The notes under the pieces: generated by a model | Seen by the model: only the letters and a program-made list of their open reading frames with translations | The model's database searches: none | What the model was told of the DNA's origin: nothing | NCBI GenBank assembly: GCA_027025555.1 | Contig: JALVQN010000138.1 | Location: forward strand, 1 to 32,289 | Reading direction: 5' to 3' | From: Desulfobacterales bacterium | GTDB taxonomy: Bacteria > Desulfobacterota > Desulfobacteria > Desulfobacterales > UBA2156 | Length of the DNA: 32,289 bases | Shown: in pieces, positions 1 through 32,289 of the stretch | Layout of the letters: each line of letters starts with the position of its first letter | Numbering within the stretch: the first letter of the stretch is position 1 | Translations under genes and position numbers: made by a program

Positions 1-946
1 CCAGGGCGACCAGCAGCCCCCCCGAGGTCTGGGGATCGAAAAGCACGTCCTGCATGGCCCGGTCCACGGAGGCGCTGAATTCGATTTTGCTTTCGAAAAA
101 TTCCCGGTTCTTGTGGGCGCCGCCCGGAATGAACCCCATGGCCGCAAAGGAGAGCGTTTCCCGGATCACCGGGACCCGGTCTGAAAAAATACGGACATGC
201 ACGTTGGATCCGTCCATCATCTCCACCAGGTGTCCCAAGAGTCCGAATCCGGTGATGTCGGTACACGCATGAACCGGGAAATCCTTCAAGGTCTGGGCCG
301 CTGCCCTGTTGAGGGCCGCCATGATCCGGGTCACCTCTTCAATGAGGGATCCCGGGGCCGAGGCCGCCTTGATGGCCGTGTTGAGAATCCCCGTGCCCAG
401 CGGCTTTGTCAGGACAAGGCCATCCCCCGGCCGGAGGTTCTTCTTGGTGAGCACCGCATCCGGATGGATGAATCCCGTGACCGAAAGCCCATATTTCAGT
501 TCTTTGTCCTGGATGCTGTGGCCCCCGATGAGCACCACCTCGGCCTCTTTCAACTTGTCGATCCCGCCCTGGATGACGCGCCTTAAAATTCCCAGGTCCA
601 TGTCCCGGGCCGGAAACGCCACCAGGTTCATGGCGGTTTTCGGCGTCCCCCCCATGGCATAGACGTCGCTGAGGGCGTTGGCCGCGGCGATTTGTCCGAA
701 ATCATAAGGGTCGTCCACCACGGGGGTGAAAAAGTCAACGGTCTGGATCAGGGCCAGATCCTCCGACACCCTGTAGATGCCGGCATCGTCGGCCACATCC
801 AAACCCACCATGACATGTTCGTCCGTGGGAAAGGCCATGCCGCAAAGTGCCCGGTCCAGGTCCCCTGGCGCCAGCTTGGAGGCTCAGCCCGCCCCGGCCA
901 CGGTGGTGGTCAACCGCACCGGTGTCGATCGTGTCTTTAAATTCAT
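1..946 (-). CDS. selD: Selenide, water dikinase SelD, selenocysteine-containing (C-terminal end outside window)
   Basis: SelD makes selenophosphate from selenide and ATP, the selenium donor for selenocysteine. The frame starts at ATG 946-944, behind an AGGAG ribosome site about 10 nt upstream. Codon 21 is an in-frame TGA (886-884) in the context GAG-U-ASKLAPGDL, exactly where SelD carries its catalytic Cys or Sec. Beyond the TGA the frame stays open to the window edge and shows the family motifs in order: GGHSIQDKELKYG, TKPLGTG, ACTDITGFGLLGH and, at the very end, FDPQTSGGLLVAL. About 315 codons are visible; the family is usually near 345 residues, so only a short C-terminal tail is missing. 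The TGA is therefore read as selenocysteine rather than a stop. A small hairpin follows it (856-868). No selA, selB or tRNA-Sec gene is in the window. Confidence 0.95.
856..868 (-). other. Candidate SECIS hairpin of selD
   Basis: Counting the U of UGA as 1, bases 19-31 of the mRNA form a CCAGG/CCUGG stem around a three-base GGA loop. Bacterial SECIS hairpins lie within the coding sequence at about this distance after the UGA, with a G at the start of the apical loop. The stem is short, and a competing CUGGC/GCCAG pairing exists just before it, so the exact fold is uncertain. Confidence 0.45.
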
Positions 947-1026
947 GGTTTTTCTTCTCCTTTTCGGACCTGTTTGCCTTGCACCGACCGGTCCCCTCCT
1001 TTCAACCGGCGTGTTCCTTCGTTTAC

Positions 1027-1053
1027 ACTATATCGGCATAAACGATCAGTCAA
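1027..1053 (-). promoter_or_regulatory. Possible sigma70 promoter of selD
   Basis: On the minus strand TTGACT (1053-1048) is followed after 15 bases by TATAGT (1032-1027). Both hexamers match the consensus at five of six positions, but the spacing is short. It sits about 80 bases upstream of the selD ATG, in the divergent region shared with the MaoC-like gene. The rest of that 264-base region shows nothing else recognisable. Confidence 0.4.
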
Positions 1054-1210
1054 ATTGAAAATATCGATGCTTGTATCCATCCGGATTTAAAAAATCTATC
1101 TTCAAATATCGCCTGGAAAAGGTTTGGGGCCCCCATGGCTTGTCAAGGAGCCCTTTTTCTGACATTAGAAACCCTTTGATGAATGGATCCAACAACCGAA
1201 AGGAGATCCT

Positions 1211-1666
1211 GTGTTTTTCGAAGAATTTGAGGTTTCCAGCCAGATAACAACCCCCCAAAGGCGGATTACAGAAGCGGACCTGGACGCCTTTTTGGGGCTT
1301 TCCGGCCTGCACTTGCCCCTTTTTGAAAAGGACGCGGCCGCAAGGCAGATGGGGCACCCCTTCCGGCTGGTGCCGGGCCCCATGATCCTCTCGGTGGCCA
1401 TGGGTCTGGTGAGAAAGGTGGGATGGTTTGACCGCGTGGTGGCGGTGGTGCGGTTCGAAGGCCTTGTCTTCAAACGACCGGTGCATCCGGGGCATTCGGT
1501 CCAGTCGAGGATCACGGTAAAAGGCAAACGGCCCACGCGAAACCCGCAGCGGGGCCTGGTGATTCTGGGATACCATGTGGTGAACCAAAACGGCCGGACC
1601 GTGCTGGTCACCGACGGCACCTACCTCATGCAGACGAAACGCGGCATGCAACGCACGTCTTCCTGA
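1211..1666 (+). CDS. MaoC-like hot-dog fold protein
   Basis: A 151-residue protein beginning at GTG, preceded by AAAGGAGA about 5 bases upstream. Its length and the segment around residues 27-62 (LGLSGLHLPLFEKDAA, then GHPFRLVPGPMILS), followed by the strand-rich half with RPVHPGHSVQ, fit the single-domain MaoC/hydratase-2 family. Active (R)-enoyl-CoA hydratases carry an Asp and a His in a GDxNPxH-type motif. Here the corresponding stretch reads SGLHLPLF, so both catalytic residues seem absent. It may be a non-hydratase hot-dog protein such as an acyl-binding or thioesterase-like relative. It stands alone, divergent from selD and convergent with the EamA gene. The family call is good, the substrate unknown. 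Confidence 0.65.
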   Translation: MFFEEFEVSSQITTPQRRITEADLDAFLGLSGLHLPLFEKDAAARQMGHPFRLVPGPMILSVAMGLVRKVGWFDRVVAVVRFEGLVFKRPVHPGHSVQSRITVKGKRPTRNPQRGLVILGYHVVNQNGRTVLVTDGTYLMQTKRGMQRTSS

Positions 1667-1693
1667 AAATGCGGGCGGCGGCACGCATCGCGT

Positions 1694-2659
1694 TCAGGAT
1701 CTTTTCCCGTTTTCGGCGGCCTTCACGGCCCGGGCCCGGATGAGCGCCGGCGCTTTTTCATCATACCCCTGATCGAGCTGGAGCAGAATCACTGCGCCGA
1801 TGACCAGGGCCCCCCCGAAGATTTGAAGGGGCGACAGGATTTCGTCCAAAAAGACGGCCGAGAGGATCCCGGCGGAAATGGGCTCCAACGTGGCCGTGAT
1901 GCTGGCCCGGGCCGCTCGGATGAGACCGACCCCTTGGAGATACAATCCAAAGGGGACCAGGGTTCCGAGGACGGCGATATAAAGAATCCATCCCCACTGG
2001 GCCGGGGAATAGTCTTGGAAGAAGGCCTCCAGGGGGGGATGGAACACGTTCCAGATCAGCGCGGCAAAGACAAAGGCGAAACAAAGCACCGTCCAGGGAT
2101 TGTAACGCCGCATCCCGTATTCCCCGAAAACCCCGTACCATGCGAAGGTCACGGCGGACAGGATCCCGCTGAGGATGCCGGCGCGGTTTAACGACAAGAA
2201 ATCCAGATCGTAGGCGCCCACCACCAGGTAGCATCCCAAAAAGGCGCCCGCCAGGGAAAGGGTGGTCACCGGCGTGGGCCTTTCCTTCAGGAAAACCGCG
2301 GAATAGATCACGATGAAAAAAGGGGCCAGGTATTGGAGGAGGATCGCCGCCGCCACATGGATTTTGCTGATGGCATAAAGATAGGTAAACTGGACTCCGG
2401 CCATTCCCACCACGCCAAAAAGGATGAAATAGCCCAGATCTTTCACCGATATACGAAGCAGCATGGGGCGAAACAGCCCCAGCACGGCAAACAGAATCCC
2501 CGCCGAAAGGGTCAGGCGAAGCTGGACAAGTTGAAAAGGGCTGACCCCGGAATGAAACAGGAACTTGGCGCCCGATCCGGATATTCCCCACAAGAGGGCG
2601 GCAAGGATCACGAAGAGATAGCCCCGTTTCAACCCCTTTTCGGTCCGCGTCGGCTTCAT
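1694..2659 (-). CDS. EamA (DMT superfamily) membrane transporter
   Basis: A 321-residue inner-membrane protein with about ten hydrophobic helices in two similar halves, the arrangement of the drug/metabolite (EamA, RhaT-like) transporters. The first half begins with GYLFVILAALLWGISGSGAK and the second with SGILSAVTFAWYGVFGEYGMR. A Pro/Glu-containing loop near the end of each half (FLKERPTPV and FLDEILSPLQ) is typical of the family. Members export amino acids, nucleotides or other metabolites; nothing here identifies the substrate. Its ATG overlaps the stop of the upstream remnant by the sequence ATGA, which suggests it was once translated together with that gene. The C-terminal tail is short and basic. 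Confidence 0.85.
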   Translation of the reverse strand: MKPTRTEKGLKRGYLFVILAALLWGISGSGAKFLFHSGVSPFQLVQLRLTLSAGILFAVLGLFRPMLLRISVKDLGYFILFGVVGMAGVQFTYLYAISKIHVAAAILLQYLAPFFIVIYSAVFLKERPTPVTTLSLAGAFLGCYLVVGAYDLDFLSLNRAGILSGILSAVTFAWYGVFGEYGMRRYNPWTVLCFAFVFAALIWNVFHPPLEAFFQDYSPAQWGWILYIAVLGTLVPFGLYLQGVGLIRAARASITATLEPISAGILSAVFLDEILSPLQIFGGALVIGAVILLQLDQGYDEKAPALIRARAVKAAENGKRS

Positions 2660-2949
2660 GCGTCAGCCAGGCCCCGCTCTCCCGGGTTTCCGTACCGATG
2701 ACAGGTATGACCAATGCTCTGGTCGACCCCATACCGGAGCAGTTCGAGGCGGCCCTCCATCATGACGGGGTTGCGGGAGACATGAAAGCCCGTGGCGGAT
2801 GCGGCCTTAAAAACCGTTTTCGGGACACGATCCGGGCTGAGGCGGGCCGTCTGGACGGAACAAGGATCCGGGAGCCGGACCCGGAGGGCGATACCGGCCG
2901 CGTGCTGCAGGAAGGCCGTGCCACGGCGCGGGATCCTGCCATGCGGCAA
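2656..2949 (-). pseudogene. Gene remnant resembling the extreme C-terminus of PutA-type proline catabolism enzyme
   Basis: An open frame of 97 codons lies between the response regulator and the EamA gene. Its last 45 residues look like real protein, including NPVMMEGRLELLRYGVDQSI and then HTCHRYGNPGERG. From memory this matches the tail of the long bifunctional proline dehydrogenase/glutamate-semialdehyde dehydrogenases of delta-type proteobacteria, which end in a GRIELL-Y-x-EQSIS-x-YHRYGNLG pattern. Those proteins are around 1,000 residues, so only the last tenth at most remains, and the response regulator occupies the space where the rest should be. The stop overlaps the EamA start. The similarity comes from recall, not a search; a small unrelated gene is possible. 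Confidence 0.4.
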
Positions 2950-2965
2950 CCCGGTTTCCCGGGAC

Positions 2966-3316
2966 TTATCCGATGGTTCTCTTTACGATCCCGAGAAGCT
3001 TGTCCGGATCAAAAGGTTTGGCGAGATAGGCCACGGCGTCTTTTACGGCATGGTCGCCGTCGATTCCCGTGATCACGATGACCGGCGTATCTTTCAGTTC
3101 TTTGTCTTTTCTGAGCTTCCGATAGAATCGGGGCCCCCATTCCTTGGGCATTTGCAGATCCAGGGTGATGAGGTCCGGTTTTTCCTTTTTCACCACGTCC
3201 AGCCCCTCCATGGAGCTGGAAGCGGTGCAGGTGGCGTATCCATTGTCCTCGAAGAGGTTGACCAGGTATTTCACGATCACCGGATCATCGTCGATTACTA
3301 AAATCTTTTTTGCCAT
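2966..3316 (-). CDS. Single-domain response regulator (CheY-like receiver)
   Basis: A 116-residue receiver domain with no output domain. The acidic triad is at residues 9-11 (VIDDDP), the phospho-acceptor is Asp53 (TLDLQMP), the switch Thr is Thr83 (VITG) and the conserved Lys is Lys100 (YLAKPF). It should be phosphorylated by a histidine kinase and act by binding a partner protein. The kinase is not in the window. The gene lies 58 bases downstream of tmcA on the same strand with no clear terminator between, so it may be transcribed with the tmc genes. A GAGAGG ribosome site precedes the ATG. Confidence 0.92.
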   Translation of the reverse strand: MAKKILVIDDDPVIVKYLVNLFEDNGYATCTASSSMEGLDVVKKEKPDLITLDLQMPKEWGPRFYRKLRKDKELKDTPVIVITGIDGDHAVKDAVAYLAKPFDPDKLLGIVKRTIG

Positions 3317-3374
3317 GACAGACCTCTCTCATTTGGGTTTCGGGCACGCTGCTCCCCGCCGCCTGACGATGGGA

Positions 3375-3755
3375 CTACCGCACATGGCATTCACCGCACA
3401 TGATGGGGCCCTTCTTTTGTTTTTTGTGGCACCCTTTGCAGTTCACATGGAACGCCTTCACAAGAGACGGCTGGTTGCCCTGGTCCTCGGGGCCGTGACA
3501 ATCCGCACATCTCTGATCCTCGGAGGACTCGTCTTCCACGAGTTTCCCGTCCTCGTAAACATGGTGGCACTCGTTGCACTCTTCGATTCCGGCCGTCTCG
3601 TTGTGCGCTTCGTGCTTGAAGACAGCGGCAGGCCTCTGGGGGTTGTCAAAGACGCTCCGGTCCACCGACTCCATATCTTCCTGGGAATGGACTGAAAGTA
3701 ACATAAACGGCAAGAGAAAGAAAGCACAAGCGATGATGGTCATCCCCTTTTTCAT
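3375..3755 (-). CDS. tmcA: TmcA, acidic tetraheme cytochrome c3 of the Tmc complex
   Basis: A 126-residue periplasmic cytochrome. Residues 1-24 form a signal peptide (MKKGMTIIACAFFLLPF...). Four CxxCH heme sites follow at residues 60-64, 83-87, 106-110 and 120-124, the number and spacing of a class III cytochrome c3. Further His residues (48, 51, 65, 103) could supply the second axial ligands. The mature protein is rich in Glu and Asp, as in the type II acidic cytochrome c3 (TmcA) that takes electrons from periplasmic hydrogenases and passes them to the membrane complex. The start is placed at the ATG behind CGAAGGAGAACC; an open frame continues upstream but overlaps tmcB. It is the last tmc gene transcribed, 17 bases after tmcB. 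Confidence 0.93.
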   Translation of the reverse strand: MKKGMTIIACAFFLLPFMLLSVHSQEDMESVDRSVFDNPQRPAAVFKHEAHNETAGIEECNECHHVYEDGKLVEDESSEDQRCADCHGPEDQGNQPSLVKAFHVNCKGCHKKQKKGPIMCGECHVR

Positions 3756-3772
3756 GTTGGTTCTCCTTCGAA

Positions 3773-5128
3773 TCATTCGGGTTTCTCCATGATTTGATAG
3801 ATGATGTCCCCGAAGAATTTGATGTCCATGTGGAGATCGTAGTAATTCTTGATGTCTTTCAACCCGCTGTGGCAGTTGTGACACGGGGAGATGATCACCT
3901 TGGCTCCCCTGGCCTTGGCATCCATCAATTGCTCGGCCTTCACCCGGTTGCTCTTGACCCGTTTCAGCTTGTAGGGAGGCCCGCAGTTGATGACCCCGCC
4001 TCCGGCGCAGCAGCAATAGTTGTATTCCCGGTTCGGGTGCATTTCAACGACGGTTTCACACAGGGCGTGGGCCACATAACGGGCCTTTTCCATGAGGCCG
4101 CCGCCCCGAATCACGTTGCACGGGTCATGGAGGGTGACCGGTTCCGGGTACTTCTCCTTGATGGGGATGCGGTTGTCCTTCAACAATTCCCAATAAAAAT
4201 CGATGGCATGGACGATGGGAATGGGCGGATGGCTCCATCCCAGCCACCGGTTTCCCGTGTCGTAGACCGATCGGAAGGCATGGCCGCATTCGCCCATGAC
4301 GATCCGTTTGACCCGCAGACGGGCGGCCAGTTCGAAATGGGTGCGTTTGACCCGTCCCATGATCTCGTTGTCGCCGGTGAACATGGCCATGTCGCTGTTG
4401 TCCCATCCCATATCGGCGGGCATGGTCCAGTCCACACCGGCCACCTCCATGATGGCGGCCGCCTGGTAGATCAGCTGGGCCTGAAACTTGGGCTCCGGCG
4501 CAATGACCGAATACATGATGTCGGCCCCTTCCTTCTCCAGGGGAATCCTCAAGGTCGGAAACTCCCCGCGGGCTTCTTCCTCCTGCCATTGGAGGGTGTC
4601 CGGCCATTCATCCCCCTTCACCCACATCTGGTTCATGGTGACACTGTGGCTGTGGGCCGTGTCCTGAATGTACAAGGGGGTGATCCCCAGTTTATGACAG
4701 ATCCGGCGCACCATGCTGATCAGGTAGGCGATGTCGATGCCGAAGGGGCAAAACTGAAGGCAGCGTCGGCACAGATTGCATTCGGTCTGGGCGATCTCCA
4801 CGGCCCGGCGCATGAAGTCGGGACTCACCCGGCCCTTTTTCCGGATCATCTCCCAAAGGGTCTGCTTCACCTTGCCCACCGGAGACCATTTGGGATCCTT
4901 GTCGTGGGACATGTAATAGTGGCAGGCCTCACTGCAAAGGCCGCAATGGATGCACGTGTTCACGTAAGTTTTGAGACGCGCCCCGGTTTCCGTGTTGAGG
5001 ACCTGGTTGATGACCTGTTCGATGCGCGCTTCCGTCAGTCGGGAGATGCCCACCTCGATCCCTTCATCGACGACTTTCTGTTCTTCTTCTTCTTTCTTTT
5101 CATCTTGGGTTACGGCTGGTTCCGCCAT
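3773..5128 (-). CDS. tmcB: TmcB, HdrD-like iron-sulfur subunit of the Tmc complex
   Basis: A 451-residue cytoplasmic protein related to the HdrD subunit of heterodisulfide reductase and to DsrK. An acidic N-terminal leader (residues 1-25) precedes two 4Fe-4S clusters: Cys59, 62, 65, 69 and Cys117, 120, 123, 127. The C-terminal half holds CCG-type cysteines: Cys281 (GECGH), Cys337 (HDPCN), Cys372-374 (CCCAGGG) and Cys416/419 (PCHNCH). In the family these bind an unusual cluster used in thiol/disulfide or electron-confurcating chemistry. It presumably receives electrons from TmcC at the inner face of the membrane. The ATG follows a GGAGGAAATACC ribosome site. The gene has the expected full length and all its cysteines. 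Confidence 0.93.
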   Translation of the reverse strand: MAEPAVTQDEKKEEEEQKVVDEGIEVGISRLTEARIEQVINQVLNTETGARLKTYVNTCIHCGLCSEACHYYMSHDKDPKWSPVGKVKQTLWEMIRKKGRVSPDFMRRAVEIAQTECNLCRRCLQFCPFGIDIAYLISMVRRICHKLGITPLYIQDTAHSHSVTMNQMWVKGDEWPDTLQWQEEEARGEFPTLRIPLEKEGADIMYSVIAPEPKFQAQLIYQAAAIMEVAGVDWTMPADMGWDNSDMAMFTGDNEIMGRVKRTHFELAARLRVKRIVMGECGHAFRSVYDTGNRWLGWSHPPIPIVHAIDFYWELLKDNRIPIKEKYPEPVTLHDPCNVIRGGGLMEKARYVAHALCETVVEMHPNREYNYCCCAGGGVINCGPPYKLKRVKSNRVKAEQLMDAKARGAKVIISPCHNCHSGLKDIKNYYDLHMDIKFFGDIIYQIMEKPE

Positions 5129-5201
5129 GGTATTTCCTCCTTACTCCGGATCCTCCGCTAACGAATGCCTGGAGGGTCCGGGTCTGTGAGCAACATCGTG
5201 A

Positions 5202-5861
5202 TTAGAAATCCTTCGACTTGCGAATGACGCCGAACTCCGATCCCATATAGGCGCGCGTAAAGGGTGAATAGATCATGTGGCTCAACCGGGTGAAGGGGAT
5301 GGCCACCAGCATCACCTCGCCCGCCAAAACGTGCAGCACCATGACCATGGGATACCCGAACCACTGGTGATAAGCCAAAAACCCGGTGACGAACGGGGCG
5401 GCAACGATGGCCAAGATGAAGTAATCGGAGGGAAACGTCACAAACTGAACTTCGGGCTGAGTCAATCGCCGGAGCAGGAAAAAGACACAGCCGGCAATCA
5501 CGATCAGCGTCATCACATCCGCCACCCCATCGGGCAATGTCCACCAGCTGATGTCCCAGGATTCATCCCACAGGGTCACGTGAGCCAGCAAAAAGATGGG
5601 GGACACGAAGAGGCAGATATGAAAGGCAAAGGTGACCACGGTCAAAACCGGTTTCCTCCGCCAGTTATAGGTGGCAAAGGGCGTCATCCAGTGCACGATG
5701 GATCGCAGGCTGTACTTCAAACTCATGTATGTAAAAATAAAGGGTTCCTTCTTTTTTACTTCCACGAGCATGGCGATCATCCGATAGAGGCTCCCCCCGA
5801 CAAAGAGGATAAACGCCACCCAGGCCAGCGGGCCGCTTACAAATTGATAGAGATCGTGCAT
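5202..5861 (-). CDS. tmcC: TmcC, cytochrome b-type membrane subunit of the Tmc complex
   Basis: A 219-residue integral membrane protein with about five to six hydrophobic helices and several in-membrane His residues (for example HWMTPF, FHICLF, YHQWFG, LHVLAGE), like the NarI/DsrM family that carries b hemes. In the Tmc complex it links periplasmic TmcA with cytoplasmic TmcB across the membrane. The start is placed at ATG 5861, because AAGGGGG lies 5 bases upstream. A GTG two codons earlier is possible but overlaps that ribosome site. The gene begins 10 bases after the tmcD stop and ends 73 bases before tmcB. Confidence 0.9.
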   Translation of the reverse strand: MHDLYQFVSGPLAWVAFILFVGGSLYRMIAMLVEVKKKEPFIFTYMSLKYSLRSIVHWMTPFATYNWRRKPVLTVVTFAFHICLFVSPIFLLAHVTLWDESWDISWWTLPDGVADVMTLIVIAGCVFFLLRRLTQPEVQFVTFPSDYFILAIVAAPFVTGFLAYHQWFGYPMVMVLHVLAGEVMLVAIPFTRLSHMIYSPFTRAYMGSEFGVIRKSKDF

Positions 5862-5871
5862 GGTCACCCCC

Positions 5872-7134
5872 TTAACCTGTAATTTCCGTTACCGGCAGGA
5901 TACGCCGAAGGTATTGGCCATTTTCCACGGTCCTGAGCAGAACCTTTTCACTGTCCGGGCTGAAAACCGGATCCCAGGCGGCCTCGCACTCTTGAGGCCA
6001 GACGCGGTCGTTGATGACGACGGTGTATTTCCCCTGTTTTTCCACCTTTACCCCCACATGGCGATTGTTCGGGCTGATGACCGGTTTCCAGGCCATATGG
6101 AAGGTGTTGCTCCAGGCGGCGCCGTTCACCACCACTTTCCATGTTTGGTCTTCTTTGGCCAGCGCCGCAATGGTGGATCCATCCGGAGAAATCACCAAAT
6201 CCGAAACCAGGGTGCTGAACGTGACGCTCCAGGGCCGACCGTTGACAGCCACGGTCCATCGGCCGTAGCGTGGGGAGACAATGGCCGCCAACGTTTCCCC
6301 GTCGGCGCTGAAGGTTTGATGCCAAGCCTGCAGAAATCGTCCCTCCCATAAAATTTCGCCGTCCTGGGCCAGGGTCCACTTGCCCCCTGTTCGAACCGGG
6401 GCGATGACGCTTCCGGTGACAGGATGAAAAACAGGTTCCCAAACGCACTGGAAGACCTTGTCCCAGGGCCGACCGTCAACGGCGATGGAATAGTCATAGA
6501 GGTTGTGCCGCATCTCGGCCGCCAATTTCGTTCCGTCTGCACTGAAGGCCATGTTCCAGGCATTCACGAATTTATTCTCCCACGCCTGTCCGTCCACCGC
6601 CACGGTGAAACAGCCTTCCTGGAATTTGTGGATTTCCCCTTCGCCAAAATCCTCCACCTGGACCACGGCGGCGGTTTTGGAGCCGTCCGGGCTCATGGCA
6701 AAATAGGTCATGTTCTGGAAGGTCGTCTCCCACGGCTTCCCGTTGACCACCATGCAGTACATCCCGTCATTCTGGGCGGCCACGGCAATGTTTTTGCCGT
6801 CCGGACTGAACAGGGTGTTCCAGACATACGCGAACTTGTTCTCCCAGGGCACCCCGTCCACGGCCACGGTCCACTCGGCCATGTCGGATACCAGGGCGGT
6901 GAGCCGTCCATCCGGCGCCCACCTCAAATACCAGATCTTTTCGAACGGATTTTCCCAGGTCTCTCCGTTCACGCAGACGTTGAATTCCTCTTCATCCTGG
7001 TTCACGACGGCCGCCACGTGCTCTCCGTCGGGGCTGGCATACGGTTCCTCAACCCAGTTGAATTTGTCCTTCCATGGGTCCATGGGAACCGTTTTCTCCC
7101 TTGTCTCCCAGTCCCAGTTGCTTTGATCAACCAT
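5872..7134 (-). CDS. tmcD: TmcD, beta-propeller-like subunit of the Tmc complex
   Basis: A 420-residue soluble protein without signal peptide, built from about eight to nine repeats of roughly 42-48 residues. Each repeat contains a W-[ED/S]-x-x-F element (for example GETWENPF, GVPWENKF, GKPWETTF, GRPWDKVF, GAAWSNTF), then a FSPDG/MSPDG-type turn and an Ala-rich strand. This is the WD40-like pattern of TmcD, whose role in the complex is unknown and may be structural. The start is set at the ATG behind AAGGAGGG; the longer reading frame upstream has no ribosome site. It is the first gene transcribed, so the order here is D-C-B-A. Confidence 0.88.
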   Translation of the reverse strand: MVDQSNWDWETREKTVPMDPWKDKFNWVEEPYASPDGEHVAAVVNQDEEEFNVCVNGETWENPFEKIWYLRWAPDGRLTALVSDMAEWTVAVDGVPWENKFAYVWNTLFSPDGKNIAVAAQNDGMYCMVVNGKPWETTFQNMTYFAMSPDGSKTAAVVQVEDFGEGEIHKFQEGCFTVAVDGQAWENKFVNAWNMAFSADGTKLAAEMRHNLYDYSIAVDGRPWDKVFQCVWEPVFHPVTGSVIAPVRTGGKWTLAQDGEILWEGRFLQAWHQTFSADGETLAAIVSPRYGRWTVAVNGRPWSVTFSTLVSDLVISPDGSTIAALAKEDQTWKVVVNGAAWSNTFHMAWKPVISPNNRHVGVKVEKQGKYTVVINDRVWPQECEAAWDPVFSPDSEKVLLRTVENGQYLRRILPVTEITG

Positions 7135-7638
7135 ACTCCCTCCTTGATGGTGAAAGCTTAAATGCAATCGGTCCGGCCCCGCCTTACCCCCCATCCCGAA
7201 TGGCCATATGCAGCGATCTGGCGCGGGGTCCGGGACTGTCGGGCGTCACGCCTCCCCTCCGACATCCTTTAATCCGGTTTTTTCCTGCCCCTTTTGGAGA
7301 AAATCATGAGCGGAATTAACAAAGGGGGCGTTGTATGTCAAGGAGAAGCTTCTTGAAGGCGGTGTTTCCATGAAGGGCACCTGCCCTTGCAAAGAGGCGG
7401 GGCCATGGGTTTAATACAACCTGCAAATTTGCCGATACATAACGGACGAAAGCAAAAAGAGGCGGTATGAATCTGAAGGTCCCGTGCGCCTGAAAAGGCC
7501 AAAGGAGCCGCCCGGGACAACTGGATGCCGGATTTTGGCTTGTCAGCCGATGGCGACCATGCTATGGGAAATTCGCAAGAGGCGTTTTATGCCCTGGAAG
7601 AAGTCCAGTCCGCGTTTGAAAAAGCAGGAGGGAAACCG
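7135..7638. other. Divergent intergenic region between tmcD and the 7.6 kb gene
   Basis: About 500 bases hold no convincing gene. Towards tmcD it contains a promoter candidate (7313-7341) and, in the resulting leader of about 170 bases, a hairpin with outer arms TGTCG/CGACA (7237-7264) around an inner GGCG/CGCC. The half nearer the plus-strand gene shows purine-rich stretches and an in-frame extension of that gene without a ribosome site. No riboswitch family could be matched. Confidence 0.5.
7313..7341 (-). promoter_or_regulatory. Possible promoter of the tmcDCBA operon
   Basis: Minus strand: a perfect TTGACA (7341-7336), followed by GTTAAT at 15 bases (four of six matches) or TAATTC at 17 bases. 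It lies about 180 bases upstream of the tmcD ATG, the first gene of the operon. The -35 is strong and the -10 ambiguous. Confidence 0.45.
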
Positions 7639-8133
7639 ATGAGCGACACCCAGAAAAGCACCGTCATTGCACTGACGATCCTTTTGGCCATGTTTCTTCA
7701 AGTCATGCTGGTCTTTGCCGACCAGGCGGATGCGCCCGGCCGCGCAGCGGTCCGGTTTGTCAAGGCCTATTATGCCTTGGATCCGTCCATGAGGACCCTC
7801 CTTTGCCAAGCCGCCCAAAAAGATGAAGAGGCGGACAGGGTGGACGAGTTCCTGTCAAGAGTCGCCGACCAGGCGCGTGCCCGGGGTTTTGACCCGGCAT
7901 ACATGCGCAGCAAAGTCCTTCATGCGGAAAGCCGCACCGTCTTTTCCGATGCAAACACCGCCACCGTCACGGTCACCGGCGTGCGGAAGCGCATGATCCA
8001 CCCTTTTTTCACCTGGGTGGCACAAATTTTTTTCTTGGGTGAAACGTATCCCTTCGAAGAAACGCTTCAGCTCGTTAAAGAAGACGGCCGATGGAAAGTC
8101 TGCCAAACGGAACTTCCCCCGCCCGCCGTTTAA
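7639..8133 (+). CDS. Membrane-anchored or secreted protein of unknown function
   Basis: A 164-residue protein. The start is the ATG behind AGGAGG (7627-7632); the frame is open further upstream but without signals. Residues 8-27 (VIALTILLAMFLQVMLVFA) form a signal peptide or single membrane anchor. The rest is a small alpha/beta domain with a helix bundle (residues 35-95) and a strand-rich end (TVTVTGVRKRM... ETLQLVKEDGRWKVCQTELP). The ending resembles NTF2-like or DUF4878-type domains, in which the last strands read as 'lv kedG.WKv'. It faces outward from the cytoplasm and is followed closely by the HD-domain gene. The function is not recognised. Confidence 0.7.
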   Translation: MSDTQKSTVIALTILLAMFLQVMLVFADQADAPGRAAVRFVKAYYALDPSMRTLLCQAAQKDEEADRVDEFLSRVADQARARGFDPAYMRSKVLHAESRTVFSDANTATVTVTGVRKRMIHPFFTWVAQIFFLGETYPFEETLQLVKEDGRWKVCQTELPPPAV

Positions 8134-8223
8134 CCTGTTTTGACCCGGCCTGAAACACCCGGGAAAGCCTGTCCGCGCGCGGCTGAGCCGGGGCGCTTTC
8201 CCGACACCGTCTCCCTGACGCCA

Positions 8224-8982
8224 ATGGATCCGGTTTATATTCAGATTCGGAGCCGCGCCCGAGAGATCGTTGCCCGCCACCCCGAGCCGGACTTCTACCG
8301 CAACTGTCGCCACGCCAACAGATTGTCGAAAAATCTCTTTGACACCGATCCCGTGGTTTTCCGGCTGCTGGATCTTCTGGCCCGGCACCTGGAAGACGAT
8401 TTCGGGCACGGCCTGGATCACGCCCTCAAGGTCTCCCTCGATGCCGGGGCCCTGATGCTCATCGAGGGCGGCCGTGCCGGATACGCAGCGCCCGAGATCC
8501 ATCTCAAGACGCGGCTGGTGCACTGTGCAGGCCTGCTCCACGACATCAAGCGAAAACAGCACAACCATGCTGAAAAAGGGGCCCTCTACGCCCGAGAAGC
8601 CTTAAAGGCCTTTCCCTTTTCCGAAAAAGAAAGACAACAGATTTGCGGCGCCATCCGCCGTCATGAAGCCTTCAAAAAAAGCCCCCCCATCCGGGATTCC
8701 GAAGGGATCCTGGTGGCCGACTGCCTCTACGACGGGGACAAGTTCCGGTGGGGGCCGGACAACTTCTCCCACACCATCTGGGACATGGTTTCCTTTTTCA
8801 AGACGCCCCTTTCCCGGTTTATGGACTATTATCCCAAAGGCATGGAAGGGCTCCGAAAGATCCGGGACACCTTCCGCACCCCCACCGGAAAGCGCTATGG
8901 CCCCCAGTTCATCGATATCGGAATTTCCATCGGAAACGAGCTTTACGAGGTGATCCGATCCGAATTCGGGGAGTTCTTGTAA
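8224..8982 (+). CDS. HD-domain (metal-dependent phosphohydrolase family) protein
   Basis: A 252-residue cytoplasmic protein with the HD signature. His66 (GHGLDHALKV) is followed by the His106-Asp107 pair (LLHDIKRKQHNH), a later His147 (IRRHEAF) and Asp166 (LVADCLYDGDKF). This is the H...HD...D set that binds one or two metal ions in nucleotide and phosphoester hydrolases. The C-terminal 80 residues (TIWDMVSFFKTPLSRF and beyond) do not match a domain I know. The start is uncertain: ATG 8224 has no clear ribosome site, and a TTG at 8140 would add 28 residues. The substrate is unknown. It lies 90 bases after the preceding gene on the same strand. Confidence 0.75.
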   Translation: MDPVYIQIRSRAREIVARHPEPDFYRNCRHANRLSKNLFDTDPVVFRLLDLLARHLEDDFGHGLDHALKVSLDAGALMLIEGGRAGYAAPEIHLKTRLVHCAGLLHDIKRKQHNHAEKGALYAREALKAFPFSEKERQQICGAIRRHEAFKKSPPIRDSEGILVADCLYDGDKFRWGPDNFSHTIWDMVSFFKTPLSRFMDYYPKGMEGLRKIRDTFRTPTGKRYGPQFIDIGISIGNELYEVIRSEFGEFL

Positions 8983-9048
8983 GGGACTCTTCCCTGCTTG
9001 ATTCAGGTGGTGCCTGAAGGGCCTCAGCAACGCGGCTCGGCGCCGGCC

Positions 9049-9678
9049 TCAGCTCATGTCGGGTTCTGTCTTTTCAAAACGGAAAAGGTATTCCCGGACA
9101 CCGTTTCGATAGATGAAAGATTTTATGGATGAAAAGCCGGGCAACAGCGCCATGACCGCCCGGTTCTGACGCGGATACAAAGGAAGGGACAACCGGGGAA
9201 TCGGTCTGGGATGCAGCCGGAACTCTTTTTGAACTTCAAAGGCAAAAAAGGGTTCCAGGGATCTGTCCGGATCCCGGGAAAAGACCACCAGCATGCCCTT
9301 GGGCTTGATCCACCGGCGTATGTGGCGGATCAGGCGCAACGCCCCTTCCTTTTCCAGGTGATCCAAGAAGTCCCACAAGACGATGCCGTCAAATTGCTTA
9401 AGAGGATATTCCAGATGGCGCCAGGCCGTGTCCGGAGGACGCTTCCCGCCCAGGGCTTCATGCAAATGCCGGAACAGATCGCAGACGAAAAGCCGGGGGA
9501 TCCGCCGGGCGAAAAAGACGATGTTGGCGCCTAAAATCGGCCCCACGTCGAGAAGGCAGGCCCCTTGCCTTTCTCCCATCCGCTCCATGAAGAGCTCAAG
9601 GATCATGCTCCTGTGGGCAGAGGGTTCCGGCCCTGTGGATGGGTCGCCCGGCTGGGGTTTGCCGTGGGCTGGGGTCAA
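9049..9678 (-). CDS. Class I SAM-dependent methyltransferase-like protein
   Basis: A 209-residue protein with a Rossmann-type methyltransferase core: a motif I-like strand-loop (CLLDVGPILGANIVFF, about residues 41-56), an acidic motif II region (LFVCDLF) and a motif IV-like strand (FDGIVLWDFLDHLEKEG). The usual GxGxG loop of motif I is altered to GPILG, so catalysis is not assured. Its ATG overlaps the bactofilin stop in the sequence ATGA, so the two are probably translated together. A link to cell envelope or cytoskeleton work is suggested only by that coupling. The substrate is unknown. Confidence 0.7.
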   Translation of the reverse strand: MTPAHGKPQPGDPSTGPEPSAHRSMILELFMERMGERQGACLLDVGPILGANIVFFARRIPRLFVCDLFRHLHEALGGKRPPDTAWRHLEYPLKQFDGIVLWDFLDHLEKEGALRLIRHIRRWIKPKGMLVVFSRDPDRSLEPFFAFEVQKEFRLHPRPIPRLSLPLYPRQNRAVMALLPGFSSIKSFIYRNGVREYLFRFEKTEPDMS

Positions 9679-10178
9679 GGTGTTTTGCCGGCAGCCAGCG
9701 ATGGGCTCGCGGTGGCCTGGGTCTCCTCTTTGACGGCCTTGCCTATGGATGGAATCGCCTTTTGGGTCTTTTTTTCCAACTCGATGACCGCCTTGAGGAA
9801 AGCGCCGTCTTCCACCGAGATGGTCCTGGCCTTGATTTCCCCGGTAAAATCGGCATCCCGGGTAATCTGAACCTTTCCAGTGGCAAAAATATTGCCCATG
9901 AGATGCCCGCTGATGGTCACGTTGTCGGCGTGGATCTCCCCTTCAAACCGGCCCTTGGGGCCCACGATCACCTGGTGCGTTTCCAGTTCGATTTTGCCTT
10001 TCATGGAACCTTCAATGATCAGGTCTTCCTGTCCCCGAATATCCCCTTCGATGGTGATTTTTTCGCCGATGATCGTCTTGCCTTCCTTTGGCGTCACCGT
10101 CGCCGGCCGGTTCTCCATGGGTTTTTCCGCCAGCTCCACCTTTTCTCCGGAGCTTTGGGCCTTTCGTCTCTCAAACAT
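9675..10178 (-). CDS. Bactofilin (polymer-forming cytoskeletal protein)
   Basis: A 167-residue protein with the bactofilin (DUF583) core at about residues 30-125: short repeating beta-strands of a right-handed beta-helix, such as TIIGEKITIEGDIRGQEDLI, then VGPKGRFEGEIHADNVTISG. The N-terminal 30 residues and the C-terminal Ala/Lys-rich tail look unstructured, as is usual. Bactofilins polymerise without nucleotide into filaments that place cell-wall or polarity proteins. A GGAAAAGGGGG ribosome site stands just before the ATG. It is the first gene of a two-gene unit with the methyltransferase. Confidence 0.93.
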   Translation of the reverse strand: MFERRKAQSSGEKVELAEKPMENRPATVTPKEGKTIIGEKITIEGDIRGQEDLIIEGSMKGKIELETHQVIVGPKGRFEGEIHADNVTISGHLMGNIFATGKVQITRDADFTGEIKARTISVEDGAFLKAVIELEKKTQKAIPSIGKAVKEETQATASPSLAAGKTP

Positions 10179-10360
10179 GGATACCCCCTTTTCCTGTTGA
10201 TCCTTTCACGTTGCCCCTGCCAAGGTCCCCTTCCATTCAAAGGGAGCTGAACGCTGCTTCTTCATAACAGGCCCTTTCCTTCTTGTAAACCGACTTTCGC
10301 TTTCCCGGGGAAGTTCATACAATTTCAAGGCGTTTTGGGCATGAAGGGCCGGGTTGCGGT

Positions 10361-10389
10361 TTGACAAGGCAGAAGCGATGGGATAGGAA
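10361..10389 (+). promoter_or_regulatory. Possible promoter of the MscS gene
   Basis: TTGACA (10361-10366), 17 bases, then TAGGAA (10384-10389, three of six). It lies in the 300-base divergent region between bactofilin and the channel gene, about 90 bases before the ATG. The rest of that region shows nothing else I can name. Confidence 0.35.
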
Positions 10390-10478
10390 CCGAAAGGAAC
10401 GCCGCGCCGCGATTCTTATTGACGGATCTTTTAGGGACGGCGTTTAACATACACCCTTTGACGGGTTTTCAACGGCCC

Positions 10479-11537
10479 ATGTTTTCGGACAAACGCCTTT
10501 ATCACAACCTGCTTTCCGACTGGCTCCTGGCAATCGGCCTTGCCGCTTTTGCCTTTTTGGTCCTTCGGAGCCTCCTGGCCGTTGTCCGCCGGAAAGCCGC
10601 TGTTCCGGAAAAGGACGCCGCTGCCTTTTTAAACGCCCTTTTTTTCGAACTGGCCTCTCAAGTCAGCACAACGGTGCTTGTGATTCTTGCCCTTTCTTTC
10701 GGGGCCAGGTGGCTGACATTGCCCGAAAGCGCAGATGCGGTGGTGGAAAAGGCCACGGTGCTCACGCTCCTGTTCCAGTGCGCCCTCTTGGCCGCCCGGG
10801 GCATCCGCTTCTGGGTCCGCCGCTACCGGAGTCAGAAGTTGGCCGCCGATGCCGAGGCCGTCACCACCCTCAGTTCAGTGGGCTTCGTTTTGCAGATCTT
10901 GGTCTGGGTGATCGCCGTGCTGATCGCCCTGGACCATTTGGGCGTCAATGTCACCACCCTGGTGGCCAGCCTGGGCATCGGCGGCATCGCCGTGGCCCTG
11001 GCGGTCCAAAACATCCTGGGGGATCTTTTTGCCTCATTTTCCATCGTCTTTGACAAGCCCTTTGTCATCGGAGATTTCATCGTCGTGGACACCTTGATGG
11101 GCACCGTGGAGCAAATCGGCCTGAAAACCACGCGGGTCCGGAGCCTTTCGGGAGAACTCCTCATCTTTTCCAATATGGATCTGCTTAGAAGCCGCATCAA
11201 AAATTACAAGCAGATGCACCAACGCCGCATCGTCTTTTCCATCGGGGTGTCCTATGGGACCCCCCTTGAAAAGATCGAAGCCCTCCCCCAAATGCTGAAG
11301 GAAATCGTCTGCGCCCACAACCCGGTGCGCTTCGAACGGGCGCATTTCAAGGGCTTTAGCGCCTATTCCCTGGACTTTGAAGTCGTCTACTGGATCGACT
11401 CTCCAGACTATGTCCTTTACATGGACATCCAGCAGGCGATCAATCTTGAAATCTTCCGGCGCTTTTCCAAAGAAGGCATCGCATTCGCCTACCCCACCCA
11501 AACCCTGTACCTGAAAAAGTCCTCCCCTTCTTCCTGA
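10479..11537 (+). CDS. MscS-family mechanosensitive channel
   Basis: A 352-residue inner-membrane protein with about five membrane spans: residues 12-34, 61-80, 91-112, 132-152 and the pore helix 158-190. The last is the diagnostic TM3 of MscS, with Gly/Ala packing (LVASLGIGGIAVALAVQNIL) followed by GDLFASFSIVFDKPFVIGDF. The cytoplasmic beta domain follows (VVDTLMGTVEQIGLKTTRVR), then the alpha/beta vestibule ending near the C-terminus. It should open under hypo-osmotic membrane tension. No strong ribosome site marks the start: ATG 10479 is chosen, and a TTG at 10419 in the same frame would add 20 residues. Confidence 0.9.
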   Translation: MFSDKRLYHNLLSDWLLAIGLAAFAFLVLRSLLAVVRRKAAVPEKDAAAFLNALFFELASQVSTTVLVILALSFGARWLTLPESADAVVEKATVLTLLFQCALLAARGIRFWVRRYRSQKLAADAEAVTTLSSVGFVLQILVWVIAVLIALDHLGVNVTTLVASLGIGGIAVALAVQNILGDLFASFSIVFDKPFVIGDFIVVDTLMGTVEQIGLKTTRVRSLSGELLIFSNMDLLRSRIKNYKQMHQRRIVFSIGVSYGTPLEKIEALPQMLKEIVCAHNPVRFERAHFKGFSAYSLDFEVVYWIDSPDYVLYMDIQQAINLEIFRRFSKEGIAFAYPTQTLYLKKSSPSS

Positions 11538-11540
11538 TGT

Positions 11541-11579
11541 TGAAGATTCCCCAGGAGCCTGCGGCGGAGAATCTTCAAT
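11541..11579 (+). terminator. Hairpin after the MscS gene, probable terminator
   Basis: A perfect 10-bp inverted repeat TTGAAGATTC/GAATCTTCAA (11541-11550 and 11570-11579) begins 3 bases after the channel stop codon. Its 19-base loop can pair further (CAGG/CCTG). A run of five Ts follows about 10 bases later. The delayed T tract makes it an imperfect intrinsic terminator. Confidence 0.45.
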
Positions 11580-11613
11580 CGACACCCTTTTTCGGCTCAA
11601 GAAAGGGCCGAGA

Positions 11614-11997
11614 CTATTGCCGGGGCCCCCATGGGGTATTGTTTTCCAGGGGATCGTACACCTTCCATCTCCCATGGATGAAAATTTTGGGACCAAGCCG
11701 CACTTCGTCCCGGCCGCACCTTAAAAGGCGATCCGAGGCCATCATCCATCCGATGAAAAAACCGTATTTGTCCACCGCAGCCTTGGCGTAGGCCGAGCAC
11801 GAGGGATACATGGGACATTCTCCGCCCCGAAGGGCGGCCATGTGGTTCAACGGTCCCTCGTAAAGGCGGATCATGGCGGAAAGGGGATCCGTCGGGGTGC
11901 TTTGGAACCGGGTGAAAGAAGAACACCCCGCGGCCGACAGCCCCAACAGGCAAAACAGAATCCCCAACAGGCTTAGGCGATGCCTCCTTCTTGTCAT
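11614..11997 (-). CDS. Lipoprotein with YidD-type domain
   Basis: A 127-residue protein. The N-terminus is a lipoprotein signal with lipobox LSAAGC (Cys25). Residues 58-95 match the YidD family (membrane protein insertion efficiency factor): ECPMYPSCSAYAKAAVDKYG, then a helix ending in RLLRCG. Classic YidD is a cytoplasmic-face peripheral protein of about 70-85 residues that assists YidC; here the domain is carried to the outside of the inner membrane by a lipid anchor. A C-terminal extension (KIFIHGRWKVYDPLEN) follows. Its ATG overlaps the znuB stop as ATGA, so it is probably translated with the importer. The function is inferred from family only and may differ from YidD. Confidence 0.8.
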   Translation of the reverse strand: MTRRRHRLSLLGILFCLLGLSAAGCSSFTRFQSTPTDPLSAMIRLYEGPLNHMAALRGGECPMYPSCSAYAKAAVDKYGFFIGWMMASDRLLRCGRDEVRLGPKIFIHGRWKVYDPLENNTPWGPRQ

Positions 11998-12818
11998 CCG
12001 GCGGCTTTTCTCCGGGCCCTTAAAAACTTGTTCAACAGGATGGATATGAAAAAAGCGGCGCCGGCAGTCAGGATGATGGCGGCGCCGGAGGTGAGGTTGA
12101 AGGCAAAGGAGAGGCAGAGCCCCCCCGTGGTGAGCAAGGCGCTCAAGACCACTGCCAGGACCATCATGGAACGCAGGGATCTGGCGTAGCCTTCGGCCAT
12201 ATAAGGGGGAATCGTCATCAAGGCCATGACCAGGATCAATCCCACCACGCGGATGATGAAAACCACGCACACGGCCACCATGCAGACCAGCAGGAAGTAC
12301 AGCCCCCTCACCGGGACCCCCCGGAGCCTGGCGAACTCTTCGTCGAAGGCCATGGCAGAAAGATCATGGTAAAAGTAGGTGACCACCAGGACCACGAAAA
12401 CCCCGGCCCCGGAAAGGACGAAAAGGTCCAAGCGGCCGACGGTCAGGATGCTGCCGAACAGATAACTCATCAGATCCACGTGGTATCCCGGCGTCAAGTC
12501 GATGAGGACGATGCCCAGGGCCATTCCCACCGCCCAGATGACACCGACCACCGTGTCGGAGCGATGCCTGGCGTTCAACGTGACGGCCGCCATGACCAGG
12601 GCTGCTGCCAAAGAAAATCCCAATGTTCCCGCAAGGAAGGGAATCCCCAAAAAAACGGACACCCCGATGCCGCCGTAGGCGGCATGGGCAATGCCCCCGG
12701 AAAGAAACACGAGGCGGTTGATCACCACGAGGGTGCCGATGACGCCGCACAGGAGGCTGGCCAACAAGCCCGCCATGAAGGCATGCCGGATAAAATCGAT
12801 TTGAAGCGCGTCCAGCAT
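11994..12818 (-). CDS. znuB: ZnuB-type ABC permease for zinc or manganese
   Basis: A 274-residue inner-membrane permease of the ABC-3 family with about eight hydrophobic helices. It begins MLDALQIDFIRHAFMAGLLA and carries the typical GTLVVINRLVFLSGGIAHA segment, which contacts the ATPase and forms the early part of the channel. It pairs with the ATPase and binding protein encoded just upstream. The gene starts 3 bases after the znuC stop, with GAGG and AAAGG-like sequence before the ATG. The family includes ZnuB, TroC and MntB, so the metal (Zn or Mn) is not settled by sequence. Confidence 0.9.
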   Translation of the reverse strand: MLDALQIDFIRHAFMAGLLASLLCGVIGTLVVINRLVFLSGGIAHAAYGGIGVSVFLGIPFLAGTLGFSLAAALVMAAVTLNARHRSDTVVGVIWAVGMALGIVLIDLTPGYHVDLMSYLFGSILTVGRLDLFVLSGAGVFVVLVVTYFYHDLSAMAFDEEFARLRGVPVRGLYFLLVCMVAVCVVFIIRVVGLILVMALMTIPPYMAEGYARSLRSMMVLAVVLSALLTTGGLCLSFAFNLTSGAAIILTAGAAFFISILLNKFLRARRKAAG

Positions 12819-12821
12819 CCT

Positions 12822-13577
12822 TTAATCCTCATGGGGCTTCAGGACCCGATGGGGTTGACCGTGGGCAATCAAATCCACCGGGCATTCGAAGATGTCCATC
12901 ATTTCCTCGGTGATCTCGGCTTCGTCATGGTAGTGGAGCCGCTCATTGACACAGGCCACCGCATGGCTGTGGCGGCTCACCACCATGAGGTCGTGGCTCA
13001 CCAAGAGGATCGTCATACGGGCGTTGAGCGCTTTCAGCAGCTCGTACAACGCCCCCTGACCTTTGGCATCAATGTTGGCGGCCGGTTCATCCAGAAAAAG
13101 CATCTCGGGTTCGGCCGCCAGGGCCCGGGCGATTAGAAGGCGCTGGTGTTGTCCGCCGGAAAGGGCGCTCATTTTCTTGTCCCGCAAGGCCCATACCCCC
13201 ATGCGCTCCATGGCTTTCCGGGCCGCCATTTGGTCTTGCCTTTCGTATCGATGCCGTCCCCTCCCCGGCACCCGACGTCCCATCAGCACCACCTCGAAGG
13301 CTGTGACGGGGATTCCCCTGTTGAGATGAAGGCTCTGGGGCACGTATCCGATGCGGTGGGCCACCTCCTGAGGCGCCTTGCCGAAAACCAAAATACTGCC
13401 CCGGTCCGGCTTCATGAGGCCCAGCATCAGCTTCAACAGGGTGGTCTTTCCGCCCCCGTTGGGGCCGATGAGCGCCAGGAATTCCCCTTCCTTCACCGTG
13501 AGGTTCACTTCCCGAAGGACCGGGTCGCCGTCGTAAGAAAACCAAAGATCCCGGATCTGGATGACTTCCCGAGCCAT
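12822..13577 (-). CDS. znuC: ZnuC-type ABC transporter ATPase
   Basis: A 251-residue ATPase. Walker A is GPNGGGKTT (residues 38-46), the Q-loop lies near YVPQSLHLNRG, the signature is LSGGQHQR (139-146), Walker B is MLFLDEP (159-165), and the switch His is in LLVSHDLMVV. It powers metal import through ZnuB. A His-containing C-terminal stretch (NERLHYHDEAEI) is common in ZnuC-type proteins. It starts 6 bases after the znuA stop, with no clear ribosome site of its own, so it is probably translated by coupling. Confidence 0.93.
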   Translation of the reverse strand: MAREVIQIRDLWFSYDGDPVLREVNLTVKEGEFLALIGPNGGGKTTLLKLMLGLMKPDRGSILVFGKAPQEVAHRIGYVPQSLHLNRGIPVTAFEVVLMGRRVPGRGRHRYERQDQMAARKAMERMGVWALRDKKMSALSGGQHQRLLIARALAAEPEMLFLDEPAANIDAKGQGALYELLKALNARMTILLVSHDLMVVSRHSHAVACVNERLHYHDEAEITEEMMDIFECPVDLIAHGQPHRVLKPHED

Positions 13578-13583
13578 TGAAGA

Positions 13584-14549
13584 CTACCGCAGGGCCTCCC
13601 TGAACTGCCTGGCCGTCCGAAGCAGGTTTTCCGCCCACCGGGGGGAAAGGGGATCCACATAAACCACTTTACCGTTGATGGCCCTTGCAATCATCTGGGC
13701 GCTTTTGGTGGGAAACTGCTTCTGGACAAAAAGGACCCTGACGTGGTGGGTTCTGGCCCAGTGGATCAATCGCTGAAGATGCGCCATCTTGACGGGCTTG
13801 CCTTCCAGTTCCACGGGAATCTGCCTCAGGCCATAGGTGTCGGCAAAGTAGCCCCAGGCGGGATGAAAGACCATGAAAGCCCTTTGGGAGCCGAGTTGCG
13901 AGAAAATCGATTTCAAGCGGTCATGAAGGGCGTCGATTTTTCTTTCCAGTTTTTGATAATTGGCCTCGTACCCTTTCCGGAAGGCGGGATCCACGGCCAC
14001 CAAGGCATCTTTGATGTTTCGGGCATGGATCTTGGCCAGGGGAGGGGAAAGCCAGGTATGGGGATCTTTCCCGGTTGTTTGACCAGGCTCGGGGCGGCCT
14101 TCTGACAACGCCTTGGACCGGTCTTTTGCAATGGATGCGTCGCCAAGGGAAAAGCGCGTTGCCATGTTTCTTTTTTCGATGCCGGCATCGCTGTGGACGA
14201 TGGTCATGTCGGGATTGGCCGATGCGATCCGCTCCAACCAGACGTTTTCAAAGGGCACGCCCACGGCAAAATAGACTTTCGCCTTGCGCAATTGTGCCAT
14301 CTGGCGGGGTTTGGGTTCGTAGGTGGCCGGATTCGCCCCCGGCAGCACCATGGGAAATACCCGGAGCCGGGAGCCGCCGATCTTTTCCACAAAATAGCGT
14401 TGGGGCAATATGCTCACATAAACCAACAGCTTCCCGTCGCCCCTGTCCGCCCGGCACACCCCCCGGGACCAGGGCAACACCAAAAGGACGGCCATGAGGA
14501 CCCCCGGCGCGATTCGGAAAAGACTTGGCATGTGACGCTTTTTTTCCAC
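13584..14549 (-). CDS. znuA: ZnuA-like periplasmic metal-binding protein
   Basis: A 321-residue binding protein of the cluster A-I family. The start is GTG with AAGGAGG 6 bases upstream. A signal peptide spans about residues 1-34 (LMAVLLVLPWSRGVCRA). Expected metal ligands are seen at His164 (KDPHTWLSP), His229 (MVFHPAWGYFAD) and Asp299 (VYVDPLSP). The first ligand, a His in the usual DPHxYEP motif, is replaced: the sequence is GANPATYEPKP with Ala75 at that place. The His-rich loop common in zinc-specific ZnuA is also absent; the loop (135-160) is only charged. It is first in the znuA-znuC-znuB-yidD unit. Zinc is the likely cargo, manganese possible. Confidence 0.85.
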   Translation of the reverse strand: MEKKRHMPSLFRIAPGVLMAVLLVLPWSRGVCRADRGDGKLLVYVSILPQRYFVEKIGGSRLRVFPMVLPGANPATYEPKPRQMAQLRKAKVYFAVGVPFENVWLERIASANPDMTIVHSDAGIEKRNMATRFSLGDASIAKDRSKALSEGRPEPGQTTGKDPHTWLSPPLAKIHARNIKDALVAVDPAFRKGYEANYQKLERKIDALHDRLKSIFSQLGSQRAFMVFHPAWGYFADTYGLRQIPVELEGKPVKMAHLQRLIHWARTHHVRVLFVQKQFPTKSAQMIARAINGKVVYVDPLSPRWAENLLRTARQFREALR

Positions 14550-14591
14550 AACCGACCTCCTTGGAAAAATCCTTGGAATCCTTTCGTCGAC

Positions 14592-15248
14592 TCAGGAATC
14601 AAGGGCACTCGGGGTCGCCCTGAGGGCATGCAGGACGCCGTGACACCGGCAGGCCGTGCCCAACAGAAACATCCCTTCCATCCGTTCGATGCGGCGTTTC
14701 ACTTCAAACAACGCATCCGGGGCATAGCCTCCCACACCGGGGCCGAGCTGATGACTCCTGACGACGATGACGGGCCCATGGGACCCGCCGCACGCCTCGA
14801 GGCGCCTGTACAGGGGCGCCTTCCTGGGACGGCCGGTGACCGTACACCGATCCGCCGGTTCCGGGCAATCCTCGGGACAAAGAAAATCGGCGAAACTCAC
14901 ATAAAGGGCGCCCCCCTTGCCGGGCACGGGATTCGGAAGCCCCGCCGCAAGATCCTCCGGAATGGAGAGCGTCTCCAGTCGCACTCCGGTGACCGTTTCC
15001 AATATCCATTCATAGGCCACGTGAATCGGGGCTGCAGGCACAATCCAGTCCGGGAGGGGCCCGGAGCTCAGACTGTCTGTCATAAATGCAATGCCCTCGC
15101 CGATGACGGTGTTGACCCGGCCCTGCCAGGGCGCCAAGCGCTCCGAATCCGGGTCCACCACGGTGAGCACCGCATTCGGCCGCCTCCGTAAAAGATGGGC
15201 AACGGCTCGATTTCCGAACGTGCCGCAACCGATAATCCAGATATTCAA
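14592..15248 (-). CDS. Rossmann-fold protein with a cysteine cluster, unknown function
   Basis: A 218-residue protein from a TTG start, with AAGGGG 8 bases upstream; no ATG or GTG stands near. Residues 3-35 form a nucleotide-binding beta-alpha-beta unit (IWIIGCGTFGNRAV, then VLTVVDPDSERL), like TrkA-N or dehydrogenase folds. The second half is unusual: Cys124, Cys128 and Cys135 (CPEDCPEPADRC), Cys153 (EACGGSHG) and a C-terminal Cys200-Arg-Cys202-His203. This could bind a metal or an iron-sulfur cluster. It lies 100 bases downstream of the membrane protein gene on the same strand and about 40 bases before znuA. I do not recognise a family for the whole protein. Confidence 0.65.
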   Translation of the reverse strand: MNIWIIGCGTFGNRAVAHLLRRRPNAVLTVVDPDSERLAPWQGRVNTVIGEGIAFMTDSLSSGPLPDWIVPAAPIHVAYEWILETVTGVRLETLSIPEDLAAGLPNPVPGKGGALYVSFADFLCPEDCPEPADRCTVTGRPRKAPLYRRLEACGGSHGPVIVVRSHQLGPGVGGYAPDALFEVKRRIERMEGMFLLGTACRCHGVLHALRATPSALDS

Positions 15249-15348
15249 AACCGAACCCCTTGTGAAGTCCCGCCTCTCTGAGATTCCCCCGAAAATCCGG
15301 CCCGGCAGGATCCATGAAACGGCACGCCGGCCAGGCCCGGGCCCTGGA

Positions 15349-15960
15349 TCAAGATCCTTGCTTTGGAGGCGGCGGCGGCCATTTTGCAGCAGGGCCTTGT
15401 TTGTCGGATCCGGCGGTCTTTTCTTCATAAATAGACAGGAAAAAGAGGGTGGCCAAGGGTTGGGTGAACAAGGACCCCACGGCAATGGTTCCGCCCAGGG
15501 CCGTGAGGGCCGTGAAGATGATGACCGCCACCACATGCTCCAGCTTGTTCCCCGACATGGCCATGGCATAGCTCTTTTTGATGGCCTCCACGAGGCCCAT
15601 CCGGCGATCCGTCATCAGGGGAATCATATAAAAGCAGCAAAAGAAAAGGGCCAAAACCACCAAAATACCGGGGAGAAACACCAGTAAAAACCCCACGGTA
15701 ACGGCAATGAACGAAAGGACACCGAAAAGGAGCAGGGGTAAAAAGAGGCGCATCTGGGAAAAGAGATCCTGGACCCGGGGTTCCCTCCCCGTGCGAAGCA
15801 ACAACAGGAGGGATTGGGTGTAACCGGCCAGGGTCACCGGCGCCAATATGCCCAGCGTGACAAAAGACACGGCAAACATGACAAAGGTGAGAATCACCAG
15901 GGAAACGACATACTCCAAGGTGGTGTGCCATGCCGTTTCGAGGTGCTTTTTAAAGTCCAC
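15349..15960 (-). CDS. Integral membrane protein of unknown function
   Basis: A 203-residue protein from a GTG start with GGGAGGGGG upstream. About four to five long hydrophobic helices (residues 17-46, 70-115, 135-175) surround a central loop with DRRMGLVEAIKKSYAMAMSG. That loop resembles the repeated element of DUF975 and related membrane families, where 'S...M..g.....' helices follow each other. The C-terminus is Pro/Lys-rich and soluble. The role is not known. It is divergent from meaB across 246 bases. Confidence 0.65.
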   Translation of the reverse strand: MDFKKHLETAWHTTLEYVVSLVILTFVMFAVSFVTLGILAPVTLAGYTQSLLLLLRTGREPRVQDLFSQMRLFLPLLLFGVLSFIAVTVGFLLVFLPGILVVLALFFCCFYMIPLMTDRRMGLVEAIKKSYAMAMSGNKLEHVVAVIIFTALTALGGTIAVGSLFTQPLATLFFLSIYEEKTAGSDKQGPAAKWPPPPPKQGS

Positions 15961-16115
15961 GATCCCCCTCCCTTCATTTCTAAGCCTTCGGAAACCGTCT
16001 GCCTCGTCCCATTGCTGTTTATTCGATTTGATACCGGATTGTCAATCGCTGTCCAGCCGGGATTTGCGGTACAGGGGGAGCTTCCACGGGCCTCAAAAGG
16101 ACATGGGACCGCGCC

Positions 16116-16144
16116 TTGACAGGATTTCAGGCGTTGGATATGTT
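16116..16144 (+). promoter_or_regulatory. Sigma70-type promoter of meaB
   Basis: TTGACA (16116-16121), exactly 17 bases, then TATGTT (16139-16144, four of six). It lies about 60 bases before the meaB ATG and is correctly oriented. No operator-like repeat is evident nearby. Confidence 0.6.
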
Positions 16145-16206
16145 CTGGCGGGTCTTGCGGCACCGGTGCCGGGCCTCTTTGTCGAATCTCTGCAAAGGCG
16201 ACAGAC

Positions 16207-17208
16207 ATGACCCTTGAAGATCCCAAGTACTATGTCCAAGGCATCCTCGATAAGAACCGCAGGATCCTCTCCAGGGCCATCACCCTGGTGGAAAGTCGCC
16301 TGGACAGCCATCAAGCCCTGGCCCAGGAAATCCTCGACGCGCTCCTCCCTTATACCGGAGACGCCATTCGTCTGGGCATCACCGGCGTTCCCGGTGTGGG
16401 AAAGAGCACCTTCATCGAGAGTTTCGGGATGCACCTCGTGGAAAAGGGCCACCGTCTGGCCGTACTGGCCGTGGATCCAAGCAGCAAAAGAAGCGGTGGA
16501 AGCGTGATGGCGGACAAGACCCGGATGGAACAACTGGCCACCCATCCCCGGGCGTTCATCCGGCCTTCCCCCTCGGGAGGCACCCTGGGGGGTGTGGCCC
16601 GAAAGACCCGCGAGACAATGCTGATCTGTGAAGCGGCCGGATTTGACGTGATCATCGTTGAAACGGTTGGCGTGGGGCAGAGCGAAATCGCAGTGGCTTC
16701 CATGGTGGATTTCTTCCTGGTTTTGATGTTGGCCGGGGCCGGAGACGAAATTCAAGGCATCAAGAAAGGCGTGCTTGAAATCGCCGATGCATTGGCCATC
16801 AACAAGGCCGATGGGCATAATATCGAACAGGCAAAGCGCGCTCAAAAGGAGTATGAAAGCGCGTTGAGCCTCCTGGCCCCTGCGTCTCCTTACTGGAAAC
16901 CTCCGGTCTTGACATGCAGCGCGCTGGAACAGACCGGACTCGACGAGATTTGGGACGTCATCCTGGCGCATCGGCGGAAACTGTCTTCGGTGAATGCACT
17001 GGCGGCAAAGCGACGCCGCCAGTCTCTGGATTGGATGTGGGCCCTGGTGGAAGAAGGCATAAAGAACCGTCTCTACAAGAACCCGGAAATGAAAGCCCAT
17101 CTGCCGGTTTTGACCCAAAAGGTGGAACAGGGCCTCCTCTCTCCCACAGCGGCGGCGTCCAGAATTCTCGGGTATCTGGACGGGCTTGCTCCTGACTCCA
17201 ATCGATAG
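16207..17208 (+). CDS. meaB: MeaB/ArgK-type GTPase, methylmalonyl-CoA mutase chaperone
   Basis: A 333-residue G3E-family GTPase. The P-loop is GVPGVGKST (residues 60-68), followed by the base-contact and switch segment DPSSKRSGGSVMADKTRMEQ (90-109), the VETVGVGQSE motif and NKADG for guanine recognition. MeaB protects and reloads the B12-dependent methylmalonyl-CoA mutase, used in propionate and branched-chain metabolism. The length matches the family. No mutase gene is in the window, so the partner is encoded elsewhere. The ferritin-like gene follows after 15 bases and is probably cotranscribed. Confidence 0.95.
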   Translation: MTLEDPKYYVQGILDKNRRILSRAITLVESRLDSHQALAQEILDALLPYTGDAIRLGITGVPGVGKSTFIESFGMHLVEKGHRLAVLAVDPSSKRSGGSVMADKTRMEQLATHPRAFIRPSPSGGTLGGVARKTRETMLICEAAGFDVIIVETVGVGQSEIAVASMVDFFLVLMLAGAGDEIQGIKKGVLEIADALAINKADGHNIEQAKRAQKEYESALSLLAPASPYWKPPVLTCSALEQTGLDEIWDVILAHRRKLSSVNALAAKRRRQSLDWMWALVEEGIKNRLYKNPEMKAHLPVLTQKVEQGLLSPTAAASRILGYLDGLAPDSNR

Positions 17209-17223
17209 CCGGTTCGCCTGAAC

Positions 17224-17691
17224 ATGTTTTCGATCCGCGACATCATCGCACTTGCCGTCAAAATGGAAGAAAACGGGGAAGCCGTGTATCGTGCCGCCCT
17301 CAGTAAAGTCCACGACGCCGCCACCCGTGATCTTTTGAAATGGCTTGCCGAAGAGGAAAAAAGGCACGCCCGGTGGTTTGCAACGTTGAAAGAGACCCTT
17401 GAAAAGGAAGAGGATCCTCATATCCTCGAAGAAATGCGTCGATCCCTTGCCAGCGATTTCTTCGCAGACCAAACCTTTTCACTTCAAGATGTGGACTTTT
17501 CCCAGGTTCAATCCTTAGAAGCCCTCATCGAAATTGCCATCGATTTTGAAAAAGACGGCATTTTGTTTTATGAGATGCTGGCTCCTTTTGTAACCAGCGG
17601 AAGCGCTTCCAAGATCCTGGGGCGCATCATCGAAGAGGAAAACGCGCACATCCGGAAACTCCAGGGCCTCCTTCAAAAAAGGGACTCATAA
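17224..17691 (+). CDS. Ferritin-like (rubrerythrin-family) diiron protein
   Basis: A 155-residue four-helix protein without the rubredoxin domain of classical rubrerythrin. The diiron ligands appear as Glu16/Glu19, a first ExxH-type element around Glu43-Glu45 with His48 (EEEKRHARW), Glu103/Glu109 and a second element around Glu137-Glu139 with His142 (EEENAHIRKL). Such proteins act in peroxide detoxification or iron handling in anaerobes. Without the rubredoxin centre, electrons must come from another protein. It lies 15 bases after meaB with no evident ribosome site, which suggests translational coupling. Confidence 0.85.
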   Translation: MFSIRDIIALAVKMEENGEAVYRAALSKVHDAATRDLLKWLAEEEKRHARWFATLKETLEKEEDPHILEEMRRSLASDFFADQTFSLQDVDFSQVQSLEALIEIAIDFEKDGILFYEMLAPFVTSGSASKILGRIIEEENAHIRKLQGLLQKRDS

Positions 17692-17763
17692 CACGGGATG
17701 GGTCTGATTTTTCCCGTTGGTTTCCCGAATGCGCGTGTCACGGCGCGAAAGTTCCGCGCTTCA

Positions 17764-17792
17764 TTGACTTTCTTTCCAAATTCCAGTAATTT
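17764..17792 (+). promoter_or_regulatory. Possible promoter of the squalene/phytoene synthase gene
   Basis: TTGACT (17764-17769), 17 bases, then TAATTT (17787-17792, three of six), in a locally AT-rich stretch about 40 bases before the ATG. Oriented with the gene. Confidence 0.4.
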
Positions 17793-17831
17793 TTTTCAAA
17801 ATCAAACGCATCAGTTTCCTTGGGGCGATAA

Positions 17832-18983
17832 ATGAGCATTGCTTTTTTTTTACTGAGACCGCATCGCATCGTTCAAGATCTGATCCTGGATCGCTCTGAC
17901 CCGGATTTTTCGAGCCTGGAACGGATCCGCTCGCCCGAGTCTTTTGTGTGGAAAATCCTGTCTCACGCGGCCCGGACCTTTTCCGCCTGTATCCTTTTTT
18001 TGCCTTCTCAGATGGCCGTCAGCGCCGCCATCGCCTACCTCTATTGCCGGATCCTCGACACCTATGAGGACCTGGTCATGGATCCCGCCCAGCGGGAGGC
18101 CAAGTTGAAGGCTTTTGCCCGGCGCTTTCGACGGCATTCCAAGGGGTATGCCATCGATCCGGCCCCCGATATCGACGAGCGCTTGGCCCGAAACGCCGCG
18201 GACCGGATCTATACCTTGCTGGTCAAGCGATGCGGGCTCATTGATGTGGTATTCTCCCAGCTCAAGATGCCGTTTCAGCGCATCATCGTGGAGCTTGTCC
18301 ACAACATGGCCCACGGCATGATCTGGTCCTCCCAGGTCTTTGAAAGGCAAGGCGGCGTCCTGAGGACCCCGGAACAGCTTTCCCGGTATTGTCACCATGT
18401 CCTGGGAAATCCAACGGTCTTTTCCGTCCGGCTCATGAACCTGTTTCATCACAAAAGCGAGGCCCTGTCTTCAGAGCTTTACCAGAACGCCCTGCAGGCC
18501 GGGGAATTCATCCAGCTGGCCAACATCACCCGGGACATTGAAAACGACCTGAAACGAAAAATCGCCTACCATCCTGCGTTGAAGCAAGATTTGGGGCGAA
18601 CCGACATCCATGACCCGGAACTTTCCGAACGGATCCGCAGTGTGCGGGAAACCTTGCTGGTGCGCGCCCTTTCCCTTGCCCCGGCCTATATTCGGATGGC
18701 CCGATTCATGGCCTTTCCCAGGTGGAGCCTGTGCCGGGGATCCATGATAATGATGCTTCTTTTTACCCGGCGCTACTATCGAACCTGCGCCCTCCGGGTC
18801 CATCGAACCCCCTGGCCCGGATCCGGATCCGGGCTTCGGCTCCTTTTGCTGTCCCTGTTGTCCGTGGTCTCCAGGCAGCACGCCGGGCGGATCCTGGATA
18901 CCGTCAGCGCCCATTTCGCGGCCTTTGTCTCCGACACGAAGGAAACCCGGTCCCCATTTTCCGAATGGATCCGTTTGCCGTGA
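17832..18983 (+). CDS. Squalene/phytoene synthase family protein
   Basis: A 383-residue head-to-head prenyl synthase. The first Asp-rich motif is DTYED (residues 76-80), preceded by the usual RTF segment (AARTFSACILFLP). The second is NITRDIENDLKR (231-242, Asp235 and Asp239). Both bind the Mg-diphosphates of two farnesyl or geranylgeranyl diphosphates. The protein is some 80-100 residues longer than short HpnC/HpnD types. The extra C-terminal part (about 295-383) has a hydrophobic stretch (SGLRLLLLSLLSVVS) that may be a membrane anchor, as in true squalene synthases. The product could be squalene for hopanoids or a carotenoid precursor. No other isoprenoid gene is nearby. Confidence 0.88.
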   Translation: MSIAFFLLRPHRIVQDLILDRSDPDFSSLERIRSPESFVWKILSHAARTFSACILFLPSQMAVSAAIAYLYCRILDTYEDLVMDPAQREAKLKAFARRFRRHSKGYAIDPAPDIDERLARNAADRIYTLLVKRCGLIDVVFSQLKMPFQRIIVELVHNMAHGMIWSSQVFERQGGVLRTPEQLSRYCHHVLGNPTVFSVRLMNLFHHKSEALSSELYQNALQAGEFIQLANITRDIENDLKRKIAYHPALKQDLGRTDIHDPELSERIRSVRETLLVRALSLAPAYIRMARFMAFPRWSLCRGSMIMMLLFTRRYYRTCALRVHRTPWPGSGSGLRLLLLSLLSVVSRQHAGRILDTVSAHFAAFVSDTKETRSPFSEWIRLP

Positions 18984-19272
18984 AAAAGCCCATCTGTCCG
19001 GACTGTAACGCCGCCACCCCCCTTGCCCCTGAAGTCATCGCCGCCATGCGGCCCTTTCTGGAAAAAGAATAGGGATGCCGCCCGGACCCTGGGGAAGATT
19101 CCGCTTAACGTTCGGGAACCGGGGCTCGACCTCCTCTCGGTGGCCGGTCACAAACGCCATGGGCCCAAAGGCATCGGCACCCTCGATGTAAAGAGGACCG
19201 CCCCGAACAAGATCGATGCTGCCATGGAGGGGGTCCTCCGGGTCTTTCAGGAATTAAGAAGCGGTCGCCCGG
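18968..19272 (+). pseudogene. Decayed cysteine desulfurase (NifS/IscS family) remnant
   Basis: Two pieces of a PLP-dependent cysteine desulfurase lie in different frames. The first (18968-19072) reads DCNAATPLAPEVIAAMRPFL, the conserved N-terminus of these enzymes, and then hits a TAG. The second, one frame over from about 19071, reads DAARTLGKIPLNVREPGLDL followed by SVAGHKRHGPKGIG, the region with the PLP-binding Lys next to His. It then jumps to what looks like a C-terminal helix and ends near 19272. About 160 residues between the first and second pieces, and most of the C-terminal domain, are missing from a protein of about 380-400 residues. It cannot be functional. It overlaps the synthase's last codons. 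Confidence 0.85.
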
Positions 19273-19275
19273 CGC

Positions 19276-19452
19276 CTAGTCTTCCCCGAGGCTGTAATAG
19301 CACCGCTTGGGGGAAATGACTTTTCCTTTTTTCTTCAAATCGGCGATGACGGCGGAAACCTCTTTGCTGTCGGCCCCGATCATCTTGGCAATCTCGCCGG
19401 GCCGGACCGGTTTGCCCGCTTTCTTCATGGCGTTGAGGACTTTCTTTTCCAT
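19276..19452 (-). CDS. Small winged-helix transcription regulator-like protein
   Basis: A 58-residue protein starting at the ATG behind AAAGGAGG (8-base spacing); the longer open frame upstream is not needed. It is almost only a winged helix: helix 1 (EKKVLNAMKKAGKPV), helix 2 (RPGEIAKMIG), recognition helix (DSKEVSAVIADLKKKG) and a short wing (KVISPKRCYYSLGED). Such single-domain proteins bind DNA, or sometimes serve as partners of larger proteins. It is convergent with the cysteine desulfurase remnant and divergent from the DnaJ-like gene. The target is unknown. Confidence 0.78.
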   Translation of the reverse strand: MEKKVLNAMKKAGKPVRPGEIAKMIGADSKEVSAVIADLKKKGKVISPKRCYYSLGED

Positions 19453-19738
19453 TTTTTGAACCTCCTTTTTCCTTGTTGTTCCTGTTTTTCTCAATGGGCC
19501 GGCCAGGCTGTCGCTTCCCCGGTGTCTTTGAGGGAGGATCCCATCACAGGTCTTTTCCATGGGAAGCGTTCCGCTGCCCTGCTCCGTGACGCTGCCCGGC
19601 CCTCAAAAGCACTTCAAACCCCTTTACCATAATGCCACACCAAGGAAAAGACATCCCGGCTCCAGTACCCGGGCACAAGTCCATTCTCCGCCGCTTCCTG
19701 GGCGGCGTTTTATCCTGTCCGGTCCCGACGTTATTCCA

Positions 19739-19767
19739 TTGACATTTTCCCGGGAGGGCATTTTAAT
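19739..19767 (+). promoter_or_regulatory. Strong sigma70-type promoter within the DnaJ-like gene's upstream edge
   Basis: A perfect TTGACA (19739-19744), 17 bases, then TTTAAT (19762-19767, five of six). It would start transcription near 19774, which is downstream of the ATG at 19769 that has its own GGGAGGG ribosome site. Either the hexamers are fortuitous or the gene starts at the internal ATG 19862. Confidence 0.5.
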
Positions 19768-19768
19768 A

Positions 19769-20659
19769 ATGAAGGCTTTTCAGATTCAAACGGAACCGGA
19801 AAGGGAGATTCCGCCCAAGCCGCTGGATCACCAAGACCGCCGCAAGCCACCGGATTCTAAAATGACCAAACAGGATTATTACCAGATCTTGGGACTTTCA
19901 CCCCATGCTTCCATCAGGGAAATTAAAGAGGCATACCGGCGCCTGGCGTTCCGGTATCATCCGGACCGCAATGTCAATGACAGGCATGCCGCCGAGCAAA
20001 TGAAGCGAATCAATGAAGCCTATGCCGTTTTGTCCGACGAAAAGAAAAGACGGGAATACGACACCTATCGAAACCGTTTCGGCTCAAACGCCCGGCACCA
20101 TTTTCGCAAGGCCTATGCCCATGAGGACATCTTCTCCGGGTCCGATATTCAGGCCATCTTCGAAGAGATGGCCAGGGCCTTCGGCCTGCGAGGCTTCAAC
20201 GAAATTTTTAAAGAAGCCGAGGCGACGCCGTTCCGCACTTACCAGGTCCATCGCCCCGGGTTTTTCGCCAAGGGGGTCTTCTTTTTCGGCCCTGCCGGCA
20301 AGATGAACCGGGGAAACCCTGCGAGTCCCTCCCCTGGATTGCTGGGCCGGGCCGGTCGGTATCTGCTCAAGAAACTGACGCCCGGCGGCACACCGCAAAA
20401 AGGGGCGGATATCCACGATGTCATCCAATTGAGTCCGCATCTTGCCCGGGAAGGGGGGCCCTATGCCTACTATCTGCGGCACAAAGACAAAAAGCTGATC
20501 GTGAAAATCCCCAAGGGTATTCGGGATGGACAGCAGATCCGCCTGGCAAAAATGGGAAAACCCGGAAAGCACGGCGGGGCGCCCGGCGATGTCCTTTTGA
20601 AGGTGAAAATGAAACACCCCTGGCTTCAACGCATCAAGGGATGGATGAAAACATCATGA
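19769..20659 (+). CDS. DnaJ-domain protein (CbpA-like co-chaperone)
   Basis: A 296-residue protein. The J domain lies at about residues 36-98: QDYYQILGLSPHASIREIKE, then FRYHPDRN with the essential HPD at 64-66, ending in EYDTYRN. A linker of about 110 residues has Phe/Gly-rich parts (FFAKGVFFFGPAGKMNRG). The C-terminus (about 215-285) resembles one substrate-binding beta domain of DnaJ/CbpA (LIVKIPKGIRDGQQIRLAKM, then GDVLLKVKMKHPW). There is no zinc finger. The J domain should stimulate a DnaK ATPase; the clients are unknown. The first 31 residues are not typical; ATG 19862 (265 residues, starting MTKQDYY) is a realistic alternative start and fits the promoter. Confidence 0.85.
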   Translation: MKAFQIQTEPEREIPPKPLDHQDRRKPPDSKMTKQDYYQILGLSPHASIREIKEAYRRLAFRYHPDRNVNDRHAAEQMKRINEAYAVLSDEKKRREYDTYRNRFGSNARHHFRKAYAHEDIFSGSDIQAIFEEMARAFGLRGFNEIFKEAEATPFRTYQVHRPGFFAKGVFFFGPAGKMNRGNPASPSPGLLGRAGRYLLKKLTPGGTPQKGADIHDVIQLSPHLAREGGPYAYYLRHKDKKLIVKIPKGIRDGQQIRLAKMGKPGKHGGAPGDVLLKVKMKHPWLQRIKGWMKTS

Positions 20660-20716
20660 AATCGTTGGGCTAAAGCCCCATGGACCCCAGCATCTTTTAC
20701 AGAAAGGAAGGCCTCG

Positions 20717-21136
20717 ATGAACGACTGCATCTTTTGTAAAATCATTCAGGGAGAGATCCCCTCCGTGAAGGTCTACGAAAACGACCGCGTCTTCGCCTTT
20801 GAAGACATCAACCCCATAGCCCCGGGCCATACCCTGATCATCCCCAAGGTCCACGCGGAAAACATCTGGGAGATCCCGGAAGAAGACCTGGCCGCCATCC
20901 ATGTGGCCTCCAAGAAAGTGGCCCGGGCCATCCGGGAGGCCTTGGATCCCATCGGGGTCGCCGCCCTCCAGCTGAACGGCAGGGGCGTGAACCAGATGGT
21001 GATGCACTACCACCTCCATCTTGTTCCGAGGATGGCCGGAAGCCCCGAACTTTCCATCACAAAATGGGACCTGGTCCCCGGAGACATGGCGCTGATTCAG
21101 CAAACAGGCGAAAAAATCGCCGGTGCCATCCGGTAA
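20717..21136 (+). CDS. HIT family nucleotide hydrolase (HinT-like)
   Basis: A 139-residue histidine-triad protein. The catalytic motif HYHLHLVPR has His97, His99 and His101, and an upstream His (PGHTLIIPKVH) completes the site. The N-terminus carries CIFCKII, where two Cys with later His residues often bind zinc in HinT relatives. Family members hydrolyse phosphoramidates of adenosine nucleotides, or diadenosine polyphosphates. The ribosome site AGAAAGGAAGG precedes the ATG. It lies 57 bases after the DnaJ-like gene and 41 before the TPR gene, in a probable operon. Confidence 0.93.
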   Translation: MNDCIFCKIIQGEIPSVKVYENDRVFAFEDINPIAPGHTLIIPKVHAENIWEIPEEDLAAIHVASKKVARAIREALDPIGVAALQLNGRGVNQMVMHYHLHLVPRMAGSPELSITKWDLVPGDMALIQQTGEKIAGAIR

Positions 21137-21177
21137 AACATCCCCCGGGCCTTTGCACTTCAAGGATTGAAACGGCC

Positions 21178-22116
21178 ATGCGTTTTACTTGCCCCTCGTG
21201 CCGGAGCGCCTACAACATCCCGGACGAAAAGCTTCGCAGTATCGAGGCGCCCGGGGGAATCCGCACCCGGTGCAAGGCCTGCGGCACCCTTTTGATTATC
21301 GATGCCAAAAGGGGACACGTCCGCAAAGGGGCACCGGACCCGGGCCGGGAAAAGGCCGAATCCCCTTTGCGGAAGGATAAATTCCGGGGGAACCTGCCCA
21401 CGGTCCTGTCCATGTCGAAAGGGACCCGGAGGGAAAAGGATATCCCGGCCGTCGTCTTCGTGGTGCTGCTGTTGGTGGCGGGCCTGTGGGCCGGGTACAC
21501 TTTCTTTTCCCATGCCCGCATGCAGGTCTTTTCGGGATGGGTGCGCTCCCTTTCCCAGCTCAAAGAAGGGATCCCGGTCCCCCGCATCTTCGAATCGATT
21601 GTCGGAAAGCCGCGTTCCAAGCCGGTGGACATCAAAACCGCCTCTGCGCGCCGTCTCCTCCGGAAGGGATACGACCTGTACCAGGAAGGCCGCTTGAAAT
21701 CGGCCCTTCAAATCTTAAACGCGGCGATCCAAAAGGGCCCGAAAAACCCGGAAGCCCATTACTGGAAAGGCCGCACGCTCTTGAAGATGGGCCGGGGGGA
21801 TGAGGCCCTAGAGGCCTTTAAAAAGGCGCTTGCCCTTCGGCCCGGATACTGGGAAGCCCTGGATAATATCGGCTGGATCCACATGCGGCGGGGGGAATAC
21901 GCCCAAAGCCTGTCTTCCTTGAACCGATCCATCCAGCTCAAGCCCGATAACGCGTGGGCCTACTACAACCGGGCCTTTTTGCATGCAAAGACGGGCAATG
22001 CGGAAATGGCCCTCAAAGATGCGGAAAAAGCCTGCCAGTTCGGCAACCGCAAAGGGTGCCTCATGGCCCAAAAATACCGGGGCTTTAAAAAGAAAGCCGA
22101 CGCTTCAAAGAAATAA
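21178..22116 (+). CDS. Zinc-ribbon (MJ0042-type), one-span TPR protein
   Basis: A 312-residue protein. The N-terminal 40 residues form the MJ0042-type zinc ribbon: Cys5/Cys8 (CPSC) and Cys32/Cys35 (CKAC). A basic linker leads to one membrane helix at about 90-110 (VVFVVLLLVAGLWAGYTFF). The outer part holds three to four tetratricopeptide repeats at about 165-300 (for example AHYWKGRTLLKMGRGDEALE, then WEALDNIGWIHMRRGEYAQS and AYYNRAFLHAKTGNAEMALK). It is probably a bitopic scaffold: zinc ribbon inside, TPRs outside. The motif is common in delta-type proteobacteria. No specific function is known. Confidence 0.82.
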   Translation: MRFTCPSCRSAYNIPDEKLRSIEAPGGIRTRCKACGTLLIIDAKRGHVRKGAPDPGREKAESPLRKDKFRGNLPTVLSMSKGTRREKDIPAVVFVVLLLVAGLWAGYTFFSHARMQVFSGWVRSLSQLKEGIPVPRIFESIVGKPRSKPVDIKTASARRLLRKGYDLYQEGRLKSALQILNAAIQKGPKNPEAHYWKGRTLLKMGRGDEALEAFKKALALRPGYWEALDNIGWIHMRRGEYAQSLSSLNRSIQLKPDNAWAYYNRAFLHAKTGNAEMALKDAEKACQFGNRKGCLMAQKYRGFKKKADASKK

Positions 22117-22172
22117 ATATCTCCCGGAAATCTCCCGCAGGCTGCTTTCACGGCCTATCGGCCAGGAAAAGG

Positions 22173-22471
22173 TCAGGTGCTTTGGCGGTGAAAGGAAACG
22201 GATGGGGCTTGCGGGAGTCGGCGTTGTCCCAAGGCCGCCAGGAACTTCTGAAGGGCGGCAAGGCCGCCGCGCTCCATGGCCCGGATCGCTTCCGTCCCGA
22301 TGACTGCGATGTGCGCCCTTTTTCTCAGAAAATCCAGGTCGACCCGCGGTCTTTTTCAAATCAGCGTTTTCTTTTCAAAAAGATCTCTACAGGCGCGCCT
22401 TCCTCATGGAATCGCGCCGCCACCAGTGACTCGTCCTTTCCGTCAGGGTTTTCAGGGGGGTTCCCGTTCAT
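22173..22471 (-). pseudogene. Possible small frameshifted gene
   Basis: Minus strand between the TPR gene and the aro leader. A first open piece from ATG 22471 (36 codons, ending EGAPVEIFLKRKR-stop at 22361) is followed, in another frame, by about 60 open codons reading VDLDFLRKRAHIAVIGTEAI, then RAMERGGLAALQKFLAALGQ, to a stop at 22173-22175. Together they look like one helical protein of about 95 residues broken by a frameshift, but no family is recognised and no ribosome site is visible. The 22117-22518 region otherwise shows nothing I can name. Confidence 0.25.
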
Positions 22472-22518
22472 GGTGGGGGTGTTTAGACGGCGGTTCTGGA
22501 AATGCCAAGATTTTTTTC

Positions 22519-22536
22519 TTGACAGTCGGATCCGAC
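22519..22536 (+). promoter_or_regulatory. TTGACA box joined to a perfect 12-bp palindrome, possible promoter/operator of the aro operon
   Basis: TTGACA (22519-22524) is followed directly by the perfect inverted repeat GTCGGATCCGAC (22525-22536). The -10 position at 17-base spacing reads TAAGGG, a poor match, so the promoter is tentative; a weak -10 with an operator in the spacer is a pattern seen with regulated promoters. It stands about 50 bases before the leader ORF. Confidence 0.35.
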
Positions 22537-22573
22537 CAGTCTAAGGGATTCCTATCGTGAGAAAGTAAAGACC

Positions 22574-22654
22574 ATGAGCGTATTTGAAAGACGCATTCAG
22601 CCGGTGGGCGGCTTTTATTTTTATTTCCGGGGGTGGACCATGCCCATGGCTTGA
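22574..22654 (+). CDS. Aromatic-rich leader peptide of the aro operon attenuator
   Basis: A 26-codon ORF just before the shikimate genes. Codons 14-18 are TTT-TAT-TTT-TAT-TTC (Phe-Tyr-Phe-Tyr-Phe) and codon 21 is TGG (Trp); Phe also occurs at codon 4. Six aromatic residues within eight codons is the signature of a leader peptide whose translation speed reports the charging of tRNA-Phe, tRNA-Tyr and tRNA-Trp. A purine-rich GAGAAAGTAAAG precedes the ATG as a modest ribosome site. The stop codon (22652-22654) lies at the edge of RNA segment 2 of the attenuator, and the terminator stem begins 23 bases later. Too short for ordinary gene calling; the peptide itself probably has no function. Confidence 0.85.
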   Translation: MSVFERRIQPVGGFYFYFRGWTMPMA

Positions 22655-22714
22655 TATGCGCCAATTCGTTTGCATTCAAGCCGTGGGCGGGTCACCCGCC
22701 CACGGCTTTTTTTT
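22599..22714 (+). promoter_or_regulatory. Ribosome-mediated transcription attenuator of the shikimate operon
   Basis: Four RNA segments can pair alternatively. Segment 1 (22599-22610) pairs with segment 2 (22641-22651), about 11 bp with one bulge. Segment 2 (22641-22652) pairs with segment 3 (22678-22689), 12 continuous pairs including two G-U: the antiterminator. Segment 3 (22678-22691) pairs perfectly with segment 4 (22695-22708): the terminator. The aromatic codons sit in the 1:2 loop (22613-22636). A ribosome stalled there covers segment 1 but frees segment 2, so 2:3 forms and transcription continues. A ribosome reaching the stop codon covers segment 2, so 3:4 forms and transcription ends. 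This is the trp/phe-leader logic of enteric bacteria, here placed before the whole common aromatic pathway. Confidence 0.82.
22678..22714 (+). terminator. Intrinsic terminator in the aro leader
   Basis: A perfect 14-bp stem AAGCCGTGGGCGGG/CCCGCCCACGGCTT with a TCA loop, followed by an uninterrupted T run (T107-T114 in local numbering 22707-22714). It lies only 18 bases before the aroK ATG, with no coding gene of normal size ending upstream on this strand. That placement points to regulated read-through rather than simple ending. Confidence 0.93.
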
Positions 22715-22732
22715 GGGGACAAAAATTTTTTC

Positions 22733-23260
22733 ATGACCATCGTATTGATCGGATATCGTTGCACGGGAAAGACCCGGGTGGGAAAGGTCCTTTCCCGGAA
22801 GCTGGAGATGGCCTTCATAGACACGGACCAGTGGATTGAACACCAGGAAGGGCGTTGCATCGGCGAAATTGTATCCCGGCATGGATGGGAGACTTTCAGG
22901 GCGCTGGAAGCCCGGGCCCTGCGGCGGAGATGCACCGAAGACGGCCTGGGGATCGCCACGGGAGGCGGTGTGGTGCTCGATACCCAAAACGTCATGTGCC
23001 TCAAACGAAGCGGCCGGGTGGTCTGGCTGGAGGCGGAACCCGAAACGATCCGCCGCCGCATGTTAGAAGAAGAAAAAGGCGCCCTGACACGACCGACTCT
23101 CACGGGTCTTGATCCCGCAAAGGAGATCGAGAGGGTGCTTTCGGATCGGACGCCCCTCTACCTTCAGGCCTCGGATTTCAGAATCGACACCACCTTGCTG
23201 AAGGTGGAGGAAGTGGCCGATCGCATCGCGGCGCGGATCATGATGGAAAGGATGGCTTGA
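22733..23260 (+). CDS. aroK: Shikimate kinase
   Basis: A 175-residue P-loop kinase that phosphorylates shikimate at the 3-position with ATP. Walker A is GYRCTGKT (residues 7-14); FIDTDQWIE gives the shikimate-binding Asp32; Arg56 (TFRALE) and the GGG at 77-79 (ATGGGVV) also contact shikimate. The lid Arg is in LTRPTL, and the adenine-side Arg in SDRTPLY. The start is ATG 22733, 18 bases after the leader terminator, with GGGGA 13 bases upstream. An in-frame TTG further upstream falls inside the terminator stem and is rejected. First gene of the aro operon; its stop overlaps the start region of aroC. Confidence 0.95.
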   Translation: MTIVLIGYRCTGKTRVGKVLSRKLEMAFIDTDQWIEHQEGRCIGEIVSRHGWETFRALEARALRRRCTEDGLGIATGGGVVLDTQNVMCLKRSGRVVWLEAEPETIRRRMLEEEKGALTRPTLTGLDPAKEIERVLSDRTPLYLQASDFRIDTTLLKVEEVADRIAARIMMERMA

Positions 23261-23262
23261 CC

Positions 23263-24351
23263 GTGGCCGGCAATGCATTCGGACGGGCCTTCAGGATCAC
23301 CACATTCGGGGAGTCCCACGGGCCCTGTGTGGGTGTGGTCATCGACGGCTGTCCCCCCGGCATTCCCATGGGTCCTGAAGATTTTTCCGCACAGATGTCC
23401 CGGAGAAGACCCGGGAAAGCCCCCCTGGACTCGCCTCGAAACGAAAAGGATCGCATAGAGATCCTCTCCGGTGTTTTCGAGAAAAAGACCACGGGGGCCC
23501 CCATCATGTTGCGCATCCCCAATGAAGACGTCAAGAGCGGGCCCTATGCGATCCTTGCCGGCCGTTTTCGTCCGGGACACGCGGACTACACCTACTTCAA
23601 GAAATACGGCCACTACGACCACCGGGGCGGGGGGAGGGCTTCGGCCCGGGAGACGGCCGCCCGGGTGGCCGCCGGCGTGGTGGCACAGAAAATCCTGGAC
23701 GGGCCGGGCATCACGGTCCTGGGGTATGCCCTGGAAATCGCGGGCGTCAAAGCCGAGCGCTTTGAGCCCCAAGAGATTGAATCCAACCCCTGCAGGTGCC
23801 CGGATCCCGAGGCGGCCGTGCGGATGGAAGCGGCCATGCGCCGGGCAAGGGGAAATCAGGATTCCGTGGGCGGCATCGCGGAAGTCCGGGTGACGGGATG
23901 TCCGGCGGGCCTGGGAGAACCGGTCTTCGACAAGCTCGACGCCGACCTCGCCAAGGCCGCCATGTCCATCGGTGCGGTGAAGGCCGTGGAGATCGGGGAC
24001 GGCCTGGAGGCTGCCCGCGCATTCGGCTCCCAAAACAACGATGCCCTCACCCCTTCAGGATTCAGGACGAATCATGCCGGCGGCATTCTGGGGGGCATTT
24101 CCAACGGGGACGAGATCCTCGTCAGGGTTGCCGTGAAGCCGATTCCTTCCATCGCCAGGGTGCAGGAGACCATTGACAGAAACGGGCGGGCGGCCTTGTT
24201 GGAGGTCAAGGGGCGTCACGACGTGTGCGCGGTGCCCCGGATCGTCCCCGTCCTGGAGGCCATGGTCCGCATCGTCCTGGCCGACCACCTCCTTCGTGCC
24301 AGGGCCCAGGGACCCGTTGTCGCATCCAAGGGGTCGGACGGGGATCCCTGA
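23263..24351 (+). CDS. aroC: Chorismate synthase
   Basis: A 362-residue flavin-dependent lyase converting EPSP to chorismate, the last common step. Signatures are the N-terminal [19 protein letters not shown], then [20 protein letters not shown] with RASARET, and [13 protein letters not shown] towards the end. The start is placed at GTG 23263, which gives the usual MAGNxFG beginning and a GAAAGGA ribosome site 10 bases away. A TTG at 23257, overlapping the aroK stop, would add two residues. The length is normal. The sequence does not show a fused flavin reductase, so reduced FMN must be provided by the cell. Confidence 0.96.
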
Positions 24352-24436
24352 CGAGAGGGATGCGTCCCGCGTCAAAGCCCCGAGGAAGAGGGACCTCTTC
24401 ACAAAATACAAAAAATCGGAAAAGGGAGATGCCACC

Positions 24437-25300
24437 ATGGAAAAGCTCAGGCTTGCGACCTGCAACGGCGGGGAAGGAAAACGGACCGTGATCCCCGTGG
24501 GCGATGTCCGCATCGGGGAAGACTTTGTGGTAATCGCGGGGCCCTGCAGCGTGGAGAGTGAAGCGCAGACCCTTCGCACCGCCACGGCGGTGAAGGCGGC
24601 CGGGGCCCACATGCTCCGGGGAGGCGCCTTCAAGCCGCGCACATCCCCTTACGACTTCCAGGGTCTGGGACTCCAGGGCCTCAAGATCCTGGAAAAGGCC
24701 AAGCGCCTCACCGGGCTTCCCGTGGTTACGGAAGTCACCGATCCCCGCGACGTCAGCTGGGTCTGTGAGTACGCCGACGTGCTTCAGATCGGTACCCGAA
24801 ACATGCAAAATTACTCCCTGCTCAAGGAGACGGGCAAGGTCCGGACCCCGGTGCTCCTCAAGCGCGGCATGTACTCCACCCTCAAGGAATGGCTTCACTG
24901 TGCGGAGTACATCCTCGCCGAGGGAAATCCCAACGTGATCCTCTGTGAACGGGGGATCCGAACCTTTGAAACCCATAACCGCAACACCTTGGACCTGGGG
25001 ATCGTCCCTTCCGTCAAGGAAATCAGCCACCTGCCCATTGTGGTGGATCCCTCCCACGGCACCGGGAGACTCAGCATCATCGAGCCCATGTGCCTGGCCG
25101 CTTTGGCCGCCGGAGCCGACGGCATCCTCATCGAGGTTCACTGCAATCCTCAAGAGGCCCTATGCGACCGGGACCAGGCCATGCCGCCGGACATGTTCCA
25201 AAGCCTCATGGAAAAGCTCTTCCACCTGCAGCGGGCCATGACACAGGTGGAAAGAGGACATATCCCATCCTCCCGGGAGGCCCCGGTTGCCATCCATTGA
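24437..25300 (+). CDS. aroF: DAHP synthase (type I-beta, AroF-like)
   Basis: A 287-residue enzyme condensing PEP and erythrose-4-phosphate, the entry step of the pathway. Motifs of the I-beta/KDOPS-like group are [45 protein letters not shown] and DPSHGTGR, with the metal-binding Cys, His and Glu residues in place. Only about 35 residues precede the barrel, so neither a ferredoxin-like/ACT regulatory domain nor a fused chorismate mutase is present. Such short forms are usually not feedback-inhibited. The ATG has AAAGGGAGA 8 bases upstream. It lies 85 bases after aroC, the widest gap in the operon. The stop overlaps aroB by 14 bases. Confidence 0.95.
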
Positions 25301-26336
25301 GATCAAAGGCATGACCGGCCGCTGCATTGTCCATCTGGAGGGGCGGCTGGCGGAACTGGACCGCTTCCTGCCCGATGCCAAGACCTTCCTCATCACGGAT
25401 CCCCATGTCCGCTCGGCCCTGGGGAAGCGATGCCCGTCCCTGCCGATTTTGGAAACCGGGACGGGGGAGGCCGCCAAGACCCTGGAAGGTGCCGCAAGGC
25501 TCTATGACGGGCTCCTGCGCCTGGGGTGTGACCGGTCTTCCTTCATCGTGGGCATGGGTGGAGGTGTCGTTTGCGATCTGACAGGATTCGTTGCCGCCAC
25601 CTTCATGCGCGGTATTGCCTTCGGTCTCGTGCCCACCACCCTCCTGGCTCAGGTGGACGCCGCCATCGGGGGCAAAAACGGTGTGAATTTCAAGGGCTAC
25701 AAGAACATGGTGGGCGTGTTCCGCCAGCCCCGGTTCGTACTCTGCGATCCGGAAACCCTTTCCAGCCTTCCGGAGGCCGAACTTCGAAACGGATTGGCGG
25801 AAGCGGTCAAGCACGGGGCCATTGCAGCGCCCGGGATCCTGGAATTCATCCGCGCCCACCTCTTTGAGATCCGGAAACGCCGCCCCGGCTGTCTGGGGCG
25901 CCTCGTGGCGGAGTCGGTGAGGGTCAAGGCAGCGGTGGTGAACCGGGACGAAAAAGAGGAAGGCCCTCGGCGGCTTCTCAATTTCGGGCACACTTTCGGG
26001 CATGCCCTGGAAAAGACCGTGGGCATCTCCCACGGGGAGGCGGTCTCGTTGGGGATGACCATCGCTGCAGGGCTTTCGGTTGAAAGAGGCCTCCTGGATC
26101 CTGAAGAAGCCCGGCGTTTGAACGAACACCTTTCCCGACTCGGGCTCCCCACAGCTGTTCCCCAGGACCCGGGGCCGCTGCTCAGGCAGATCACTCGGGA
26201 CAAGAAGCGCACCGGGGACCGGATCCACTTCGTGTGGCTCCGTCGTTTGGGCAACGCCTTGGTGGAGCCCCTTTCTTTTGGGGAACTGGAAGAAATCACA
26301 AACCTATGGTGGCGAGGTGTAAAGGATGAATCTTGA
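25287..26336 (+). CDS. aroB: 3-Dehydroquinate synthase
   Basis: A 349-residue NAD- and metal-dependent enzyme for the second step, from DAHP to 3-dehydroquinate. Seen are the NAD-binding [20 protein letters not shown], the substrate/metal region [18 protein letters not shown], the Glu in [13 protein letters not shown] and the metal-binding His motif [11 protein letters not shown]. The start is TTG, 6 bases after a GGGAGG ribosome site. It overlaps the end of aroF by 14 bases and pheA by 11 bases, so coupled translation is likely. The length and all motifs are normal. Confidence 0.95.
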
Positions 26337-27381
26337 TCGGATCAGAAAAGAGATCGACCGGGTGGACACCCGGCTTCTCAACCTGCTCAACGAGCGGATG
26401 GCGCTGGTTCTGGAAGCGCGCCGGTACAAAGACCAGGCGGAAGATCCCAAGCGCGAAAAGGCCCTCTTCGGACTCTTGGAGGAAAGGGCCACCCGCCTGG
26501 TGGACAAAGCCTTTATCGGAAAAATCTTCGAGGCCATCGTGTCCAAGAGCAAGGCCCTCCAGGATACGGATCACCGGCTCGTGGGATTTCAGGGAAAACA
26601 CGGCGCCTACAGCGAACTGGCGGCCCGGGCCTGGGATCCCGAGACGGTGCCCATCCCCACCACGTCTTTTGAAGATGTCTTTGAAGGAGTGGAATCGGGG
26701 CTGTTCGATTACGGGGTGGTGCCTGTGGAAAATACCCTGGGAGGTTCCGTGGACCAGGTGAATCGCCTCTTGATCCGAAGCGATCTTCGGATCGTGGGGG
26801 CCGTGGAACTTCCGGTGCACCTCTGTCTTTTGGCCCTTCCCGAGACGGACCACCGGGAGATTCGAGCCGCCTATTCCCATCCCAAGGCCCTGGCCCAATG
26901 CCGCTTGTTCCTCCACCGGAACCGGATCGAACCCATCCATTTTTCGGATACGGCGGGCGCCGCCAAGATGCTGGCCGAGGAAAGGCCCCGGGGCGCGGCC
27001 GCCGTCGCAAGCAAAGCCTGCGCCAGACTCTATCGGCTGGAGATTTTGAAGGAAAATATCGAGGATTTGGATCGCAACGTGACCCGGTTCGTGGTCCTGT
27101 CCAGACAGACCCAGGACCTTGAGGGACACAAATGTTCCGTGGTCTTTTCCACGGAACACAAGGCCGGAACCCTCTATCGCGTCCTTGAGATTTTCGCCGG
27201 CCAAGGGATCAACCTCACCCGGATCGAATCGATCCCTGCAAGCCCCGGCGAATACGCTTTTTTCCTGGATTTTTTGGGTTCAACGGAAGAAGACAAGGTC
27301 CGGTCGGCCCTGGAGCAAGCCCGGAAGGTGACCTCCCGGTTCCGGCTGATGGGCTGCTACAAGGAGGTGCGGGCGTCATGA
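26326..27381 (+). CDS. pheA: Bifunctional chorismate mutase/prephenate dehydratase (P-protein)
   Basis: A 351-residue fusion that leads chorismate into phenylalanine. Residues 1-82 form an AroQ chorismate mutase ([20 protein letters not shown], with EDPKREKAL as the ligand helix). Residues 84-265 form prephenate dehydratase (GFQGKHGAYSELA, VPVENTLGGSVDQV, and the catalytic Thr-Arg-Phe in RNVTRFVVLS). The rest is an ACT domain for phenylalanine (AGTLYRVLEIFAGQGINLTR). The usual ESRP motif of that domain reads ESIP, and GALY reads GTLY, so phenylalanine binding may be altered. It overlaps aroB and, by ATGA, the next gene. Confidence 0.95.
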   Translation: MNLDRIRKEIDRVDTRLLNLLNERMALVLEARRYKDQAEDPKREKALFGLLEERATRLVDKAFIGKIFEAIVSKSKALQDTDHRLVGFQGKHGAYSELAARAWDPETVPIPTTSFEDVFEGVESGLFDYGVVPVENTLGGSVDQVNRLLIRSDLRIVGAVELPVHLCLLALPETDHREIRAAYSHPKALAQCRLFLHRNRIEPIHFSDTAGAAKMLAEERPRGAAAVASKACARLYRLEILKENIEDLDRNVTRFVVLSRQTQDLEGHKCSVVFSTEHKAGTLYRVLEIFAGQGINLTRIESIPASPGEYAFFLDFLGSTEEDKVRSALEQARKVTSRFRLMGCYKEVRAS

Positions 27382-27680
27382 GGATCCTGGTGATGGGTGC
27401 AGGGCGCATGGGGGCGTGGCTCGTGGAGGCGCTGTGCCCCTTCGATCCCCGACTGCTCCTCAACGCCGTGAGCCTGCCGGAGACCCGCGAAGCCTTTGAA
27501 GCTGTTTTGCCCCACCTGGGAGACGATTGCATCCTGGCGGAGGTCCTTTTCAACCCTTACACCGTGGAACAGATCGAACGGATCAACGCCCAGCTTTGCT
27601 ACCTGACCCACATCATCCAGGGGAGGGACCTGGAAGAGATGGAAACATTTCTGAAAAGCCCTCGGAAAAACATCGGGTAA
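27378..27680 (+). CDS. Internally deleted prephenate dehydrogenase (TyrA-like)
   Basis: A 100-residue ORF whose parts match the ends of the compact TyrA type (about 255 residues). MRILVMGAGRMGAWLVEAL is the start of the NAD-binding fold. LLLNAVSLPETREAFEAVLP with CILAEV is the later part of that fold. LFNPYTVEQIERINAQLCY to the end matches the C-terminal helices. The stretch between the first two pieces (about 45 residues) and that between the last two (about 130 residues, with the THPMFGP region and the catalytic His) are missing, with no frame break. It cannot be an active dehydrogenase. It overlaps pheA as ATGA and ends 12 bases before aroD, so it may persist only as a translational link. 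Confidence 0.8.
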   Translation: MRILVMGAGRMGAWLVEALCPFDPRLLLNAVSLPETREAFEAVLPHLGDDCILAEVLFNPYTVEQIERINAQLCYLTHIIQGRDLEEMETFLKSPRKNIG

Positions 27681-27692
27681 GGGGGGCTGCCC

Positions 27693-28364
27693 ATGATCTG
27701 CGTCCCCATCCGTGCCCGAAACACCCCCGAAGCCCTGGATAAGATGACCCGGGCCGCACGCCTGGCAGACCTGGTGGAATTGAGGCTGGACCTGATGGAA
27801 ACATTCGATTTGGAAACCCTGCTAGGCCAAGCCCCCTGCCCTGTGATCGTCACGTATCGTTCCGTGAAAGAGGGGGGGAGGGGCCGGGCAACATACAGGG
27901 AGCAGGTCCGGATCCTGACACGGGCGGCAGCCGCCGGCGCCCGATGGATCGACGTGGAGTTTGGCATGCCCCGTGAATTCAAAAGGGTGATCCGAAAAAA
28001 CCGCCGGGATGCGGGGCTCCTCGTTTCCTGTCACCTGCAACACGGAACCCCCGACAGAAAATCCCTGGAAGAGCTCCTGTGGCGGATGGATACAATGAAC
28101 GCAGACATGGTGAAGATCGTCACCCTGGCCCGAAGTTACGAGGACAACCTTCGGGTCCTGGGCCTGATTCCCCTGGCCCGAAAGCTGGGAATTGGAGTGG
28201 TGGCCTTTTGCATGGGACCGAAGGGGCGGCCCAGCCGGGTGCTTGCGCCTCTTCTGGGAGCCGCCTTTACCTTTGCCTCCCTCAAGGCCGGGGAAGAGAC
28301 GGCTGCCGGGCAGCTTTTTCTGGAAGAAACCCGATGGATCCTGAACCGACTCGGCGGCGCATAG
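27693..28364 (+). CDS. aroD: 3-Dehydroquinate dehydratase, type I
   Basis: A 223-residue class I dehydroquinase, forming 3-dehydroshikimate through a Schiff base. The Schiff-base Lys is Lys141 (DMVKIVTLA), the catalytic His is His114 (VSCHLQHGTP), and the substrate Glu29/Arg31 are in VELRLDLM. The C-terminal FCMGPKGRPSRVL loop with Arg and Ser also fits. The ATG follows AAGGGGGG. The gene overlaps the start of aroE by 31 bases. It is shorter than plant or fungal forms but normal for archaeal and some bacterial ones. Confidence 0.94.
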   Translation: MICVPIRARNTPEALDKMTRAARLADLVELRLDLMETFDLETLLGQAPCPVIVTYRSVKEGGRGRATYREQVRILTRAAAAGARWIDVEFGMPREFKRVIRKNRRDAGLLVSCHLQHGTPDRKSLEELLWRMDTMNADMVKIVTLARSYEDNLRVLGLIPLARKLGIGVVAFCMGPKGRPSRVLAPLLGAAFTFASLKAGEETAAGQLFLEETRWILNRLGGA

Positions 28365-29179
28365 GCTTTGGGACCGCCCTTTACGGGGTGGTGGGGCATC
28401 CCTTGCGGCATTCCCTGAGCCCTCTGATGCACAACCGGGCCTTTGAAGCCCTGGGGATCGATGCCGTGTACCTCCCCTTTGAAACCGCCGACATCCAGGG
28501 GGCCATCGGCGGTGCCAGGGCACTCGGCATCCAGGGGCTCAGCATCACCCTACCCCACAAACAGGCCGTCATGGCGTGCCTGGACCGGTTGGATCCGCTG
28601 GCTGAAAAAATCGGCGCCGTCAACACCGTGGTCAAACGGGGGAAAAAGCTTGTGGGCTTCAACACGGATGCCTCAGGCGCCCTTGAGGCCCTGGAATCCC
28701 GCCTGGGTGAAAGGTCCCTTTCCGGGATGTCTTGTCTTTTGGTGGGCGCCGGCGGCGCCGCCCGGGCCGTGGGCTTTGCGCTTCAGGAAAGGGGGGCCCG
28801 TCTTGCCCTTTGGAACCGTTCGCGACAGCGGGGGGAGCAGGCGGCCGCGGCCCTGGGGGGTCGTTTTTTGTCCGCAGCCGAAGTGCCGGATTTCAGAGCC
28901 GACCTCCTGGTAAACGCCACCCCCGTCGGGATGTTTCCCGGCGTGGACGCCTGTCCCGTGCCGGATAGAATGCTGAAAAAAGGCATGGTGGTCATGGACC
29001 TGGTTTACAACCCGGTCCAAACCCTGCTCCTTTCAAAGGCCAAGGCCCGGGGGTGCATCCCCATAAGCGGCCTCGACATGTTCCTCTTCCAGGGAGCGGC
29101 GCAATTGAGACTCTGGACCGGCCGAAAAGCGCCCATGGAAACCCTGCGGGCGGCCCTCTCAAAGGCCCTTGTCCCATGA
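28334..29179 (+). CDS. aroE: Shikimate dehydrogenase
   Basis: A 281-residue NADP-dependent reductase of 3-dehydroshikimate. The substrate domain carries YGVVGHPLRHSLSPLMHN (Ser27, Ser29), ITLPHKQAV with catalytic Lys76, and GFNTDASG with catalytic Asp112. The cofactor domain has GAGGAARAV and NRSRQRG, a pattern that favours NADP, and NATPVGMFP. A late Gln is in FLFQGAAQLRLW. The start is ATG 28334 within the end of aroD, preceded by GGAAG. The stop overlaps the aroA ATG as ATGA. Confidence 0.95.
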   Translation: MDPEPTRRRIGFGTALYGVVGHPLRHSLSPLMHNRAFEALGIDAVYLPFETADIQGAIGGARALGIQGLSITLPHKQAVMACLDRLDPLAEKIGAVNTVVKRGKKLVGFNTDASGALEALESRLGERSLSGMSCLLVGAGGAARAVGFALQERGARLALWNRSRQRGEQAAAALGGRFLSAAEVPDFRADLLVNATPVGMFPGVDACPVPDRMLKKGMVVMDLVYNPVQTLLLSKAKARGCIPISGLDMFLFQGAAQLRLWTGRKAPMETLRAALSKALVP

Positions 29180-30468
29180 AGCGCGGAAAAACCTTCGCCG
29201 AAGGCCACGTTCAGGTGGGATTGCCTCCTTCCAAGAGCCTGACCCACCGGGCCCTGGTGGCCGCTGCACTGGCCCGGGGGACCAGCCGGATCCGCCGTCC
29301 CCTGCTGTGTGAGGACACGCTTTACACCGTGGAAGGCCTCAGACGCCTGGGCGTGCCGGTGGAGATCAAGGAAGGGGAGATGGCGGTCCATGGGACGGAC
29401 GGGCACTTCCCGGAGGTTTCGCCGCCTCCGACCCTTTTTCTGGGAAACTCGGGCACCAGTTTCCGTTTTCTCCTGGCCCTGGCCGCCCTGGGACCGGGCG
29501 AGCGTCTCCTTACCGGAAGTCCCCGAATGGGGCAACGCCCCATCGGAGATCTCTGCCGGGCCCTGGAGACTCTGGGAACACGCGTTACCTTTTTGAAACG
29601 CGAAGGCTTTCCACCCGTGCGCATCCACGGCCGGGGCCTTTCAGGGGGGAGGATCCGCCTTCCCGGAGATAAGAGCAGCCAGTTCGTATCCGCCCTTTTG
29701 CTGGCAGCCCCCTGTGCCTTAACGAACGTGGAAATTACGGTTCCGGACGGCCTTGTCTCCAAGCCCTACGTGGACCTTACCACCGCGGTGATGGCACGTT
29801 TCGGCGTGGAGGTCAACCGGCATGGATATGCGCGCTTTCGGGTCCCGGCGCCCCAACACTTCCGCGCTGCAGACTTCACCGTGGAAGGGGATGTCTCCAG
29901 CGCCTCCTATTTCTGGGCCGCCGCGGCTGTCACCGGCAATGCGGTGACCACGGCCCCTGTGGATCCCCGCCATACGCTCCAGGGAGACATCCGCTTCCTC
30001 GACACCCTGGAAGCCATGGGATGCGCCGTTGAAAGGGGCACCGAAAGGATAACCGTCCGCGGAGGGCCTTTGCGCGCAGTCCACGTGGACATGGCCGCCA
30101 TGCCCGATCTGGTGCCCACCCTGGCGGCCGTGGCGTTGTTTGCCCGGGGAAGAACCCGCATCCGGAACGTGGCCCACCTGCGCCTCAAGGAAAGCGACAG
30201 ACTCAAGGCGGTGGCCGGCGAATGGCGCCGCCTCGGGGCAGGGGTTGAAGAATTCCCCGACGGCCTTGCCATTGACGGAAACCGCCCCCTGCGACCGGCC
30301 CTGACCCTTGCCCACGACGATCACCGGATCGCCATGAGCCTTGCGGTGATTGCCCTCAGGATCCCGGGACTCCGGATCGAGGGCACCGGATGCGTGGCCA
30401 AGTCCTTCCCCGGCTTCTGGGAGGCGTGGACCCCGGTCAAGGCGGCGTTGACCGGGGGCACAGACTAG
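29176..30468 (+). CDS. aroA: EPSP synthase (3-phosphoshikimate 1-carboxyvinyltransferase)
   Basis: A 430-residue enzyme joining PEP to shikimate-3-phosphate. The N-terminal substrate motif is LPPSKSLTHRALVAAALA (Lys20, Ser21, Arg25). The PEP/glyphosate loop reads LFLGNSGTSFRFLLALA, differing from the sensitive class I form (GNAGTAMRP). DKSSQFVSALLLAAP is in the middle, and RLKESDRLKAV with DDHRIAMSLAV are near the end. The ATG 29176 overlaps the aroE stop. It is the last gene of the operon; 23 bases later the convergent peroxiredoxin ends, with no convincing terminator between. Confidence 0.95.
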   Translation: MKRGKTFAEGHVQVGLPPSKSLTHRALVAAALARGTSRIRRPLLCEDTLYTVEGLRRLGVPVEIKEGEMAVHGTDGHFPEVSPPPTLFLGNSGTSFRFLLALAALGPGERLLTGSPRMGQRPIGDLCRALETLGTRVTFLKREGFPPVRIHGRGLSGGRIRLPGDKSSQFVSALLLAAPCALTNVEITVPDGLVSKPYVDLTTAVMARFGVEVNRHGYARFRVPAPQHFRAADFTVEGDVSSASYFWAAAAVTGNAVTTAPVDPRHTLQGDIRFLDTLEAMGCAVERGTERITVRGGPLRAVHVDMAAMPDLVPTLAAVALFARGRTRIRNVAHLRLKESDRLKAVAGEWRRLGAGVEEFPDGLAIDGNRPLRPALTLAHDDHRIAMSLAVIALRIPGLRIEGTGCVAKSFPGFWEAWTPVKAALTGGTD

Positions 30469-30491
30469 TCGAGGATTTTTCGGCCTCCGGG

Positions 30492-31214
30492 TCAATCAAA
30501 GGCCATGTCCGTCTTCCATGCCTCCCACACCTTGCCCACCAGGCCCGGACCCGGATTGAGGGTCTTCTTTCCGGGCCGCCAACCGGAAGGCGTGGCCTCG
30601 GCGCCCTGGGTTTCCCGAACCAATCGGAAGGCCTGTATCTGCCTGAGGGCTTCCAGGACGTTTCTGCCCACCGGCGGGGTCAGCACTTCATAGCCCTGAA
30701 TCACGCCGTCGGGATCGATGATGAACCGGCCCCGGGTCTCCACACCGGCCTGATCATCATAGATGCCGTAGACGCTTCCCACCTTGCCGCCCACGTCCGA
30801 CATCATGGGAAAGGGGATGCCGCCGTCCACCATTTTGGACAGTTCATGCTCATCCCACATCTTGTGCACAAAGACACTGTCGATGCTCATGGACAGGATC
30901 TGAACCCCCAGTTGATCAAATTCCGATACTTTTTCGGCAACTGCCGAAAGTTCGGTGGCTCAGACAAAGGTGAAGTCGCCGGGATAAAAGCACAACACCA
31001 CCCATTTTCCCAGGTAATCGGAAAGCTTGATGTTGACAAATTTTCCCTTGTGATATGCCGGCGCCGTAAAGTCCGGCGCTTTTCGTCCCACCATGACCAT
31101 GTTTTTCTCCTTTTTCACGGTTTCTGTTTCCCCTGCATCCGATGGACTTTCCTCGGTTGCACCCACCGGGCCCCCTGTGGGCCTGGCACAAGCCGGCTCA
31201 AATTCTTCTCCCAT
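30492..31214 (-). CDS. Selenocysteine peroxiredoxin (AhpC/Prx1-type)
   Basis: A thiol peroxidase of 240 residues when the in-frame TGA (30962-30960) is read as selenocysteine 85. The context is [20 protein letters not shown], the PxxxTxxC peroxidatic motif with Sec in place of Cys. Downstream in the same frame are [32 protein letters not shown] and [10 protein letters not shown], all typical of AhpC-type peroxiredoxins. Where that group has its resolving Cys (VCPAxW), this one reads ATPSGW, so it is probably a one-Sec enzyme needing an external reductant. ATG 31214 has AGGAGG 8 bases upstream. A second ATG at 31100, also with AAGGAG, would drop the Pro/Glu-rich N-terminal 38 residues. Confidence 0.93.
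30932..30949 (-). other. SECIS hairpin of the selenoperoxiredoxin
   Basis: Bases 14-31 counted from the UGA form UUUCGGC/GCCGAAA, seven perfect pairs with an AGUU loop. The G and U in the apical loop at positions 22-23 match the place where the Escherichia coli formate dehydrogenase SECIS presents G and U to SelB. It lies inside the coding region, as expected in bacteria. Confidence 0.72.
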
Positions 31215-31279
31215 AGAAACACCCTCCTTTCCATGATCCCATTGGTTTGAGCATCTTGACTTACAATTTTGCATGAACA

Positions 31280-31293
31280 TTGATGAAAATCAA
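31280..31293 (-). promoter_or_regulatory. FNR-type operator upstream of the selenoperoxiredoxin
   Basis: A perfect TTGAT-N4-ATCAA palindrome, the FNR consensus, is centred about 72 bases before the peroxiredoxin ATG. A -10-like CAAGAT (31258-31253) lies at about the distance expected for a class II activator site centred near -41.5. The region 31215-31475 holds no gene. A CRP/FNR-family regulator of the host would be needed; none is in the window. Confidence 0.55.
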
Positions 31294-31475
31294 CAACACC
31301 TTAAATTGAAGCGCCTTTCAACGACGGACAGCCGTGGTGTCCACTTGAGCCCGAGAGAACGATGCCGTCCAAGGGGGTGTGTCATAACGGCTTTCAGGAT
31401 CCAGTCCGGTTTGAAGGTCTCCTTTCAACGGCGATAAAAAGCGCCGCCTGCTGGAACCGGTTGTCAGTCGATGGC

Positions 31476-32289
<814 letters not shown>

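Follow-up and report, generated by a model that had tools for sequence, protein, structure and literature searches.

A predicted YidD lipoprotein encoded beside ZnuABC-type importer genes in sulfate reducers and their relatives

The final gene of a metal-importer operon, found in a 32,289 nt stretch of DNA from a Desulfobacterales bacterium (hereafter, the window), raises the question of what a YidD domain would do when fitted with a lipoprotein signal. Canonical YidD helps membrane building from inside the cell, and its partner side, with YidC and the nascent chains, is cytoplasmic. The protein is widespread in bacteria and, to our knowledge, has no assigned biochemical activity; the key paper on YidD is reportedly that of Yu et al. 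from 2011. YidD is also treated in PMC8082313, PMC3573977, and PMC6822775.

The gene (positions 11614–11997, minus strand) has an ATG start and encodes a product of 127 aa, here designated lipo-YidD, which reads MTRRRHRLSLLGILFCLLGLSAAGC-SSF... and then GGECPMYPSCSAY...DRLLRCGRDE...YDPLENN; its N-terminal stretch is MTRRRHRLSLLGILFCLLGLSAAGCSSF..., with the YidD domain after it. Residues 40–95 match PF01809 with 49.2 bits, above the curated cut-off of 27 (E 4.6e-13), and the equivalog model TIGR00278 scores 51.9 bits for a cut-off of 40, placing the product within the family. A lipobox typical of bacterial lipoproteins, LSAAGC, occupies residues 20–25, and the domain contains the core cysteines Cys61, Cys67, and Cys94. 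Cys25 would be lipidated, and the domain would then face the periplasm, anchored in the inner or the outer membrane. The preliminary description had read this gene as a YidD domain with a lipobox signal, i.e., as a lipoprotein, and the two family models, the motif and the clade-wide presence of the lipobox all agree with it.

The same genome has a second YidD (G000:C139:4000-4191), with 101.3 bits versus 49.6 for lipo-YidD, lying directly downstream of two ORFs that we recognized by eye as those for ribosomal protein L34 and the RNase P protein. These neighbors correspond to the classical order rpmH-rnpA-yidD-yidC, as presented in PMC10941002, indicating that lipo-YidD is not the canonical copy. 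Likewise, in a tree of 125 domains the 19 canonical YidDs formed one long branch (length 2.6, support 100/100) apart from lipo-YidD; two of the 21 canonical sequences (L155 and L157) had been lost to a motif filter before the tree was built. Lipo-YidD has in common with canonical YidD (PF01809, TIGR00278; membrane protein insertion efficiency factor) a domain above the curated cut-offs, the DP motif and the three core cysteines, whose equivalents also occur in the canonical copy of this genome, but it differs by an export signal with lipobox, which would take it away from the cytoplasmic face, and by its position outside the classical order, in a znu-type operon. That the equivalog model TIGR00278 labels exported YidDs as membrane insertion factors should be taken as a warning.

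All of 58 sampled relatives had a YidD match, and a copy with an export signal was picked in 40; by eye, we divided these into 17 of the same type as lipo-YidD (branch A), characterized by a lipobox followed by a GPLNHLSAVRxGECPMYPSCS-like stretch, and 23 that belong to other exported types. Scanning the GTDB species genomes gave 337 confirmed relatives; the best 80 of these, a selection that favors query-like sequences, comprised 62 branch A and 18 other exported YidDs. The labels A and B were assigned by a motif rule, except that L149, whose motif is of type B, was manually reassigned from A to B. Loci from the 58 genomes and from the named scan overlap (e.g., L034 is L073), so their counts must not be summed. 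The relatives are mostly MAGs of Desulfobacterales, Desulfobacteraceae and “Deltaproteobacteria”, with isolates such as Desulfonema magnum, Desulfobacter latus, and Desulfospira joergensenii. In the tree, branch A was a single clade of 67 rows (support 100/98) that included the window gene as well as L069 and L072, two divergent members with long branches, while the other exported types formed no resolved groups. The open-licence literature that we searched yielded no paper describing an exported YidD or a metal link of YidD. We regard branch A as an exported second version of YidD in sulfate reducers and their relatives, the family being known and the variant new.

The strict lipobox pattern was present in 57 of the 62 branch A members among the best 80 of 337; by eye, four of the remaining five have a near-lipobox, and L109 lacks a signal stretch in its ORF, which is possibly cut or frameshifted. 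The preservation of the lipobox and of Cys61 and Cys94 across branch A excludes that the ORF and its signal arose by chance. Export and lipidation are predicted from the sequence, and it could be argued that the N-terminus is no lipoprotein signal and that the protein is simply another YidD of the usual cytoplasmic kind. However, the 57 strict matches all place a lipobox-type Cys after a hydrophobic stretch, and the other exported branches mostly have Sec-type signals where branch A has its lipobox, which would be needless for a cytoplasmic protein; we thus consider this reading very improbable. In Escherichia coli, lipoproteins with a residue other than Asp at position +2 are sorted to the outer membrane. 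Asp was never found at position +2 after the lipobox Cys in the 60 branch A members scored (two of the 62 were not scored), which suggests that lipo-YidD resides in the outer membrane. Such a location would set it apart from ZnuB, which counts against a joint role, yet it would leave lipo-YidD able to meet soluble ZnuA.

The operon in the window has the order znuA-znuC-znuB-yidD, all on the minus strand. It includes genes for a ZnuA-type metal-binding protein (13584–14549, GTG start as listed; PF01297, E 1.1e-59), a ZnuC-type ABC ATPase (12822–13577; PF00005, E 5.9e-33) and a ZnuB-type ABC-3 permease (11994–12818; PF00950, E 5.1e-69), thus containing the families of a cluster A-I importer. As had been described, the stop codon of the permease gene overlaps the start of lipo-YidD as ATGA. 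None of the three subunits reached the NCBIfam cut-offs for ZnuA/B/C or Azt, the top matches (score/cut-off) being AztA (170.9/220), AztB (155/280), MntC (108/400), and AztC (105.2/350); the name znu is therefore used here for homology only and does not decide between zinc and manganese or iron. Just before znuA, and on the same strand, there is a gene of uncertain start (14592–15233) for a Cys-containing protein without Pfam or NCBIfam family, which tblastn found ahead of znuA in L034, L035, and L037, three relatives within the same GTDB family, and which is a possible member of the operon.

The ZnuA-type protein from the window (13584–14549) has Ala in place of the usual first metal-ligand His (NPATYEP). 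Ala is found at this position in the window protein and, over an alignment of ZnuAs from linked loci, in 16 of 29 rows (28 loci and a row for the window that duplicates L033; L044 and L112 are one place). We considered whether linked ZnuAs have a damaged metal site that the lipoprotein completes; this was rejected because Ala is also common there irrespective of linkage, in 13 of 30 ZnuAs from the 58-genome sample taken regardless of linkage, at least one of which (L227) is linked.

A recurring neighborhood of lipobox-YidD genes and metal transporters in relatives, which the preliminary description had proposed to look for, was indeed found. Among the best 80 of the 337 relatives, znuA or znuB lies within 5 kb in 37 of 62 branch A loci and in none of the 18 other exported YidDs (Fisher 1.8e-6, relatedness ignored), and in 32 of the 62 znuB is upstream and on the same strand. 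The 58-genome sample gave the same picture, with znuA or znuB beside 10 of 17 branch A genes, in 5 of 12 families, versus 0 of 23 others; an eleventh branch A locus, L047, has an isolated znuC only. A genome contains about one strong ABC-3 match, so that adjacency by chance is expected for less than 1% of genes. The gap from the znuB stop to the yidD start was between −30 and +30 bp in 21 of 30 measured cases, and −4 in eight; 30 of the 32 loci with znuB upstream gave a gap, flanking genes were called by a simple longest-ORF rule, and the value of −444 for L113 stems from a broken znuB. Lipo-YidD may follow znuB, as in the window, or be convergent with it (L045, L092); it follows znuB and a Fur-family gene in L044/L112 and L123 (FUR profile for L044, tblastn for L123), is separated from a divergent znuABC by a Fur-family gene in L076 (FUR profile match), and precedes znuA in L069 and L072. 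Placing the znu label on the tree requires 11 changes, at least five of them forced by well-supported branches, indicating that the linkage was gained or lost several times.

An ancestral landing by znu, with the order then inherited without functional meaning, would also leave many linked cases within one clade, as observed; moreover, the label changes are only 11, on a tree with unresolved forks, and further downstream genes, for methylmalonyl-CoA mutase and thiolase, are also common to eight loci. Apart from such genes beyond the znu operon, we saw no other recurrent neighbors of branch A. Against a passive passenger speak the overlapping genes, the changes of order and orientation under which proximity persists, and an independent repeat in another lineage (family f115, see below), so that we judge it improbable. 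Against a coupling to the importer, 25 of the 62 branch A loci among the best 80 of 337 have no znuA or znuB in the flanking DNA, although several end at contig ends, and genome G007 has a branch A gene with no ZnuA match and a weak ABC-3 match, indicating that lipo-YidD can persist without the importer. The branch A gene of Desulfonema magnum (L082), too, has no znu neighbor within 6 kb of DNA.

Several individual loci deserve mention. In L113, the ORF with lipo-YidD (about 5800–6330) opens with the apparent N-terminus of a broken znuB, with FeoB upstream, apparently a znu operon that has decayed while the lipoprotein gene was retained. Another metal link is seen in L034, L037, L040, and L041, all of the same GTDB family, where FeoB and an iron repressor of the DtxR type (matched by Pfam in L034) are encoded downstream of the lipo-YidD operon. 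Upstream of the convergent znuC-znuB of L045 and L092, and on their strand, there is an ORF (7268–8080 and 7666–8445, respectively) that we take to be a CbiK-type cobaltochelatase from its sequence as read by eye, a hint at cobalt as a possible metal at these two loci.

The other exported YidDs keep different company. Within the best 80 of 337, gspC/D/E were nearby in 14 of 18 of them and in none of the 62 branch A loci (Fisher 2.0e-12, relatedness ignored), and a TPR gene in 15 of 18 versus 0 of 62; in the 58-genome sample, 17 of 23 non-A exported YidDs come directly after gspC-gspD-gspE, often before a TPR gene (Pfam). The loci with type II secretion system (T2SS) genes in the 5 kb around the exported YidD are L049–L055, L057, L059, L060, L063–L068, and L070, and the adjoining YidD is a possible, unrecorded T2SS accessory. 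These YidDs (branches B and C, for which we found no published name) have a CPMYPSCSxY-type core and a DPVxxNDFWW-type end in common with branch A, but mostly carry Sec-type signals and gspC/D/E and/or TPR neighbors, and branch C has lost the third Cys. Of 198 genomes drawn evenly across the phylum, 39 had an exported-type match at E ≤ 1e-12, with G000 and a few members of its order counted in; 30 loci were listed from this draw, of which 24 were not of branch A, and a TPR gene adjoined 20 of these 24. Non-A exported YidDs are thus mostly found by T2SS and/or TPR genes, which shows that the domain is exported in settings other than metal import as well, and suggests a more general envelope factor, with branch A as the branch associated with metal operons.

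In one locus from the phylum draw, L196, znuA and znuC come after the exported YidD; an exported YidD of this type is present in 11 of the 12 genomes of the order to which L196 belongs. In 9 of the 11 genomes of family f115 (L233–L243), znuA comes directly after the exported YidD and shares its strand, and the TPR neighbor is kept in 2 of 11, apparently reflecting a move between operons within one family. These znuA-linked proteins are without the third Cys, and a few have a His-rich linker, which most lack. Together with branch A, f115 indicates that exported YidD joined a znu-type operon at least twice.

The same neighborhoods bear on an alternative in which lipo-YidD is an envelope assembly factor under metal control, with an insertion or assembly role from the periplasmic side that is needed when metal is scarce, and no handling of metal. 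The conserved core of the YidD domain is kept, and the gspC/D/E genes next to so many exported YidDs in both samples belong to envelope machinery without evident metal link, as do the TPR genes adjoining most non-A copies outside the order of the window organism among the 30 loci listed. Conversely, two separate lineages reached the same kind of metal operon, and the canonical partners, YidC and nascent chains, are on the cytoplasmic side. On balance, we find an assembly factor of this kind rather unlikely.

We favor a functional coupling of lipo-YidD to metal import, which appears probable to us: the coupling to a metal importer proposed in the preliminary description holds at the level of gene order, through the znu linkage in branch A and its independent repeat in f115, and lipo-YidD would be co-expressed with the importer. 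A home-made palindrome search of 23 regions upstream of znuA gave no convincing shared Zur/Fur operator, a point against this coupling: scores somewhat exceeded those of five block-shuffled controls, yet the candidate sites were rich in AT, scattered and in part resembled start codons.

The way in which lipo-YidD would serve the importer is more tentative. In the mechanism that we consider the likeliest, the cluster of Cys61, Cys67, and Cys94 would bind the imported metal together with the branch-specific His52, and lipo-YidD would pass it to ZnuA, in a role like that of AztD. Cys61 and Cys94 are present in all 62 branch A members among the best 80 of 337, whereas Cys67 is present in 56 and replaced by Asp in six, the znu-linked L090 among them; His52 occurs in 56 of 58 aligned branch A rows, compared with 7 of 16 for the other exported type (alignment A3, with 73 of the 80 loci plus P0001). 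An AlphaFold2 model of lipo-YidD, a small and mostly helical protein, is confident for residues 61–120 (block pLDDT 86–96) and weak before them (overall 75.6, pTM 0.56). From the limits of the predicted helices 67–78 and 80–95, these should form a hairpin with Cys67 near Cys94. Such proximity would be compatible with a metal site, but no less with a disulfide or with a structural site retained from canonical YidD. The Asp variants and the f115 proteins without third Cys count against a site based on the triad, and the triad is not specific, since canonical YidD has the same three cysteines. The Cys-rich domain may receive or sense metal, as the preliminary description suggested, although part of the evidence speaks against it, and metal binding as the mechanism seems to us conceivable but somewhat doubtful.

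Searches for relatives among known structures yielded no metallochaperone: a PDB sequence search gave 0 matches for P0001 and for A1, and no Foldseek match reached E ≤ 0.001. AztD is the periplasmic zinc metallochaperone of AztABCD operons (PMC6689063). Like lipo-YidD, it is a small accessory protein of the envelope whose gene accompanies those of a metal ABC importer of cluster A-I. The two have no sequence relation, and AztD is the larger protein, a beta-propeller, in contrast to the small, mostly helical lipo-YidD.

Altogether, lipo-YidD most likely assists metal uptake as an accessory factor in the envelope and possibly binds metal; the complete explanation, an exported, lipid-anchored YidD paralogue that is an accessory part of a ZnuABC-type uptake operon, has in our estimate about an even chance of being right. 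A wider and quite speculative proposal, to which we attach little probability, is that exported YidDs are a periplasmic metal-handling family, in which the lipid-anchored ones would feed ZnuA-type proteins and those linked to T2SS and TPR genes would put metal into proteins that complete their folding in the periplasm ahead of export by the T2SS. If this were true, metal binding through thiols and His would be a biochemical activity for the YidD domain, one that might matter for canonical YidD too. A natural YidD on the opposite side of the membrane, linked repeatedly and partly independently to a metal importer, offers a direct handle on the function of the domain, and the znu-linked lipo-YidD suggests an unstudied helper of metal uptake.

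Follow-up and report, generated by a model that had tools for sequence, protein, structure and literature searches.

The region upstream of aroK in the DNA analyzed here, a stretch of 32,289 nucleotides from a Desulfobacterales bacterium (referred to below as the window), very probably carries a ribosome-mediated transcription attenuator of the trp/phe-leader style that would control the whole common aromatic pathway. The initial annotation of this region had described a 26-codon leader ORF at 22574–22654 with five aromatic codons in a row and a Trp codon, followed by three hairpins that exclude one another and, 18 bases before aroK, a terminator of 14 bp with eight Ts. The coordinates of the ORF were correct, and both the hairpins and the terminator were verified. 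The features of the window are collected in Table 1.

Table 1. Features of the leader region and of the downstream aro operon in the window
Feature	Coordinates	Strand	Remarks
TTGACA, −35 of likely sigma-70 promoter	22519–22524	+	55 nt 5' of leader ATG
Leader peptide ORF MSVFERRIQPVGGFYFYFRGWTMPMA	22574–22654	+	26 codons; homologous leaders in relatives
Segment 1, 5' arm of 1:2, directly 5' of aromatic run	22592–22613	+	1:2 covariation
Predicted sensor run Phe-Tyr-Phe-Tyr-Phe (TTT TAT TTT TAT TTC)	22613–22627	+	stall-position model
Single Trp codon	22634–22636	+	unproductive position by stall model
Segment 2, partner of segment 1	22635–22660	+	22638–22652 part is partner of segment 3
Segment 3, terminator 5' arm	22678–22691	+	
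Segment 4, terminator 3' arm	22695–22708	+	T8 tract 22707–22714
aroK/aroL, shikimate kinase	22733–23260	+	first operon gene
aroC, chorismate synthase	23257–24351	+	
DAHP synthase, TIGR01361 type	24470–25300	+	start codon not fixed
aroB, 3-dehydroquinate synthase	25287–26336	+	
pheA, chorismate mutase-prephenate dehydratase	26326–27381	+	
100-aa ORF MRILVMGAGRMG...	27378–27680	+	between pheA and aroD, where tyrA might be
aroD, type I 3-dehydroquinate dehydratase	27693–28364	+	E 4.9e-37, somewhat below curated cut-off
aroE, shikimate dehydrogenase	28373–29179	+	start approximate
aroA, EPSP synthase	29212–30468	+	start approximate

The leader ORF is short, is predicted to be translated from a weak ribosome-binding site, and is rich in codons for the products of the pathway. 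The 15-mer pattern of the FYFYF codons occurs once within the window, as against 0 expected from 100 shuffles. Between the leader and the first gene lies an intrinsic terminator (22678–22708) with 14 perfect pairs, 11 of which are G-C, and a 3-nt loop; eight Ts follow to 22714, and the T tract ends 18 bases 5' of the aroK ATG (22733). Segments 1, 2, and 3 are mutually complementary, so that the pairings 1:2 (22592–22613 with 22635–22660; −25.3 kcal/mol), 2:3 (22638–22652 with 22678–22691; −24.2 kcal/mol), and 3:4 (the terminator hairpin; −29.5 kcal/mol) exclude one another. Folding of the leader region (22560–22720), a check proposed in the initial annotation, gave a structure more stable than 200 of 200 dinucleotide shuffles (z = −4.0).

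The −10 candidate that follows the TTGACA hexamer, TAAGGG at 22542–22547, is weak, and the promoter was absent from the output of a simple promoter scan of the window. TTGAC was found 5' of the leader ATG in all 15 sampled leaders and at −53 to −74 in 14 of them, and this conserved position indicates that the transcript probably begins with the leader. In the scheme that we infer for transcription start, stalling, read-through, and the amino acids sensed, RNA polymerase would start near 22550 and the leader would be translated. When charged tRNA-Phe and tRNA-Tyr are ample, the ribosome would reach the stop codon and cover segment 2, 3:4 would form, and transcription would terminate around position 22714. 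A shortage of Phe or Tyr would make the ribosome stall on FYFYF and cover segment 1, 2:3 would form instead of the terminator, and aroK to aroA would be transcribed. If the leader is not translated, 1:2 would form and 3:4 would again cause termination.

The operon placed under this predicted control is the complete shikimate operon that had been claimed, with all seven common-pathway steps and, in addition, pheA of the Phe branch. The 100-aa ORF downstream of pheA had no significant Pfam match; its start (MRILVMGAGRMG) resembles an NAD-binding start, and it is possibly a shortened or degraded tyrA. In relatives (including L099, L104, and L130), many operons start with DKFP-pathway-like genes, an aldolase and a second dehydroquinate synthase type; the window, in contrast, has DAHP synthase and AroB, with aroK first. 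The window, a single contig, belongs to a 2.68-Mb genome with an assembly rated 96.8% complete. No match to trpE was detected in this assembly (the control was found in 14 of 14 reference genomes), and only distant matches to trpB were obtained, which is consistent with, although not proof of, the possibility that the organism may not make tryptophan.

According to the initial annotation, a lack of leader conservation or of compensatory changes in related genomes would speak against an attenuator, and the idea survived this test on both counts. An RNA covariance model of the leader region matched 319 of 389 genomes of the order Desulfobacterales, including 185 of the 201 good-quality ones, and pairings 1:2 and 3:4 covary (see below). 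The leader was not found in the region just 5' of aroK in relatives because aroK is internal to the operon in those genomes; their leaders are located at the true operon 5' ends, 4–6 kb further upstream of aroK, where sequences such as MVSKFSGGFYFYFWYFYFGTGLPGMR (L126) and MQTSWGRYYFYFWYYFNTGLPGVR (L116) are followed by terminators and then by aro genes. A same-genus genome (G002) has the leader MYIYRSWQNFYWFYFSRRPLPMD. The first gene after the leader encodes a DKFP-pathway aldolase or DAHP synthase, or is pheA or aroK, and the leader keeps its position at the operon 5' end despite exchange of the first gene.

An unbiased scan of 84,980 named species genomes was carried out with a DNA pattern built from the leader alone. 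It gave 45 matches. Of these, 30 were real leaders, from records with names such as Desulfobacterales or Desulfobacteraceae; 28 were positioned 118–387 nt 5' of an aro gene and 2 stood at a cut locus end. The remaining 15 matches had no aro gene nearby. Across the phylum, the RNA covariance model matched 176 of 395 genomes at E ≤ 0.01, a count that includes uninspected weakest matches. Among 17 inspected loci outside the order, the leader precedes aro genes in 13, including three (L241, L244, and L248) with aroK-aroC operons like that of the window; 2 loci are cut, and 2 have the leader before ABC-transporter binding-protein genes. The window itself scored 50 bits with the model, below most order members, and its run of 5 aromatic codons compares with a family mean of 8.2 aromatic residues (177 leaders, one per genome).

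Phe and Tyr are both present in all 177 leaders, and in the runs of 51 distinct leaders the codons are almost exclusively TTY (166 of 167 TTN codons) and TAY (215 of 215 TAN codons; together 381 of 382). One could argue that the terminator just ends transcription of the upstream genes, that the leader ORF is a chance frame, and that the aroK promoter lies further down: the terminator is a strong one, other genes lie in the region before it, and T-rich short ORFs can occur by chance. Throughout the order, however, aro operons are preceded by the whole set of frame, TTY/TAY-only codons, flanking segments, and terminator, and this set shows compensatory changes; the gap from the T tract to aroK is only 18 nt, and TTGACA is conserved 5' of the leader. 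We therefore regard a chance frame as highly improbable and favor the attenuator.

Several variants of the leader were observed in the family. The aromatic run often has one interrupting residue at a fixed position; this residue is Trp, Arg, or Gly in most cases, and its codon is often NGG. At three loci (L148:1843–1923, L149, and L151), a second type of leader that is nearly Phe-only (e.g., MTRTAAFNRFFTFGRFFFFRSVHPDV) and is accompanied by terminators stands before an aroF-pheA operon, and in the same genomes the aro operon itself carries a Phe/Tyr(/Trp) leader. In another order of the phylum (L250 and L253), Phe-rich leaders (MLKNYFFKKAVFFYFFSFINLKVCLTES; MIKKQITNQAAFFFFYFFSFNGFKGCLDVS) with terminator-like structure stand before genes for an ABC-transporter periplasmic binding protein (Peripla_BP_6).

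Covariation of the segments was scored in an alignment of 44 sequences. Both-side changes were seen in 8 of 10 pairs of 1:2, with a covariation score of 0.283 (0.149 in shuffled alignments, 0/500), and in 6 of 10 pairs of 3:4, with a score of 0.276 (0.179 shuffled, 0/500), these shuffle statistics being ones that ignore sequence relatedness. For 2:3, 85.5% of the cells were paired, compared with 32–47% when the segments were slid against each other, and both-side changes occurred in 3 pairs. The covariation of 2:3 is weak, and its support comes from conserved complementarity more than from covariation because segment 2 is constrained three ways and is nearly invariant. When the duplex formed with the true partner was compared with that formed with swapped partners, using one leader per family (n = 27), which lowers but does not remove the kinship effect, the matched excess was z = −7.4 for 1:2, −2.3 for 2:3, and −9.7 for 3:4; in the leaders with a second terminator (n = 18), it was −4.5 for 4:5 and −8.7 for 5:6. 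With one leader per family, the pairings 2:5, 3:6, 1:6, 2:4, and 3:5, used as controls, gave no excess for the true partner. Hence the three competing pairings of an attenuator are present together with compensatory change, which is strong in 1:2 and 3:4 and weak in 2:3.

These base-pairing data also bear on whether the peptide acts as a nascent-chain arrest peptide, as TnaC does, in which the SGR...GLPGVR residues would be read in the exit tunnel and stalling would not depend on the codons of the run. In much of the family, the residues on either side of the run (SGR and GLPxVR) are indeed well conserved, yet the codons for SGR and GLPxVR are exactly those that form segments 1 and 2, and they covary as base pairs. 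Moreover, the residues are changed in some leaders (VGG/MPM in the window and HGQ/CPW in L100) while the base pairing is retained, and the run accepts any mixture of Phe, Tyr, and Trp. An arrest peptide is thus very unlikely, and codon-dependent stalling within an attenuator is the reading that we retain.

The amino acids sensed were addressed with a stall model, in which an assumed ribosome footprint, extending 17 nt 5' and 12 nt 3' of the A-site codon, is masked, the unmasked RNA is folded before segment 4 is made, and the upstream pairing of segment 3 is read. With the ribosome on any of the five run codons of the window, the modeled upstream pairing of segment 3 was 0.97–0.98; at the stop codon it was 0.56, so that the loss of 2:3 there is only partial in the model. 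The value for the Trp codon was 0.39, the lowest among all codons; a ribosome stalled there would cover segment 2. In the family, segment 3 generally stays paired upstream when the modeled stall is in the run and mostly does not when it is in the tail or at the stop codon. Sensor codons are thus placed productively in the model for Phe and Tyr but not for the Trp codon of the window, and Phe and Tyr are the signals that the window leader likely senses. What had been proposed was a leader-peptide attenuator that senses all three aromatic amino acids; the attenuator is strongly supported by the comparative evidence and the productive positions of the Phe and Tyr codons by the stall model, and Trp sensing in the window is not supported.

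Sensing of all three aromatic amino acids by the window leader is, in our judgment, unlikely. The window does have a Trp codon, and about half of the relatives (89 of 177 leaders) have one inside the run, where the stall model finds it productive; that of the window, however, is at the edge of segment 2, and the window assembly has no trpE match and only distant matches to trpB. An association between Trp in the run and trpE had appeared suggestive in a few genomes and was dropped when the comparison with trpE presence across the order, in 177 leaders, gave 9/26 versus 80/151 (p = 0.09, not significant).

The window holds a single-terminator copy of the element; most relatives have two. In 36 of the 50 leaders with a parsed terminator there is a second one, the 5' arm of which is complementary to, and covaries with, the 3' arm of the first. 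The clearest case of the resulting 4:5 pairing is that of L131 (CCCTGCGGC/GCCGCAGGG), in which the same base is unpaired in 5:6. The arrangement suggests that 2:3 in the relatives would release segment 4, which would then pair with segment 5 and open the second terminator. Most relatives would then have a six-segment chain (2:3 and 4:5 versus 3:4 and 5:6) in which one stall opens two terminators, and the window copy would be a shortened form that has one terminator and senses Phe and Tyr. Part of the 4:5 signal could simply reflect similarity of the two terminator hairpins. Against this repeat similarity, covariation is absent from 3:6 (z = +0.8), and in the full set 4:5 exceeded a reverse-complement-of-3 control (p = 0.003); in the set with one leader per family alone, it did not (p = 0.55). 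Because this control gave a split result between the two sets, we consider the six-segment chain about evenly balanced between right and wrong.

The trpL, pheL (pheA), and pheST leaders of Escherichia coli each sense one amino acid and control terminal-branch or synthetase genes, and the window element resembles them in its 1:2/2:3/3:4 logic and its amino-acid-rich leader peptide. In the E. coli ilvGMEDA and thr leaders, several amino acids of a shared pathway are read by one leader, but these are branched-chain amino acids or Thr and Ile rather than aromatic ones. The initial annotation confined known aromatic attenuators to one sensed amino acid and mostly to enteric bacteria, which overlooks aroR of Corynebacterium glutamicum and a predicted attenuator of Desulfovibrio vulgaris. 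The aroR leader, as described in PMC11802643, has a Phe-Tyr-Phe motif before the aroF (DAHP synthase) operon and acts by ribosome-stalling attenuation; that source, describing Neshat et al. 2014, gives it as responsive to Phe and not to Tyr. Compared by described motif and gene context, aroR shares with the element studied here an FYF leader, common-pathway genes, stalling, and attenuation. It differs in being actinobacterial, with an operon containing aroF; most members of the family described here have a longer run, the window has the whole common pathway, and the family spans Desulfobacterota. In D. vulgaris, a putative attenuator from the Merino database is listed for aroA'-aroB'-pheA-aroF-tyrA-[trp] in Table 7 of PMC1173090. 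It is likewise a predicted attenuator in an aromatic supraoperon of a sulfate reducer, with the same DKFP-pathway first genes as many relatives here, but the listing is a terminator/antiterminator prediction alone, and PMC1173090 gives for it neither a leader peptide, nor the amino acids sensed, nor conservation or covariation. Keyword searches of the openly readable genome surveys PMC2965389, PMC3766115, and PMC1262725 returned no aromatic leader for this group, and in the Shewanella survey PMC2659441 the same kind of search found aroF and aroH candidates named only. The mechanism is that of the classic leader-peptide attenuator; what appears new is that a Phe/Tyr leader would serve the complete common pathway, that it occurs throughout the order and beyond, and that its terminators are often in tandem and possibly coupled.

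The window gave no Rfam match at the gathering score among 4227 families, including the Trp, Phe, His, Leu, and Thr leaders and the T-box, and roughly 320 sampled genomes of the order thus carry an apparently unannotated regulator. Most sulfate-reducing relatives share this arrangement, through which ribosomes probably sense aromatic shortage and turn the whole pathway on. If this is true, an entire bacterial order, one of major sulfate reducers, together with parts of its phylum, controls the common aromatic pathway through one stalling leader for Phe and Tyr, often with one Trp codon in addition, in place of single-amino-acid leaders or repressors. The tandem-terminator chain of the relatives would represent a testable design, with two terminators under the control of a single ribosome decision.
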